This document shows positions 1-64,000 of a DNA stretch of 64,000 nt, in pieces. Location: the NCBI RefSeq assembly GCF_010731655.1, contig NZ_AP022619.1:2046001-2110000 (forward strand). The letters are read 5' to 3'. The notes beneath the pieces are model-generated. The model had not been told where the DNA came from. It searched no databases and was given only the letters and a program-made list of their open reading frames with translations. A program made the translations under genes and the position numbers. Positions within the stretch are counted from its first letter, which is position 1; every line of letters begins with the position of its first letter. This DNA is from Mycobacterium paraseoulense. Lineage in GTDB: Bacteria; Actinomycetota; Actinomycetes; Mycobacteriales; Mycobacteriaceae.

Positions 1-315
1 TTCGCCCTGCTCGTCGGGCGGTGGGGCGCCGACGTCCTTGGCCCGCGGGGGCTGGTGCTTGCCACGTTCGCCGCCGGCCTGGCCGACGCCCATGCCGGCG
101 CGGTTGCCGCCGCCAGCCTGGCGGCCAAGGGTGACGTCACCGTCGACACATCCCTGGTCGCCATCGCCGCCGCGCTCGGCTCCAACCTGCTCGTCAAGAC
201 GGTGCTGGCCTTCACCGCGGGCGGCCGCCGCTTCGGGCTTGCATTTCTCGCCGCCACGGCGGCGGCGGCCCTGGTATTTGGCGTCGCGTTGACCGCGGCC
301 GTGACCGCGGTATGA
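1..315 (+). CDS. MgtC/SapB-type membrane protein, DUF4010 C-terminus (partial)
   Basis: The reading frame is open from the first base and ends in TGA at 313-315, so only the last 104 residues are in the window. The fragment is hydrophobic and Ala/Gly-rich. It contains GLADAHAGAVAAASLA, a short polar turn, then SNLLVKTVLAFTAGGRR and a final membrane segment. This small-residue helix followed by a helix with N, K and GGRR resembles the C-terminal half of DUF4010 proteins, which are fused to MgtC/SapB membrane domains. The family is multi-pass inner-membrane protein; its substrate is not established. The assignment rests on remembered family pattern only, because the N-terminal MgtC domain lies outside the window. 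Confidence 0.6.
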   Translation, partial: FALLVGRWGADVLGPRGLVLATFAAGLADAHAGAVAAASLAAKGDVTVDTSLVAIAAALGSNLLVKTVLAFTAGGRRFGLAFLAATAAAALVFGVALTAAVTAV

Positions 316-360
316 GCCCGGACCGGCTACCCCGGGGGAAGTCGGCGGTCCGGAAGGGCA

Positions 361-780
361 TCAGACCGGCGCGGGCTGCCCCGGAACCTGCCGCGCGGCT
401 TGATCCTTGAGCCTGGGGATCAAGTCGGGCGCATAAACATAGATCGCCGACTCGACCTCCCACTCGGCCTGCTTCTGATTCATCGGCGTGGTCCTGGTGA
501 TCATGTTGATCAACTCCTGGGCCTCCCCAAACGGATTCGGGTTGGCCCGTACCTGGCTGGCGAACCACCGCCCCTCGGCTGCCTCGCTGCAGTCGTTGAA
601 ATCGGCGTTGTGAACCATCTTGTTCTGCGCCAGCAGCTTGATGTACTGATCGTCGGCCGGGCTCATGTTGCACGACGCCGATGCGTGCGGCGCCGACAGG
701 ACGGCACCACCGAACATCGCGGCGCCCAGCGCGACACCCGCGGCCCCAACCGCTAGCACTTGCGCGCGCGAGCGTGTCAT
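361..780 (-). CDS. Secreted DUF732-family protein (copy 1)
   Basis: A protein of 139 residues starting at the ATG at 780, which has a GGAGA ribosome-binding site about 7 nt upstream. A longer in-frame extension to 885 has no such site. Residues 1-35 form a Sec signal peptide: basic MTRSRAQ, an Ala/Gly-rich core, and an Ala-x-Ala cleavage region before CNMSPADDQY. The mature part is the DUF732 fold with two cysteines (CNM and DCSE) that could form a disulfide, and the signature GRWFASQVRANPNPFGEAQ. DUF732 proteins are small secreted mycobacterial proteins of unknown function. The next gene is a close paralogue on the same strand, so the pair looks like a tandem duplication. Confidence 0.85.
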   Translation of the reverse strand: MTRSRAQVLAVGAAGVALGAAMFGGAVLSAPHASASCNMSPADDQYIKLLAQNKMVHNADFNDCSEAAEGRWFASQVRANPNPFGEAQELINMITRTTPMNQKQAEWEVESAIYVYAPDLIPRLKDQAARQVPGQPAPV

Positions 781-1065
781 CGTCACTTCTCCATACCCCC
801 TATGGTGATTTGCCACTTTTCCTTTCGCGCTGCTTGTCGGGTACCACCGACCGCAGGCACAGCAAACGACGGGTTCGGCAAACAATGAATGAACAGCGGT
901 TAGCCAAAACCCCCATGCACGTTCGATATTCGAACCGTGCGTGACACTCTTGCGATCAATGGCTGCCGCCTGATGGCAATCAGGCGGCGCGCGTTAATCG
1001 CCGATAAGTTAGGACGCATTGCTGTACTCGTGGGTTAGCTGGCAGATACGCAGAGTAGCCGCTGG

Positions 1066-1488
1066 CTACTCGGTCGGCCAGTTGAAATGCGCGGCCTGAT
1101 CCTTGATCTTGGGAATCATCTCTGGCGCATAAACGTAGATCGCCGATTCGACCTCCCACTCGGCCTGGGCCTGGGACATCGACGTGGTGTTGGTGATCAT
1201 GTTGACCAGCTCCTGGGCCTCCCCGAACGGATTGGGGTGGTTCCGTACCTGGTCGGCGAACCAACGCCCCTCGGCGGCCTCGGTGCAATCGCTGAAATCG
1301 GCGTTGTGCACCATCTTGTTCTGCGCGAGCAGCTGGATGTACTGGTCGTCTTTCGCGCTCAGAGTGCAATTCGCCGAAGCCTGCGGCGCTGACAGCACGG
1401 CGCCGCCGAGCATCGAGACCCCCAGCGCGACGCCGGCGGCCCAGACCGATGACACTCGCATGCGCGAGCGCGAACGGGTAGTTGTCAT
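1066..1488 (-). CDS. Secreted DUF732-family protein (copy 2)
   Basis: A protein of 140 residues. The ATG at 1488 is preceded by GGAGGA 7 nt upstream, which decides the start over an in-frame codon at 1554. The signal peptide (MTTTRSRSRM then a hydrophobic core) ends near SAPQASA, followed by mature CTLSAKDDQYIQLL. It shares with copy 1 the two-cysteine spacing, the GRWFADQVRNHPNPFGEAQ block and the AEWEVESAIYVYAPE tail. The copies differ mainly in the signal peptide and C-terminus. Function unknown; presumably exported to the cell envelope or medium. The 285 nt between the copies holds no other gene that I can see. Confidence 0.85.
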   Translation of the reverse strand: MTTTRSRSRMRVSSVWAAGVALGVSMLGGAVLSAPQASANCTLSAKDDQYIQLLAQNKMVHNADFSDCTEAAEGRWFADQVRNHPNPFGEAQELVNMITNTTSMSQAQAEWEVESAIYVYAPEMIPKIKDQAAHFNWPTE

Positions 1489-1729
1489 GTCCGGTCCTCC
1501 TCTGCGTGGGAGCGGTTCGCTCTCCGACGCGAGCCACGTTCTGGTGGCAACCAACTAGCCGAGACAGGGATTCTGGCCACGGCTAACAAGTCGCGCGGTC
1601 GTTGGTCGTCAATTCAGGCGGCGCTGCCAGCTGAGATCACCGCCACGTATCAGTTTCGGTGTCGAGATATGAATTTAGCCAGTACCAGCGGCCCGAGGGG
1701 CCAACTTTCGTTTGCGTGACGGTGTACGG

Positions 1730-1897
1730 ATGGTTAACATTTCCTACTTCGATCCGGCCGGAAAGTGTTGGCCGATGCCTGCCGGGCCCGCCGCGACGGC
1801 GATCGTCGCCACGCTCCGACGTTCGCTTGACCAGCGGCTGAGCGCCCAGCAGCGGATGGCCGGCGAGTCAACCCCGGCACGGGCGATCGTCAGCTGA
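1730..1897 (+). CDS. Doubtful small ORF
   Basis: A 55-codon ORF starting [19 protein letters not shown] in the roughly 400-nt gap between the DUF732 gene and the AhpD-like gene. The second half is GC-rich at third codon positions like real genes here, but no ribosome-binding site is evident. The ORF overlaps the 3' end of the convergent gene by 8 nt. I do not recognise it and it may be a decayed gene end or chance. The rest of the gap (1489-1729) shows nothing I can support beyond being the upstream region of DUF732 copy 2. Confidence 0.2.
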
Positions 1898-2756
1898 ATA
1901 CGGTCTGGCCGTCGGCGCCGAGCAGATATCGCTCGGTACCCTGATCAACGCGTGGCGCATCGGCGCCCAGCGCGACGGCAACCTTGTTGCTTGCATTCCG
2001 CATGATGTCAAAGGTGAGCTCGACGGCTTCGGGAACCGAGAACCGGGAGCGCACCTCGGCGGCATCGTCGACGGCGAGGTGCGCAGGCGTCCAAATTAAC
2101 GCATCGGTGTAGCGCAGCGCTGCTTTAACGCGGTCATCGAGCAAACGGGATGCCTCGAAGCGGCCGATTTCGTCGTACAGCGTCTCCGAACCGCCGGCAT
2201 CGAGCGCGGTGCCTTCGCGCAGCGACTTGCACAGGCGGCAGTTGTGCTGAGCCGCCCCGCGCAGCCGGACCAGCTCGGAGGTGACGGGGTCGAGCGCGCG
2301 CATCCGGGCCACCGCGGGCAAAAACTCGTTGAACACCAGATTCGCCGGGTTTGTGGAGTGATCCCACGCCACGCCGCCGTCCACCCAGCCCAAGTATTCC
2401 GAGCCGACACCGAGCGCTTCCAGGCCCGCGCGCGCCCGAGGAATGAAGTCGGCGATATACATCTGGACCACCACGCCAAAGGCGCTGTCGCCCAGGCGCT
2501 TAACCAGCCGCGACCGCTGCTCGGCGGTGATCGCGGAGACGTCGGCGCTGAACTGCTCGGCGAAATCGGCGACGACGACTTCGACCTCCGATTCCGGTGC
2601 GCCGACCTCGACGGGACTGGGCAGCGCCGGCAGCGACAGTGTCTCGGCGCAAACCCGCCGAACCAGGGCCGCGATGCGCGCGTCCGCCGGAGCACCCGGA
2701 GACAGGGCCACCAAGCGCGTCAGCTGATCTTCCCGAACCGAAACCGGAGCCGCCAT
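1890..2756 (-). CDS. Carboxymuconolactone decarboxylase / AhpD-like family protein
   Basis: A protein of 288 residues with an ATG start. The key element is [12 protein letters not shown], a CxxC pair within a helical region (about residues 172-183) typical of the CMD/AhpD-like fold. There the cysteines serve as a redox pair, or belong to peroxidase-associated disulfide reductases. The N-terminal 100 residues are helical and less conserved. The family spans true gamma-carboxymuconolactone decarboxylases and AhpD-like antioxidant proteins; a CxxC favours a redox role. No partner peroxidase is adjacent. Downstream lies the tldE gene on the same strand, and the gene is probably transcribed alone. 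Substrate unknown. Confidence 0.7.
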
Positions 2757-2796
2757 TCGTCACACGCTAGAACGCGGCCGGCCCAGCGGCAATCGC

Positions 2797-4170
2797 CTAT
2801 TGCGCCTGACTCACCGACGACATATGGAAGTCCGGTATCCGCAGCGACGGCATGGCCGCGCGGGTGGCCCAATCCGCCCACTCCCGAGGCAGGGTCTTCT
2901 CACTCACCCCGGCCTCGCTGGCCCGCCTCAGCAGGTCCAGCGGACTCTCGTTGAAGCGGAAGTTGTTGACCGCGGCGGTCACCTCGCCGTCTTCGATCAG
3001 GTAGACACCGTCGCGGGTCAATCCGGTGAGCAACAGCGTGGTGGGGTCGACCTCGCGGATGTACCACAGCGTGGTCAGCAGCAGGCCGCGCTCGGTGGCC
3101 GCGATCATGTCGGCCAGCTCGGCCGACCCGCCGGTCATCACCAGGTTGTCGGCCGCGACCGCGACCTCCGCATCGAATTTGGCGGCCGTCGCCCGGGGGT
3201 ACGCCAGCGCGTTGACCACCCCGTTGCGGATCCAGTCCACCTGACCGATCTCCATGCCATTGTCGAACACCGACATCGTCTCCGACGAGCTGCTCACCGC
3301 GACGAACGGCGTGCACGCCAGGCCCGGCGCCATCGGGTCGGAGAACAATGTCAGCGGCAGTTCGGTGAGCCGCTCCCCCACGCGCGTGCCGCCACCGGGG
3401 GCCGAGAAGGCGGTGCGGCCCTCCTGCGCGCCGCGACCGGCCATCGACCAGGCCAGGTAGAGCATCATGTCGGCGACCGTGGACGGCGGCATGATCGTTT
3501 CGTAGCGTCCCGCGGGCAGTTCCACGCTGCGCTCGGCCCAGCCGAGCCGCATCGCCAGCTCCTCGAGCAGCGAATCCATTGGCACGTCGACGAAGTCGGG
3601 CGTGCCGATGCCCGCCCAGGCGCTCGCGTCGCCGCGTTTGCCGTTGATCTCCACCGCCCCGGCCGGCTGGGTGTAGCGTCGGCGCACTCCCGTCGACGAC
3701 GCCAGGAACGTCGTCGAAACGCTGTGGTGCGCAAAGCCGTACAGCCGATCAGTGCCGCGAAAGCCACGGCTCAAGGATTCCGCGACGTCGGCGAACACCA
3801 GGGGTCCCGTGCCGGGCACGGGCGCGTTCCAGTCGACGGGCATCCCGGTGTCGGCCAGCAGTGGCGCGGCGTCACCGGCCTCCGGCGCCGCGCGGGCCGC
3901 GTCCTGGGATGCCGCCACCAGCTCCGGGATCGCTCGCGGATCCACCTCGGCGGAGACCATGGTCCCGATGCGTGCGCTGGCCCCTTGGCGGACAACCGAG
4001 ATCACCGTGATGCTGCGGTTGACCGCAACCCCGTTGGTGGTCATCGAATTGCCGGCCCATCGCAACGTCGCCTCGACCTTGTCGGTGACGAGCACCATGG
4101 TCTCGCTGGCGCCGCCGAGCTTGGCGGCCTCCTCCAGGACGAGGTTGACGACGTGCTGCGGAGTGATCAC
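2797..4170 (-). CDS. TldE/PmbA-family metalloprotease subunit
   Basis: A protein of 457 residues, from a GTG at 4170 whose TGA-overlap (GTGA) with the upstream tldD gene decides the start; a longer in-frame extension to 4299 would run over tldD. TldE/PmbA lacks the metal-binding HExxxH motif and works as the inactive partner of TldD in a heterodimeric protease. In enterobacteria that protease trims peptides such as microcin B17 precursor and CcdA. Here the sequence shows the family's N-terminal domain (SMTTNGVAVNRSITVISVV) and C-terminal beta-rich domain, without HExxxH. It corresponds to M. tuberculosis Rv2314c by order. Coupled translation with TldD suggests a 1:1 complex; the natural mycobacterial substrate is unknown. 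Confidence 0.88.
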   Translation of the reverse strand: MITPQHVVNLVLEEAAKLGGASETMVLVTDKVEATLRWAGNSMTTNGVAVNRSITVISVVRQGASARIGTMVSAEVDPRAIPELVAASQDAARAAPEAGDAAPLLADTGMPVDWNAPVPGTGPLVFADVAESLSRGFRGTDRLYGFAHHSVSTTFLASSTGVRRRYTQPAGAVEINGKRGDASAWAGIGTPDFVDVPMDSLLEELAMRLGWAERSVELPAGRYETIMPPSTVADMMLYLAWSMAGRGAQEGRTAFSAPGGGTRVGERLTELPLTLFSDPMAPGLACTPFVAVSSSSETMSVFDNGMEIGQVDWIRNGVVNALAYPRATAAKFDAEVAVAADNLVMTGGSAELADMIAATERGLLLTTLWYIREVDPTTLLLTGLTRDGVYLIEDGEVTAAVNNFRFNESPLDLLRRASEAGVSEKTLPREWADWATRAAMPSLRIPDFHMSSVSQAQ

Positions 4171-5684
4171 CGGCCGCCCTCGCTGACCGTGTTGAGCACG
4201 TTGACGCCGCGGAACAACGCCGACGGACAGCCGTGGCTGACAGGGGCGACCTGGCCGGGCTGGGCCTTGCCGCAGTTGAATGCGCCGCCCAACCGCCACG
4301 TCGACGGGCCGCCCACGGCTTCCATCGAGTTCCAGAAGTCCGTCGTGGTGGCCTGGTAGGCGACATCGCGCAACTGACCGTCCAGCCGACCGTCGCGGAT
4401 GCGGAAGAACCGCTGACCGGTGAACTGGAAGTTATAGCGCTGCATGTCGATTGACCACGACTTGTCACCGACGATGTAGATGCCGTCCCGCACGCGTGCG
4501 ATCAGGTCGGCGGTGCTGACCTCGTCGCGGGCGGGCTGCAGCGACACGTTGGCCATCCGCTGAATGGGTACGTGATGCGGCGAGTCGGCATACGAGCACC
4601 CGTTGGAGCGAGGCTGCCCGAGACGGGGCGCGAACACCCGGTCGAGCTGGTAGCCGACGAATATCCCGTCGCGCACCAGATCCCAGCGTTGCGCCGCGAC
4701 TCCCTCGTCGTCGAAACCTATGGTGGCCAACCCGTGTTCGACGGTGCGGTCGGCCGTCACATTCATCACCGGAGAGCCGTAACGCATGGTACCGAGCTTG
4801 TCCGGTGTGGCGAATGACGTTCCCGCGTAGGCGGCCTCGTAGCCGATGGCGCGGTCGTATTCGGTTGCGTGACCGATGGATTCGTGAATCGTCAGCCACA
4901 GGTTGGTGGGATCGATCACCAAGTCCTTGGGTCCCGCGGTCACGCTGGGCGCCTTGACCTTTTCGGCCAGCAGCGACGGCAGTTGCGCCAGCTCGTCGGT
5001 CCAGTTCCAGACCTCGTCGCCGGCCAGCACCTCCCAGCCGCGTCCCATCGGCGGCGCCAGCGTGCGCATCGAGTCGAAGCTGCCCGCCGCCGGGTCGACG
5101 GTCACCGCTTCCAGCGACGGCTGCACCCGGACCCGCTGCTGGGTGATCGACGACCCGAAGGTGTCGGCGTAGAACGTCTGCTCTTTGACCGCGGTGAGCA
5201 CGGCCGACACGTGGTCGACGCCGTCGGTGCTGAGCAGCCGACCGGAATACTCCTCGAGCACACCGATCTTGTCGGCCGCCGGGACGCTGAACGGGTCGAT
5301 GCGGTAATCGGAAACCCAGGTGGCGTCGGCGTACACCGGTTCGGGCGCCAACTCCACGCGCTCGCTGTTCAGCATCGCCAGGGTGGTGGCCACCTGCACG
5401 GCGCGACGCGCGGTCTCGGCGGCGACCGACGGCGCCAGCTCGGCGTGTGAGGCGAACCCCCACGTGCCATCGACGATCACCCGCACCGCCAAGCCGACCT
5501 CGCGATTGACGACCGCCGTCTCCAGCGCGCCGTCACGCAGCTGGATGATCTCGGTCATGATGCGGTGAACCCGCAGGTCGGCGTAGTTGGCGCCGGCCGC
5601 GGTGGCCGACGACAGCGCGGCGTCGGCCAGCTCATGCCGCGGCAGGTTCAAGAAGTCGGCATCGATCCCCCGGTTCGGTGTCAC
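4167..5684 (-). CDS. tldD: TldD-family zinc metalloprotease
   Basis: A protein of 505 residues. The catalytic signature HESIGHATEYDRA (HExxxH at residues 267-272) is the zinc site of TldD, within a region that also contains the conserved GSSITQQRVRV and SPHHVPIQRMANV segments. TldD pairs with TldE to make a cytoplasmic protease that degrades small unfolded polypeptides. The ATG start at 5684 lies in the divergent gap with uspA, only about 60 nt from that gene's start, so the two promoters must be close together. The stop overlaps the tldE start by 4 nt. Corresponds to Rv2315c. Confidence 0.9.
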   Translation of the reverse strand: MTPNRGIDADFLNLPRHELADAALSSATAAGANYADLRVHRIMTEIIQLRDGALETAVVNREVGLAVRVIVDGTWGFASHAELAPSVAAETARRAVQVATTLAMLNSERVELAPEPVYADATWVSDYRIDPFSVPAADKIGVLEEYSGRLLSTDGVDHVSAVLTAVKEQTFYADTFGSSITQQRVRVQPSLEAVTVDPAAGSFDSMRTLAPPMGRGWEVLAGDEVWNWTDELAQLPSLLAEKVKAPSVTAGPKDLVIDPTNLWLTIHESIGHATEYDRAIGYEAAYAGTSFATPDKLGTMRYGSPVMNVTADRTVEHGLATIGFDDEGVAAQRWDLVRDGIFVGYQLDRVFAPRLGQPRSNGCSYADSPHHVPIQRMANVSLQPARDEVSTADLIARVRDGIYIVGDKSWSIDMQRYNFQFTGQRFFRIRDGRLDGQLRDVAYQATTTDFWNSMEAVGGPSTWRLGGAFNCGKAQPGQVAPVSHGCPSALFRGVNVLNTVSEGGR

Positions 5685-5743
5685 GGGTCCACCGTAACGG
5701 CCGTTCGCCCCAAACCCCGGCGCCGCCCGCTTTAATTACCTCC

Positions 5744-6628
5744 ATGGCCAGCGGCGTCTTGAGGAGACAGCCTCGCTCCACCGCGCTGGGCTACGCCCTG
5801 CTGGCGCCCAGCATGTTCGGTGTCATCGCCTTCCTGCTGCTGCCCATCCTCGTGGTGATCTGGCTGAGCCTTTACCGCTGGGACCTGCTGGGGCCGCTGC
5901 ACTATGTGGGCCTGGCCAACTGGCGATCGATCCTCACCGACCGCAACTTCGCCAACTCGTTGATCGTGACGGCACTCTTCGTGGCGATCGTGGTGCCGGC
6001 GCAGACGGTGCTGGGCCTGCTGGCCGCGTCCATGTTGGCCCGCCAGCTTCCCGGCACCGGCCTGTTCCGCACCGTCTACGTGCTGCCGTGGATCTGCGCA
6101 CCGCTGGCGATCGCGGTGCTGTGGCGGTGGATCCTGGCCCCGACGGACGGAGCCGTGAGCACCCTGCTGGGGCACAGCATCGAATGGCTGTCGGACCCCA
6201 CCTTTGCGTTGCCGCTCGTGTCGGCCGTCGTCGTGTGGGCCAACGTCGGATACGTCTCGCTGTCGTTCCTGGCGGGCCTGCTGGCGATCCCCGACGACGT
6301 TCACGCCGCAGCGCGCACCGACGGCGCCAACGCGTGGCAACGGTTCTGGCGCATCACCCTGCCCATGCTGCGGCCGACCACGTTCTTCGTCCTGGTGACC
6401 GGGATCGTCAGCGCGGCACAAGTTTTCGACATGGTCTACGCGCTGACCGGCGGCGGGCCGGGAGGCAGCACCGACCTGGTCGCCCACCGCATCTACGCCG
6501 AAGCATTCGGCTCGGCGGCCATCGGGCGCGCATCGGTGATGGCGGTGGTGCTCTTCGTCATCCTCATCGGCGTCACCATGGTCCAGCATCTCTACTTCCG
6601 GCGGCGGATCAGCTATGACCTCACCTAG
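5744..6628 (+). CDS. uspA: Sugar ABC transporter permease UspA
   Basis: A protein of 294 residues from the ATG at 5744 (MASGVLRRQPRS). An upstream in-frame codon at 5678 would overlap tldD and was not chosen. It is a MalF-type binding-protein-dependent permease with six predicted membrane segments. The EAA-loop motif AARTDGANAWQRFWRITLP, which contacts the ATPase, lies near residues 187-206. In M. tuberculosis (Rv2316) UspABC imports amino sugars, plausibly recycled peptidoglycan material. No ATPase is encoded here, so the importer must share one encoded elsewhere, as in the M. tuberculosis locus. The next gene, uspB, overlaps by 14 nt. Confidence 0.9.
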   Translation: MASGVLRRQPRSTALGYALLAPSMFGVIAFLLLPILVVIWLSLYRWDLLGPLHYVGLANWRSILTDRNFANSLIVTALFVAIVVPAQTVLGLLAASMLARQLPGTGLFRTVYVLPWICAPLAIAVLWRWILAPTDGAVSTLLGHSIEWLSDPTFALPLVSAVVVWANVGYVSLSFLAGLLAIPDDVHAAARTDGANAWQRFWRITLPMLRPTTFFVLVTGIVSAAQVFDMVYALTGGGPGGSTDLVAHRIYAEAFGSAAIGRASVMAVVLFVILIGVTMVQHLYFRRRISYDLT

Positions 6629-7430
6629 CCGGCTCGTCGTCTACACCGGACTCATCCTCGGTGCCCTGATCACGTTGGTGCCGTTCGCCCTTGGCCTGCT
6701 GACCTCGTTCACCTCGGCGCACCAGTTCGCGACCGGCACACCCCTGCAGCTGCCCCGGCCCTTCACCCTCGCCAATTACGCCGACCTGGGTGGGGCCGGA
6801 TTCGGTCGGGCGGCGGCCGTGACCGCCTTGATGACCGCCGTGATCCTGGTGGGCCAGCTGACCTTCTCGGTGCTGGCCGCATACGCGTTCGCGCGGCTGG
6901 ACTTTCCCGGGCGCGACGCGCTGTTCTGGGTCTACATCGCGACCTTGATGGTGCCCGGGACGGTCACGGTGGTGCCGCTGTATCTGATGATGGCCCAGCT
7001 CGGCCTGCGGAACACGTTCTGGGCGTTGGTCCTGCCGTTCATGTTCGGGTCGCCGTATGCGATCTTCCTGCTGCGCGAGCACTTCCGCATCATCCCGAAC
7101 GACTTGGTCAACGCCGCCCACCTGGACGGGGCCAACACCTTGGACGTGATCGTGCACGTGGTGATCCCGTCCAGCCGGCCGGTGCTGGCGGCCCTGACGC
7201 TGATCACCGTGGTCTCGCAGTGGAATAACTTCATGTGGCCGTTGGTGATCACCAGCGGCCACAAGTGGCGGGTGCTCACGGTCGCGACGGCCGATCTGCA
7301 GTCGCGGTTCAACTCCCAGTGGACGTTGGTCATGGCCGCGACGACCGTCGCGATCGTCCCGCTGGTCGCGCTTTTCGTGGTCTTCCAGCGGCACATCGTC
7401 GCGTCGATCGTCGTCTCGGGGCTCAAGTGA
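6615..7430 (+). CDS. uspB: Sugar ABC transporter permease UspB
   Basis: A protein of 271 residues, MalG-type permease with six hydrophobic segments. The EAA loop NAAHLDGANTLDVIVHVVIP sits around residues 159-178. It forms a heterodimer with UspA in the membrane for uptake of amino sugars bound by UspC. The ATG at 6615 overlaps the uspA end, as expected for coupled translation. Its last codon region (AAGTGA followed by GCCCGCCCCGCG) is one of two copies of a 15-bp direct repeat that brackets a small insertion separating it from uspC. Confidence 0.9.
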   Translation: MTSPSRLVVYTGLILGALITLVPFALGLLTSFTSAHQFATGTPLQLPRPFTLANYADLGGAGFGRAAAVTALMTAVILVGQLTFSVLAAYAFARLDFPGRDALFWVYIATLMVPGTVTVVPLYLMMAQLGLRNTFWALVLPFMFGSPYAIFLLREHFRIIPNDLVNAAHLDGANTLDVIVHVVIPSSRPVLAALTLITVVSQWNNFMWPLVITSGHKWRVLTVATADLQSRFNSQWTLVMAATTVAIVPLVALFVVFQRHIVASIVVSGLK

Positions 7431-7525
7431 GCCCGCCCCGCGCCGAGATTGCCGTCATGGCTGCGATTCCGGGCGATCTACGACCGCCGCGGCAATCTCG
7501 GTGCAGACCATGAGCCCGCCCCGCG
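7428..7525. mobile_element. Small palindromic insertion between uspB and uspC
   Basis: The 15-bp sequence TGAGCCCGCCCCGCG occurs twice, at 7428-7442 (uspB stop) and 7511-7525 (uspC start). Between the copies are 68 nt that begin with CCGAGATTGCCG (7443-7454) and carry its exact inverted complement CGGCAATCTCGG at 7490-7501, a perfect 12-bp inverted repeat with a 35-nt loop. If one repeat copy and the insert are removed, uspB and uspC join with the 4-nt GTGA overlap seen throughout this chromosome. This reads as a miniature or REP-like element inserted with duplication of the target. I see no other copy in the window. Confidence 0.5.
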
Positions 7526-8832
7526 TTTCCACGCTGATGGCCGGGGCGCTGGCGCTGGTCGCCGTGCTGTTGGGGGCGACCGCGGTGCTGCTCGACTACT
7601 CCGGCCAGCCCGCCGGCGGCAAGATCGTCGTGACGGTGCGGGTCTGGGGCGACCAGATCGCCGCGGCGTACCGGCAGTCGTTCGAGGCGTTCAACCGCGC
7701 GCATCCCGATATCACGGTGCACACCAGCGTGGTGGCGTATCCCACCTACTTCGACACGCTACGCACCGATGTCGCCGGTGGTAGCGCCGACGACATCTTC
7801 TGGCTCTCCAACGCCTACCTCGCGGCCTACGCCGACAGCGGCCGGCTGATGAAGATCGACAGGGCCGCCCCGGCGTGGGATTCGGCCGTCGTCGACCAGT
7901 TCACCCGCGGCGGCGCGCTGTGGGGCGTGCCGCAGCTGACCGACGCCGGCATCGCGCTGTACTACAACGCCGACCTTTTGGCCGCGGCCGGCGTCGACCC
8001 CGCCGAGCTGAATGGATTGCGGTGGAGCGCGGACGGTGGCGACACGCTGCGCCCCATGCTCGCCCGGCTCACGGTGGACGCCGACGGACGTCACGGAAAC
8101 GCAACGGGTTTCGACGCCGGACGGGTGCGGCAGTGGGGCTACAACGCCGCCAACGACCCGCAGGGGATCTACCTCAACTACATCGGCTCCGCCGGCGGCG
8201 TCTTCCAGCGTGGCGACACGTTCGCCTTCGACAATCCCGGGGCGGTGCAAGCCTTCCGCTACCTGGTCGGCCTCATCAACGACGACCACGTCGCGCCGCC
8301 CGCATCGGACACCAACGACAACGGCGACTTTTCCCGCAACCAGTTCCTGGCCGGCCGGATGGCGCTCTTTCAGTCCGGCACCTACAACCTGGCTCCGGTG
8401 GCCCGCGACGCCCGCTTCCACTGGGGTGTGACGATGATGCCGGCGGGCCCGGCCGGCCGGGTGAGCGTCACCAATGGCATTGCGGCGGCGGGCAATGCCG
8501 CGACGAAACATCCCGACGCGGTGCGTCAAGTCCTGGCATGGATGGGCAGCAGGGAGGGCAACGAGTTCCTGGGCCGCGAGGGGGCGGCCATCCCGGCGGT
8601 ACTGTCGGCTCAGCCCGTCTACTTCGACTACTGGTCCGCGCGGGGCGTCGATGTCAGGCCCTTCTTCACCGTGCTCGACGGCCCGCGCATCGCGGCTCCC
8701 GGCGGCGCCGGCTTCGCCGCCGGCAACGACGCTTTGCAGCCCTACTTCGACGAAATGTTCTTGGGCCGCGGCGATGTCGCGGCGACCCTGCAACGGGCAC
8801 AAGCGGCCGCCAACGCCGCGGCGCAGCGCTAG
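7510..8832 (+). CDS. uspC: Extracellular sugar-binding protein UspC
   Basis: A protein of 440 residues from ATG 7510; a GTG at 7501 in frame is an alternative. The N-terminus MSPPRVSTLMAGALALVAVL is a signal or anchor helix with no lipobox cysteine, so it may be membrane-anchored rather than lipidated. The rest is a type 1 family solute-binding protein: VTVRVWGDQIAAAYRQSFEA at the start, SADDIFWLSN and the FLAGRMALFQSGTYNL block that lines the sugar site. M. tuberculosis UspC (Rv2318) binds amino sugars such as glucosamine phosphates. It delivers substrate to UspAB. The start codon lies inside the second copy of the repeat flanking the small insert, so expression may have been altered by it. 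Confidence 0.9.
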   Translation: MSPPRVSTLMAGALALVAVLLGATAVLLDYSGQPAGGKIVVTVRVWGDQIAAAYRQSFEAFNRAHPDITVHTSVVAYPTYFDTLRTDVAGGSADDIFWLSNAYLAAYADSGRLMKIDRAAPAWDSAVVDQFTRGGALWGVPQLTDAGIALYYNADLLAAAGVDPAELNGLRWSADGGDTLRPMLARLTVDADGRHGNATGFDAGRVRQWGYNAANDPQGIYLNYIGSAGGVFQRGDTFAFDNPGAVQAFRYLVGLINDDHVAPPASDTNDNGDFSRNQFLAGRMALFQSGTYNLAPVARDARFHWGVTMMPAGPAGRVSVTNGIAAAGNAATKHPDAVRQVLAWMGSREGNEFLGREGAAIPAVLSAQPVYFDYWSARGVDVRPFFTVLDGPRIAAPGGAGFAAGNDALQPYFDEMFLGRGDVAATLQRAQAAANAAAQR

Positions 8833-9731
8833 CCGGTGAGCACCAGCACCGGCACCGGGCTTTCCCGGATGATCTTGGTGCTGCGGGAACCGAGGAAGAC
8901 CCGCCGGATGTCTCCGCGGGGCCGGGTGCCCAATACCAGGAGCTCGCCCTCCTGCCAGTCCGCCTTCGCCAGCGCCTCTTTCCAACTGCGGCCGGTAACC
9001 ACCTGCAGGGCAACGTCTTCGCCGACGATCCGGTCCGTCTTCAGTCCCTCGAGGATGTCCCGAACTTGGGACGCCCAGGCCTGCAGCACCTGACCCTCCA
9101 CCTCGAGCCCGACCTCCGGCGGGTACATCGTCTTGCCGCGGACGGCGAAGGTGATCACCCGCACCGGCACACCGAATCGCTGACCGAACGCGAAGCAGCG
9201 TTTCACCACGTCGATCGCGTCCGGGGTGGCCGAGTAGGCGCAGGTGAGCCGGGTCAGTTTGCCTTGATGCGAACGGTAGTCAGGCGGGCTGATGGCCACC
9301 GGGGCGGTCGACGCGTGCAGCAGCCAGTCGGCGGTGGAGCCGATCAGCACTCCCCCGCCGGCGGGAGGTGCCCCCAGACCGCGCCCGCCGCTGGGCAACG
9401 ACCCCAGCACCAACACGTCGGCGTCAACCTGGTGGATGACCTCGAGAAGCCCGCCCGACACCGATCCGTGCGCACGGTGTACGTAGGTGGCCTCGATTCC
9501 GTCGGCCACGGTGTCCAGAAAGCGGGCCGCCTCCTTGGCCGACTCCGCGGCCAGGGCGTCCGCCCACAGCTCGAACTCCGCGTCGATGCGGGCACGCGAC
9601 GGTGTCAGCCACGGCTTGGGCACGATGGTCGCCACGGTGAGCGAGGTGCCCCAGGTCCGCGCGATGCGCACACCCAGGTGCAACCCCGAGAGCCCGACCT
9701 GGCCGGCGCGGTAGCCGACGACGACGGTCAC
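8829..9731 (-). CDS. Universal stress protein (tandem UspA domains)
   Basis: A protein of 300 residues from the GTG at 9731, which overlaps the rocE stop by 4 nt (GTGA). It has two universal stress protein domains: residues 1 to about 140 with DADVLVLGSLPSGG, and about 155 to 300 with EGELLVLGTRPRGD followed by FLGSRSTKI, an ATP-binding G-x2-G-x9-GS-like pattern. It is cytoplasmic and of unknown specific role. It corresponds to Rv2319c and is the last gene of the arginine/ornithine operon, so it may act in arginine- or nitrogen-linked stress. It ends tail-to-tail with uspC with a 4-nt overlap. Confidence 0.88.
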   Translation of the reverse strand: MTVVVGYRAGQVGLSGLHLGVRIARTWGTSLTVATIVPKPWLTPSRARIDAEFELWADALAAESAKEAARFLDTVADGIEATYVHRAHGSVSGGLLEVIHQVDADVLVLGSLPSGGRGLGAPPAGGGVLIGSTADWLLHASTAPVAISPPDYRSHQGKLTRLTCAYSATPDAIDVVKRCFAFGQRFGVPVRVITFAVRGKTMYPPEVGLEVEGQVLQAWASQVRDILEGLKTDRIVGEDVALQVVTGRSWKEALAKADWQEGELLVLGTRPRGDIRRVFLGSRSTKIIRESPVPVLVLTG

Positions 9732-11173
9732 AGCGCGCCCCGCTGGAGCGTTTCGCCGTTGAGCGCGCTGTGGTGGCGGCCCCACACGAAGTAGAAGACT
9801 AACGCGAGCGCGATCCAGCAGCTGAACGCGATCCAGGTGTACCAGTGCAGGCTGACGAGGATGTATCCGCACGCCAACACCGAAAGGACAGGCGTGACGG
9901 GATAACCGGGGACCTTGAAGGCCCGCGGCAGGTCGGGTTCACGGACTCGCAGGATGATCACTCCGGCGGACACGACGATGAACGCGGTGAGCGTGCCGAT
10001 GGACACCATGTCCGCCAGCTTGTCCAGCGGGATGAAGGCGGCCAGCAACGAGGCCGCGATGGCCACGATCAACGTGTTGCCCACCGGCGTCATTGTGCGG
10101 GTGTTCACCCGCGCGAAGCGTGCGGGCAGCAGCCCGTCGCGGCCCATCGCGAACAGGATGCGCGTCTGCCCGTACATGGTGACGAGCGTGACCGAGAAGA
10201 TCGAGATGACCGCGCCCGCAGCCAGAATCGTGCTGGCCCAGCCGCCGCGCGTGACGTTGTCGAGGATGGTTGCCAGCCCGGCCTCCTGCTGCCCGGCGAA
10301 GTCCTGCCACTGCTGAGTGCCCAGGGCGGCGAGCGCGACGAACACGTACACGCTGGTCACGGTCACCAACGCGGCAATCAGCGCGCGCGGCATGGTCTTC
10401 TGCGGGTCCCTGACTTCGTCGCCCGCCGTCGACACGGCATCGAGGCCGATATAGGAGAAGAAGATGGTGCCGGCGGCCGAGCCGATGCCCGCAACGCCGA
10501 ACGGTGCGAAGTCGCGCAGATAGTTCGCGTCGAAGGCGCTGAACGCCACAACCACGAACATGACCAGCACGCCCAGCTTGATCAGCACCATGATCGTGTT
10601 GACCCTGGCCGATTCGCTGGCGCCCCGGATCAGCAGCAGCGCGCACATCCCGATCAAGATGATCGCCGGTACATTCACCCAGCCGGGCCGCGCATCCCAC
10701 GGCGCGGCCGACAAGGCGTGCGGCAACTGGAAAGCGAAGACGTTGTCGAGCAACTTGTTGAGGTAGCCGCTCCAGTTGACCGCGACCGCTGCGGTCGACA
10801 CCCCGTATTCCAGCAGCAGGCAGGCCGCCACCCCCATCGCGACGACCTCGCCCAGCGTGGTGTACGCATAGGAGTACGACGATCCGGAAACCGGTACCGC
10901 GGAGGCCAATTCGGCGTAGCAGATGGCCGCGAGCCCGGCGGCGAGCCCGGCGATGAGGAACGACAGGATCACCCCGGGGCCGGCCTCCGGCACGGCCTGC
11001 GACATGACGAAGAAGATGCCCGTCCCGACCGTCGAGCCCACCCCGAACATGGTCAGCTGGAACGTGCCGATGCTGCGCTTGAGGTGATCCGCGGCCCCGT
11101 ATGCGACGGCGGCGCCGACAACGGGGCGGCGCCGCAGCATCTGCTCTTTCAGGCCGATCGACGTCGGTGGCAA
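9728..11173 (-). CDS. rocE: APC-family amino-acid permease (cationic, RocE type)
   Basis: A protein of 481 residues. I chose the TTG at 11173 because AAGGAGGG lies directly upstream (5 nt); an in-frame start at 11239 would enter rocD and lacks this site. It has about 12 membrane segments and the APC signature at helix 1, MFGVGSTVGTGIFFVMSQA. Cationic amino-acid transporters also carry the EVRDPQKTMPRA loop between helices 6 and 7, which is present. The role is arginine and/or ornithine uptake feeding RocD. It corresponds to Rv2320c and is preceded by rocD with a 25-nt gap in the same operon. Confidence 0.88.
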   Translation of the reverse strand: MPPTSIGLKEQMLRRRPVVGAAVAYGAADHLKRSIGTFQLTMFGVGSTVGTGIFFVMSQAVPEAGPGVILSFLIAGLAAGLAAICYAELASAVPVSGSSYSYAYTTLGEVVAMGVAACLLLEYGVSTAAVAVNWSGYLNKLLDNVFAFQLPHALSAAPWDARPGWVNVPAIILIGMCALLLIRGASESARVNTIMVLIKLGVLVMFVVVAFSAFDANYLRDFAPFGVAGIGSAAGTIFFSYIGLDAVSTAGDEVRDPQKTMPRALIAALVTVTSVYVFVALAALGTQQWQDFAGQQEAGLATILDNVTRGGWASTILAAGAVISIFSVTLVTMYGQTRILFAMGRDGLLPARFARVNTRTMTPVGNTLIVAIAASLLAAFIPLDKLADMVSIGTLTAFIVVSAGVIILRVREPDLPRAFKVPGYPVTPVLSVLACGYILVSLHWYTWIAFSCWIALALVFYFVWGRHHSALNGETLQRGAL

Positions 11174-11198
11174 TTGCCCTCCTTGCTCGATCAGCAGA

Positions 11199-12434
11199 TT
11201 ATGGGCCAGCCTCCCGCAACGCCATAGCGAACTGCTCAACCGCCCAGTCGATCTCCTGCTCGCTGATCACCAGCGGCGGCGCGAACCGCAGCGTCGACTC
11301 GTGGGTGTCCTTGACCAGGACACCGCGCTCGGCCAGCCGAAGGCTCATCTGCTTGCCCGTCCCGAGCGCCGGGTCGACGTCGACGCCGGCCCACAGCCCC
11401 AGACCCCGCACCGCCAGCACGCCGTGCCCCACCAGTTCACCCAGGCGCTCGTGCAGGCGTGCGCCCAATCGCGCCGAGCGTGCCTGGAACTCCCCGCGGC
11501 TCAGCATCAAGACCACGGTGGCGCCGATGGCGGCGGCCAACGGGTTGCCGCCGAAGGTCGAGCCGTGTTCGCCGGGGCGCAGCACACCCAGCACCTCGCG
11601 GTCGGCGACAACCGCCGACAAGGGAACCACGCCGCCGCCCAGCGCCTTGCCGAGCAGGTAGACGTCCGGCACCACGCCCCAGTGGTCGCAGGCGAAGGTG
11701 TGGCCCGTGCGCGCCAGGCCGGACTGGATCTCGTCGGCGATCATCAACACGTTGCGCTCGCTGCACACGGCGCGAACGGCGGGCAGGTAGTCGTCGGGCG
11801 GGACGACGATGCCCGCCTCGCCCTGGATCGGTTCGAGCAGCACCGCGACGGTGTCGTCGTCGATCGCGCGGGCCAGCGCGGCGGTATCGCCGAAGGGCAC
11901 CGAGCGGAACCCCGGTGTGAACGGTCCGAATCCGGCCCGCGCCGTCGGATCCGACGAGAAGCTGACGATGCTGATCGTGCGGCCGTGGAAGTTGTTGTCC
12001 GCCACGATGATATTGGCCCGACCATCGGGGACGCCCTTGACGTCGGCCCCCCACTTGCGGGCGACTTTGAGACCGCTCTCCACGGCCTCGGCGCCCGAGT
12101 TCATCGGCAGCACCAGATCTTTGCCGCAGAGCCGCGCAAGGGCGGCACAGAACGGACCGAGGGTGTCGGAGTGGAAAGCACGGCTCACCAATGTGACGGT
12201 GTCGAGTTGGGCGTGGGCCGCCGCGGTGATCTCGGGGTTGCGGTGGCCGAAGTTGACCGCCGAGTAGGCGGCCAGGCAATCCAGGTAGCGCCGACCATCC
12301 ACGTCGGTGATCCAGGCGCCCTCGGCGCTGGCCGCCACCACGGGCAAGGGCGAATAGTTGTGCGCGGCATAGCGTTCGACCTGGCCGATGGCGGCCTCGG
12401 TCCGGGTCGATGTCCGGGCGTCGAGGATCGTCAC
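11199..12434 (-). CDS. rocD: Ornithine aminotransferase
   Basis: A protein of 411 residues from the GTG at 12434, overlapping the upstream stop by 4 nt. This class-III PLP aminotransferase converts ornithine and 2-oxoglutarate to glutamate semialdehyde and glutamate. PLP-lysine region: DVYLLGKALGGGVVPLSAVV; cofactor-contacting motifs MNSGAEAVESGLKVARKW, NNFHGRT and LMIADEIQSGLARTG are all present. The gene is full length and uninterrupted. In M. tuberculosis H37Rv the equivalent is split into rocD1 and rocD2 (Rv2322c/Rv2321c) and thought to be broken, so this organism probably keeps a working arginine-to-glutamate route. Confidence 0.92.
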   Translation of the reverse strand: MTILDARTSTRTEAAIGQVERYAAHNYSPLPVVAASAEGAWITDVDGRRYLDCLAAYSAVNFGHRNPEITAAAHAQLDTVTLVSRAFHSDTLGPFCAALARLCGKDLVLPMNSGAEAVESGLKVARKWGADVKGVPDGRANIIVADNNFHGRTISIVSFSSDPTARAGFGPFTPGFRSVPFGDTAALARAIDDDTVAVLLEPIQGEAGIVVPPDDYLPAVRAVCSERNVLMIADEIQSGLARTGHTFACDHWGVVPDVYLLGKALGGGVVPLSAVVADREVLGVLRPGEHGSTFGGNPLAAAIGATVVLMLSRGEFQARSARLGARLHERLGELVGHGVLAVRGLGLWAGVDVDPALGTGKQMSLRLAERGVLVKDTHESTLRFAPPLVISEQEIDWAVEQFAMALREAGP

Positions 12435-13288
12435 GGAAACACCTCCAATGAGCAGCACTTGACCGAACCGCCGCCCTTGAGGAGTTCGGACAGGTCGACG
12501 CCGACGGGCTCGAAGCCGGCGCCGCGCAGCTGCTCGGCGAAACCCATTGCCGCAGAGGGAAGGACGACGTGCATGCCGTCCGAGACGACGTTGAGGCCCA
12601 GCACGTACGCGTCGGCGCTCCCGACCACGATGGCGTCGGGAAACAGCGCGTGCAGCCGGTCCTGTGCGGCCGCGCTGAACGCCGGCGGGTAGAACGCGAT
12701 CGTGTGGTCGTCGAGAACGGCGAGCGCGGTGTCGAGGTGGTAGAAGCGCGGATCCACCAACTCCAGCGAGACGACCGGCGCGCCGAGGGCTGCGGAGATT
12801 TCCGCGTGCGCACGCCGGTCGGTGCGAAAGCCGTAGCCCGCCAACACCCTTTCCCCGATCATCAGCAGGTCGCCCTGCCCCTCGTTGACGTGGCGGGTGG
12901 ACACGGGCCGGTAGCCGAGCGCCGACATCCATTCGGCGTAGGCGCGCGATTCGCCGGCCCGCTCGGCGAAGCGAAACCTCGCCACGATCGCGACGCCGCC
13001 CGCGATGAATCCGCCGTTGGCGGCGTACACCATGTCCGGCAGCCCGGGCACGGGCTCGATCACCTCCACCCGATGACCCAGCCGAAGGTAGGTCGCGCGC
13101 AGGGTTTCCCATTGAGCGCGGGCGAGGCCGACGTCGACGGGCGTGGTGATGTCCATCCAGGGGTTGATCGCGTACTGGACCGCGAAGAAGGCCGGCGGCG
13201 TCATCGCGTACCGGCGGGCACGCGGCGTGCGGGTGCGCCCGACCGACAACGGCTGCGAGCGGGGCGCTACGACGTATTGTTCCGTCAT
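12431..13288 (-). CDS. Amidinotransferase-superfamily hydrolase (DDAH/arginine dihydrolase-like)
   Basis: A protein of 285 residues, start ATG at 13288. It is a pentein-fold guanidine hydrolase. Visible motifs are QYAINPWMDITTPVD, PGLPDMVYAANGGF, the histidine in DPRFYHLDTAL, and the near-terminal nucleophile in GGGSVKCCSLEV (Cys278 or Cys279). The family includes dimethylarginine hydrolases, arginine deiminases and arginine dihydrolases. The INPWM and PDMVYAANGG segments, and the coupling to ornithine aminotransferase, favour a product that becomes ornithine; this is inference. It corresponds to Rv2323c, is the first gene of the operon, and is divergent from the Lrp regulator that probably controls it. 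Confidence 0.8.
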   Translation of the reverse strand: MTEQYVVAPRSQPLSVGRTRTPRARRYAMTPPAFFAVQYAINPWMDITTPVDVGLARAQWETLRATYLRLGHRVEVIEPVPGLPDMVYAANGGFIAGGVAIVARFRFAERAGESRAYAEWMSALGYRPVSTRHVNEGQGDLLMIGERVLAGYGFRTDRRAHAEISAALGAPVVSLELVDPRFYHLDTALAVLDDHTIAFYPPAFSAAAQDRLHALFPDAIVVGSADAYVLGLNVVSDGMHVVLPSAAMGFAEQLRGAGFEPVGVDLSELLKGGGSVKCCSLEVFP

Positions 13289-13410
13289 AAATCAACGATA
13301 TTTTGGCCATCTAGCACAATCAAACGCTATATATTGCGTGTCTGAGCGCTGTTTGTTGCGTTACGGTGGCCTCGGCAACGATTTATTGCGTACGAGCGGA
13401 GGGCAGGGTG
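13289..13410. promoter_or_regulatory. Divergent promoter region with Lrp/AsnC-like sites
   Basis: A 122-nt AT-rich gap between the amidinotransferase-family gene and the Lrp/AsnC regulator. It contains the near-palindrome ACGCTATATATTGCGT (13324-13339) and three copies of TTGCGT at 13334-13339, 13356-13361 and 13386-13391, spaced 22 and 30 bp, near whole helical turns. Lrp/AsnC octamers usually bind several phased degenerate sites. The adjacent regulator is the obvious candidate, controlling both itself and the rocD/rocE operon. Confidence 0.5.
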
Positions 13411-13857
13411 ATGGAGCGGCTCGATGAGACCGACGCGCGCATCCTCGCGGAGCTGACCGAGCACGCCCGGGCCACGTTCGCCGAAATCGGCGAGAAGGTG
13501 AACCTGTCGGCGCCCGCGGTCAAGCGCCGGGTCGACCGGATGCTCGACACCGGCGTCATCAAGGGCTTCACCACCGTCGTCGACCGCAATTCCCTGGGCT
13601 GGAACACGGAGGCCTACGTGCAGGTGTTCTGCCACGGCACGATCGCCCCCGACCGGTTGCGCGCGGCCTGGGTGGACATGCCGGAGGTGGTCAGCGCCGC
13701 GACGGTCACCGGCACGTCGGACGCGATCCTGCACGTGCTGGCGCGCGACATGAGTCACCTGGAGGCGGCCCTCGAGCGCATCCGGTCGAGCGCCGACATC
13801 GAGCGCAGCGAAAGCATCGTGGTGTTGTCGAATCTCATCGACCGGATGCGAACCTGA
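13411..13857 (+). CDS. Lrp/AsnC-family transcriptional regulator
   Basis: A protein of 148 residues from ATG 13411, with GGAGGG about 12 nt upstream; a GTG directly before it is an alternative. The N-terminal winged helix-turn-helix (DARILAELTEHARATFAEIG then LSAPAVKRRVDRMLDTGVI, residues 6-52) is followed by an AsnC ligand-binding RAM domain ending in SIVVLSNLIDR. Such proteins sense amino acids and bind DNA as octamers. It corresponds to Rv2324. Its divergent placement from the arginine/ornithine operon suggests that it senses arginine, ornithine or a related amino acid. Confidence 0.88.
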   Translation: MERLDETDARILAELTEHARATFAEIGEKVNLSAPAVKRRVDRMLDTGVIKGFTTVVDRNSLGWNTEAYVQVFCHGTIAPDRLRAAWVDMPEVVSAATVTGTSDAILHVLARDMSHLEAALERIRSSADIERSESIVVLSNLIDRMRT

Positions 13858-13906
13858 ACGGGCCGCGGCGTGGCGCTCCCGACCATGAGGCGACTGTCAA
13901 ATTTGC

Positions 13907-13920
13907 TATCGCCGGCGATA
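13907..13920. repeat. Perfect 14-bp palindrome
   Basis: TATCGCCGGCGATA reads the same on both strands. It lies in the 119-nt gap between the convergent Lrp-type gene and sulfatase gene. It could be a protein-binding site or a weak bidirectional terminator, though it has no loop and no T-tract. The rest of the gap shows nothing else. Confidence 0.4.
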
Positions 13921-13976
13921 TCACATTCACGGATCGTCTGATGCCCGGAAGCTGGTACTGATGTGGCACAGGTGAT

Positions 13977-15794
13977 TCAGCGACCGAATGTGGCCGCAAG
14001 GAAGCGGCGCAACCTCGACGGCCGCGCAGTCGGCGGCCGACGAGAAGCATAGGGCCAGGGCCGGTTTCGCTCGGGGACGGAGTCGGACCGGATGTGTTTG
14101 AGCTGCGTCCGCAGGTGCTGGCGCAGGGCATGCAGGTCCGGATCGGTCCACCGGTTGACCGCCTCGACCGGGTCGGCGGTCAGGTCGTACAGCTCCCACT
14201 GGTCGTCGAGCGGGGACGTCCGGTAGGTCTCTCCCCCGAGCCCGCTTGCCGCCAGCTGCCGCACCCCCGGCTCCGTCCAGGTGCTCGGGTCGTCGAAGGT
14301 CCGTACCAGCTTCCAAAGATGCCCGCCGCCACCGGCGGCCGTCGCCTCGTCGACGTGAACAACCAGCCCCTCGAAGTTGGAGGCGGTATGGGCCGGGACC
14401 CGGATGCGCAGCGGCGCAGGGGGATTGACCGTGCGCTTGAGTTGGCGGCCCAATCCCGAGGCGCCGCTGTCCCCCTCGAGCATGTTGTCGCGGGTCATCA
14501 GGTAGACGGCGCGGGTCTCGTCGGCCGCGGCGCCGTCCACGACCGGCATCAGGTTACGGCCCGGTAGCTGGTGCACTTCCGAAAACGTCTGGGCGAGCGT
14601 GGCGCCCACCGCCGCCACGTCGACGCCCGCCGCCCCCAGCAGGGTGGGAACCAGGTCGACGTGTGACGTCGGCGCCGTGATCCGCCGCGGCCGCGTCGCG
14701 TGCTGGCCGATGCGCGCGATGACGAAGGGAACGCGGGTGGCCTCGTCGTAGAGGTTGAACCATTTCTGGTGCAGGCCGCCATGGGCGCCCAGCAGATCGC
14801 CGTGGTCGGCCGTGCGCACCAACACCGCGTCGCCGGAACCGCCTTCGGTCACCGCCAGCCTGACACGGTCGATCGGCCCGTCCACCTCGGCGTGCAGCCG
14901 GTAGTACAGGTCGCGGTAGCGCTGCGCGTTGCGCTCGTAGGTTCGGTCGATCGCGGGCGCGGGCCCGTACCCGGAGTAGTAGGCCTCGCGAAAGGCGATC
15001 TGCGCCGCCGGTTTTGTGGACAGGTCTTCGTCCGCGGTGGGCGCCGCCGGGACCGCGGGCGGGTCGAGCGGGGACGGCTTGACCGGGCTCCGCCGCGACC
15101 AGGCCGGAAAGAGCACGATGTCGTGGGGATTGACGAAGCTGGCGACCAGGAGGAACGGTCGCAGCGCGGCGGGATCGCCGTCGCGGCGGCGGGCGTAGCG
15201 GTCGGTGAGCCACGCGACCACCCGGTCGGCGATCAGCGGGTCCCGGCGGACGCCGGCGTTGGCCAACGCCGCCCCGTGCGGCTCCGGGCCGACCCACCCG
15301 GAGAAACCGAACGGCCCCAACGGATCCGCCTCGAGGTAGCGCCGCACCGCGGCGGCGTCGACGGCACCGTTCTCGTCATTGGTGGGCAGCGGTCGACCGG
15401 TCCTCGGGTCGGTGAGGTCGGCGTGCGAGATGTGCCACTTGCCGTCGTAGTGGGTGTCGTATCCGGCCGCTCGGAACCAATTGCCCAGTGTGGGCACCTC
15501 GCCCGGGCGCAGCCAGCGCATGCGCGAATCGTCGGCGGTCTTCCCGATGCCATCGGTCTGGGTGACGCCGTGCAGATCGGGATAGTGCCCGGTGAAGATG
15601 GTCGGACGGCTTGGCACGCACGCCAGCGAGCCGGTGTAGTGCCGGGTGAAGTTGACGCCGTGGTCGTCGAACCACTTGCGGCCGGTCAACATCCGGTCGC
15701 GCCATGCGAGCACGTCGGGAGCCTCGTACGGCGGTACCGCGCGTTCCTCGTCGGTCATGATGACGACGACGTCGGGGCGATCAGACACGGGCAT
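13977..15794 (-). CDS. Type I sulfatase
   Basis: A protein of 605 residues. The N-terminal VVVIMTDEE carries the metal-binding aspartate region. Cys59 in the motif C-V-P-S-R matches the sulfatase signature whose cysteine is converted to formylglycine by a maturase. GYDTHYDGKWH and RTADHGDLLGAHGG are further active-site segments. No signal peptide is seen, so it is probably cytoplasmic. It hydrolyses a sulfate ester of unknown identity. It is longer than many bacterial sulfatases and resembles large mycobacterial ones. The start overlaps the following SRPBCC gene by 14 nt, suggesting one transcript. A sulfotransferase (Stf0) is encoded 17 kb away in the same window. Confidence 0.88.
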   Translation of the reverse strand: MPVSDRPDVVVIMTDEERAVPPYEAPDVLAWRDRMLTGRKWFDDHGVNFTRHYTGSLACVPSRPTIFTGHYPDLHGVTQTDGIGKTADDSRMRWLRPGEVPTLGNWFRAAGYDTHYDGKWHISHADLTDPRTGRPLPTNDENGAVDAAAVRRYLEADPLGPFGFSGWVGPEPHGAALANAGVRRDPLIADRVVAWLTDRYARRRDGDPAALRPFLLVASFVNPHDIVLFPAWSRRSPVKPSPLDPPAVPAAPTADEDLSTKPAAQIAFREAYYSGYGPAPAIDRTYERNAQRYRDLYYRLHAEVDGPIDRVRLAVTEGGSGDAVLVRTADHGDLLGAHGGLHQKWFNLYDEATRVPFVIARIGQHATRPRRITAPTSHVDLVPTLLGAAGVDVAAVGATLAQTFSEVHQLPGRNLMPVVDGAAADETRAVYLMTRDNMLEGDSGASGLGRQLKRTVNPPAPLRIRVPAHTASNFEGLVVHVDEATAAGGGGHLWKLVRTFDDPSTWTEPGVRQLAASGLGGETYRTSPLDDQWELYDLTADPVEAVNRWTDPDLHALRQHLRTQLKHIRSDSVPERNRPWPYASRRPPTARPSRLRRFLAATFGR

Positions 15795-16239
15795 GCTCCA
15801 ATCGGTTCGCCAGGCCGTCCAGCATGGCCTCGGACTGTCGCGCGAGGAATCGGCACAGGACGTGTTCGGCCAGTTTTTGCGTTGCGTGCGGTCCGATTTC
15901 GACGGTGCTGGTGAGGGTCACCGAAGTGCGACCCGATTCGCCGGCGGCCGCTGCCAGCGTCCAGCGGTTGCGCACCCTGCGCAGGCGGCTGGGCAGGCCG
16001 TCGATGTCGTAGCCGAGCGCGCGGGGCGGGTCGAACTCCGTGATGCGCTCGACGAAGGCGTCACGATTGACCTGCACGCGCCGGGCGGTGCCGACGGCGG
16101 CCCCGTCGGGTCCGGAGAACAGGATGCACGAGTGGTCGACGTTGCCGGCCCACGAACTGATCGACCCGAAGTCTGCGAGCGTTTCCCAGATGTCGCCGAT
16201 GCGTGCCGCGATCGTGCGAGTCCGCTGAATGTCGGCCAC
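15781..16239 (-). CDS. SRPBCC (START-like) family protein
   Basis: A protein of 152 residues from a GTG at 16239. It has the polyketide cyclase/START-like layout: N-terminal strand MADIQRTRTI, the helix pair RIGDIWETLADFGSISSW, and a long C-terminal helix RFLARQSEAMLDGLANRL that closes a hydrophobic cavity. Such proteins bind lipids or hydrophobic ligands, and some are cyclases or transport proteins. It lies directly upstream of, and overlapping, the sulfatase gene, so a shared hydrophobic sulfated substrate is conceivable, though this is inference. Confidence 0.75.
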   Translation of the reverse strand: MADIQRTRTIAARIGDIWETLADFGSISSWAGNVDHSCILFSGPDGAAVGTARRVQVNRDAFVERITEFDPPRALGYDIDGLPSRLRRVRNRWTLAAAAGESGRTSVTLTSTVEIGPHATQKLAEHVLCRFLARQSEAMLDGLANRLEHARV

Positions 16240-16281
16240 CCGCTCACGCTACGCGAGGCCATGGTGAGTCAGGTGGAATCC

Positions 16282-17133
16282 CTAGCGAGTCAGGTGAAAT
16301 ATTGTCTCGATCGCCACCGCCGCGCCGCTGATCGCTAAGGTGACCGCGAGCGTCACCCAGTCCCCCAACCTCGGCCGCGCCGGATCGGCGGAGAGTTGGC
16401 CGATGCCGCCGCGCGCTGTGATCGCGTCGCCCATTTCATCGGCGCGCCGCAGAGTCACCACGATCGCGGCGGCGACCAGGTCGATGGAGTTGCCCGCCGT
16501 CTGCCGAACGCGGGCCTTGCGGCTCGAGGGCATATGGTTCGGCCGCAATCGACGGGCGGCGTAGAGCACCTGGAATTCCTCGATCAACAACGGGAAGGCG
16601 CGAAGCGCCAACGCCAACGCCACGGCCCACTCATCAACCGGAATCCGCAACCATTTGAAGGGGCGGCCCAGAATGGTTAGGGCCGGTGCGATTTCGGCGA
16701 CATTGGTGGTCCAGGACACCATCGCCCCCAACCCGAGCAAGACGACCGACAGCGCGCTGATCCGCAGGAAGTTCAGCGCCCCGCCCAGCCAGACGCTGAC
16801 CCCGCCGATCGATAGTGCCGGGCTGCCACCGGCGAGGGCGGCGGTGACAAAACCCAATGCCAGGAGGACCCACAGCCACCGCGGAATCGAGGGAAGCGCA
16901 CCCCGGGGGATGCGAGCGATCCAGACCGCCGCGAGCAGCAGCGCCGCCACCGACCCGATCGTCACCCAACCCGGATAGAGGGTTAGCAACACCGAAACAC
17001 CAAAAACCACCAGGAGTTTCGTGCCGGCCCACAAGTTGTGGATGGCGGATCCGCCGGGTACCGGAACCAAAAGCACCACCGGACGAGAAGTGCGCCGGCC
17101 GCGGCCGGATGCGGGGCTCGAGGGTGCGGTCAC
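16282..17133 (-). CDS. ECF transporter transmembrane component T
   Basis: A protein of 283 residues from a GTG at 17133 that overlaps the upstream ATPase stop (GTGA). Residues about 30 to 130 hold several membrane helices. The C-terminal cytoplasmic part includes [24 protein letters not shown] and [12 protein letters not shown], the Ala-Arg-Gly coupling helices of CbiQ/EcfT proteins that dock on the ATPases. It corresponds to Rv2325c. With the following ATPase it energises import of a vitamin or metal through a substrate-binding S component. The last residues FHLTR are echoed by a second near-identical 10-nt repeat just past the stop. Confidence 0.85.
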
Positions 17134-19205
17134 GGCACACCCCCGGCCGCGGCGGTGGCCGACACCGCTTCCAGCGCGCCATTCTGCAGGTGCAGGGTCC
17201 GCGGGCACACGGCTTCCAAACCGCCGAAGTCGTGCGAGATGACGACCACGGTGAGACCTCTGTGCCGGCGCAGATCCGCCAGCACCCGCAGCAGGCCCCG
17301 CTGGCTGCCGATGTCCAACCCTGCCAGCGGCTCGTCGAGGATCAGTACGCGTGGCGAACACGCGAGCAGTCCGGCCAGCACCACTCGTCGCATCTGGCCA
17401 CCGCTGAGCTGGTCGATGCGCCGCTTAGCCATCGCGGGTTCCAGTCCGACCGCGCCCAGGGCAGCGGCGACCCGGTCCTCGTCGTCCTGTGAAAAGCCCG
17501 CGACGGAAGCAACTTCCAAGCCGACGTGGCTGCGCATCAATTGCAGCCTCGCCGTCTGAAACGACAGCGCCACCGCTCCGACGTGGTCACGGATCGGCTC
17601 ACCGTCGATCAAACAGGCGCCGACGGTCGGAACGGTCAGCCCGGCCATGACCCACGCCAGCGTCGACTTGCCCGAGCCGTTGCCGCCGTGAATCAGAATG
17701 CCGTCGCCCTGCTCCACCACGAAGCTGATATCGCGCAGCGCGGTCTTGGCCCACGGCGTCCCGCTGTTGTATTCGTGTCCGACCCCGACGATTTCGAGTA
17801 CGGGCTGGTGCGTGGCGCGCGGCACCGCGATCACCGGCGACGGGGCCGGTGCTGATTCCCCCACGGTGTTATCCGGGGAATCACTGAGGTTGATCGTCCG
17901 GTCGGCGGACGCGGCCTCGTTGTCGAAGTGCGTGATGTGCACCAGGGCGGTCCGGTGCCGTTGGGGAAGGCCCGACAGCACATTCAGCAGGACTTCGCGG
18001 CCCTTTTGGTCGATCATGCTGGTGAACTCGTCGGCGATCAGTAACGCCGGTTCCCGCGCGAGCGCCGCGGCGAGAGCCAGGCGCTGCAGTTCCCCGCCGG
18101 ACAGGCTTCCGGTGTCGCGTTCGGCGAAACCCCCCAGCCCCACCTCGCTCAGCAGATGGTCGACGTCGACCTCGGTGCCCGGCGGCAGCCCCCAGACCAC
18201 GTCATCGGCGACCCTCGTGCCCAAGACCTGGCTCTTCGGGTGCTGCAGAACAAGCGCCGTGCCGCCCAACATGCCCAACCCCACCGCGCCAGGGCGGCGT
18301 ACGGTTCCCGACGTCGGTTGCCTGCCCGCCAGGATCAGCGTCAACGTGGTCTTCCCGGACCCGTTGGCGCCGATGACGGCGACGTGTTCGCCGACCTGGA
18401 GTTCCAGGCTGAGCTCGCGCAGCGCGTCCTGCTTGGCGTTGGGGTAGCGGAACCGGACCTTGTCCAACCGCACCGGCACCGGCCCGATCGGGGCGTCGGG
18501 GCTTTCGTTCGGAGCGTCGAGTTTGTGCACATCCGGGACGTTGCCCATGCGGTCCAGCAAGCGGGAAAGCGCCCACCAGCCGATCAAGGACGACAAGATG
18601 ACCCCGTAGGTGACGTACAACAGCATCAGCCAGGGCCAGTAACGCAGCCCGAATTCGAAGCACCGCAGCACGTCCGCACCGAGCCACTGCAGGTCAAGCC
18701 GGTCCAGGAAGGCAATGACACCGTCGACGTTGGCCTTCATCACCTCAAATATCAGATGCCGCAGCCGATTCAGCACCGCAAGGAAACCGACCGTCGCGGC
18801 GGCGACGGCCACCCCGGCGATCAGGGACGCGACGATAACGGTTGGCGTGCCCCTGCCGCGGCGCTTGACGGATCCGGTCAACCCGCCGATGTACGCACAG
18901 TTGACCACCGTCAAGAAACCGCCCAGTCCAGAGATGAGGAAGGCGATCATTGCGGCAGCAAATGTCGCGGCGAGCAGCACCCGAACCCGGTAACGGTAGG
19001 TCAGTAACCCCATGGGCACCGTGCCCAGCAGCGCCAATCCCTGCGCGAACGGGATCACCCCGGCGATGATCGCAATGACCGCGCAGAGCGCCCCCATGAC
19101 CGCGGCCTGCGCCAATTCGGCCGGTTGTAAAGGTCCACCCCGATGGCGCGAACGGACGGGGCGACGGGCATTCACTTCACTGATTGTGCCAGCCCGCCGC
19201 ACCAA
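17130..19205 (-). CDS. ECF transporter ATPase fusion with N-terminal membrane domain
   Basis: A protein of 691 residues in three parts. Residues about 30 to 235 form a membrane domain with about six helices, probably the substrate-specific (S-like) part. A first ABC ATPase (about 245-445) carries Walker [10 protein letters not shown], signature LSGGELQR and LLIADE. A second (about 465-680) carries [17 protein letters not shown] and VLILDE. Both ATPase halves look intact. It corresponds to Rv2326c. The one-protein arrangement of S-like domain plus two ATPases, next to the T component, would make a complete ECF importer from two genes. Its substrate is not evident from the sequence or neighbours. 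Confidence 0.87.
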
Positions 19206-19290
19206 GTCGCTCCATCACGCTTGGCGACTTTCCGGCCCGTTCGGGCCAGCGATCTCGTCTCACTTAGCAAAGCTATGGAACTATGGGGAT

Positions 19291-19764
19291 ATGGACAGAG
19301 TTGTCGAGAGCGCACACGTCGAGGCCCAGCAGCTGGGTGCGGATCTGCTCGCGGTGGTGGCGCGACTCAACCGGCTCGCCACCCAGCGGATTCAGATGCC
19401 CTTGCCCGCGGCGCAAGCCAGGCTGCTCGCCACGATCGAAGCCCACGGAGAAGCCCGAATCGGCGACCTCGCCACCGTCGATCACTGCTCGCAACCGACC
19501 ATGACCACGCAGGTGCGCCGGCTCGAGGACGCCGGCCTGGTCACCCGGACCGTCGACCCGGGGGACGCCCGTGCCGTCCGAATCCGCATCACCCCGCAGG
19601 GCAAGCGCATGCTCAACGCGGTGCGGGCCGACCGCGCCGCCGCGATCGAACCCCAGCTCGCGTTGCTCGAGCCGGGCGACCGCCAGGTGCTGACCGACGC
19701 GGTCAAGGTATTGCGCCGGCTGCTCGACAATGCGTCGCCGGCCGGTCGGCGTAACACGCTCTGA
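19291..19764 (+). CDS. MarR-family transcriptional regulator
   Basis: A protein of 157 residues from the ATG at 19291 (MDRVVESAHVEA). The winged helix-turn-helix occupies about residues 45-105: LLATIEAHGEARIGDLA, the recognition helix CSQPTMTTQVRRLEDAGLV, and the wing TVDPGDARAVRIRITPQGK. The family binds DNA as dimers, often released by phenolic or oxidant ligands. It corresponds to Rv2327. It is divergent from the ECF transporter operon (86-nt gap), which it may control. Confidence 0.85.
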   Translation: MDRVVESAHVEAQQLGADLLAVVARLNRLATQRIQMPLPAAQARLLATIEAHGEARIGDLATVDHCSQPTMTTQVRRLEDAGLVTRTVDPGDARAVRIRITPQGKRMLNAVRADRAAAIEPQLALLEPGDRQVLTDAVKVLRRLLDNASPAGRRNTL

Positions 19765-19843
19765 GGGCACGACCCCGGTGACGAGCCGACGGCCGGCGGG
19801 TAGACACTAAGTCGAGCTGACCGGTGTGACGAAAGGTGGCGGC

Positions 19844-22249
19844 ATGCGGCCCGAGGCTTCCGCGTTCAGGGCCTCTCCGTTGACCGTGTGGGTCGGGCCG
19901 ACGCGGTTCGATTTCGCCCCGGGCCGCGACGTGATCGTCGGCTACGGCCCGGCCTGCGACATCGCCCTCGAGCGCCTCGGAAATCCGACGTTGCCGCCGC
20001 CCCCGCCCCGCCCGGAGGTGGTGCTGCGGTTCACCGGCACGCACTGGGTGGCCATCGACCTGAGCCACAACGGCATCTTCGTCGACGGTGCACGCGCGTC
20101 GACGGTGCAGATCCGCGACGGTCAGGCGATCGGCATCGGCGACCCGCAGCGGGGGCCGCGGCTGGTCTTCCAGATGTCTCACCCCGCCGGCCCGCCCGGG
20201 CAACCTGCGCGCCCGGCTCCCCGACCCCCCGCCTACCGGCCGCCGCCGCCCCCGCCGCCGGCTCCCGTCGGCCCGCAGCCCGCGCGTCCGAACGATCCGA
20301 ACCTGCGCGCGCCGACCGAGCGCGAGACCCAGCGCATGCGCGTCGTGCCGCCACAACCGCCCGCCGCCGAGCGGCCCGTGCCTCCCGACCCGGCGCCGCC
20401 CGCTCAGCCGGGTGTCACCGGCGTCCCTGACAAGGGCGGGCCGGGCCTGATCGAGCGGATGATCACGTCCAAACTGCGCGTCGCGCGCCCGTCCTTGCGC
20501 GCCGCCGAGCCGAATGCCACCTACCGGTTGCCGCTCGGGGCCGATGCGCGCACCGTCGGGCTGACCGCCTACCAGCTGGGGCTCGCGGTGGGCGGGCGCG
20601 AGATCTTGTCGGGCATCTCGTTCGCGGCCCGTCCGGGCATATTCACCGCGGTCGCCGGGCCGTCGGCGGCACGCAACTCCGCGCTGCTCGGTCTGCTCGC
20701 CGGCACCAGGCAACTCAGCTCGGGGCGCGTCACCGTCGACGGCCACGACGTGCACGCCGAGCCGGAGGCCATGCGCGCCCGCATCGGCATCGTGTCGCCC
20801 GACGACCGCCTGCACCGGCAGCTCACCGTCGAACGGGCCTTGCGGTATGCGGCCGAAATCCGCCTGCCGCAGGACATTCCGCGCGAACAACGCGACCGTG
20901 TGGTCAGCCAGGTGCTCGAGGAACTTGAGCTGACACCGCATCGGACCACCCCGATCGGCAAGCTTTCACCCGGGCTGCGCCGGTGCGCCGCACTGGCGGT
21001 CGAGCTCGTCACCCGGCCCACACTGCTGGTGGTCGACGAGCCGAGCGCCGGCCTGGATGCCGAGCAACAACGTCACGTGATGGCGATGCTGCGGCGCCAG
21101 GCCGACATCGGCTGCGTGGTCGTGGCGGCCGTGTCGTCGCGAACGTCGTTGACGAACCTCGACCTGTGCGACCAGGTTCTGGTTCTCACCGCCGCCGGTA
21201 CGCCGGCGTTTCTCGGGCCCCCCGCGCAGATCGACTCCGTGCTGGGGACGGCCGACTGGTCCGAGGTGCTCACCCGGGCGGGCGCCGACCCCGACGGCAC
21301 CCACCGCGCGTTTCGCGCCCGGTCGTCGGCATTGCCGCCACCGGAGGTCGCCGCGCCGTCGCCACCGCCCGCCGGATCCCCGATGGCGCGGCAAGTTCGG
21401 CTGCTGGTCCGCCGCGACGCCCGGCTCTTCTTCGCCGCCCGCCTCGACTTCGTGTTCGTGGTGATGCTGCCGTTGCTGCTGGCGGGTCTGACCCTGCTGA
21501 TTCCGGGTGATTCCGGCCTTTCCCGACCCAGGGCGGGCAGCGCCCACCCGCACGAGGCCATCGAGATCCTGGCCGCCCTCAACGTCGCCGCGGTGATCAT
21601 CGGCACCGCGCTGACCATCGGGGCCGTGGTGCGCGACCGGCGGGTCTTCCGCCGCGAGCAGGCTCTCGGCCTGTCGACCGCGGCCTACCTGGCCGCCAAA
21701 ATCCTCGTGTTCGGCCTGGCCGCGGCCGTCTTGACGGCGATCGTGTTCGCCATCGTCGTCGCCGACAAGGGCGCGCCGGCGCGTGGCGCCGCCCTGTTGC
21801 ACAACCCGACGATCGAGCTCTATGTGAGCGTGGCGATGACCGCGATCGTGTCCGCGCTGATCGGGCTCGCGTTGTCGGCGCTGGGCACGTCGCTGCGTGA
21901 AGTGCTGCCGCTGCTGTTGCCGGTGATCCTGGTGTCCGCGCTGTTCAACGGAAGCCTCGTGCAGCTGGTGAGCAAGTGGGGCTTTCAACAGATCGCCTGG
22001 TTCGTGCCCGCCCAATGGGGTTTCGCGGCGTCGGCGTCCACGGTCGACCTGCGCAGGGTCGACGCGCTGGCCGCCGAGTCCCAAATGTGGACCCACTACA
22101 GCGGTTGGTGGGTGTTCGACATGACCATGCTGGTGCTCTTCGGCGTGGCGGCGGCGGGCCTCGCCCTCTACCGGCTGAGGCCCGGACGGCGCGAGTCCCC
22201 TAAGCCGTCACATCGCGAACAACAGGAACTGGGTGACCTGACTCGGTGA
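19844..22249 (+). CDS. FHA-domain ABC-2 type transporter with degenerate ATPase motifs
   Basis: A protein of 801 residues from ATG 19844. Residues about 10-110 are an FHA-like domain ending in DLSHNGIFVDG but lacking the usual Ser-x-x-His phosphothreonine site. A Pro-rich linker (about 120-200) follows, then an ABC domain (about 230-470) and an ABC-2 membrane domain with about six helices (520-790). The ATPase motifs are abnormal. Walker A reads GPSAARNSALL, with no lysine, and the signature is LSPGLRRC. The Q-loop glutamine is Ser (IVSPDD), and the switch histidine is also Ser (VAAVSSRTS). Walker B LLVVDEPSAGLD remains. It resembles Rv1747-type exporters but is probably unable to hydrolyse ATP alone. 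Confidence 0.82.
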   Translation: MRPEASAFRASPLTVWVGPTRFDFAPGRDVIVGYGPACDIALERLGNPTLPPPPPRPEVVLRFTGTHWVAIDLSHNGIFVDGARASTVQIRDGQAIGIGDPQRGPRLVFQMSHPAGPPGQPARPAPRPPAYRPPPPPPPAPVGPQPARPNDPNLRAPTERETQRMRVVPPQPPAAERPVPPDPAPPAQPGVTGVPDKGGPGLIERMITSKLRVARPSLRAAEPNATYRLPLGADARTVGLTAYQLGLAVGGREILSGISFAARPGIFTAVAGPSAARNSALLGLLAGTRQLSSGRVTVDGHDVHAEPEAMRARIGIVSPDDRLHRQLTVERALRYAAEIRLPQDIPREQRDRVVSQVLEELELTPHRTTPIGKLSPGLRRCAALAVELVTRPTLLVVDEPSAGLDAEQQRHVMAMLRRQADIGCVVVAAVSSRTSLTNLDLCDQVLVLTAAGTPAFLGPPAQIDSVLGTADWSEVLTRAGADPDGTHRAFRARSSALPPPEVAAPSPPPAGSPMARQVRLLVRRDARLFFAARLDFVFVVMLPLLLAGLTLLIPGDSGLSRPRAGSAHPHEAIEILAALNVAAVIIGTALTIGAVVRDRRVFRREQALGLSTAAYLAAKILVFGLAAAVLTAIVFAIVVADKGAPARGAALLHNPTIELYVSVAMTAIVSALIGLALSALGTSLREVLPLLLPVILVSALFNGSLVQLVSKWGFQQIAWFVPAQWGFAASASTVDLRRVDALAAESQMWTHYSGWWVFDMTMLVLFGVAAAGLALYRLRPGRRESPKPSHREQQELGDLTR

Positions 22250-23320
22250 GAAGTTGTTGTCGCTGACCAGCACCACCGATTGGCGACCGTCGGGCAGTTT
22301 CGGCCCAAGCGTGATGCCCTCGACATTGTCCAGCGGGGAGAGCCCCGGTACGGCGGACAAGTCGGCGGCCAGGGTCTTGCTCATGGGGGTCACGGCCGCG
22401 TTCTGCATCGATGGGGTGGCCAAAACGTCTGTCGCCGATCCGATCTCGGCGCGGTAGATCCGCACCGTCGGCGGCAGGGCCGCGGATCGTTCGATCACCA
22501 GGAAGGCCGTGTCGGACAGGGCGACCAGATCGGAGACACCGTTGACGTCGGCGGGCGGTGCCGGCGGCTCCATCGGGTAGGCGTATTGGGCCGTGGGCGT
22601 GCTGGTGGCGACGTCGAACCTGGTGATCCGGGTGAGCACGCGGTGGCCGCCGTCGTTGAGCGGCCCGTCGTTGTAGCCGGGGTCCTCCATCGCGGCGAAC
22701 AGCGATCGGCCATCGGGTGTCAGCGCCAGACCCTCCAGCGCCTTGTCCCGGCGCGGACCCGTGCGCTGCGCGGACGCCGCCAGATTGGGCGGCAAGGTGA
22801 ACTGGCCCAGGTAGGCACCGTCGAGCCCGGCGGTTCGGACCCAGGGATCGAGCAGCACCGGCCCGGCGGTGAGCCGCTCGCCTTCGGAGGACCAGTACAG
22901 GCGCTGGCGGACGGGGTCGAACGCGATGCCTTCGGGGTCGGGGGGAATGACCGGTGGCGCGGCGCCCAGCGTGAGCGGCCGGAACGGCCGGCCGGAGGGG
23001 TCGAGCAGCGGATGGGTGCCGGTGAACGTGACCTTGTCGATTCCCTTGTCCGACAAGGACAACTGAACGGTATAGAACCGGGCCGGATTCTTCTTGGAGC
23101 GATCGTCGCTGATGACGTAATACAGCTGGCGGCCGGCGTCATAGCTGAGCGCCGACAGTCCGCCGATGACGGTGCCGTCGAAGGTGGCATCGAAGGGGAC
23201 CTGCGCCTGGCCCAGATACGTGAGCATCGGCCGCGGCGCGGGCGCCGCCCCGGGTGGATGCCCGGACGCACAGCCGGCCAGCGACAAGGCGAGACACATG
23301 CTCGCCACCCACCGCCTCAT
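22208..23320 (-). CDS. Phytase-like/esterase-like lipoprotein
   Basis: A protein of 370 residues. The first 20 residues MRRWVASMCLALSLAGCASG form a lipoprotein signal with lipobox L-A-G-C, so the mature protein is anchored outside the membrane. The body is a beta-propeller of the 'esterase-like activity of phytase' type: GGLSALSYDAGRQLYYVISDD, PDPEGIAFDP, KALEGLALTPDGRSLFAAME and DNVEGITLG are its repeated blades with acidic metal-site residues. Activity on phosphate esters is inferred from the family name only. Its 3' end overlaps the convergent FHA/ABC gene by 42 nt. Confidence 0.82.
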   Translation of the reverse strand: MRRWVASMCLALSLAGCASGHPPGAAPAPRPMLTYLGQAQVPFDATFDGTVIGGLSALSYDAGRQLYYVISDDRSKKNPARFYTVQLSLSDKGIDKVTFTGTHPLLDPSGRPFRPLTLGAAPPVIPPDPEGIAFDPVRQRLYWSSEGERLTAGPVLLDPWVRTAGLDGAYLGQFTLPPNLAASAQRTGPRRDKALEGLALTPDGRSLFAAMEDPGYNDGPLNDGGHRVLTRITRFDVATSTPTAQYAYPMEPPAPPADVNGVSDLVALSDTAFLVIERSAALPPTVRIYRAEIGSATDVLATPSMQNAAVTPMSKTLAADLSAVPGLSPLDNVEGITLGPKLPDGRQSVVLVSDNNFSPSQVTQFLLFAM

Positions 23321-23427
23321 AGTCGAGAAACGTAGCGCCGACGCGCGCCGGACGAAAACGCCGATTGGCCCGCCTGGGCCCCAGGGTCGTTATTCCCGTG
23401 GCGCGAATCGCAGGATACGGTCGGATT

Positions 23428-25380
23428 ATGGCGCCAGATAGCACAACCATTGCCGAGCAGCTGCGCAACGCCCTCGACGGGCGGTGGCGCGACGTGAGGA
23501 ACCAGCTGCGGTCCGCCATGAGCGAGGATCTGTTCCGGCCGCACTACACCCCCAACACCGTGATCGCACGCACCAAGGTGGCCGAGCAGATGCGGATCAT
23601 GGCCGCGTTCGGCGCCGCCGCCGACAACTTCCGCAAGGAGCACGGCGGCACCGGCGACATCGGCGCGGCGATCACGATGATCGAGATGCTGGCGATGTCG
23701 GACCTGTCGCTGATGGTGAAGGCGGGCGTGCAGTGGGGGCTGTTCGGCGGCGCCGTGGAGAATTTGGGCACCGAGCGCCACCACCAGGCCTACGTCAAGA
23801 AGATCATCAGCCTCGAGTTGCGGGGCTGCTTCGCGATGACCGAGACCGGGCACGGCAGCGACGTGCAGTCGCTGGAGACCACCGCGACCTACGACCCCGC
23901 CACCGAGGAGTTCGTCATCGACTCCCCCACCCCGACCGCGCGCAAGGACTACATCGGTGGAGCGGCCGAAACAGCCACCATGGCAGCGGTATTCGCGCAA
24001 TTGATCACCGAGGAGAACGGTGAGCCGGTCAACCACGGCGTGCACTGCCTGCTGGTTCCGATCCGCGACGCCGACGGCACCGACCTGCCCGGGGTGACGA
24101 CGTCGGACTGCGACTACAAGGGCGGCCTGCCCGGCGTCGACAACGGCCGCATCGTCTTCGACCACGTCCGCGTCCCGCGGGTGAACCTGCTGAACAAGTA
24201 CGGCGACGTCGCACCCGACGGCACCTACAGCTCGCCGATCGACAACCCCAACCGCCGGTTCTTCACCATGCTCGGCACCCTGGTCCGCGGACGGATCACC
24301 GTGGGCGGCAGCGCGGGCGCGGCCGCCCGTGTCGCGCTGGACATCGCCACCCGATACGCGTTGCAGCGCAGGCAATTCAGCGCGCCGGATGACGAGTCCG
24401 AGGTACTGATCATGGACTACCTGGTGCACCAGCGCCGGCTGTTCCCGTTGATCGCAAAGTCGTACGCGCTGCAGTTCGCCCAGAACGAGCTGGTCAGCAA
24501 GTGCCATGACATCCAGACCGCCGATGCGGTCGACGCCGACGAGCAGCGCGAATTGGAGGCGCGCGCCGCCGGGTTGAAGGCGGCCAACACCTGGCACGCG
24601 TCCCGGGCGATTCAGGAGGCCCGGGAGGCCTGCGGCGGCGCGGGCTACATGGCCGAGAACCGGCTGGTCGCGCTGCGCGGCGACACCGACGTGTTCACCA
24701 CCTTCGAGGGCGACAACCACGTCCTGACGCAGTTGGTGGCCAAGGAGCTGCTGACGGCTTACGCCGACGACATCCGCAGCATGAGCCCCGTCGAATGGGT
24801 TCGCTTCGCCGCCAACACCGTCGGCGAGCGGGTCGTCAAACGCACTGCGGCGGAGACGATCATCCAAACCATCGTGGACGCCCGGCAGGACAGCGAGGAA
24901 GAGGGCAGCCTGTTCAACCGCGGCACGCAGATCAAGATGTTCGAGGACCGGGAGGAATATCTGATCGCGTCCGTCGCGCGTCGGCTGCAGGCTAAGTCCA
25001 AGGAGATGTCAGAGTTCGACGCGTTCAACGCGGTGCAGGACCACGTGCTGCACGCCGCCTCCGCGCACATCGACCGGGTGGTTCTCGAAGCGTTCGTCGC
25101 CGGCATCGACGCCTGTCCGCACGAGGAGGCCCGCGAACTGCTGGGCATTGTCTGCGATCTGTACGCGCTGTCGGTGATCGAGGACGACAAAGCCTGGTAC
25201 ATCGAGCATCGGTACCTGTCGACCGAGCGGGCCAAGGCGGTCACCCGGGGCATCAACGACCGGTGCCGCGCGCTGCGCCCGCACGCGCAGACGCTCGTCG
25301 ACGGTTTCGGGATCCCCGAGCAGCTGCGCTACGCCGAGATGCTGCACCCGGAGAACTTGGCCGACGCGGTCACGAGCTGA
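23428..25380 (+). CDS. Large acyl-CoA dehydrogenase/oxidase-family flavoprotein
   Basis: A protein of 650 residues from ATG 23428. It shows the acyl-CoA dehydrogenase core: CFAMTETGHGSDVQSLETTA (FAD/substrate binding), RFFTMLGTLVRGRITVGG, YALQRRQF, and CGGAGYMAENRL followed by DTDVFTTFEGDNHVL. The C-terminal 180 residues are an extra helical domain as in acyl-CoA oxidases, explaining the length compared with roughly 390 residues for ordinary FadE proteins. The role is oxidation of an acyl-CoA at the alpha-beta position, probably in lipid catabolism. Substrate chain length is unknown. Its end overlaps the convergent narK gene by 11 nt. Confidence 0.85.
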   Translation: MAPDSTTIAEQLRNALDGRWRDVRNQLRSAMSEDLFRPHYTPNTVIARTKVAEQMRIMAAFGAAADNFRKEHGGTGDIGAAITMIEMLAMSDLSLMVKAGVQWGLFGGAVENLGTERHHQAYVKKIISLELRGCFAMTETGHGSDVQSLETTATYDPATEEFVIDSPTPTARKDYIGGAAETATMAAVFAQLITEENGEPVNHGVHCLLVPIRDADGTDLPGVTTSDCDYKGGLPGVDNGRIVFDHVRVPRVNLLNKYGDVAPDGTYSSPIDNPNRRFFTMLGTLVRGRITVGGSAGAAARVALDIATRYALQRRQFSAPDDESEVLIMDYLVHQRRLFPLIAKSYALQFAQNELVSKCHDIQTADAVDADEQRELEARAAGLKAANTWHASRAIQEAREACGGAGYMAENRLVALRGDTDVFTTFEGDNHVLTQLVAKELLTAYADDIRSMSPVEWVRFAANTVGERVVKRTAAETIIQTIVDARQDSEEEGSLFNRGTQIKMFEDREEYLIASVARRLQAKSKEMSEFDAFNAVQDHVLHAASAHIDRVVLEAFVAGIDACPHEEARELLGIVCDLYALSVIEDDKAWYIEHRYLSTERAKAVTRGINDRCRALRPHAQTLVDGFGIPEQLRYAEMLHPENLADAVTS

Positions 25381-26779
25381 CGGGCTGCTCGCCGAGCATC
25401 TCCCAACCGGGCCGCGCCGCTTCCCGTTGCGGCCGCACATATCTGACCCAGGTCACGATCGCGGCGCCGACGTAGCAGATCAGAAAGACCCAGAACGCCG
25501 GGGTCTCCGTCCCGGCGGTGGCATAGGACTGCCGTAGGGCCAGATTGATCACCACTCCCCCCAGCGCACCCACCGATCCGGCGAGTCCGATCAGCGCTCC
25601 CGACCGCACGGCCTCCCAGTGCCTCCGTTCGGCGTCGCTGATACCCAGCGCACGGCTTCGCTCCGCGACCACCGAAGGGATGAGCTTGAACACCGAGCCC
25701 TTGCCGACGCCGCAAAAGATAAAGAGCGCAAGGAATCCGACGATATAGCCGATCGTCGTGAACGATCCCACCGGCTCGCCGGGCCCGCGGGTCAGGTCGT
25801 CATGGGTGCTGACGGCGACCAGGAATCCAGCGGCGGTGATCATGGCGGTCAGGGCGGTCATCGTGACGCGGCCGCCATCGAAACGATCGCCCAGCCGACC
25901 GCCGATCACCCGCGCGATCGAACCCAACAGCGGTCCGACGAAGGCGATTTCGGCAGCGTGCAGCGCGGCCTGCGCATGGCTTTGGCCGGCCGCCATCAAA
26001 TTGTGTTGGAGCACTTGACCGAAGGCGAACGCGAAGCCGATGAATGAGCCCGCGGCGCACATATACAGGAATGAGATCGCCCAGGTGTCGGGAATGGAAA
26101 GGACGGACCGCACGTGGGAGACCTCGATGGAGTGATCGAGGTTATCCATGAACAACGCCGCGCCGACACCGACGACCGCCAGCAGCACCAGATAGACGGC
26201 GCACACCCAATACGGCTGCCTGTGACCGGCGGTGGCCAGCACCACCAGACCGACGGCCTGGATGGCCGCGGCGCCCAGGTTGCCGATCCCGCCGGTGAGC
26301 CCCAGCGCCATGCCCTTGCGCCGCTGGGGGTAGAAGGATTCGACGTTGGCCAGCGACGCCGCGTAATTCCCACCGCCCAATCCCGTCAGCGCCGCGCACA
26401 CCAGATAGGGCCACAACGGCAGGCCCGGATGGGCGAGCAGCACAATGGTTCCCACGGTCGGGATCAGGAGCACGGACGACGACAGCACCGCCCAGTTACG
26501 TCCGCCGAACCTGGCGGTGCCCATCGTGTAGGGGATGCGCACGATCGCACCGACAAGGGCCGCGGTGGCACCCAGCAGCAGTCTGTCGCCGGTGGAGAAT
26601 CCGTAGACGTCCTCCGGCATGAACAGCGCCATGACCGACCAGAGGTACCAGATGGAAAAGGCGACGTGCATGGTCGCGATCGACCAGATCAGGTTCCGGC
26701 GGGCGATCGTCTTGTTTCCGGCTTCCCACGCCACGAGATCCTCCGGGTCCCACTGCGAGAGGCGCCGCGACCAGCCCAT
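25370..26779 (-). CDS. narK: NarK-family nitrate/nitrite transporter
   Basis: A protein of 469 residues with about 12 membrane helices of the major facilitator family. The nitrate-porter signature is seen as TGLGGGNYAASLANVESFY, followed by PQRRKGMALGLTGGIGNLG. The conserved substrate arginine lies in the helix around IVRIPYTMGTARFGGRNW. The position next to LppP matches M. tuberculosis Rv2329c (narK1) and Rv2330c. With the NasN-type reductase encoded on the other side of lppP, it would import nitrate for assimilation or export nitrite. The 280-nt upstream gap (26780-27059) holds no other gene I can support, and only half of a possible GlnR box. Confidence 0.87.
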   Translation of the reverse strand: MGWSRRLSQWDPEDLVAWEAGNKTIARRNLIWSIATMHVAFSIWYLWSVMALFMPEDVYGFSTGDRLLLGATAALVGAIVRIPYTMGTARFGGRNWAVLSSSVLLIPTVGTIVLLAHPGLPLWPYLVCAALTGLGGGNYAASLANVESFYPQRRKGMALGLTGGIGNLGAAAIQAVGLVVLATAGHRQPYWVCAVYLVLLAVVGVGAALFMDNLDHSIEVSHVRSVLSIPDTWAISFLYMCAAGSFIGFAFAFGQVLQHNLMAAGQSHAQAALHAAEIAFVGPLLGSIARVIGGRLGDRFDGGRVTMTALTAMITAAGFLVAVSTHDDLTRGPGEPVGSFTTIGYIVGFLALFIFCGVGKGSVFKLIPSVVAERSRALGISDAERRHWEAVRSGALIGLAGSVGALGGVVINLALRQSYATAGTETPAFWVFLICYVGAAIVTWVRYVRPQREAARPGWEMLGEQPVSS

Positions 26780-27059
26780 CAGACCTGCCTTCCGCGCCGG
26801 ATCCAGTGCCGGGCACTGGTTGTCAACGATGACGGGGCTTGCCCGGTGACGGCGTAGCCCGGCGTAAGAGTCTAGCTAATAAAGCAGGTAAAACTCGCGT
26901 TTCGCGCCGCCTCGCCGGCCCACCGGGGGATGCCGATATTCACAACGGCGTCAGGGCGATCAACCTGCCGGCCGGACCACGAAGCCGCACCCGCCGCGTG
27001 CGCGCCCTGCCGATCGCTGGGCCGAAGTCACACCGCGTCCATCCGCTTGCGACGCACCG

Positions 27060-27542
27060 TCATTGGTTAGGAATCTTGCCGAGCGCCTTCAGCTTGCCGT
27101 CAGGGCCGATCTCGAACTTCACCGTGCCGATACCGGTGGGGCAGCACGGCTGGTCGTTGCCCTTCAACCATCGGTACTGCACCGCGATGGCGTCGTCGGA
27201 GGGCGGCAACACGGTTATGTACGGCTTGGGATCAGGGCTCGGTGTGCCCAGCGGCTTGTCGTGATCGAAGAACAGCAACTGCTGGCCGGTGGATTCGCTG
27301 GCGATGGTCGGGATGATCTGCACCCAGTACAACCGGCACTTCTTGGCATGCCCGCGAGCGATTTCCACCCACGTGGTACCCGGCACGGTGATGGGCACCG
27401 ACGCGATCGCACGCTGCACGGTGGCGGGTCTCGGCCCGTCGGACTCCTTGCACTTGTCGGGTGAAACCGGCGGCGCGCCGTCCTGCTTCCAGCCGCAACC
27501 GGAGGCCAGCAGGATCAGCAGGATCACCATCAGCTGACGCAC
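27060..27542 (-). CDS. lppP: LppP/LprE-family lipoprotein
   Basis: A protein of 160 residues from a GTG at 27542. The signal MRQLMVILLILLASGCG has a lipobox with cysteine at position 16; starting at the internal ATG would leave the signal too short. The mature domain contains two further cysteine pairs (SPDKCKESD, KKCRLYWVQ, QPCCPTG), likely disulfides, and the family block GTVKFEIGPDG near the end. It corresponds to Rv2330c. The function is unknown. It sits between narK and the nitrate reductase gene, and is divergent from the latter across a 279-nt gap. Confidence 0.85.
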   Translation of the reverse strand: MRQLMVILLILLASGCGWKQDGAPPVSPDKCKESDGPRPATVQRAIASVPITVPGTTWVEIARGHAKKCRLYWVQIIPTIASESTGQQLLFFDHDKPLGTPSPDPKPYITVLPPSDDAIAVQYRWLKGNDQPCCPTGIGTVKFEIGPDGKLKALGKIPNQ

Positions 27543-27730
27543 CCGGTGAGCTTAGCGAAGGCTGTGAATGTCCCGTTTGTTTGGTCGGAGACGCCGTTCT
27601 GAAGGGAAAGCCCCCGGCCGCCCAGGTAGCCTGATGCGGAGTCGGCCGGTCGACGATGACCCGTGCTGACCTGGGGGTTTACCGCATTTCCGAGAGTTCA
27701 CGGACGCGCTTCGTCCCTTGAGAGGAAGCC

Positions 27731-27768
27731 GTAAAGCGGGGGAAACTCCCGATACCCGGTGCCGAAAC
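27731..27768 (+). promoter_or_regulatory. Probable GlnR box upstream of the nitrate reductase
   Basis: Half-sites GTAAA (27731-27735), GAAAC (27742-27746) and GAAAC (27764-27768) fall on the 11-bp grid of the actinobacterial GlnR box (gTnAC-n6-GAAAC-n6-gTnAC-n6-GAAAC); only the third half-site (27753-27757) is poor. The two perfect GAAAC elements are exactly 22 bp apart. The box ends 53 nt before the start codon. GlnR activates nitrate assimilation genes under nitrogen limitation. The remainder of the gap (27543-27730) has GC-rich inverted repeats but no feature I can name. Confidence 0.6.
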
Positions 27769-27821
27769 ATCCTCATCGCACCATTCGACGTAAGCCCGTT
27801 GCGCTCACAGGAGGGAAGTGC

Positions 27822-30800
27822 GTGGCCAGGGAGTCCATGGCGTCACACGACGATGCCGTGAACACCATGTGCGCATACTGCGGCGTCGGCTGCGGAATGG
27901 TGCTGCAGGTCACAACCGATCCCGACAGCGGCCAGCGTCACATCGCGAAGTCCGTTGGGGATAAAGAACATCCGGCTAACTTCGGCCGGTTGTGCACCAA
28001 GGGCGCCACCACTTCGGACGTGCTCAACGCGCCCGGCCGGATGGAGTCGGCGCACGTGCGCGCCGACCGCGGGGAACCCGTCGAGGCCCTCGATATGGAT
28101 AGCGCGATCACTCAGTGCGCGAACCGGTTACGGGCGATCATCAACGCGCATGGCCCGGATTCCTTTGCCATGTATGTGTCGGGCCAGATGTCCATCGAGG
28201 CGCAGTATCTGGCGAACAAATTGACCAAAGGCTTCATCGGCACCAACCAGATCGAGTCGAACTCACGGCTGTGCATGGCGAGCGCCGGTTCCGGCTACAA
28301 GCTCTCCCTGGGCGCCGACGGGCCGCCCGGCTCGTACCAAGACTTCGAACACGCCGACGTCTTCTTCGTCATCGGCGCCAACATGGCCGACTGCCATCCC
28401 ATCCTGTTCTTACGGATGATGGACCGCGTCAAGGCCGGGGCCAAACTGATCGTCGTCGATCCGCGCCGCACCGCGACCGCGGAGAAGGCCGACCTGTTCC
28501 TCCAGGTCGCCCCCGGTTCCGATCTGGCACTCCTCAACGGGCTGCTGCACCTGATCGTCGAGAACGGACACACGGACCCCGATTTCATCGCCGAGTTCAC
28601 CGAGGGGTGGGAGGTGATGCCCAGCTTCCTGGAGCAGTACGCCCCCGACACGGTCAGCGAGATCACCGGGATCCCCGAAGACGACATCCGCACGGCGGCG
28701 CGGATGATCGGCGAGGCCGAGAATTTCGTGAGCTGCTGGACCATGGGCCTCAACCAGAGCACCCACGGCACCTGGAACACGAACGCGGTCTGCAACCTGC
28801 ATCTGGCCACCGGCGCTATCTGCAAGACGGGCAGCGGCCCCTTCTCGCTGACGGGCCAGCCCAACGCCATGGGCGGCCGCGAAATGGGTTACATGGGACC
28901 GGGATTGCCCGGCCAGCGCTCCGTCCTGTCCGCGGACGACCGCGCCTTCGCCGAAGACCAGTGGGGCATTCCCCGTGGGACGCTGCGCACAGAGGTCGGT
29001 ACCGGCACGATCGACATGTTCTCCCGGATGGCCGACGGCGAAATCAAAGCGTGCTGGATCGTATGCACCAATCCCGTTGCCTCCGTGGCCAACCGGAGAA
29101 CGGTGCTGGCCGGCCTGGAGCGCGCCGAATTGGTCATCACCCAGGACACGTTCCTCCAAACGGAGACCAACGAATACGCCGACGTGCTGCTGCCGGCGGC
29201 CCTGTGGTCGGAGGCGGAGGGGGTGATGGTCAATTCCGAGCGCAACATGACGCTGTTCCAGCCGGCCGTCGCCGCCCCGGGTGACGCGATGCCCGACTGG
29301 CAGATCATTGCCCGGATCGCCTGCGAAATGGGATATGCGGAGGCGTTCAGCTACAACTCCGCCGAGGAGGTCTTCGACGAGATCAAGCGATTCTCGAACC
29401 CGAAGACCGGCTACGACCTGCGCGGGGTCAGCTACCAGCGGCTGCGTCGGGGCCCGCTGCAGTGGCCGTGCGCGCCGGGCAACCCGGGCGACCGCAACCC
29501 CATTCGCTACCTCAACGACGGGGTGAGTCAGGCCCGGCGGGTCCGCGAGGACGGCAGCGCACCCCGGCTGGCCTTCCCCACCGAGAACGGTCGTGCGGTG
29601 TTCTTCGCCCGCCCGCACCTGCCGCCCGAGGAAATGCCGGACGACGACTATCCTTTCCTGTTGAACACCGGCCGCCTGCCACACCAGTGGCACACGATGA
29701 CCAAGACTGGCAAGGTCGCCAAGCTCAACAAGCTCAATCCCGGGCCGTTCGTCGAGATCCATCCCGGGGATGCCGCAAGGCTGGGGATCACCGACGGGGA
29801 CGCGATAGAAATCGCTTCCCGGCGCGGTCGCGCCGTGCTGCCCGCCTCTGTCAGCGACCGGGTGCGCCCCGGCAACTGCTTCGCCCCGTTCCACTGGAAC
29901 GACGTGTTCGGCGAATACCTGGCGATCAACGCGGTCACCAGCGATGCGGTGGACCCGATCTCGAACCAACCGGAATTCAAGGCGTGCGCCGTCACGTTGG
30001 CGAAAGTCGCCGTCTCCGCGGCAGATCCGACCGCCTGCCCCACGCCGGCGGTGGACACCGACACCCCAGAATCCGCGCCCACGGAGGTATCCGAAATCAG
30101 CGTGTCACAGGTTGATGCCCTGGCCGAATTGCTCGGTGTGGCAACGAAACCCGTGCCGGAATTCGACGAGCTCGGCCGCTCCTACCTGGCCGGCATGTTG
30201 ACCGCGCTTCGCTCGGAAGCCGGTCGACGCACGACCGGTGTGCCGACGCTGCCCCAAAGCGCTCCCTTCGATTCCGGCACCCGGCTATGGGTGGACGGTC
30301 TGCTCGCGGGCCTGTTCTCGCGCAATGACGTTGCCCGACGCACACCGGCGCCGGCGCTCGACAAGACCGCGGTCGAGCCACGCGGAGCCAATCCCGCCCA
30401 ACGGGCACCCGTCGTGGTGCTGTGGGCGTCACAGACCGGGACCGCCGAAGAGCTCACCTCCGAGATTGCCGCGCGGCTGGGCGACGCCCGGTTGCCGGTC
30501 GCGGTGCACGCCATGGACGACTTCCCGGTGGCCGAGCTGGCGACGACGCGGGAATTGCTGCTGATCACCAGCACGACCGGCGACGGTGAGCCGCCGGACA
30601 ACGGAGCCGGCTTCTGGCGGGCGCTGACGACAGACGGCGCAGCGGAACTCACCAACACCCGCTATGCCGTGCTCGCCCTCGGCGACTCGAACTACGACGA
30701 TTTCTGCGGTCACGGGCGCAAGCTCGACCAGCGTCTCGCGGAGCTCGGAGCGACCCGCATCGTCGACCGGGTCGACTGTGAACCCGATTATGAAGACGGC

Positions 30801-32057
30801 GTTGCCAAGTGGCTGGGCGGTGTCATCCGGGCGCTGTCCCGCACGCCCGCGCCGGTGGGCCGCGACGGCGGTGCGCCGGCGTCGGCCACCCCCTCGATCG
30901 CCGTGCCGGCCCGGCCGGCCAACGGGTCGGGGGCGGTCGGGTACACCAAGAAGCATCCGCTGATCACCGACATGGTCCGCAACACCGTGTTGAGCCGGCC
31001 GAAATCGACAAAAGACGTGCGGCATCTGGTTTTCAGCCTGCCGGAAGAGACCTTGAGCTACGAGGCCGGCGACGCGCTCGGGGTGTGGCCCCGCAACAGC
31101 GACCAACTGGTCGACGAATGGCTGTCGGTCACCGGACTGGACGGACAGACCCCGGTCGAGGTCGGCGAGCACGGCCTGATGTCGCTGCGCTCAGCGCTCA
31201 CCGAGCGGATCGAGATCGCCCACATCAGCCGGGACCTGGTGCGGTTCGTGCAGGAGCGCACCGGCGACCCGACACTCGCCGAGCTGCTGAAGCCGGAAAA
31301 CAAACGCGCACTGTCGGATTGGACATGGGGGCGGCAGTCCATCGACCTGCTTGCGCAGCTGCCGGTCTGGGCCTCCGCCCATGAGTGGCTGCGGGTCCTC
31401 AAACGCCTTCAGCCGCGGTTGTACTCGATCTCGTCGAGCCCCAAGCAGCACCCCGGGGAAGTTCATCTGACGGTGTCGCCGGTGCGCTACAACTTCCACG
31501 GCGTCCCGCGCCGCGGGGTGTGTTCGACATATCTCGCGGACCGCTCCCCCGGCGATCGGGTCGCCGTCTATCTGCAGCAGTCGAGCAACTTCCGCCCGCC
31601 CGGCGATCCGGACACCCCGATGATCATGGTCGGTCCGGGCACCGGGATCGCGCCGTTCCGCGGCTTCCTGCAGGAGCGCCGCGCGCTCGGCCACACCGGG
31701 CCCAACTGGCTGTTCTTCGGCGAGCAGCACGCCGCCACCGACTACTACTACCGCAACGAGCTCGAGCAGATGCGGGACGACGGGTTCCTCACCGAGCTGG
31801 ACCTCGCGTTCTCCCGGGACCAGAGCGAGAAGGTGTACGTGCAGCACCTGATGCGTCAGCGCGGCGCCCAGCTGTGGCGCTGGCTGCAGGACGGGGCGCA
31901 ACTCTACGTGTGCGGCACCGCCGACCCCATGGCCAAGGACGTCGACCGCGCGCTCTGCGAGATCGCGGCCGAGCACGGCAGCCTCGATCCGGATGCGGCC
32001 AAGGAGTACGTCCGGTCGTTGAGCGCCGACAAGCGCTACCACCGCGACGTCTACTAG
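27822..32057 (+). CDS. nasN: Single-chain assimilatory nitrate reductase with fused diflavin reductase (NasN type)
   Basis: A protein of 1411 residues from the GTG at 27822, preceded by AGGAGG 7 nt upstream; an ATG at 27837 is an alternative. Residues 17-58 hold a 4Fe-4S site (C17, C20, C24, C58). The molybdopterin oxidoreductase domain follows, with the molybdenum-ligand cysteine in SRLCMAS near residue 150 and a C-terminal dinucleotide-binding domain to about 740. A linker of about 120 residues leads to an FMN flavodoxin domain ([11 protein letters not shown], about 865-1015). A CysJ-like FAD domain ([10 protein letters not shown]) comes next, and an NADPH domain ([13 protein letters not shown] near 1270) that ends in RYHRDVY. 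It reduces nitrate to nitrite with NADPH in one polypeptide, as in M. smegmatis NasN. Confidence 0.92.
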
Positions 32058-32079
32058 GCCTTCGGGGTCCCCCCGACTC

Positions 32080-32117
32080 GTAATACGACGGAAACGTCGC
32101 GCGCGTATTGCCGAAAC
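32080..32117 (+). promoter_or_regulatory. Second GlnR-like box, upstream of the nasN remnant
   Basis: GTAAT (32080-32084), GAAAC (32091-32095) and GAAAC (32113-32117) sit on the same 11-bp grid as the box upstream of nasN, again with a weak third half-site. The sequence after it (GAAACAACCTC then CTGCACCATTC) also matches the segment after the nasN box, and the distance to the start codon (50 nt) is nearly the same. This is therefore a duplicated promoter region rather than a chance match. Confidence 0.55.
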
Positions 32118-32167
32118 AACCTCGCTGCACCATTCAGTCATTGGTGGCGCCGAGGAGGGACGTACGC

Positions 32168-32443
32168 GTGGCTCTGGATTTCGAGGGGCCCCTCGAGGAC
32201 ACCGTGCAGGCCGTCTGCCCGTTGCGGTGCCGGCTGCGGCGTGGGGCCGACGGCGACGACGGTGACCAGGTCGACTGGGCCGGGTTGCCGATCAATTTGG
32301 ACTTGGCGTTCTCGCCGCAGCAGCGCGACAAGGTGTACAGGCAGCACCTGATGCGCAAACGCGGCACGCAGCTTCGGGGGCATCTTCGGGCCGGCTCTCA
32401 CCTGTGCGTTTGCGAAGAGACCGCCGACGACGGACAGCCCTAG
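32168..32443 (+). pseudogene. Internally deleted nasN copy (91-codon remnant ORF)
   Basis: The ORF starts at GTG 32168 behind GAGGAGGGA, as nasN does, and encodes 91 residues. Residues about 9-23 (LEDTVQAVCPLRCRL) align with nas[18 protein letters not shown], but the Fe-S cysteine spacing is lost. After a short bridge, [19 protein letters not shown] and [11 protein letters not shown] align with the C-terminal NADPH domain of nasN ([19 protein letters not shown] and [11 protein letters not shown]). More than 1,200 codons between are missing, and the normal C-terminus is replaced by EETADDGQP. The reading frame stays open, so a small protein could still be made, but no catalytic domain survives. 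Confidence 0.75.
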
Positions 32444-32553
32444 CCGCAGCGCTCTGCACGCCCTCGCAGCGCGATTTCCCGTCGGCGATTAAGTTCAGCG
32501 CGAGCGTAAAACATTACCTGCGAAAGCAATTCCGGCCGGGATACGCTTGCTGC

Positions 32554-33357
32554 GTGGCCGATAATCCGTCGTCATACTTGGTGCTGGCGTCGCAACGCAG
32601 TGGCAGCACGCTGCTGGTCGAGTCGCTGCGCGCGACCGGCGTCGCCGGCGAGCCGCAGGAGTTCTTCCAATACCTGCCGGCCACCAGTCAGGCGCCACAG
32701 CCGCGCGAGTGGTTCGCCGGCGTGGAGGACGAATCCATCCTGCGCCTGCTCGACCCGCTCGATGCGGGAACTCCGGACCTCGCGCCCGCCGAGATCTGGC
32801 GCGACTACATCCGCACGGTCGGGAGGACGCCGAACGGAATATGGGGCGGCAAGCTGATGTGGAATCAGACGCCGCTGTTGTTGAAGCGCGCGAAAAACCT
32901 ACCGAATCGCAGCGGCGACGGCCTGCGGGCCGCGATCACCGACGTAGTGGGCGAGGAGCCGCTCTTCATCTATGTGCATCGGCCCGACGTGATTTCACAG
33001 GCAGTGTCGTTCTGGCGGGCGGTGCAGACCCGGGTGTGGCGAGGGCGGCCCGACCCCGTCCGCGACGCGCGGGCCACCTACCACGCCGGCGCGATCGCGC
33101 ACGTCGTCACCATGCTGCGCGCCCAGAATGAGGGCTGGCGGCATTGGTTCGCCGACGAAGACGTCGCACCCATGGAGATTCCGTATCCGGTGTTGTGGCG
33201 CAACCTTACTCAAGTGGTGGCCGCCATCCTGGAGGCATTGGGGCTCGACCCGCGACTGGCGCCCGAGCCGATGCTGGAACGCCAGGCCGACCAGCGCTCC
33301 GACGAATGGGTCGACCGGTACCGTGCCGATGCCGAGAAGTACGGCCTGCCAACCTGA
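32554..33357 (+). CDS. stf0: Trehalose 2-sulfotransferase Stf0
   Basis: A protein of 267 residues from the GTG at 32554, exactly the length I recall for M. tuberculosis Stf0 (Rv0295c); in-frame upstream extension lacks support. The PAPS 5'-phosphosulfate-binding loop is [15 protein letters not shown] near residues 9-23, and the Stf0 motifs [18 protein letters not shown] and [17 protein letters not shown] follow. It transfers sulfate from PAPS to trehalose, giving trehalose-2-sulfate, the core of sulfolipids in M. tuberculosis. In species without sulfolipid-1 the product may have another fate. Here it sits between the nitrate reductase region and the cysteine genes, away from the sulfatase. 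Confidence 0.9.
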
Positions 33358-33420
33358 CCGCCAAAGCAGCGGGAGACTCGGCAAACGAACAGGCAGACCG
33401 GCCGAAATCATTGGATGTCC

Positions 33421-33433
33421 TATAGTGGGGCCT
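33421..33433 (+). promoter_or_regulatory. Minus-10 element of a probably leaderless transcript
   Basis: TATAGT at 33421-33426 matches the mycobacterial minus-10 consensus, and seven bases (GGGGCCT) separate it from the ATG of the cysteine-rich leader peptide. Transcription starting about 7 nt after the hexamer would begin at or beside the ATG, giving a leaderless mRNA. No convincing minus-35 is visible, which is common in mycobacteria. Confidence 0.6.
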
Positions 33434-33508
33434 ATGCAACAGGCCACCCAGCCGTGCCTCGCCCTTACGCGCCGCCTCACCGTGCGCTGTTGTTGTCGTT
33501 GTTGTTGA
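33434..33508 (+). CDS. Cysteine-rich leader peptide controlling cysK/cysE
   Basis: A 24-codon ORF: ATG, 16 mixed residues (MQQATQPCLALTRRLTV), then RCCCRCC and TGA. Five of the last six codons are TGT. Poly-cysteine leader peptides of this kind precede cysteine biosynthesis genes in mycobacteria. Ribosome progress through the cysteine codons reports cysteine-tRNA charging and attenuates the downstream genes. The target here is the cysK-cysE operon starting at 33717, about 210 nt downstream. The ORF is too short for routine gene finders. A minus-10 hexamer lies 7 nt before its ATG. Confidence 0.82.
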   Translation: MQQATQPCLALTRRLTVRCCCRCC

Positions 33509-33621
33509 TTTTCTGACGTCGCAGAAGTCCTCGCGTAATCCGCCGGTTTGCGGGCGCCAGCACAGGTAACACCCGTGGCCGCCCACGCGCGTTAGTCCAT
33601 CTCCAGGAGATCAACCCACCG

Positions 33622-33720
33622 ATGACCATGTTGTCCACCCGCCACCACGGCGGCACAGCATTCGACATCCCCAGGCAGGGCGACGAAGCTTGTACTGACA
33701 TCGTTGAGGAAGACAGATGA
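33622..33720 (+). CDS. Possible small ORF translationally coupled to cysK
   Basis: A 32-codon ORF beginning [11 protein letters not shown] and ending IVEEDR, whose TGA overlaps the cysK ATG (ATGA). AGGAGA lies about 12 nt upstream, within the inverted repeat ATCTCC-A-GGAGAT, which might mask it. The 4-nt overlap suggests that ribosomes finishing this ORF could reinitiate on cysK, making it a second layer between the cysteine leader peptide and cysK. I do not recognise the peptide and it could be a chance reading frame. Confidence 0.4.
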
Positions 33721-34649
33721 GCATCGCAGACAACGTCACGCAACTAATCGGAAACACGCCGCTGGTTCGGCTGAACCGGGTAACCGAAGGCGCGGTCGCC
33801 GATGTCGTGGCCAAGCTGGAATTCTTCAATCCGGCGAACAGCGTCAAGGACCGTATCGGGGTGGCCATGCTCGATGCGGCCGAACAAGCGGGACTGATCA
33901 AACCCGACACGGTCATCTTGGAACCGACGAGCGGGAACACCGGCATCGCGCTGGCGATGGTGTGCGCCGCCCGGGGCTATCGATGCGTACTGACGATGCC
34001 GGACACGATGAGCACCGAACGTCGAATGCTGTTGCGCGCGTTCGGTGCTGAAATCGTCCTGACGCCCGGCGCCGACGGCATGGCAGGTGCCATCACCAAG
34101 GCCGAAGAGTTGGCCAAGAACGACCAGCGGTACTTCATACCTCAGCAGTTCGAAAACCCCGCGAATCCGGCGATCCACCGAAAGACCACGGCGGAAGAGG
34201 TATGGCGAGACACCGACGGCAAGGTCGACGTCTTTGTCGCCGGGGTCGGCACCGGCGGCACCATCACCGGTGTCGCCCAGGTCATCAAGGAACGCAAACC
34301 ATCGGTGCAGATCGTGGCCGTGGAACCCGCGGCGTCCGCCGTCTTGTCCGGAGGGCAGAAGGGACCTCATCCCATCCAGGGCATCGGTGCCGGATTCGTG
34401 CCACCGGTGCTCGATATGGATCTGGTTGACGAGGTCGTCACGGTCGGAAACGAAGAGTCGCTGGAAATGGCCCGTCGGTTGGCGCGGGAGGAGGGGTTGC
34501 TGGTCGGCATCTCCTCGGGCGCGGCGGTAGTGGCCGCGCTTCAGGTGGCCCGCCGCCCGGAGAACGCCGGCAAGCTCGTCGTGGTGGTGCTGCCCAGCTT
34601 TGGCGAGCGCTATCTGAGCACCCCACTCTTCGCCGACCTGGCGGATTAG
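33717..34649 (+). CDS. cysK: O-acetylserine sulfhydrylase (cysteine synthase) CysK
   Basis: A protein of 310 residues. It is a PLP enzyme making L-cysteine from O-acetylserine and sulfide. The PLP lysine lies in [13 protein letters not shown] (Lys44), the asparagine loop is [13 protein letters not shown], and the phosphate-binding glycines are [10 protein letters not shown]. It corresponds to Rv2334 (cysK1). It forms the cysteine synthase complex with CysE, encoded 2 nt downstream. Its expression is probably governed by the poly-cysteine leader peptide upstream, and its start codon overlaps the end of a small ORF (ATGA). Confidence 0.95.
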
Positions 34650-34651
34650 CC

Positions 34652-35335
34652 ATGCTCGCCGAGATACGACGTGACATCCGGGCCGCCAGGGAACGTGACC
34701 CGGCCCGCCCGACCACGCTGCAGGTGATCTTCGCTTACCCAGGCGTGCACGCCATCTGGGGCCACCGGATCAGCCACTGGTTGTGGAACCGCGGCGCCCG
34801 GCTGGCCGCGCGGATACTCAACGAAGTCACTCGCATCCTGACCGGGGTTGACATCCATCCCGGCGCCGTGCTCGGCCCCGGCCTGTTCATCGACCACGCG
34901 ACCGGGGTCGTCATCGGGGAGACGGCCGAGGTCGGCGAGGACGTCACGCTCTACCACGGGGTCACCCTGGGCGGCAGCGGCAGGGACACGGGCAAACGCC
35001 ACCCGACGATCGGTGACCGGGTGGTGATCGGTGCCGGTGCAAAGGTGCTCGGCGCGATCAAGATCGGCGAGGACAGCAGGATCGGCGCCAACGCCGTCGT
35101 CGTCAAAGAGGTGCCGTCGAGCGCCGTGGTCATCGGGGTCCCCGGACAGGTCATCAGTCGCCACGGCCGAAGCAGCCCAGACGACTCGATGATGCCCGAC
35201 CTCGTCGGCGTCAGCCTCCAGTCCCTGCTCACCAGGGTTGCCAAGCTGGAGGCCGCGAACGACGGCCAACAATCCGCCAGTGTCATCCGGCCACCGGAAG
35301 CCGGTGTGTGGCACGGCGAAGACTTCTCGATCTGA
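34652..35335 (+). CDS. cysE: Serine O-acetyltransferase CysE
   Basis: A protein of 227 residues. The N-terminal helical part (MLAEIRRDIRAARERDP, then YPGVHAIWGHRISHWLW) is followed by a left-handed beta-helix of hexapeptide repeats. The catalytic region includes GVDIHPGAVLGPGLFIDHATG, ETAEVGEDVTLYHGVTLGG and KRHPTIGDRVVIGAGAKVLG. It acetylates serine with acetyl-CoA, the committed step to cysteine, and is usually feedback-inhibited by cysteine. The ATG follows the cysK stop by 2 nt. Corresponds to Rv2335. The C-terminal tail is extended and low in conservation. Confidence 0.94.
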   Translation: MLAEIRRDIRAARERDPARPTTLQVIFAYPGVHAIWGHRISHWLWNRGARLAARILNEVTRILTGVDIHPGAVLGPGLFIDHATGVVIGETAEVGEDVTLYHGVTLGGSGRDTGKRHPTIGDRVVIGAGAKVLGAIKIGEDSRIGANAVVVKEVPSSAVVIGVPGQVISRHGRSSPDDSMMPDLVGVSLQSLLTRVAKLEAANDGQQSASVIRPPEAGVWHGEDFSI

Positions 35336-35343
35336 GGCTCCAC

Positions 35344-35763
35344 ATGAGCACTGGGGTGGTGGTCGTGACAGCGCTGATCGCGGCGCTCGGAGCCGCCAGC
35401 GCGGCGGGCGTGCTGGTTAATCGGCGCTCGGGGGCGTTGCGCGAAACGGCTCCGGGACTGCCGCAGGACACAGCCGACCTCGGCTTGTCCGAGGTCGGCC
35501 CGACGGTCGTGCATTTCACCGCCGCCTGGTGCGGCCCCTGCGCTTCGGTGCGCCGCGTGGTCGAGCAGGTGTGCACAGATCTTCCCGACGTGGCACATCT
35601 CGAGCTCGACATCGACGCCCACCCCGCCGCCGCCAAGCGGCTTTCGGTGCTGTCGCTGCCGACCACGTTCATCTTCGACGCCGGGGGCCGTCAGCGATAC
35701 CGCAGCGCGGGCGTGCCCAAGGCGGCGGAGTTGCGTCAGGCGCTGCAGCCTCTGTTGGCCTGA
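35344..35763 (+). CDS. Membrane-anchored thioredoxin-like protein
   Basis: A protein of 139 residues from ATG 35344, 8 nt after the cysE stop. Residues 1-22 (MSTGVVVVTALIAALGAASA) form a signal anchor. The thioredoxin fold follows with VHFTAAWCGPCASVRRV, the classic WCGPC active site, and cis-proline segment SLPTTFIFD. It is probably tethered outside the membrane and reduces disulfides. Its place directly after cysK-cysE suggests a role in thiol or sulfur metabolism. The exact partner is unknown. Confidence 0.82.
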   Translation: MSTGVVVVTALIAALGAASAAGVLVNRRSGALRETAPGLPQDTADLGLSEVGPTVVHFTAAWCGPCASVRRVVEQVCTDLPDVAHLELDIDAHPAAAKRLSVLSLPTTFIFDAGGRQRYRSAGVPKAAELRQALQPLLA

Positions 35764-35859
35764 TCGGCTCCCGCCGGCGCCTCAAACACTCTTCAAGATG
35801 CGTTCACCGCGATCGACGCTACGGTTGCCCGAGGGGCCAAGTAGGGGACGGAGACTGCG

Positions 35860-37506
35860 ATGAGCGACGCCCACGCGCCGCGGATCCCGCCGGCACTGGC
35901 CGCGCCGAGCCTGAACCGCGGAGTCGGCTTCACGCACGAGCAGCGGCGGCGATTGGGGCTGACCGGACGACTGCCCCCGGCGGTGCTCACGCTCGAGGAG
36001 CAGGCCGACCGGGTATGGCATCAATTGCAAAGCCTGGCAACCGATCTGGGACGCAACCTGCTGCTCGAACAGCTGCACTACCGCCACGAACTGCTCTACT
36101 ACAAGGTGCTCGAGGACCATCTGCCCGAGCTGATGCCGGTGGTCTACACCCCCACCGTCGGGGAGGCCATTCAACGGTTCTCCGACGAATACCGCGGGCA
36201 GCGGGGGCTGTTCCTGAGCATCGACGAGCCCGACGACATCGAGACGGCCTTCGCAACTTTGGGGCTCGAACCGGACGACGTCGACCTGATCGTGTGTACC
36301 GACGCCGAAGCGATCCTGGGCATCGGCGACTGGGGCGTGGGCGGCATCCAGATCGCGGTGGGCAAGCTGGCGCTGTACACCGCCGGCGCCGGCATCGACC
36401 CGCGCCGCTGCATCGCGGTCTCCCTGGACGTCGGCACCGACAACGAACAGCTGCTACAGGATCCGTTCTACCTGGGCAATCGTCACGCGCGGCGGCGCGG
36501 CGCCGAATACGACGCCTTCGTCGACCGCTACATCGAAACCGCCCACCGGCTGTTCCCGACGGCCATCCTGCATTTCGAGGACTTCGGGCCGCTGAACGCG
36601 CGGCGGATCCTGCACGCGTACGGCGACAAGTACTGCGTGTTCAACGACGACATCCAGGGAACCGGCGCGGTGGTCGTCGCGGCCGTCTACGGCGGATGCC
36701 ACGTCACCGGGGTGCCGATGCGCGACCAGACGGTGGTCGTCTTCGGGGCCGGGACGGCCGGGATCGGGGTGGCCGATCAGATCCGCGACGCGATGGTGTC
36801 CGACGGCGCCAGCCTCGAGCAGGCCAGGGCGCAGATCTGGCCGATCGACAAGCAGGGCCTGCTTTTCGACGACATGGACGACCTGCGCGATTTCCAGGTG
36901 CCCTATGCCAAGAACCGCGCCCGGCTGGGGGTGGGCCCCGGGGATCGGGTGGGGTTGGTGGACGCCATCAAGCTCGCCTCCCCCACCGTCCTGCTGGGCA
37001 CCTCCGCGGTGTTCGGCGCCTTCACCGAGAAGGTCGTGCGCGCCATGGTCGCGTCGTGCGAGCGCCCGATGATCTTCCCGCTGTCCAACCCGACCTCCCG
37101 CATGGAGGCCGCGCCGGGCGACCTGCTGCAGTGGTCGGACGGCAAGGCGCTGATCACCACCGGCACCCCCGTCGTCCCGATCGAATACGACGGCACCACC
37201 TACACCATCGGGCAATCCAACAACGTGCTGGTGTTCCCCGGGATCGGGCTGGGCATCATCGTCGCCGGGGCCCGGCTGCTGACCAAGGGCATGCTGCAGG
37301 CCGCGGCGAAAGCCGTTGTGCAACAGGCTAGCCCGTCAGCTCCCGGCGATTCGCTGCTGCCCGACGTCCGGAACTTGCGCGCCATCTCGACGACGGTCGC
37401 CGAAGCCGTGTATCACGCCGCCGTCGCCGACGGGGTGGCCACCCGCACGCACGCCGACCCGCGGCAGGCCGTCCTGGCCACCGTCTGGACCCCGGCCTAC
37501 GACTAG
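35860..37506 (+). CDS. mez: NAD(P)-dependent malic enzyme
   Basis: A protein of 548 residues, ATG 35860. It decarboxylates malate to pyruvate with NAD(P) reduction, linking the TCA cycle with pyruvate and NADPH for lipid synthesis. Visible motifs: VVYTPTVGEA (the conserved tyrosine), the metal-binding LHFEDFG and FNDDIQGT, the nucleotide-binding GAGTAGIG, and NPTSRMEA. Its length is that of the large eukaryote-like malic enzymes. It corresponds to M. tuberculosis Rv2332 (mez), but here lies after cysE rather than before cysK, a local rearrangement relative to M. tuberculosis. Confidence 0.93.
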   Translation: MSDAHAPRIPPALAAPSLNRGVGFTHEQRRRLGLTGRLPPAVLTLEEQADRVWHQLQSLATDLGRNLLLEQLHYRHELLYYKVLEDHLPELMPVVYTPTVGEAIQRFSDEYRGQRGLFLSIDEPDDIETAFATLGLEPDDVDLIVCTDAEAILGIGDWGVGGIQIAVGKLALYTAGAGIDPRRCIAVSLDVGTDNEQLLQDPFYLGNRHARRRGAEYDAFVDRYIETAHRLFPTAILHFEDFGPLNARRILHAYGDKYCVFNDDIQGTGAVVVAAVYGGCHVTGVPMRDQTVVVFGAGTAGIGVADQIRDAMVSDGASLEQARAQIWPIDKQGLLFDDMDDLRDFQVPYAKNRARLGVGPGDRVGLVDAIKLASPTVLLGTSAVFGAFTEKVVRAMVASCERPMIFPLSNPTSRMEAAPGDLLQWSDGKALITTGTPVVPIEYDGTTYTIGQSNNVLVFPGIGLGIIVAGARLLTKGMLQAAAKAVVQQASPSAPGDSLLPDVRNLRAISTTVAEAVYHAAVADGVATRTHADPRQAVLATVWTPAYD

Positions 37507-37572
37507 CGCCTGGCCGACGGGCCGCCCCCGGGGTCGTTCGGATGGGGCGCGAGCGGCGGCCAGAGCGCCGGG

Positions 37573-37589
37573 CGCTGAGAGCCTCAGCG
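37573..37589. terminator. Probable hairpin terminator between mez and tRNA-Asn
   Basis: CGCTGAG-AGC-CTCAGCG is a perfect 7-bp stem with a 3-nt loop. It lies just past the 3' end of the tRNA-Asn gene (minus strand) and 67 nt after the mez stop (plus strand), so it could serve both. There is no T-tract, as is usual for mycobacterial terminators. Confidence 0.4.
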
Positions 37590-37601
37590 GCGAAAATCAC
37601 C

Positions 37602-37677
37602 TGGCTCCCCCGCCTGGACTCGAACCAGGAACCTATCGGTTAACAGCCGAACGCTCTGCCAATTGAGCTACAGGGGA
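37602..37677 (-). tRNA. tRNA-Asn (anticodon GTT)
   Basis: Read on the minus strand, the gene runs from 37677 to 37605 (73 nt) with an encoded CCA at 37604-37602. The acceptor arms TCCCCTG and CGGGGGA pair with one G-U, and the T-arm CCTGG-TTCGAGT-CCAGG is canonical. The anticodon GTT is at tRNA positions 34-36 (genome 37644-37642) inside CTGTTAACC. All cloverleaf elements are present, so it should be functional. Confidence 0.97.
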
Positions 37678-37808
37678 TCAACACGATCGCGGGACGACTC
37701 TAGCGTACTGGCACAACCGCGCCCAACTGGACGCCGGGACGGATCGGGCGCGCACGCACCCGCCCGGGTGAGGCAGGATGGGAACCGTCGCTAGTCGGGA
37801 GGAACGCT

Positions 37809-38087
37809 TTGATCCGGTATGTCGTGGTGCTGGGACTGGGTTACGTGCTGGGCTCGAAGGCCGGCCGTCGCCGGTACGAGCAGATCGTCGGGACCTATCG
37901 CGCGATGACCAGCAGTCCCGTGGCCAAGTCGGTGATCGAAGGGGGGCGCCGCAAGATCGCCAATCGGATCTCCCCGGACGCCGGATTCGTCACCGTCGCC
38001 GAGATCGACGACCAGACCGCCGTCATGGAGCGCGGCGCCGACCGGCCTGCCGACGAGGCCCTCACATCGTCAGATCGTCGCCGCTAG
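37809..38087 (+). CDS. Small conserved mycobacterial protein (Rv2342-like)
   Basis: A protein of 92 residues from a TTG at 37809, chosen because GGAGG lies 7 nt upstream. The N-terminus MIRYVVVLGLGYVLGSKAG is a single hydrophobic helix followed by GRRRYEQIVGTYRAM, a pattern seen in small membrane-associated proteins of actinobacteria. The C-terminus is polar. It corresponds to Rv2342, of unknown function. Its last 26 nt overlap the convergent dnaG 3' end. Confidence 0.75.
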   Translation: MIRYVVVLGLGYVLGSKAGRRRYEQIVGTYRAMTSSPVAKSVIEGGRRKIANRISPDAGFVTVAEIDDQTAVMERGADRPADEALTSSDRRR

Positions 38088-40050
38088 CCTGCTCCAGCAG
38101 GCTGCGCCGGTAGGCCTCCATCGCCACCAGGTCACCGAACAGCGCGTGGTACTCGTCGCCCTGTTCGATCGGCGACATGCGCTGCAGCTTGGATTTCACC
38201 TCGGCGATCTGCCGACCCATCCACACTTCCTGCAGCCGGGCCAGCACGCCGGCGATGTAGCGCGGCAGCTTCTCGTCGTCCACCCGGACGGCCTCCACGC
38301 CGAGCTCGTTGACCAGGCCGGCGGTCAGGTCCGAGCCGGCCCGCTGGCGCACCGCGTCGATCCACTGCGCCCCGGTGACGCCGCTCGACGTGCCGCCCGC
38401 GGCCTCGATGGCGCCGCGCACGGCGGCGTAACCGGGGTGCGTGAAGCTTTCGACCGTCAGCGTGTCGAACACCGGCCCGGCCAGCGCCGGGTACTGCAGC
38501 GCCGACTTGAGCGCCTCGCGCTGCGGCCACAGCGTCGGGTCACGCGGGTCCGGGCGCGCGGCCGCGGGTCGGGCCGGGGCGGCGGCCCGGGGCTGCTGGC
38601 CGGCGCGGCGTGCAGCGTCCGGGCCCGGACCGCCCCGTGGCTGGGCCGGCGCCTTCTTGGCCTGACTGCGCACCCGCTCGATGACCTGCGCCACGTCGTC
38701 CCAGCCCACCCAGCCGGCGAGCTGGCGGGCGTACTCGTCGCGCAGGGTCGGGTCTTTGATCTGGCCCACCATCGGCACGCAACGGCGCAGCGCCGCGACC
38801 CTGCCCTCGGCGCTGTCCAGGTCCATCTCGGCGATGGCCGTGCGGATCGCGAACTCGAACAAGGGCGTGCGCCGCGCCACCAGGTCGCGCAGCGCGCCGT
38901 CGCCGGACTTCAGCCGCAGATCGCAGGGATCCATGCCGTCGGGGGCCACCGCGACGAAGGACTGCCCCGCCAGGTGCTGCTCGCCGCCGAAGGCCTTGAG
39001 CGCGGCCGCGCGGCCGGCCGCGTCACCGTCGAAGACGTAGATCAGCTCGCCGCGGAAGAAACTGTCGTCCATCATCAGGCGGCGCAGCATCGACAGGTGC
39101 TCGTCGCCGAACGCGGTGCCGCACGACGCGACGGCGGTGGTGACGCCGGCCAGATGCATCGCCATCACGTCGGTGTAGCCCTCGACGACGACCGCCTGGT
39201 GCCCCTTGGCGATGTCGCGTTTGGCCAGATCGATGCCGAACATCACCGACGACTTCTTGTACAGCAGCGTCTCGGGGGTATTGATGTACTTGGCTTCCAT
39301 CGGATCGTCGTCGAACAGGCGGCGCGCGCCGAACCCGATCACCTCACCGGCCGCGGTGCGGATGGGCCACAGCAGCCGCCGGTGGAAGCGGTCGATCGGG
39401 CCGCGGCGGCCTTGGCGCGACAGGCCGGCCGCCTCCAGCTCCTTGAACTCGAAACCCTTGCGCACCAGATGTTTCGTCAGCGAATCCCACCCGGAGGGCG
39501 CGAACCCGCAGCCGAAGCGACGGGCCGCCTCGGCATCGAAATTGCGTTCCGTCAGGTATTGGCGAGCCGGTGCGGCCTCGTCGGATTCCAGCGCCGCCGC
39601 GTAGAACTCCGCCGCGGCCGCGTTGGCCGCGACGAGCCGGCTGCGGCTGCCGCGGTCGCGCTGCACGCTGGTCGCCGGGCCGGTGTAGCTGATGGTGTGG
39701 CCGATCCGGTCGGCGAGCAGCTCGACGGCCTCGACGAAGGTGACGTGTTCGATCTTCTGGATGAAGGCGTACACGTCACCGCCTTCCCCGCAGCCGAAGC
39801 AGTGGAAGTGGCCGTGGTTGGGCCGCACGTGAAACGACGGCGACTTCTCGTCGTGAAACGGGCACAGGCCCTTGAGGGAATCGGCTCCGGCGCGCCGCAA
39901 TTGGACGTAGTCGCCGACGACTTCCTCGATGCGGACCCGTTCGCGGATGGCGGAGATGTCGCGATCGGGGATCCGGCCCCGGCCCCGGGGCCGGGCGTCG
40001 TCCTCCGCCGCGCGCGGGTGGTGCCCCCACGAACCTGCCGGGCTGGACAT
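38062..40050 (-). CDS. dnaG: DNA primase DnaG
   Basis: A protein of 662 residues. It synthesises RNA primers for DNA replication with the DnaB helicase. The N-terminal zinc-binding domain has CPFHDEKSPSFHV and HCFGCGEGGD (CHC2 pattern). The TOPRIM core contains VVVEGYTDVMAMHLAG and VYVFDGD-type metal site IYVFDGDAAG. The C-terminal helicase-interaction domain ends YRRSLLEQASGDD. A variable Pro/Ala-rich linker lies near residues 470-500. The M. tuberculosis protein is about 20 residues shorter at the N-terminus, so a start downstream of 40050 near the IPDRDISAIRE segment is possible, but I see no better ribosome site. Confidence 0.95.
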   Translation of the reverse strand: MSSPAGSWGHHPRAAEDDARPRGRGRIPDRDISAIRERVRIEEVVGDYVQLRRAGADSLKGLCPFHDEKSPSFHVRPNHGHFHCFGCGEGGDVYAFIQKIEHVTFVEAVELLADRIGHTISYTGPATSVQRDRGSRSRLVAANAAAAEFYAAALESDEAAPARQYLTERNFDAEAARRFGCGFAPSGWDSLTKHLVRKGFEFKELEAAGLSRQGRRGPIDRFHRRLLWPIRTAAGEVIGFGARRLFDDDPMEAKYINTPETLLYKKSSVMFGIDLAKRDIAKGHQAVVVEGYTDVMAMHLAGVTTAVASCGTAFGDEHLSMLRRLMMDDSFFRGELIYVFDGDAAGRAAALKAFGGEQHLAGQSFVAVAPDGMDPCDLRLKSGDGALRDLVARRTPLFEFAIRTAIAEMDLDSAEGRVAALRRCVPMVGQIKDPTLRDEYARQLAGWVGWDDVAQVIERVRSQAKKAPAQPRGGPGPDAARRAGQQPRAAAPARPAAARPDPRDPTLWPQREALKSALQYPALAGPVFDTLTVESFTHPGYAAVRGAIEAAGGTSSGVTGAQWIDAVRQRAGSDLTAGLVNELGVEAVRVDDEKLPRYIAGVLARLQEVWMGRQIAEVKSKLQRMSPIEQGDEYHALFGDLVAMEAYRRSLLEQASGDDLTM

Positions 40051-40080
40051 CGGCTCAGTGTAGAGCGCCGAGCCGGCCGG

Positions 40081-40689
40081 CTATCCCGTTCCGATGACGC
40101 CGCATGCCACCCGCTCCATCGCGTTGTCGCTGTACTCGGCGCCGTGCAACATCAACGCTTTGCCCTCGCCGCCCAGCAGGACGTCCCGCGTGAACGCATC
40201 GGTGGTGGTCACCAGGTAGGCCGAGCCGTCCTGACGTACCTCGAGCGACGTCAGGTCACCGCTTTCGGGCTTCCCGGTGTGGCCGGGCGCGTTGTAATGA
40301 CCGCCCGCGGACAGGAAGTTGCCGGGTGGCCCGCCGGTCGGTGCGACGGAGTTGGGCTCGCACTTGCCGATCTGGTGGACGTGCAGGCCGTGGAAACCCG
40401 GCGCGAGGATGCCGCCGGCCACCGTCTTGACGGTGACGGTGACGTATCCGCCGGTGAAGTCGAAGGTTGCCGTGGCGACGGAGCGCCCGTCGGGCGTCTT
40501 CAGTTGCGCGGTGAGCGATTCGCCGTTGGGCGCCGGCGTCGTGGTCTCGCCCGACGACGAGGGTGCGGCGCTCTTCACCGGAGGGGTGGTGCCGGGCTGG
40601 GTGCTCGCATGTTGTGGTGAGCTGCAGGCGGTCATGGCGACGACGGGAAGCCCCACCGCGAGGGTGGCGATACCGCAGAGTTTGGTCAT
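40081..40689 (-). CDS. Short Cu/Zn superoxide dismutase-like lipoprotein
   Basis: A protein of 202 residues from ATG 40689. The signal [24 protein letters not shown] has a lipobox-like TAC, so it is probably a lipoprotein. A Ser/Thr/Pro-rich linker leads to the SOD domain: copper ligands in [24 protein letters not shown] and [11 protein letters not shown], and the active-site arginine in ERVACGVIG. The zinc ligand position before the GD of ESGD is not His, as in M. tuberculosis SodC, which lacks zinc. The stretch between the last copper histidine and the ERVACG motif is much shorter than I recall for SodC (Rv0432), so it may be a diverged paralogue with changed subunit contacts. Confidence 0.8.
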
Positions 40690-40753
40690 GTCGGGCAGCC
40701 TAGTCCGCGACGGCGACGCCGACGCCGTGGGATGACGTGCGGCCTCGTCGCGG

Positions 40754-42019
40754 CTAACCGGTGGCCTGGCGGGCGTCGATGCGTTCCAGCCGGCCCTCGG
40801 TGTACGAGGCGATCTGATCGACGATGACCCGTAACCGGGCGCGGTCGTCGGCGGCTGTGGTGAACGCCGCGGCAAAGACCGGGTCGAGCGTTTGCGGCGC
40901 CCCGGAATACAGCCACTGCGCCACCCGGTGGATCCGTTCGCGCTGCAGGGCCTGGGTGTGGAGATGCCGGGGATCGGACATGATGAATTGCAGCGCAAGG
41001 ATTTTCAGCAGGGCGACCTCCGCGCGCACGAGGTCGGGCACCAGCAAGTCGGCCCGGTAGCGCACCAGCGGCCCGGGACCGGCCGCGGCGCGGGTGGTGG
41101 CCACGGCGGCCGAGGCGAACCTGCCGACCAGTTCGCTCGTCAGTCGCTTGAGCGAGACCGACGCCGCCAGGGTGGCGTCGTACTTGCCGACCGCGGCCAC
41201 CACCGGCAACGCCGCGAGCCGCGCCGCGGCCGCCATGAAGTCGTCGGCGCGGACCCGGAGGAATTCGCTCTCGCCCAGTTTGGCCAGCGCGGCCGCCTCG
41301 TCGTCGTCGGCGAGCACGCGCAGGTCGATGCGCTGGGACACCACCCCGTCCTCGACGTCGTGCACCGAATAGGCGATGTCGTCGGCCCAATCCATCACCT
41401 GCGCTTCCAGGCACATCCGACCTTCCGGCGCGCGGGCCCTAACCCAGGCCGCCGGCTCGCGGTCCTCGTCGTAGAACCCGAATTTGCGCTTTCCCTCGCC
41501 GCGCGGCCACGGATACTTGGTGACGGCGTCCAGGGATGCGCGGGTCAAGTTCAGCCCCGCGCTATTGCCTTGCTCGTCAAGCACTTTGGGCTCGAGGCTG
41601 GTCAGGATGCGGAAATTCTGCGCGTTCCCCTCGAAACCGCCGTGGCTCGCGGCGAGCTCATCCAGGGCGCGCTCGCCGTTGTGCCCGTAGGGCGGATGGC
41701 CGATGTCGTGGGCCAGGCCGGCCAGCTCGACCAGGTCGAGGTCGCAACCCAAGCCGACCGCCATCCCCCGGCCGATCTGGGCCACCTCCAGCGAGTGCGT
41801 CAGCCGGGTGCGCGGGGTGTCGCCTTCGCGGGGCCCGACGACCTGCGTCTTATCGGCCAGCCGGCGCAGCGCGGCGCTGTGCAACACCCGGGCGCGGTCA
41901 CGGGCGAAGTCGGTGCGGTGCTGACCTTCCGTACCCGGCAGACCTGCAGTCTTCGGCGCTTCGTGTACCCGCCGTTGACGGTCGAAGTCGTCGTAAGGGT
42001 CTTGCCGATTCGTGGTCAC
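40754..42019 (-). CDS. dgt: dGTP triphosphohydrolase-like protein
   Basis: A protein of 421 residues from a GTG at 42019. It is an HD-domain nucleotidase that releases triphosphate from dGTP or other dNTPs. The HD signature is [16 protein letters not shown], with [18 protein letters not shown] upstream and [17 protein letters not shown] providing the final metal aspartate. [23 protein letters not shown] is the conserved N-terminal block. It corresponds to Rv2344c. The genomic context next to dnaG suggests a role in nucleotide pools for replication. Confidence 0.92.
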
Positions 42020-42107
42020 CGCAGCACAGTCTGCCAGGGAATGCCGGCCGACGGACCGGCCCGCCGCACTGCTGTTTGCCTCGGTCCTACCGGGCTAGAT
42101 TGGCCTC

Positions 42108-44105
42108 ATGCGCATGCGCACCGCCCGCCTGCTGACTCTGATCGGGACGATTCTCGCGGTTGGTTTCGGCGGCGGGCTGCTCGTGGCACCCGGGGCCGGC
42201 GCGCAACCTCCGTTCCGGCTGGCGGATTACGTCACCGACAACGCGGGCGTCCTCTCGGACTCCGGCCGCGCGTCGGTCACCTCGGCGGTGGCCAAGCTGT
42301 ACACGGATCGCCACGTCCGGCTCTGGGTGGTCTACGTCGACGACTTCTCCGGCCAGAACCCGGTGAGCTGGGCCCAGCTCACGATGCGTTCCAGCGATCT
42401 GGGCAACTATGACGCCCTGCTGGCCGTCGCCACCAACAGCCGTGCGTACGCCTTCCTCGTGCCGTCGACCGTCAAGAACGTCAACGCGCGCCAGGTCGAT
42501 GACTTGCGGCGCAACCGGATCGAACCCGCGTTGCACGACGGCGACTGGAGCGGCGCCGCGGTCGCGGCGGCCAACGGGCTCGATACGTCACCGGGTTCCG
42601 CGGGCCGGGTCGCGCTGCTGGTCATCCTGGCGATCATTCTCGTCGCGGTGGCGGCCTTGCTACTGGTCATGCGTTATCGCGCCCGGCGGCGGAGGGCGGC
42701 CGAACTCGCGGCGGCCAGGCGGGTCGATCCCACCGACGCAGATGCGCTGGCCTCGCTAGGGCTGCAGGCCCTCGACGACCTGTCCCGCGCGCTGGTGGTC
42801 GAGGTCGACAACGCCGTGCGAACCAGCTCCAACGAACTCGACCTGGCGATCGCCGAGTTCGGCGAGGAGCGGACCCAGCCGTTCACCCAGGCCGTCAACA
42901 ACGCCAAAGCCGCCCTGTCCCAAGCGTTTACGGTTCGACAACAGCTGGACGACAACACACCCGAGACACCCGACCAGCGCCGCGAGTTGCTCACCCGGGT
43001 CGTGGTGTCGGCGGCGCGCGCCGACCGCGAACTGGAATCGCAGACCGAAGCCTTCGAGAACCTGCGCGATCTGGTGATCAACGCGCCTGCGCGGCTGGAC
43101 ACACTGACTCAGCAGTACGTCGAACTCACCACCCGGATAGCGCCCTCCGAACAGCGATTGGCCGAGCTGCACCACCAATTCGACGCTGCCGCACTGACTT
43201 CGGTGTCCGGCAACGTCTCGGGCGCCAAGGAGCGGCTGGCGTTCGCCGACCGCAACATCGGCACAGCCAGGGATTTGGCCGCCGAAGCGATCAGCGGCCG
43301 GCAGGCCGGTTTGGTCGATGCCGTCCATGCCGCGGAGTCCGCGCTGGGGCAGGCGCGGGCGTTGCTCGACTCGGTGGACAACGCGGCCACCGACATCCAG
43401 CACGCCATCGACCGGTTGCCGGCGGCGATGGCCGACATTCAGGCGGACATCGCGCGCGCGGGCGAGCTCCTCCAGAACGCGCGAACCACCGAGTTCGCCC
43501 ACACCGGCGATCTGATCGCGGCGCGTGACGCGGCGGCGCGGGCCGTCGACGCCGCGCGCGCCGCCGCCTCCACGAATCCGCTGGGCGTATTCGCACAGTT
43601 GGCCAAGGCGGATGCCGACCTCAACGCGCTGCTGGTCACGCTGGCCCAGGAGCAAGCGACCGCCGAGCGGCTCAACCGGTCATTGGAGCAGGCGTTGTTC
43701 ACCGCCGGAAGCCGGCTGCGGGCGGTCTCCGACTACATCGACACGCGGCGGGGCAGCATCGGCCCGGAGGCCCGCACCCGGCTCGCCGAAGCCAAACGAC
43801 ATCTGCAAGCCGCGCGGGACAAGGGGGCGACCAACCCGGCCGAAGCGATTTCCCACGCCAACGCGGCGTCGACGCTGGCCGCCCAGGCGCAGTCGTTGGC
43901 CAATGCCGACGTGCAGTCGGCTCAGCGGGCCTACGCCCGCGGCGGGGGCGGCGACTGGGGGGCGATGCTGGGCGGGATCATCATCGGCAACGTGCTCAGC
44001 GGCGGCATGCGGGGTGGGTTCGGCGGCTGGAGTCCGACGTCATTCGGGGGATCGTCGGGAGGGTCCTTCGGCGGCGGCATGATGGGCGGTGGCGGCCGCT
44101 TCTGA
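42108..44105 (+). CDS. TPM-domain membrane protein with coiled coil
   Basis: A protein of 665 residues. Residues 1-32 are a signal peptide with a basic MRMRTAR start and an Ala/Gly-rich core. An extracytoplasmic TPM (TLP18.3-Psb32-MOLO-1) domain, DYVTDNAGVLSDSGRASVTSAVAKL to about residue 155, is followed by a membrane helix (VALLVILAIILVAVAALLLV). A long cytoplasmic region (about 200-600) is rich in Ala, Glu and Gln and predicted helical/coiled coil. The tail is glycine-rich (GGMRGGFGG to GMMGGGGRF). It corresponds to Rv2345. Function unknown; the layout suggests an envelope-spanning scaffold. Confidence 0.85.
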   Translation: MRMRTARLLTLIGTILAVGFGGGLLVAPGAGAQPPFRLADYVTDNAGVLSDSGRASVTSAVAKLYTDRHVRLWVVYVDDFSGQNPVSWAQLTMRSSDLGNYDALLAVATNSRAYAFLVPSTVKNVNARQVDDLRRNRIEPALHDGDWSGAAVAAANGLDTSPGSAGRVALLVILAIILVAVAALLLVMRYRARRRRAAELAAARRVDPTDADALASLGLQALDDLSRALVVEVDNAVRTSSNELDLAIAEFGEERTQPFTQAVNNAKAALSQAFTVRQQLDDNTPETPDQRRELLTRVVVSAARADRELESQTEAFENLRDLVINAPARLDTLTQQYVELTTRIAPSEQRLAELHHQFDAAALTSVSGNVSGAKERLAFADRNIGTARDLAAEAISGRQAGLVDAVHAAESALGQARALLDSVDNAATDIQHAIDRLPAAMADIQADIARAGELLQNARTTEFAHTGDLIAARDAAARAVDAARAAASTNPLGVFAQLAKADADLNALLVTLAQEQATAERLNRSLEQALFTAGSRLRAVSDYIDTRRGSIGPEARTRLAEAKRHLQAARDKGATNPAEAISHANAASTLAAQAQSLANADVQSAQRAYARGGGGDWGAMLGGIIIGNVLSGGMRGGFGGWSPTSFGGSSGGSFGGGMMGGGGRF

Positions 44106-44128
44106 GCCGCTCACCCTGAACCCAACCG

Positions 44129-44431
44129 TCAGCCGGCGGCCGGTGAATGCGGGATCACGCCCCCGCTGCGCGGCATTTCGAAGTGGGGTTCGGCTTCGCC
44201 GTCCCACCGCTTCCATTCGGTCCACTGATTGGGGTCCGCGACCGGGGCGTCGGCCGCCGCGTCGACGGTGTCGGCTCCCGTTTCCGGCTTCGGCGCCCAG
44301 TGGTCGTAGTCGTCCGGCGGCACGGCCACGCCCCAATTGAGCGGAACCGACAGGCCGCCGAGCATCCCCGACTCACCCCGAACCGCCGACACCGAGTCAT
44401 CTGGTAGCGGCGGACCAAGAGGCAAAAGCAT
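44129..44431 (-). CDS. Orphan PPE-SVP tail-like small protein
   Basis: A protein of 100 residues starting MLLPLGPPLPDDSVSAVRG from ATG 44431, with a GGAAGGGGG stretch upstream; an in-frame start at 44512 is less likely. It contains SGMLGGLSVPLNWGVAVPP, which resembles the Gly-x-x-Ser-Val-Pro-x-x-Trp element at the C-terminus of PPE proteins. It lacks the PPE N-terminal domain. It lies 166 nt downstream of a full PPE gene on the same strand. It may be the detached tail of a lost PPE gene or a genuine small partner. Function unknown. Confidence 0.6.
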   Translation of the reverse strand: MLLPLGPPLPDDSVSAVRGESGMLGGLSVPLNWGVAVPPDDYDHWAPKPETGADTVDAAADAPVADPNQWTEWKRWDGEAEPHFEMPRSGGVIPHSPAAG

Positions 44432-44597
44432 GTTGCCCCCTTCCACAGCCGATTTCGGACGCTGTGGCCGAACCCAATAACACCAAGCAGGCATATCGTA
44501 AGCCAAACTCACGACAAATACCCGAAAAACATCGATTTGCTTTTGGTAAGCGTATGCCCGGCCCAGCAGGGCGTACGCGAATGGCGGTGGTCCGGCC

Positions 44598-45803
44598 TCA
44601 GCCGCCCTTGGTCCGCGGCACCACCTTGGGCCGCGACTGCACCACGTGGGGGTTCTCCCCGCCGCGGCGCCCCCTCCGGTCGGTCTTGTCCGGCTCGGTG
44701 CCCCGATCGTCCATCGCCATGGCCATGGCCGATGTCGATCCGGCGGGTGAGGACGACGCGGAGGGCGATCCCCCGGCCGCGATCGGGGTGGGTAGCTGGG
44801 TGCCCAACGCCGGCACCGCGAGACTCGTCAGCACTGCCGGCACCGGCATCGACCCCTGCCAGGTCGGCGGCACCGTAATCGCCCCCACGAACCGCGCGGT
44901 GCCCAACCCCGCCGTGGCCACGCCCAGCCCGCCCATCGACTGCAGCCCATGGGCTCCCCCCGCGGGGCCGAGTGGAGCCTCCGCAGCCACGGTGGTGACG
45001 CCGCCAGCCGTCGCCGGCCCGGCGCTGTGGGCCAGCACCATCATCGGCGACATCAGCGCGCTCGCCGGATACATCCCGATCGGCGCGAGCGCGGTCATCG
45101 TCGTCACCGGCATCGACGACAGCAACGACGTCACCGACGAGAGGCCGGGGAAGAACGCCCCCAGCACCGACTGCAGCTCGGAAACGAACGAGGCCCCCAG
45201 CGACGAGAACGCTCCGAAAGCCTGGGAGGCCAGGTCCAGCGGCGCCGTCACCAGGCCCGCCAGTCCACCCAGGGCCACCGGCGGGGCGCTGAACGCCGGC
45301 AACGTCGCCGCCACCGTCTGCGCCCCGACGTGATAGCCCACCATCGCGGCCACGTCCTGGGCCCACATCTCCATGTACTCGATTTCGGTCATCGCGATCG
45401 CCGGGGTGTTCTGACCGAAGAAGTTCGTCGCGATCAGCATGAGCAACCGGAGGCGGTTGGCGATCACCTCCGGGGTGGGCACCGTCGCCATGAACGCCGC
45501 CTCGTAGGCCGTCGCCGCCGCCGTCGCCTGGGCGGCCGCCATCTCGGCCTGCCCGGCCGCCGAGATCAGCCACTGCAGATACGGCGTCGACGCCGCCACC
45601 ATCGCCGCCGACGAGGGACCCATCCACGGACCGGCGGCCACTCCCGTCACAACTGACTCAAACGACGCGGCAGCGGCCGCCAAGTCCGCGGCCAGCGCCT
45701 CCCAGGCCGAGGCCGCCGACAACAATGAGCCGGGCCCGGCGCCGCCATACATCAGGGCAGAGTTGATCTCGGGGGGGAAGAAAAGAAAAGCTGGAATCAT
45801 CAC
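44598..45803 (-). CDS. PPE-family protein
   Basis: A protein of 401 residues. The N-terminal PPE domain (about 1-180) starts MMIPAFLFFPPEINSALMYG, with the Pro-Pro-Glu motif at about 10-12 and the helix WQGPSS-like equivalent GPWMGPSSAAM. The middle is Ala/Gly/Ser/Leu-rich. RFVGAITVPPTWQG near residue 305 is an SVP-like motif (TVPPTW for SVPxxW). The C-terminal tail is charged (DKTDRRGRRGGENPHVV). PPE proteins are exported by type VII systems with PE partners. No PE gene is adjacent, so it is an orphan PPE. The 215-nt region upstream contains an AT-rich stretch. Confidence 0.88.
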   Translation of the reverse strand: MMIPAFLFFPPEINSALMYGGAGPGSLLSAASAWEALAADLAAAAASFESVVTGVAAGPWMGPSSAAMVAASTPYLQWLISAAGQAEMAAAQATAAATAYEAAFMATVPTPEVIANRLRLLMLIATNFFGQNTPAIAMTEIEYMEMWAQDVAAMVGYHVGAQTVAATLPAFSAPPVALGGLAGLVTAPLDLASQAFGAFSSLGASFVSELQSVLGAFFPGLSSVTSLLSSMPVTTMTALAPIGMYPASALMSPMMVLAHSAGPATAGGVTTVAAEAPLGPAGGAHGLQSMGGLGVATAGLGTARFVGAITVPPTWQGSMPVPAVLTSLAVPALGTQLPTPIAAGGSPSASSSPAGSTSAMAMAMDDRGTEPDKTDRRGRRGGENPHVVQSRPKVVPRTKGG

Positions 45804-46019
45804 ATCCCCAACCCACCGACCGAGTCAACGGCACCTACACCCACACGAACCGACACCACCCCCGGCGACTAGACACGTGAGGAACACTCGCCTTGAGCCT
45901 AAGCCAATGGGCTACCCGAGAACGGTTTTTTACTAAACGTTTAATTACGTGGCGCCGGGGTGTCCGGGCCGGTCAACCAGGCAAAGTCGGGACGCGGGCG
46001 GGGCCCGTGCCGGTCCCGG
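45804..46019. other. Gap between glyS and the PPE gene with an AT-rich island
   Basis: No ORF is supported here. It is the upstream region of the PPE gene and lies downstream of glyS, both on the minus strand. The stretch 45925-45949 is unusually AT-rich for this chromosome (GGTTTTTTACT then TAAACGTTTA, a perfect 10-bp palindrome at 45934-45943). It may be a promoter or protein-binding element for the PPE gene. Confidence 0.5.
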
Positions 46020-47417
<1,398 letters not shown>

Positions 47418-47504
47418 TCCCTTTCCGGGTTCGAACGGGCGCGTGCGGCGGTCGACCGCCGTGCGCAGAGCATCAGTCATGGTAGCGATCGGCGCCGCGG
47501 TCTT

Positions 47505-47528
47505 TGACATGCGTCATCATGCATGTGA
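47505..47528. promoter_or_regulatory. Candidate SmtB operator
   Basis: TGACATGC (47505-47512), 8 nt, then GCATGTGA (47521-47528) forms an inverted repeat matching at 7 of 8 positions. It lies about 68 nt upstream of smtB in the divergent gap with glyS. ArsR/SmtB regulators bind imperfect palindromes of about this size and autoregulate, so this is a plausible operator for the smtB-zur operon. Confidence 0.45.
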
Positions 47529-47595
47529 CAGTGGAAGTCTGCCGCTCGCGATACCTCCCGGCGGGTTCCCCCACTACCTGGCACTTCTCGAGGTG

Positions 47596-48021
47596 ATGAC
47601 TCTCTCCCATGGCGATGCTCCCCTCTCCGCCGATAGCGACACGGGATCGGCCGTGAGCGTCGTTGCCCACGAGCACGACGAGTCGGCGTCCGGCGGGCAC
47701 CGGGCGGTGGCGGATTACCCCATCCCGCCGCCGCGGGAAATTCTCGACGCGGCGGGCGAGCTGCTGCGCGCGCTGGCCGCTCCCGTGCGGATCGCCATCG
47801 TGCTGCAGCTGCGCGAATCCCACCGCTGCGTACACGAGCTGGTCGACGCGCTCGGCGTGCCCCAGCCACTGGTCAGCCAGCACCTGAAGATTCTCAAGGC
47901 GGCCGGCGTCGTCGCCGGGGAGCGCTCCGGTCGCGAGGTGCTGTACCGGCTCGTCGACCATCACCTGGCGCACATCGTCGTGGACGCCGTCGCCCACGCG
48001 AGCGAGGACGCGCCGCAATGA
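47596..48021 (+). CDS. smtB: ArsR/SmtB-family zinc-responsive repressor
   Basis: A protein of 141 residues from ATG 47596, with GAGGTG directly before it. The winged helix-turn-helix region AGELLRALAAPVRIAIVLQL, then LGVPQPLVSQHLKILKAAGVV, spans about residues 50-110. The C-terminal alpha-5 zinc site is seen as DHHLAHIVVDAVAHASED, with His and Asp ligands. In mycobacteria SmtB (Rv2358) leaves DNA when zinc is bound and allows zur (furB) expression, giving two-tier zinc control. The zur gene follows with a 4-nt ATGA overlap. The N-terminal tail is rich in His, Asp and Glu. Confidence 0.92.
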   Translation: MTLSHGDAPLSADSDTGSAVSVVAHEHDESASGGHRAVADYPIPPPREILDAAGELLRALAAPVRIAIVLQLRESHRCVHELVDALGVPQPLVSQHLKILKAAGVVAGERSGREVLYRLVDHHLAHIVVDAVAHASEDAPQ

Positions 48022-48410
48022 CCGGCGCGAGCGTGCGCTCGACCCGTCAGCGGGCGGCGATCTCCACCCTGATGGACACCCTCGACGACTTCCGCTCGGC
48101 GCAGGAGTTGCACGACGAGCTGCGCCGCCGCGGCGAGAACATCGGGCTGACCACCGTCTACCGCACGCTGCAGTCGATGGCGGCGGCGGGGATGGTCGAC
48201 ACGCTGCGCACCGACACGGGCGAGTCGGTCTACCGCAGATGCTCCGAACACCACCATCACCATCTGGTCTGCCGGGGCTGCGGTTCCACCATCGAAGTGG
48301 GCGACCACGAGGTCGAGGAGTGGGCGGCGCAAGTCGCGGCCAAGCACGGCTATTCCGACGTCAGCCACACCATCGAGATCTTCGGCACGTGTGCACAGTG
48401 CGGGTCCTAG
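48018..48410 (+). CDS. zur: Zinc uptake regulator Zur (FurB)
   Basis: A protein of 130 residues, ATG 48018 overlapping smtB by 4 nt. The Fur fold is clear: DNA-binding helix LTTVYRTLQSMAAAGMVDTL, the metal-site histidine run EHHHHHLVCRGCGSTIEVGDH, and structural zinc cysteines CRGC and CAQC. It represses zinc uptake and ribosomal-protein paralogue genes when zinc is ample. It corresponds to Rv2359. Co-transcription with smtB links zinc excess to production of the uptake repressor. Confidence 0.94.
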   Translation: MTGASVRSTRQRAAISTLMDTLDDFRSAQELHDELRRRGENIGLTTVYRTLQSMAAAGMVDTLRTDTGESVYRRCSEHHHHHLVCRGCGSTIEVGDHEVEEWAAQVAAKHGYSDVSHTIEIFGTCAQCGS

Positions 48411-48469
48411 GTTGACCCGAGCCCGCCGACCGCGGCGCGGCGAAAAAAAGTTCTGAAAAAAGTGTCCGA

Positions 48470-48486
48470 CACGCGCCCGGCGCGTG
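48470..48486. terminator. Possible terminator hairpin downstream of zur
   Basis: CACGCGCC-C-GGCGCGTG has perfect 8-bp arms around one base (about 6 bp of stem with a 5-nt loop). It lies 60 nt after the zur stop and 63 nt before the next gene. No T-tract follows. An operator role cannot be excluded. Confidence 0.35.
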
Positions 48487-48548
48487 CTCCTACCCCTGAG
48501 TGGCCCACGGGCCGATACCAGCAGGAACTCTAGGGAAGTGAGAGCAAC

Positions 48549-49550
48549 ATGCGGAACCACCGATCGCCCCATCTGCGGCCCGTACGCACAGACGAGGCTC
48601 CGTCACTGCAATTTCGCACCATCCATGGCTACCGGCGTGCGTTCCGGGTCGCCGGGTCGGGCCCGGCCCTGCTGCTGATCCACGGCGTCGGCGACAAGTC
48701 CACGGCATGGGAACCTGTCCACGCCAAACTTGCGCGCCGGTTCACCGTCATCGCGCCCGATCTGCTGGGCCACGGGGAGTCGGAGAAACCACGTGCCGAC
48801 TACTCGTTGGCGGCCTTCGCGAACGGCATGCGCGACCTGCTTGCCGCGCTTGACATTGACCGTGTCACCGTGGTCGGGCATTCGTTCGGTGGCGGTGTCG
48901 CAATGCAATTCGCCTATCAGTACCCCCAGCTGGTAGAGCGCATCGTGCTGGTCAGCAGCGGCGGCGTGGCGCAGGAGGTCAGCGTGGCGCTGCGGTTGGC
49001 GGCGATGCCGTTGGGCAGCGAGACCTTGGCGATGCTGCGCATGCCGGGTGTGATGCCGGCGATCCGACTCTTCGGGCGGGCCATGGCTAACGTGCTGGGC
49101 CCCAACAACCTCGGGCACGACGTCGCCGATGTGGTGAATCTGCTCGAGGGCTTCCAGGACGCGCGCGCATTGTCGGCGTTCGCGCGCACCTTGCGTTCGG
49201 TAGTGGACAGGCGCGGCCAATTCGTCACGATGCTGGACCGAAGCTATCTCGCGCAACCCATTCCGGTGCAGGTGATCTGGGGCGAAGACGACTTCGTCAT
49301 CCCGGTAGACCATGCCCGGATAGCCCACGAGGCGATGCCCGGGTCACGCTTAGAGATCTTCGAAAACTCCGGGCACATGCCGTTCAAAGACAACCCCGAT
49401 CGCTTCGTCGAAGTCATCGAGCGGTTCGTCGACGCGACGCGGCCGGCTCAGCACGACCAAGACCTCTTACGCTCGTTGCTGCAGACCCGCGCCGGGGAAG
49501 ACGGCCGGGGATCGGTAGCCGTCGCGCCGACCGAAGCGGCGGTGTCCTAA
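48549..49550 (+). CDS. Alpha/beta hydrolase
   Basis: A protein of 333 residues. The catalytic serine is in VVGHSFGGGVAMQFAYQYPQ, the aspartate probably in VIWGEDDFVIP and the histidine in ENSGHMPFKDNP. The oxyanion-hole motif LLIHGVGDKSTAW is at about residues 42-54. It resembles M. tuberculosis Rv2715 in the first 150 residues (LQFRTIHGYRRAFRVAGSG) and so belongs to that paralogue group of putative hydrolases. The ligand is unknown. It is cytoplasmic and probably monocistronic, separated from zur by 138 nt. Confidence 0.88.
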   Translation: MRNHRSPHLRPVRTDEAPSLQFRTIHGYRRAFRVAGSGPALLLIHGVGDKSTAWEPVHAKLARRFTVIAPDLLGHGESEKPRADYSLAAFANGMRDLLAALDIDRVTVVGHSFGGGVAMQFAYQYPQLVERIVLVSSGGVAQEVSVALRLAAMPLGSETLAMLRMPGVMPAIRLFGRAMANVLGPNNLGHDVADVVNLLEGFQDARALSAFARTLRSVVDRRGQFVTMLDRSYLAQPIPVQVIWGEDDFVIPVDHARIAHEAMPGSRLEIFENSGHMPFKDNPDRFVEVIERFVDATRPAQHDQDLLRSLLQTRAGEDGRGSVAVAPTEAAVS

Positions 49551-49554
49551 AGCC

Positions 49555-49983
49555 CTAACCCGTGAGCGCGCTCCGGATACCGGCACCGGTATCCAGCACC
49601 AGCAGAATCAGCGTGCGCAGGGCGTCGTCGGTGAGGCCGCCGCCGGGAAAGTTATAGCGCAGCATCACGTCGGCGCTTTTGGCCGTGCCCTTGCCCGAAT
49701 TACGTTGCACAGCCTTCTCGTTGATCTTCTCGACGAGCGTGACGCTGCCGAAGTTGCTGTCGCGGGCCTGCCTGGCGACCTGGTCGCCGATCTTCTTGGT
49801 CAGCGGCAGGTCCCAGGCCACGACCTGGGTGAGCGACACCAGGTCGAGGTCGTCGGCGATGTTCACCACCCGCAACGACGCGATGGTCCCGCCGTGGCGC
49901 ACCGTCAGCGCGCCGTCGGGCTCCTCCTGAACCGGGAGGACTTCGCCGAGGACCGACGCCAGGCGTTCCTGCAGTGAGGGCAT
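49555..49983 (-). CDS. Conserved hypothetical protein (Rv2360c-like)
   Basis: A protein of 142 residues, start MPSLQERLASVLGEVLP. No signal peptide or membrane helix is seen. It shows a mixed alpha/beta composition with GGTIASLRVVNIADDLDLVSLTQ in the middle and RYNFPGGGLTDDALRTLILLVLDTG near the end, which look like a compact single domain. It corresponds to Rv2360c. Its start codon abuts the uppS stop, so it is co-transcribed with uppS and recO. I do not recognise a function. Confidence 0.8.
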   Translation of the reverse strand: MPSLQERLASVLGEVLPVQEEPDGALTVRHGGTIASLRVVNIADDLDLVSLTQVVAWDLPLTKKIGDQVARQARDSNFGSVTLVEKINEKAVQRNSGKGTAKSADVMLRYNFPGGGLTDDALRTLILLVLDTGAGIRSALTG

Positions 49984-50877
49984 TCAGGCGCTCCCGAATC
50001 TTCTGTTGCGGGAAGCGTATTCCTCGCAGGCCGCCCATAGGTCGCGGCGGTCGTAGTCGGGCCATAATTTGTCCTGGAAGATGTATTCGGCGTACGCGGC
50101 CTGCCACAGCATGAAATTGCTGGACCGCTGCTCCCCCGAGCTTCGCAGGAAAAGATCCACGTCGGGGATGTCGGGCCGCTGCAGGTGCTGGGCCACCGTC
50201 GCCTCGGTGATGCGCTCCGGGTTCAGCCGGCCGGCGGCGGCCAGGCGCGCAATTTCCTTTGTGGCCTCGGCGATTTCGGCGCGGCCCCCGTAGTTGACGC
50301 AGTAGTTCACGGTGATGACGTCGTTGTCCTTCGTCATCTCCTCCGCGATCGCCAATTCATTGATCACGCTGCGCCACAGGCGTGGACGCGACCCCACCCA
50401 GCGGATCTTGACCCCTATCGTCCTGAGGTTCACGCGGCGCATGCGCACCACATCGCGGTTGAAGCCCATCAGGAAGCGGACTTCCTCCGGGGATCGCTTC
50501 CAATTCTCGGTGGAGAAGGCATAGAGGCTGAGCCACTTGATCCCGATTTCGATAGCACCACAGACGATGTCGATGACCACCGCCTCACCCGCTTTGTGGC
50601 CGTCGGTACGGGTCAGCCCTCGTTGGGTGGCCCACCGGCCGTTGCCGTCCATCACGATCGCCACATGGTTGGGCAATCGATCGGCCGGGATCCGGGGTGC
50701 GGCGGCTTTCGAGACGTGCTGTGGCGGCCGGCACGGCCCACCGTCCGCCGACGGCGGCAGTTCGGGAAAGACGACCGGCCACGTCGTCCGCTCGGGGAAG
50801 ACCGGATAGTCGTCGGGGGCGGGCGGTAGCTGCGGGAAGACGGCGGACGCCCCCCTCCTCTCAGCCTTGCTAGCCAC
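49984..50877 (-). CDS. uppS: Decaprenyl diphosphate synthase (cis-prenyltransferase UppS)
   Basis: A protein of 297 residues from GTG 50877, which overlaps the recO end by 8 nt; this matches the 296-residue M. tuberculosis Rv2361c better than an in-frame start at 50892. It is a cis-prenyltransferase that makes the decaprenyl diphosphate carrier for peptidoglycan, arabinogalactan and mannoside synthesis. The catalytic motif is [14 protein letters not shown], with [13 protein letters not shown] and [15 protein letters not shown] binding the substrates. A roughly 70-residue Pro-rich N-terminal extension, typical of the mycobacterial enzyme, precedes the domain. Confidence 0.94.
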
Positions 50878-51661
50878 AGTCCTGCTCGACAAGCGTTGCG
50901 CGTCGTTCGGCGATGGTGCGGTCGGCGTGATACGTCCGTTCCACCAGTGGCAACGTTTTGAGCTGCCGTTCCAGATGCCACTGCAGGTGGGCGGCCACCA
51001 GCCCGCTGACGTAGCTGCGGTGCGATTGCGGGGCCTTGTCGGCGAACTCCCAATCGCCGTCGTGCAGCGCCGACATCAGATCCAGCACGCCCGGCGGCGG
51101 TGTCGTCGAACCGGCCGGACGGCAGTGTGTGCAGACGCTGCCCCCGGCGCCGACGTGAAACGCGCGGTGCGGCCCGGGTGTGGCGCACCGGGCGCACTCG
51201 GTCAGCGCCGGCGCCCATCCGGCGATGCCCATGGCGCGCAGCAGGTAGGCGTCCAGCAGCAGGTCCCGGGACCGGCGGCCGTCGGCCACCGCCCGCAGTG
51301 CGCTCACCGTGAGCCGGTGCAGGTCCGGGGCGGGGGCCCGCTCCTCACCGGCGAGGCGTTCGGCGGTTTCCAGCATCGCGCATCCACAGGTATAGCGGCC
51401 GTAGTCGCTGACGATGTCGGTGGCGAACGCGTCGATCGAGACGACCTGGGTGACGATGTCGAGGTTGCGGCCGGGATGCAGTTGCGCGTCGATGTGCGCG
51501 AACGGCTCCAGCCGCGCCCCGAATTTGCTGCGGGTGCGGCGAACACCCTTTGCCACCGCCCGAACCAGCCCGTGATCGCGGGTGAGCAGGGTGACGATCC
51601 GGTCGGCCTCGCCGAGCTTGTGCTGGCGCAACACCACCGCCCGGTCTCGATACAGCCGCAT
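50870..51661 (-). CDS. recO: DNA repair protein RecO
   Basis: A protein of 263 residues from ATG 51661; the preceding GTG at 51664 is equally possible. RecO mediates RecA loading and strand annealing in RecF-pathway recombination. The N-terminal OB domain begins [20 protein letters not shown]. The C-terminal domain has four cysteines in two pairs, ECARCATPG and VCTHCRPAG, a likely zinc site. It corresponds to Rv2362c. It leads into uppS with a small overlap and lies divergent from amiA2, about 60 nt away. Confidence 0.93.
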
Positions 51662-51723
51662 CACAATAGTTTTGCACCCCGCCGCGACAATGCTGGTATC
51701 CGCGCCGGTTAGTCTCGTACCCC

Positions 51724-53220
51724 GTGATTGGCGCTTCCGAGTCGAGTACCGGGTCCGTTTCCGGATCCGGCGGCCAGCGTCTGCCCACCCTGACTGACCT
51801 GCTGTATCAGCTGGCGAGTCGCTCGGTGACCTCCGTCACACTGGTGCGGCGCTCCCTGCATGCCATCCACGCGAGCCAGCCGACGTTGAACGCCTTCCGC
51901 GTGGTGCTCACCGAGTCGGCGCTGGCCGCCGCGGCGGCCGCCGATCGCCGGCGGCAGGCCGGCGACACGGCGCCGTTGCTGGGCATCCCGATCGCGGTCA
52001 AGGACGACGTCGACATCGCCGGGGTGCCGACCGCATTCGGCACCGAGGGATATGTCGCGCCCGCCACCCACGACGCCGAGGTGGTTCGCCGCCTGAAGGC
52101 CGCGGGCGCGGTGATCGTGGGCAAGACCAATACCTGCGAACTGGGCCAGTGGCCGTTCACCAGCGGACCCGGATTCGGGCATACCCGCAACCCCTGGTCG
52201 CGCCGGCACACCCCGGGCGGCTCGTCCGGGGGCAGCGCGGCCGCGGTGGCCGCGGGACTGGTCACCGCCGCGATCGGCTCCGACGGCGCCGGCAGCGTCC
52301 GCATCCCCGCCGCGTGGACGCACCTGGTGGGTATCAAGCCGCAGCGTGGCCGCATCTCCACCTGGCCACTGCCCGAGGCGTTCAACGGCATCACGGTCAA
52401 CGGCGTGCTGGCCCGGACGGTGGCCGACGCGGCACTGGTGCTCGACGCCGCGTCGGGCAACGTCGAGGGCGACCGGCACAAGCCGCCCCCGATCACCGCG
52501 TCCGACTATGTCGGTATCGCGCCCGGCCCGCTGAATATCGCGCTGTCAACCCGGTTCCCGTACACCGGTTTTCGGCCCAAGCTGCATCCTGAGATCCTGG
52601 CCGCGACGCGAGCCGTGGCCAGACAGCTCGAGCTGCTCGGGCACACCGTCGTGCCGGGCAACCCCGACTACGGCCTGCGGCTGTCGTGGGACTTCCTCGC
52701 CCGGTCCACCGCCGGGCTGCGGGATTGGGAGGAGCGTCTGGGCGACGGGGTGATCCTGGACCCCCGCACGTTGTCGAACCTGCGCGTGGGTCACGTCCTG
52801 GGTCAGGCGATCCTGCGCACGGCGCGGCGGCACGAAGCCGCCGCCCAGCGGCGGGTGGGTTCGATCTTCGACATCGTCGATGTCGTCCTGGCTCCGACCA
52901 CCGCCCAACCGCCACCGCTGGCGCGCGCCTTCGACCGGTTGAGCGGCTTCGGCACCGATCGCGCGATGGTCGCCGCCTGCCCGGCCACCTTCGCATGGAA
53001 CGTGCTGGGCTGGCCGTCGATCAACGTGCCGGCCGGGTTCACCTCCGAGGGGCTGCCGATCGGTGTGCAGTTGATGGGGCCCGCAAACAGCGAGGGCATG
53101 CTGATCTCGCTGGCCGCCGAACTGGAGGCCGTGTGCGGGTGGTCGACCAAGCAGCCGACGATGTGGTGGAACGCCGAGACGGGCACGCCGCCGGTGGCCG
53201 GCGCCACGCCGTCACGGTGA
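51724..53220 (+). CDS. amiA2: Amidase signature-family amidase (AmiA2)
   Basis: A protein of 498 residues, GTG start at 51724. The catalytic Lys-cisSer-Ser triad is seen as PIAVKDDVDIAG, with GGSSGGSAAAVAAGLVTAAIGSDGAGSVRIPAA carrying both serines across two adjacent segments. The substrate is an amide, possibly an aliphatic or amino-acid amide. It corresponds to Rv2363. The C-terminus has a longer hydrophilic tail than the 484-residue M. tuberculosis protein. The 82-nt gap to era shows nothing I can name. Confidence 0.92.
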   Translation: MIGASESSTGSVSGSGGQRLPTLTDLLYQLASRSVTSVTLVRRSLHAIHASQPTLNAFRVVLTESALAAAAAADRRRQAGDTAPLLGIPIAVKDDVDIAGVPTAFGTEGYVAPATHDAEVVRRLKAAGAVIVGKTNTCELGQWPFTSGPGFGHTRNPWSRRHTPGGSSGGSAAAVAAGLVTAAIGSDGAGSVRIPAAWTHLVGIKPQRGRISTWPLPEAFNGITVNGVLARTVADAALVLDAASGNVEGDRHKPPPITASDYVGIAPGPLNIALSTRFPYTGFRPKLHPEILAATRAVARQLELLGHTVVPGNPDYGLRLSWDFLARSTAGLRDWEERLGDGVILDPRTLSNLRVGHVLGQAILRTARRHEAAAQRRVGSIFDIVDVVLAPTTAQPPPLARAFDRLSGFGTDRAMVAACPATFAWNVLGWPSINVPAGFTSEGLPIGVQLMGPANSEGMLISLAAELEAVCGWSTKQPTMWWNAETGTPPVAGATPSR

Positions 53221-53302
53221 AGCCCCAAGCGGCACAGCGCGGAATGTTGACTTCGCTTGCGGCTTCGGGTTTGCCAATCGCCGTGCAGCACCGCGTGGCG
53301 CG

Positions 53303-54202
53303 TTAAAAGCCCAGCCGACCAAGCTGTTTGGGGTCGCTTTGCCAGTTCTTGGCCACCTTGACGCGCAGCTCGAGGTAGACCTTGGTGCCCAGCAGCTTCT
53401 CGATCTGCCCGCGAGCCGCGGTCCCGACTTCCCGCAGTCGGGCGCCGCCTTTGCCGATGACGATGCCTTTCTGGCTGTCCCGCTCGACGTAGAGGATGGC
53501 GTGCACATCGATCAGGTCGTCGCGGTCCTCCCTCGGGTTGACCTCGTCGATGACCACCGCCAGTGAATGCGGCAGCTCGTCGCGGACGCCCTCGAGGGCT
53601 GCCTCGCGGATGAGCTCGGCCATCAGCGTCTCTTCGGGTTCGTCGGTCAGTTCGCCGTCGGGGTAGTACGCCGGGCCCTCCGGCAGCGCCGCCACGAGCA
53701 CGTCGATCAGAACGTCCACCTGCTCGCCGGTGGTTGCCGACACCGGGACGATTTCGGCCGAACTGCCAACGAGGTCGCTGACGGCGACCAGCTGGGCGGC
53801 CACCCGGTCCCTCGGGACCTTGTCGATCTTGGTGACGATGGCCACCAGCGTCGTTTTCGGTGCGGTCGAACGGATCTGGTCCACGATCCACCTGTCGCCG
53901 GGACCGATCGCCTCGTCGGCCGGGATGCACAAGCCGATCACGTCCACCTCGCCGTAGGTGTCGCGGACCAAGTCGTTGAGGCGCTTGCCCAGCAGGGTGC
54001 GCGGCCGATGCAGGCCGGGTGTGTCGACGAGGATGATCTGGAAGTTGTCCCGGTGCACGATCCCGCGAATGGTGTGCCGGGTGGTCTGGGGCCGCGTCGA
54101 GGTGATCGCCACCTTGGTGCCCACCAGGGCGTTGGTCAGCGTCGACTTGCCGGTGTTCGGCCGGCCGACCAGACAGACGAAGCCGGAACGGAATTCGGTC
54201 AT
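53303..54202 (-). CDS. era: GTPase Era
   Basis: A protein of 299 residues. The G-domain has G1 GRPNTGKS at residues 13-20, G3 DTPGLH, and G4 TKID. The C-terminal KH domain ends with QKGIVIGKGGARLREVG, which binds the 3' end of 16S rRNA during 30S assembly. It corresponds to Rv2364c. In M. tuberculosis a small gene (Rv2365c) lies upstream; here the next gene is the CorC-like protein only 18 nt away. Confidence 0.94.
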   Translation of the reverse strand: MTEFRSGFVCLVGRPNTGKSTLTNALVGTKVAITSTRPQTTRHTIRGIVHRDNFQIILVDTPGLHRPRTLLGKRLNDLVRDTYGEVDVIGLCIPADEAIGPGDRWIVDQIRSTAPKTTLVAIVTKIDKVPRDRVAAQLVAVSDLVGSSAEIVPVSATTGEQVDVLIDVLVAALPEGPAYYPDGELTDEPEETLMAELIREAALEGVRDELPHSLAVVIDEVNPREDRDDLIDVHAILYVERDSQKGIVIGKGGARLREVGTAARGQIEKLLGTKVYLELRVKVAKNWQSDPKQLGRLGF

Positions 54203-54220
54203 GCCCCGGCGTCCCGGCGC

Positions 54221-55534
54221 TCAGCCATGCTCTTCGGCCTCACGGTCGCCGGAGCCGTTGGACTCGGGCTCGGCCGGGCTCAGCAGGACGGTGCCGACCC
54301 GTACCCGCCCCCGATGGTCGGTGCCGCCCTCGGCTTGCAGGCGCAGGCCGTGTGAGACCACCTCGGCACCGGGCAGCGGAACCCGGCCCAATTCCAGCGC
54401 GAGCAGACCGCCGACGGTATCGACGTCGAGATCGTCGTCGAATTCCACGTCGTACAGCTCACCGAGGTCTTCGATCGGCAGCCGCGCCGAAACGCGAAAA
54501 CGCTTGTCGCCCAAGTCTTCGATCGGCGCCGTCTCCGCCTGGTCGTACTCGTCGGCGATCTCGCCGACGATTTCCTCCAGCACGTCCTCGATGCTGACCA
54601 GGCCGGCTATCGCGCCGTACTCGTCGACCAAGAGTGCCATGTGGTTGCGATCGCGCTGCATTTCGCGCAGCAGCGTGTCCAGGGGCTTGGAGTCCGGCAC
54701 GAACACGGCCGGGCGCATCACCTGCGCGACCGTGATGCCCCGACCCCGGTCACCCGAAAGAAAGCTCTGCTGCACAAGGTCTTTGAGGTACACGACCCCG
54801 ACGATGTCGTCGACGTTCTCGCCGATCACCGGGAGCCGGGAATGCCCGCTGCGGACCGCGAGGTTCAACGCCTGACTGGCAAGCTTGTCGCTTTCGATCC
54901 AGATCATCTCGGTGCGCGGCACCATCACCTCGCGGGCCGGGGTGTCGCCGAGTTCGAAGACCGACTCGATCATCCGGCGTTCGTCGGCGGCGACCACGCC
55001 GCGCTGCTGGGCCAGGTCGACGACCTCGCGGAGTTCGATCTCGGATGCGAACGGCCCGTTGCGCAAGCCGCGGCCGGGCGTGAGCGCGTTACCCAGGACC
55101 ACCAGCAACCGGCTGAGCGGCATCAGCAACCACGAAATGAGCCGCAGCGGAACGGCCGTCGCCAACGAGATGGAATACGCATGCTGGCGGCCCAGGGTGC
55201 GCGGGCCGACCCCGATGACGACGAAGCTCATCACCACCATGGTCGCCGCAGCGCCGAACAACGCCCAATTCAGGCCGAAGTTGTCGTAGAGGAACAGCAC
55301 CAGCAGCACGGTCGCGGTGATCTCGCAGGTGATCCGCAGCAGCACGACCAGGTTGATGTAGCGCGGCCGCTCGGCCATCACCTCGGCCAGCGACACGGCG
55401 CCGGGCCGCTCCTCGCGCACCAGTTCCTGGACCCGGGCCAGCGACACCGTGCTGATGGCGGCGTCGATAGCCGCGAACATCCCGCCGATGGCGATCAGCG
55501 CCAGCGCGCCGAGCAGCCAGGACAGGCCGGTCAA
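54221..55534 (-). CDS. CorC/HlyC-type CBS membrane protein
   Basis: A protein of 437 residues from a TTG at 55534, overlapping the upstream stop as TTGA. The N-terminal DUF21/CNNM domain has about three membrane helices (residues 1-150). Two CBS domains follow, with [16 protein letters not shown] and [15 protein letters not shown] marking their starts. The C-terminal CorC_HlyC domain includes [23 protein letters not shown] and [18 protein letters not shown]. The family takes part in magnesium or cobalt export or ion homeostasis. It corresponds to Rv2366c. The position in the ybeY-era cluster is conserved. Confidence 0.92.
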
Positions 55535-56829
55535 TTGCCGGAAGACCTTGACGTGGTGACGGGCTCCCCTACGTCGTCGTCACTCCGCTTCCGGTTGAGA
55601 GCCCAGGCGGTGAGGCCCACGACCACCCCCAACGCCCCGTAGCCCAGGGCCGAGGGCCACCAGGGCTGGGCGGGTTGAGTGGGCTCCTCGTGCGGGCGAA
55701 CACCCAGCACCACCAGGAAGTTGCCGTCGTCGGTCGGGCCCACACCCGGCAGCGACTGAGTCTTGGTCACCCTGATTTGGGCGCTGGCGCTGCTGGAGTC
55801 GTTGATCTGACCCCAGGCCAGGGTGGAGTCGTCCAGCAGGAAGATCGTGTCCCGGCTGCCGGCCGGTTGGCTGTTGTCCATGCCCACCACCGAGACCTGG
55901 CCGACTTCCACGGTCTGGTTGGCGGCGGGGACGGCGACCAAGACGTTCTGATACACCTTCGGCGGTTCCGGCTGCCGGTAGTCCGGGGGTGGGGGGCCGT
56001 TGAAGCCGACGGGCGGCACCGAGCCCCCGCCATAGAAGCTGCCCGACGCCACCCAGCCGTCGCCGACAGCGGTGAACGGGACCACGCCGACGGTGGCGGC
56101 ATCGAGCAAGATGCGGGTACCGGCCGGCAGGTATGCCTCCCGGTCGGCACCGTTGTAGGAGTAGTGGAACGTCATCGCCTGATTCAGCGGGTTGTACAGG
56201 GCCGGACGGCGATAGGCGTCGTCGTAGTCGACGTAGTCCCAGTGCCGCGGCCGGATCAGCCGCTGGTTGTCGACCTTGAGGACGTCAACGTTCTCCCGGT
56301 GGGTGCTGACGACGTTCTGCACCCGCTGGTTGAAGTCGATCTGCTGCGGCGGCTTCGGCGGGTCGGCGGGATTGACGCGCATCGGCGGTGCGGCCTTGGC
56401 CGCCGCGACGGCCGGCGGCGGGACGTCCAGCCCCCGTGGCGGTGCCACCACCGAGACATTTCTGGACGCGTCGGGGCCCGCCGCATTGATCGTCGGAACC
56501 GTGTTGGCGGGCGGCAGATTCGGCGGGATGACCGGCGGCGCGTGCACCGGCTCCGTGTTGGGCGGCTCGTACGGGGGGAGCGCCGGAAGCTGCACCGGCG
56601 CCTCGCTCGGCGACGGCTGAGCCCGGCGGGGCGGCGCGGACTGGGAGCACACGTTGGAGGTGTGATACTGCGCCACCAGATATTGACACCACTGGCAGCT
56701 GGTGGGGTTCGATCCCGCGCCGGCGCACGGAGCCGCCTCGGCCACCCCGATCGTGCCGGCCACCACCGAAAACGGTGCCAACGCTACGGCGGCTGCGGCC
56801 GCGATCCCCGCGAGTTGAAGTCGGCTCAA
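55531..56829 (-). CDS. Exported Pro-rich membrane-anchored protein of unknown function
   Basis: A protein of 432 residues from a TTG at 56829 that overlaps the ybeY stop (TTGA). The first 40 residues ([20 protein letters not shown] and onward to AEAAP) are a signal peptide. A cysteine-rich patch follows ([21 protein letters not shown]), then a Pro-rich region of about 100 residues. A folded domain spans about 190-390, with [20 protein letters not shown] and [20 protein letters not shown]. The single C-terminal helix [18 protein letters not shown] is followed by basic RKRSDDD. I do not recognise a homologue at this place in M. tuberculosis. It is embedded in the ybeY-CorC-era operon with 4-nt overlaps at both ends. 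Confidence 0.75.
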
Positions 56830-57383
56830 TTGTCGAAATACCTCGACTTGTCCAGCAACCGGCGATCCCGCTCCAGTTGACGGTCCTGCCGGTAGGCCTC
56901 GACCTGCTCGGCCACCCACTCCTCGAGCAACCGGCCCTGAAGGGCGAACATCTCTTTTTCCTCGTCCGGCTCGCCGTGGTCGTAGCCCAGCAGATGGAGC
57001 ACGCCGTGGATGGTCAGCAACGCCAACTCGTGCCCCAGGCTGTGGCCCGCCGCGTCGGCCTGCCCGGCCGCGAATTCCGGGCACAACACGATGTCGCCCA
57101 GCATCGACGGTCCCGGCTCCGGGGCGTCGGGCCGTCCACCCGGCTCGAGCTCGTCCATCGGGAAACTCATCACGTCCGTCGGCCCGGGCAGGTCCATCCA
57201 GCGCATGTGCAGGTCGGCCATCGCCGCGGTGTCCAGCAGCACCATCGACAGTTCGGCCGCCGGGTTGACGTCCATCTTGGCGATGACGAACCGGGCGACG
57301 CTGATCAACTCCGCCTCGGAGACGTCGACGCCCGACTCGTTGGATACCTCAATGCTCATATGATGCTCGCCGCACTCGATCAC
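56826..57383 (-). CDS. ybeY: Endoribonuclease YbeY
   Basis: A protein of 185 residues from a GTG at 57383, overlapping the phoH stop (GTGA); an ATG at 57359 is an alternative. YbeY is a zinc-dependent RNase needed for 16S rRNA 3' maturation and ribosome quality control. The metal-binding signature H-x3-H-x5-H is visible as [11 protein letters not shown], with the family block [10 protein letters not shown] before it. It corresponds to Rv2367c. Co-translation with PhoH and proximity to Era, all ribosome-linked, is conserved in bacteria. Confidence 0.93.
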
Positions 57384-58441
57384 CGGCGCCCGCGGGAGCC
57401 CGACGCCCGCCGGGCCGCCCGGTTCATCGCCAGCCCGGGCTCTTCGAATTTCGCGTAGGCGTCGACGATTTCGGAGACCAGCCGGTGGCGCACCACGTCC
57501 ACACTGGTCAGCTCCGCGATATGGATGTCCTCGACGCTGTCCAGGATCTCGATCGCCGACCGCAGGCCCGACCTGGCGCCGCCGGGAAGATCGACCTGCG
57601 TGATGTCCCCGGTGATGACCATCTTCGACCCGAAGCCCAGCCGGGTGAGGAACATCTTCATCTGCTCGGCCGTGGTGTTCTGCGCCTCGTCGAGCACGAT
57701 GAAAGCCGAATTCAGCGTGCGGCCACGCATATACGCCAGCGGCGCCACCTCGATGACCCCGGCCGACATCAGCTTCGGGATCAGCTCGGGATCCATCATG
57801 TCGTACAGCGCGTCATACAGCGGCCGCAGGTACGGGTCGATCTTCTCGCTCAGTGTGCCCGGCAAAAAGCCAAGGCGCTCACCGGCTTCCACCGCCGGGC
57901 GGGTCAGGATGATGCGGTTGACCTGCTTGGTCTGCAGCGCGCTGACCGCTTTGGCCATCGCCAGATAGGTCTTGCCGGTGCCGGCCGGACCGACCCCGAA
58001 GACGATGGTGTTGGCGTCGATCGCGTCGACGTAACGCTTCTGGTTGAGCGTCTTGGGCCGGATCGTCTTGCCGCGCCGCGACAGGATGTCCAGGGTGAGC
58101 ACTTCGGCCGGCGACTCGTTGTCGGTGCCGGCCAGCATGGCGACGCTGTGGCGAACCACCTCCGGCGTCAGCGGCTGACCGTTGGCGACGATCGCGACCA
58201 GCTCGGTGATCGCCCGCTCGGCCAGCGCGACGTCGGCCGACTCACCCGAGACCGTCACGGCGTTGCCACGCACGTGCAGGTCGGCGTTCAGGCTGCGTTC
58301 CAACGCGCGGAGGTTTTCGTCTGCCGAGCCCAACAAGCCGACGACGACATCGGGCGGAACATCGATGCTGCTGCGTACCTGGGCGGCGTTGGCCTGGAGG
58401 CCTCCGGCTGCGTCAACAGCGCTGGTCTCGCGGGGCGTCAC
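57380..58441 (-). CDS. phoH: PhoH-like ATPase
   Basis: A protein of 353 residues from a GTG at 58441. Walker A is [17 protein letters not shown] (near residue 148), and Walker B lies in [16 protein letters not shown]. Conserved [20 protein letters not shown] and RGRTLNSAF complete the PhoH domain. An N-terminal KH-like segment ([22 protein letters not shown]) suggests RNA binding. It corresponds to Rv2368c (phoH1). It probably acts as an RNA-linked ATPase with YbeY in rRNA processing. Confidence 0.93.
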
Positions 58442-58538
58442 GTGGCTCTCGATGCCTGCTTTCTCGGCTTGTCGGTGGTTTGCTCGGCTGCCTCAGTCTA
58501 CGCCCGGGCCCCACGTTGGTCAGCTTTCAGCCGCGGAT

Positions 58539-59300
58539 TTACAGGCTCGAAGCCTCGTCCCATCGCGGGGTGAGCACCCCGAGCGCCCCCAGGGCCACCG
58601 CCGCGGCGGTCGACGTGCGCAGCACCTGGGGGCCCAGCCGCACCGGTGTCGCCCCGGCCTGGGTCAGCGCGGCGATCTCGTCGGGCGCGATGCCGCCTTC
58701 GGGACCCACGACCAGCAGCAACGCGTTCGCGTGCGCCACGTCGATGCCGGTCAGCGGGCCGGTCGCCGACTCGTGCAACGCCAGCACCACCGCCCCGGCG
58801 GCCACCTCGTCGCGGATCCGCTGGGCCAGCTGCGCGGTGGACAGCACGCCGTCGACGGGCGGGATGTGCGCCCGCCGGGATTGCCGGGCCGCCGAACGGG
58901 CGACGGCACGCCACCGGCGCAGGCCCTTGTCCGCGCGGGCGCCCTGCCAACTCGCCACGCACCGGGCCGCCTGCCAGGCCAGGAACGCGTCGGCGCCGGC
59001 CTCGGTGGCCAGCTCGACGGCCAACTCCGAGCGGTCGGACTTCGGCAGCGCCTGGACCACGGTTACCGCCGGCCGGGCGGGCGCGACGCTCCAGCGCTTC
59101 AGCACCCGGGCCCGCAGGCCGTCGCGACCGGCGTGCTCGACCTCGCAGTGCGCCAGGCCGCCGGCCCCGTCGCCGAGGGCCAGTTGTTCGCCGGGACGGA
59201 TCCGGCGGACGGTGGCGGCGTGGAACCCCTCGTCACCCTCGAGGACGGCCAGCGAGCCGACATCGGGCAGCGCGTCGACGTAGAACAGCGTCGCCACCAT
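58539..59300 (-). CDS. rsmE: 16S rRNA m3U1498 methyltransferase RsmE
   Basis: A protein of 253 residues. It is a SPOUT-fold methyltransferase that methylates U1498 of 16S rRNA with SAM. The knot motifs are [20 protein letters not shown] and [19 protein letters not shown]. The N-terminal PUA-like domain (about 1-75) is [20 protein letters not shown] and onward. It corresponds to Rv2372c and lies directly after dnaJ2 with 18 nt between. Confidence 0.93.
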
Positions 59301-59318
59301 GTGCGGGGCCCCGGCGAC

Positions 59319-60464
59319 TCAGCGACCGGTGAAGGTTTCGCGCAGCCGGCTGAACAGCCCACCGCCCCCGTGCGTGGAGCGGACCTCGGGCACGTCGCGG
59401 CTGCGGCGGGTCTTCAGCTCGCGCAGCAGTTCGGTGTCGTGGTGGTCCAGCCGGGTGGGCACCACCACCTCGACGTGGACGTGCAGATCACCCCGGGTGC
59501 CCGAGCGTAGGTGCGGCATCCCGTGGCCACGCAGCGCGATGACCGAATTCGGTTGCGTGCCGGGCGGAATGGCGACCTCGCTGATGCCGTCCAGGATGGC
59601 GTCGATGGTGATGGTGGCGCCCAGAGCCGCGTCGACCATGGGCACCGACACCGTGCAGTGCAGGTCGTCACCTTCGCGCACGAAGACGTCGTGCGGCTGC
59701 TCGTGCACCTCGACGTACAGGTCGCCGGCCGGCCCACCCCCGGGCCCGACCTCGCCCTGGGCGGCGAGCCGCACCCGCATGCCGTCGCCGACCCCGGCGG
59801 GGATCTTGACGCTGATCTCACGGCGGGCCCGCACCCGGCCGTCACCCATGCACTGATGGCAGGGGTCGGGGATGACGACACCGACGCCGCGGCAGGTGGG
59901 ACAGGGCCGCGAGGTCATCACCTGGCCCAGCAGCGAGCGCTGCACCGTCTGTACCTCGCCGCGGCCGCCGCACGTGTCGCACGGGACCGGCACCGAATCA
60001 CCGTTGGTGCCCTTGCCCTGGCAGCGATCACAGAGCACCGCGGTGTCGACGGTGACCTGCTTGGTCACCCCGGTCGCGCACTCTTCGAGGTCCAGACGCA
60101 TCCGCAGCAGCGAGTCCGAGCCGGGCCGCACCCGTCCCATGGGGCCGCGGGAGGCCGCGCCGCCGCTGAAGCCGCCGCCGAAGAACGCCTCGAACACGTC
60201 GCCCAGGCCGCCGAAACCGCCGCCGAAGCCGCCGCCCGCCGCGGCGTTCTCCAACGGATCACCACCCAGGTCGACGATGCGCCGTTTCTCGGGGTCGCTC
60301 AGCACCTCGTAGGCGACGCTGATCTCCTTGAACTTCGCCTGTGCGGCCTCATCCGGGTTGACGTCGGGATGCAACTCGCGCGCCAACTTGCGGTACGCGC
60401 GCTTGATCTCCGCGTCGCCGGCGTTTCTGCTCACGCCGAGCAGCCCGTAATAGTCGCGTGCCAC
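59319..60464 (-). CDS. dnaJ2: Hsp40 co-chaperone DnaJ2
   Basis: A protein of 381 residues from GTG 60464, with AGGAGAG 6 nt upstream. It has the J domain with HPD in [11 protein letters not shown] and a Gly/Phe region [15 protein letters not shown]. Four CxxCxGxG-type zinc modules follow ([36 protein letters not shown]). It is a type I DnaJ, stimulates DnaK ATPase and binds unfolded proteins. It corresponds to Rv2373c. It is in one operon with hrcA, 58 nt upstream. Confidence 0.95.
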
Positions 60465-60522
60465 GCCTGACTCTCCTAAACCTGGTCCTTATCCCGCGCC
60501 TGCGCATGCTGCGGGTGCGCGT

Positions 60523-61560
<1,038 letters not shown>

Positions 61561-61759
61561 TCACCTCCCTGCACCGCGTTGACCGGTCCATTTTACGGGT
61601 CTCGAGTCGTGCTAAGCGTTACCAGCGGCGGCCGTCGGGGCGGTCCGTCGGCGGCGCCCCCGCGATTCGGGCGGCATCGACGCCGCCGACGCGTCTTCGG
61701 GCTAGCCTGTCCAGCATGAACCGGTCCGGTCCTGGCATCGCGTCGCGGAAGATCGGCCC

Positions 61760-62074
61760 ATGATCTTCAAGGGCGTGCGCGACGGCAAGCCGTATCCCGA
61801 GCACGGGCTGTCCTACCGGGACTGGTCCCAGATTCCGCCGCAACAGATCCGGCTCGACGAGCTGGTCACCACCACGACGGTGCTCGCGCTGGACCGCCTG
61901 CTTTCGGAGGACTCGACCTTCTACGGCGACCTGTTCCCGCACGCGGTGCGGTGGAAGGGCGTCACCTATCTCGAGGACGGCCTGCACCGGGCGGTCCGGG
62001 CGGCGCTGCGGAATCGCACCGTGCTGCATGCCCGGGTGTTCGACATGGACATGGCGCCGGGGGCGCCCCGGTAA
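61760..62074 (+). CDS. Conserved hypothetical protein (Rv2375-like)
   Basis: A protein of 104 residues starting MIFKGVRDGKPYPEHGLSYR. No signal peptide or membrane helix. The C-terminal half has conserved-looking LERLL-type helix LALDRLLSEDS and RWKGVTYLEDGLHRAVRAAL. It corresponds to Rv2375, of unknown function, which has the same length. It lies 205 nt from the divergent hrcA start; that gap shows no other gene. Confidence 0.82.
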   Translation: MIFKGVRDGKPYPEHGLSYRDWSQIPPQQIRLDELVTTTTVLALDRLLSEDSTFYGDLFPHAVRWKGVTYLEDGLHRAVRAALRNRTVLHARVFDMDMAPGAPR

Positions 62075-62153
62075 CCGGTCACGTTTGCGCGCCGGCGGGT
62101 GTCGACTGGGTGAGGACGTTAGTTCACACCGCAACCTGCTAGGGAGGATCACC

Positions 62154-62753
62154 ATGTCCCGGTTGCCAGGGGTCTCCGACCGCGACGCCGGCCTGGGGGC
62201 CAAGATCGCCTTCTTCTTCACCAAGCGCAAGCTGGCGCAGATGACCGGTCTGCAGACGGCCGGGATGCTGGAGCCGCTGCGGATGTACGCGCACATCCCC
62301 CGGCTGCTCAGCGCATACGGGCGGCTCGAGCAGGCCGAATCGAAGCTGGACATCCTCAGCCCCCGGCACCGCGCGCTCGCGGAGCTGAAATCGGCGACGA
62401 CGGTGCGCTGCGAGTACTGCATCGACCTCGGTTCACAGATCGCCCGCCAGTGGGGCATCACCGACGAGGAACTGCTCGCCCTGTCGGACTATCGAAACGC
62501 CGCGTGCTTCTCCGACGTCGACAAGCTGATCCTCGAATACGCCACCGCGATCAGCCGGACCCCCGTCGAGGTCAGCGACGAGCTTTTCGACGCGTTGCGC
62601 GCGCATTTCGACACCGCCCAGCTCGTCGGGCTCACCCACGTCATCACGCTGGGCAATCTGCGCGCGCGCTTCAACCTGGCGCTCGGGATCGGCTCGTCCG
62701 GCTTCTCCGGCAACCGGGTCTGCGCCATCCCCGATACCGCCGGTGGCGCGTGA
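62154..62753 (+). CDS. Carboxymuconolactone decarboxylase-family protein
   Basis: A protein of 199 residues from ATG 62154, with AGGGAGGA about 6 nt upstream. It has the CMD/AhpD-like redox motif VRCEYCIDLGSQIARQWG (C-x2-C) at about residue 85 and a helical fold of about 180 residues. Such proteins are often oxidoreductases paired with ECF41-type sigma factors. The next gene is such a sigma factor, overlapping by 4 nt, so this is the likely target and partner of that sigma. Substrate unknown. Confidence 0.8.
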   Translation: MSRLPGVSDRDAGLGAKIAFFFTKRKLAQMTGLQTAGMLEPLRMYAHIPRLLSAYGRLEQAESKLDILSPRHRALAELKSATTVRCEYCIDLGSQIARQWGITDEELLALSDYRNAACFSDVDKLILEYATAISRTPVEVSDELFDALRAHFDTAQLVGLTHVITLGNLRARFNLALGIGSSGFSGNRVCAIPDTAGGA

Positions 62754-63634
62754 GGGTGGACGCGTCCGTCGCGGCGCGTTTCGAGGCGGCGCGACCGCAG
62801 CTGGGCGCCATCGCCTACCGCATGCTGGGCTCGATCGACGACGCCCAGGACGCCGTGCAGGAAGCGTGGCTGCGGCTGAGCGGCACCGGTAGCGACGGTA
62901 TCGCCAACCTGGACGCGTGGCTGACCACCGTGGTGGCCCGCATCTCGTTGAACATGCTGCGCGACCGCCGCACGCGCGGCCGGACCGTGGCCCTGCCGGA
63001 TCCGATCGTGGAGGCCGAGGACGAGTTCGACCCCGAACACCGGGCGATGCTGGCCGACTCGGTCGGGCTGGCGTTGTTCGTGGTGCTGGACACGCTGCCG
63101 CCGGAGCAGCGCCTGGCGTTTGTCCTGCACGACGTGTTCGCCGTGCCGTTCGATCAGATCGCGCCCATCGTCGGCCGGACGCCGGAGGCGACCCGCAAGC
63201 TGGCCAGCCGCGCACGCCGGCGCATCGAAGAGGCCGACCCGGCTCCCGACGGTGACATGGTCGCCCAGCGGGAGGCGGTGGACGCCTTCTTCGCGGCGGG
63301 CCGAAGCGGCGACTTCGACCGCCTGGTAGCGGTGCTCCACCCCGACGTGGTGTTGCGCGGCGACTTCGGGCCCGGCACCACAGGTTTCCGCACCGAGGGC
63401 GCGTCCGCCGTGGCGAAGCTGGCCCGCGGCTACGCGGGCCCGGATCGCCAGGTGCGCGCCGCGACCGTCAACGGCGCGGCGGGGGCGGTGATCTTTGCCG
63501 CCGGCCGCGCGACAGCGATCATGGGCTTCGTCGTGCGCGACGGCCTGATCGCCTCGATCGACGTGCTGGCCGACCCCGTACGCGTCGCTCGCGCCGCCCG
63601 ATCAGGCCCGCGCGAGCCGCGCGCCGATCACTGA
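62750..63634 (+). CDS. ECF sigma factor with SnoaL-like C-terminal extension (ECF41/SigJ type)
   Basis: A protein of 294 residues from GTG 62750, overlapping the previous stop (GTGA). Sigma region 2 spans [28 protein letters not shown] to WLRLSG. Region 4 is [22 protein letters not shown] with [15 protein letters not shown]. The linker ALPDPIV resembles the WLPEP motif of ECF41. The roughly 110-residue C-terminal SnoaL-like domain ([20 protein letters not shown]) senses signals or autoregulates activity in that group. No anti-sigma gene follows. Pairing with a CMD protein fits the known ECF41 arrangement. Confidence 0.85.
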
Positions 63635-64000
63635 CCGGCGGCCTGCAGCAGCTCCATCGCCGACGCCCGCGACAGCACCCAGCCGCCCTGGTTGACGAAC
63701 GTGACACTCTGGGTCACCGGCGACGTGAGCTTCGGACCGGAGACCGCGACGTCGGCGGTCGCCGAACCGGCCGCGGCCGGCTGGATGTTCGTGACGTCGA
63801 ACGACAGGGGCAGGTCACCGTTCTTGGCCGCCTTCTGCAGCTTCTTGTCGGCGACGTGCGCCTCGATCCCGCTGATGCCACCCTGCACCAGGTTGCTCTT
63901 GCTGGAGAAGGAGACGCTCGGGTCGGCCAGGCTGTTCAGCACACCGGTCAGCTGGTCGGCGGTCGGGACGTCGGCGGCCAGGGCCGGGTCCTGCGGCAAC
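63628..64000 (-). CDS. cfp2: Low-molecular-weight secreted antigen Cfp2/MTB12 (partial)
   Basis: The last 123 residues of the protein, running off the window edge. [21 protein letters not shown] and [19 protein letters not shown] lead to the terminal [20 protein letters not shown] and QAAG. This matches the MTB12 family in the last half of M. tuberculosis Rv2376c. It is a secreted immunogenic protein of unknown biochemical role. The signal peptide is outside the window. The stop overlaps the sigma-factor gene end by a few nucleotides. Confidence 0.92.

Follow-up and report, generated by a model that had tools for sequence, protein, structure and literature searches.

What is the 91-codon open reading frame (ORF) that lies directly behind a nitrate reductase gene in this DNA, and is it a working gene? 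The window, i.e. the whole stretch of 64,000 nucleotides analysed here, spans positions 2046001-2110000 of a 6.09 Mb genome assembled as one contig. The larger gene encodes a product of 1,411 residues and is a fused NADPH-dependent assimilatory nitrate reductase; the name nasN is given from its domain layout and from published descriptions in excerpts of two papers (PMC11162112, PMC7816997). The small ORF begins with GTG at 32168, 110 nt after nasN, and ends with a stop codon at 32441-32443. The original prediction described this ORF, its GAGGAGGG site and its GTG start, all of which are present in the sequence, and derived it from a tandem duplicate of nasN with a large in-frame deletion, leaving either a protein that interferes with the parent NADPH domain or decaying DNA. 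The features of the locus are as follows.

27731..27768, + strand: GlnR-type a-b-a-b double box 5' of nasN (pattern match)
27822..32057, + strand: nasN, the parent gene (ORF; Pfam molybdopterin, flavodoxin, FAD and NAD domains)
27869..27961, + strand: nasN DNA (codons 16-47) corresponding to a stretch that, read in the +2 frame, is similar to CPLxC...DQVDWA, the N-terminal half of the small protein (six-frame hmmsearch; coordinates transferred from locus L113)
31781..31958, + strand: segment near the nasN 3' end, within the NADPH domain, to which the C-terminal half of the small gene is homologous (BLASTN)
32080..32117, + strand: GlnR-type double box of the small gene (pattern match)
32152..32159, + strand: ribosome-binding site GAGGAGGG (sequence; the consensus built from 72 upstream regions has a purine-rich site)
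32168..32443, + strand: small chimeric gene, 91 amino acids, of a conserved family derived from nasN (ORF, family searches, purifying selection)
32216..32230, + strand: CPLRC, the Cys motif of the N-terminal half (C17, C21), derived from the other frame (alignments)
32267..32365, + strand: conserved core of 33 residues (omega about 0.05; invariant columns in two family alignments)
32405..32413, + strand: CVC, the C-terminal Cys motif (C80, C82), invariant in a 121-row alignment of the top-scoring relatives

A BLASTN comparison of 32058-32560 with 27500-32057 gives two main blocks in conserved order. Block 1 (32079-32260) matches the region upstream of nasN and its 5' end (65% over 190 columns, E 3e-13), and block 2 (32281-32457) matches the nasN 3' end (69% over 182 columns, E 6e-21). 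A profile built on the DNA upstream and at the 5' end of the small-gene family matches the 5' regions of 63 of 63 nasN genes, with E values from 8e-29 to 5.5e-5. Descent from nasN is thus marked by homology of the upstream region, the 5' end and the 3' end in the same order, as had been predicted, and chance similarity is ruled out by the two BLASTN blocks together with the profile matches in all 63 genes. At the protein level the C-terminal piece is significantly similar to NasN by BLASTP (E 1e-11, 57% over 49), and the N-terminal piece gives no significant BLASTP match to NasN (E 0.86).

In the best alignments of the cysteine region the DNA bases align without gaps while the codon phase differs from that of nasN. 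The frame was examined by hmmsearch, in which a 121-row protein profile that starts at the first Cys and ends at WAG was compared with the six translations of each of 63 nasN genes. In 34 of these genes the best-scoring place is the +2 frame at the nasN 5' end, an E value of 0.01 is reached in 16 genes solely at this place and nowhere else in any gene, and the top 12 matches overall are of this kind (E 4e-8 to 5e-3). The best of them, in the nasN of L113 (E 4e-8), extends for 31 residues without a gap and includes the position of the later near-invariant Trp. In 28 of the 63 genes another place ranks first, with 13.6 bits or less, and one gene gives no row; the window's own nasN has no row at the +2-frame 5' place with this profile. 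An earlier test with an N-terminal alignment derived from the loci was weak (64 nasN genes at E<=0.01: three matches in frame 0, none in frame 1 and one in frame 2), and the alignment displayed for frame 0 lay over the VARE start. A noisy pairwise count places the largest block at a phase difference of 2 in 43 of 57 comparisons; 22 of the 57 exceed 20 shuffles, and 19 of these 22 have a difference of 2.

Given the +2-frame matches at the nasN 5' end, the best explanation of CPLxC...DQVDWA is that nasN codons about 16-47 are read out of frame here and then joined to codon about 1321 and those that follow in the normal frame, and the altered cysteine spacing would follow from the change of reading frame. 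The missing stretch, as estimated from the alignments, would correspond to nasN codons 48-1320, about 3,820 nt or about 1,270 codons. The duplication of nasN with its promoter and the later loss of more than 1,200 codons therefore stand, on the homology of both ends, the DNA profile and the single clade described below, and the simple in-frame deletion does not, as the N-terminal half reads nasN DNA in the +2 frame. The claimed resemblance to the NasN N-terminus holds for homologous DNA but not codon for codon from the first Cys on. When compared by eye, long-tailed relatives such as P0044 hint at a second deletion of 45 nt close to the C-terminus, located at TGCG repeats behind YVC; the tail of the window gene is ambiguous in this respect.

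The 91-residue query finds some match in 57 of 100 relatives, nasN itself included, and a separate small-gene place in 19 genomes, its own among them. A 19-row profile run against 396 genomes of the genus gives some match in 324, and by hand count at least 94 of the 396 have a small-gene row among the matches listed; five of these 94 counted carriers have no second match and lack nasN. Going by their species names, the carriers are presumably slow growers. A protein profile search yields 650 related proteins, and the source names among the best 120 of these are `hypothetical' or `uncharacterized' protein. No Pfam match was found for the window protein or for the 19 of 19 family members scanned. 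In NCBIfam the significant matches, for four members, are to CysJ-type reductases and lie far below cut-off, and no family model of its own was found in either database.

A named genome collection contributed 76 loci, of which 72 are mycobacterial (one labelled uncultured Mycobacteriaceae) and four are reductase genes of other bacteria. In 71 of the 72, nasN lies upstream on the same strand; the exception, L118, is a 6.7 kb contig. The gap from nasN to the called start is 29-194 nt in 70 of the 71 loci, lengths that depend on start codons chosen by script for likeness to a ribosome site (the calls in L056, L064, L085, L116 and L118 are too short). Locus L082 has a gap of 2,441 nt, unlike the other 70. 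The distribution expected of an independent family, i.e. one conserved at full length away from nasN, is found in part: the family is conserved and five of 94 carriers lack nasN, but the neighbouring nasN in 71 of 72 loci and the clear nasN origin do not fit it.

On a tree of the homologous 29-codon segment, 79 small genes form one clade with support 0.99, outside which lie 80 reductase segments (78 mycobacterial nasN, the window's included, and two non-mycobacterial); L118, L064 and, for lack of a pattern match, L123 and L125 were left out, and the non-mycobacterial L124 and L126 were kept. The distances between small proteins correlate with those between their NasN neighbours (Mantel r 0.61 over 66 genomes; the maximum of 999 permutations is 0.14). 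The correlated distances and the single clade are as expected under vertical descent after a single birth, and the sequences support a single origin of the family. As to spread by plasmid or virus, one plasmid record matched (NZ_CP083743.1:100313-100456, from M. ulcerans); the match covers 54% of the query, and the gene concerned carries the annotation bifunctional nitrate reductase/sulfite reductase flavoprotein. In viral contigs, none of the 70 stretches that matched a pattern encoded a relative.

Selection was estimated with a pairwise codon model (kappa fixed at 2) on 30 disjoint nearest-neighbour pairs picked greedily from 81 sequences at nucleotide distances of 0.03-0.27, which are not guaranteed to be sister pairs. 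L133 and L137, copies of L101 and L107, were dropped before this and before the distance-correlation, Cys-motif and substitution counts. Omega is below 1 in 30 of 30 pairs, with a median of 0.16 and a summed LR of 607, and 27 pairs are individually significant (LR above 3.84). By region, omega is 0.4 in the N-terminal part, about 0.05 in the core and 0.16 in the C-terminal tail. Substitutions at codon positions 1, 2 and 3 number 230, 231 and 526 overall and 62, 32 and 174 in the core, and do not show the neutral pattern expected of a pseudogene. A pseudogene is ruled out for the family by the overall and regional omega values and the codon-position counts; the dN/dS check between family members thus speaks for purifying selection and removes the suggestion of decaying DNA. 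Judged from these patterns, the small gene almost certainly encodes a real protein under purifying selection.

The constraints on the core have changed relative to the parent NADPH segment. All 76 reductase sequences compared (72 from mycobacterial nasN and four others) have Arg1332 and Asp1333 (NasN numbering), both of which vary in the small family, where the position of Arg1332 is Arg, Pro or Gln in 34, 23 and 21 of 81 members, respectively. Ser1331, Arg1332, Lys1337 and Tyr1339 are taken here to correspond to NADPH 2'-phosphate contacts of cytochrome P450 reductase. Newly near-invariant in the small family are W37 and A38 (79 of 81, the other two being gaps), P41 (78 of 81) and N43 (79 of 81), and Ser49 and Gln59 are retained in 81 of 81. 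Over the homologous segment the small family diverges faster than nasN, with median distances of 0.30 and 0.16, respectively, in 71 genomes.

The pattern GTAA-N7-GAAAC-N17-GAAAC occurs exactly twice in the window when both strands are searched, at 27731 and 32080, i.e. before nasN and before the small ORF, where a GlnR-like box had been predicted. The shorter GAAAC-N17-GAAAC precedes 66 of the 72 small genes, six lacking its exact form, and 45 of the 64 nasN genes, and the GTAA form is also present in 54 of the 72 small-gene upstream regions. Genome-wide, the bare GAAAC-N17-GAAAC is not enriched (six occurrences against five for the reversed control), so that the box is informative only in combination with position and conservation. 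Its spacing agrees with the GlnR a-b-a-b site given in an excerpt of a published study as gTnAc-n6-GaAAc-n6-GtnAC-n6-GAAAc (PMC10704036), and the a1 site of the window box ends in T, not C. The small-gene upstream region carries the double site of the gTnAc-n6-GaAAc type used to define the GlnR regulon and hence a putative GlnR site. Excerpts of three papers place nasN under GlnR control in M. smegmatis (PMC11162112, PMC7816997, PMC10704036). Because its promoter carries a GlnR-type double box, we infer that the small gene would be made under nitrogen limitation together with nasN; the small family is probably part of the nitrogen-starvation response.

Five genomes (G029, G156, G266, G396 and G179) keep the small gene, and no NasN orthologue was found in them. 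Their best NasN matches, the small gene aside, are distant oxidoreductases with at most 406 bits and at most 37% identity; the same search gave 1,328-3,282 bits in four genomes with nasN. The absence is firm only in G029 and G396, which are single-contig genomes, G156, G266 and G179 being drafts. The small-gene double box is retained in all five of these loci. In G029 two reverse-strand ORFs, the transporter-like gene found ahead of nasN in the window and a smaller one, lead straight into the box and the small gene. G156 and G266 have similar upstream flanks and, since these are alike, nasN was probably lost before the two split. Selection is still detectable in this pair (L128 and L129; omega 0.17, LR 16.4). 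Residue R53 is changed to Cys in the nasN-less members L128-L130, and constraint may be easing in this lineage. Survival without NasN makes it less likely that the protein serves solely as a NasN decoy, and the five genomes that keep ORF and box, together with the unconserved Arg1332, speak against the predicted interference with the parent NADPH domain as the sole function. The nitrite reductase gene nirB scores above the family cut-off in all five nasN-less genomes and in three others tested (eight of eight, carriers with nasN included), and so shows no specific link to the small gene.

Among 63 loci in which the nasN start can be seen, three (L104, L117 and L107) have a shortened nasN frame, as do L132, L134 and L135. 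The shortened C-terminal nasN frames that stand beside an open small ORF measure 414 codons in L104 (M. lepraemurium), 389 in L117 (M. ahvazicum), 263 in L132, 474 in L134 and 1088 in L135. At L107:5176-5857 and L137:5719-6400, which are the same locus, nasN codons 2-135 adjoin codons 1317-1411 in different frames; L107 comes from a metagenome-assembled genome and L137 from G364, and the adjoining small-gene member lacks both Cys motifs. Here nasN either underwent an internal deletion of its own, the second such event, or was misassembled.

Among 191 distinct sequences, 160 contain both CxxxC and CxC, 24 contain CxC without a strict CxxxC, seven contain neither and none contains CxxxC alone. 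These are related members and not independent events, and the 120 proteins included, the best of 650, favour complete motifs; L064 and L118 (no WAG in the called ORF) and L145-L177 were left out of the count. In 19 of the 24 the first motif reads C-P/S-x-H, the His standing one residue ahead of the lost Cys position (L116 being read in a longer frame), and His occupies the same position in 16 of the 160. The other five comprise three with CX4C, one shortened by start choice and one without the first Cys. The CPx[C/H] and CxC pattern suggests metal ligands. A triplex-like group (L117, L119-L122 and L132) accounts for six of the seven sequences without either motif, L107 being the seventh. Since this group keeps the core, the metal site would not be essential to every member. 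Both motifs are likewise absent in 11 of 11 of L145-L155, whose species partly overlap the L117-L132 triplex-like set; L172 and L175 retain CPxxC, but CARGNDC replaces their CxC, and L174 has CPQC. Neither of two AlphaFold2 models, whose mean pLDDT values of 55 and 57 are low, shows a metal site; they contain only a low-confidence hairpin at residues about 33-43 and a helix, likewise of low confidence, at about 49-74.

The history and action that would best accommodate these results are as follows. A tandem duplicate of nasN, promoter included, would have lost about 1,270 internal codons once, in the ancestor of the carrier mycobacteria, leaving a junction at which the +2 frame of the nasN 5' end (CPLxC...DQVDW) is fused to a 24-residue segment of the NADPH domain in its normal frame. 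The near-invariant core (WAGLPxNLD and QRDKVYxQH) would dock on a protein partner in nitrate or nitrite assimilation, and the CPx[C/H] and CxC pairs could together coordinate a single metal ion or cluster, either to stabilise the protein or to sense redox or metal state. Survival of the small gene after the loss of NasN favours as partner a component used in common (NirBD, or else one of the pathway's regulators or transporters) over NasN alone, although any such partner is a guess. That the gene product is a microprotein of nitrogen limitation whose core docks on a partner, with probable metal binding through CPx[C/H]...CxC, is proposed tentatively, at somewhat short of an even chance. The fuller account, in which the deletion and frame change turned DNA for Fe-S cysteines into a metal-binding or interface peptide fused to a piece of the NADPH domain, to give what is now a GlnR-controlled regulator of nitrate or nitrite assimilation that outlives its parent, is possible but more doubtful.

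Other readings have to be weighed against this one. A truncated paralogue could act on its parent alone, binding NasN at its FNR or Fe-S region or dimer interface and modulating it or helping to assemble it. Such a role is consistent with nasN upstream in 71 of 72 loci, the parallel promoters, the origin of the C-terminal half from the NADPH domain and the correlated distances (no permutation in 999 being as high), but is rendered unlikely by the ORF and box kept in five genomes without a NasN orthologue, with selection continuing in one pair, by small ORFs that stay open beside the shortened nasN of L104, L117, L107, L132, L134 and L135, and by the loss of conservation at Arg1332, a presumed NADPH contact. 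It is rather unlikely that the protein serves general stress or redox (thiol or metal) functions, with an inherited nitrogen promoter and a target outside nitrogen metabolism; the CPx[C/H]...CxC motif, the persistence without nasN and a core conserved like a protein interface would all suit such a protein, but the GlnR-type box kept in 66 of 72 loci and in every nasN-less one points to nitrogen status.

Two further explanations deny the protein a role. A conserved unit acting mainly as DNA or RNA (promoter or regulatory RNA), the protein being incidental, could account for the well conserved double box and its persistence without nasN, but the dominance of third-position substitutions, in the core as well as overall, is unlike a non-coding element and makes this very improbable. 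That the ORF is the remnant of a decaying duplicate, open by chance, is hardly credible: the internal deletion, the frame change, the faster N-terminal divergence (omega 0.4) and the three of 30 pairs that are not singly significant are what decay would leave, but the core omega of 0.05, the values below 1 in all pairs and the 650 related proteins in many species contradict it for the family, although a single strain could still hold a dead copy.

With NasN, the MSMEG_4206-type NADPH assimilatory nitrate reductase, the small gene shares the promoter layout, the 5' DNA and the NADPH-domain segment, but it lacks about 1,270 codons and any detected parent Pfam domain, has its N-terminal half in another frame and does not conserve Arg1332. 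It is thus not a NasN or CPR-type diflavin reductase, which has complete molybdopterin, flavodoxin, FAD and NAD domains. A segment of 44-51 residues matches the NADPH domain of CysJ or CPR-type NADPH reductases (TIGR01931; PDB 1ddg), with E 6.8e-7 for the window protein and 2.3e-9 for the family profile, which aligns to the NADPH domain of the sulfite reductase flavoprotein; the small protein scores 28 bits against a cut-off of 668 and represents only one piece of the fold. The cyanobacterial NirP1, as described in an excerpt of its report, has 81 residues (homologues 76-86) with invariant Trp and Cys, interacts with nitrite reductase and is under NtcA, its promoter carrying a nitrogen-regulator binding site (PMC10907346). 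The small size, the Trp and Cys residues and the promoter site are alike, an analogy drawn from the description with no sequence relationship claimed, but NirP1 is controlled by NtcA and in that excerpt is not described as derived from an enzyme gene (PMC10907346). NirP1 shows that such a mode of action exists and might serve as a model for that of the small gene.

No publication on this small gene was found among the open-licence PMC papers listed. It represents a new bacterial protein assembled from fragments of a large enzyme, usually with the parent adjoining for comparison. Half of it would be an out-of-frame peptide brought under selection, including the Trp found in 79 of 81 members (the other two being gaps) and, if the nitrogen link is true, it would add an undescribed layer of small proteins to nitrate assimilation in these mycobacteria. 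Next downstream in the window, at 32404-33357 (+), is an ORF that by eye is sulfotransferase-like. It is matched in 12 of 76 related loci, some flanks being cut short, and the gene order 3' of the small gene therefore varies.
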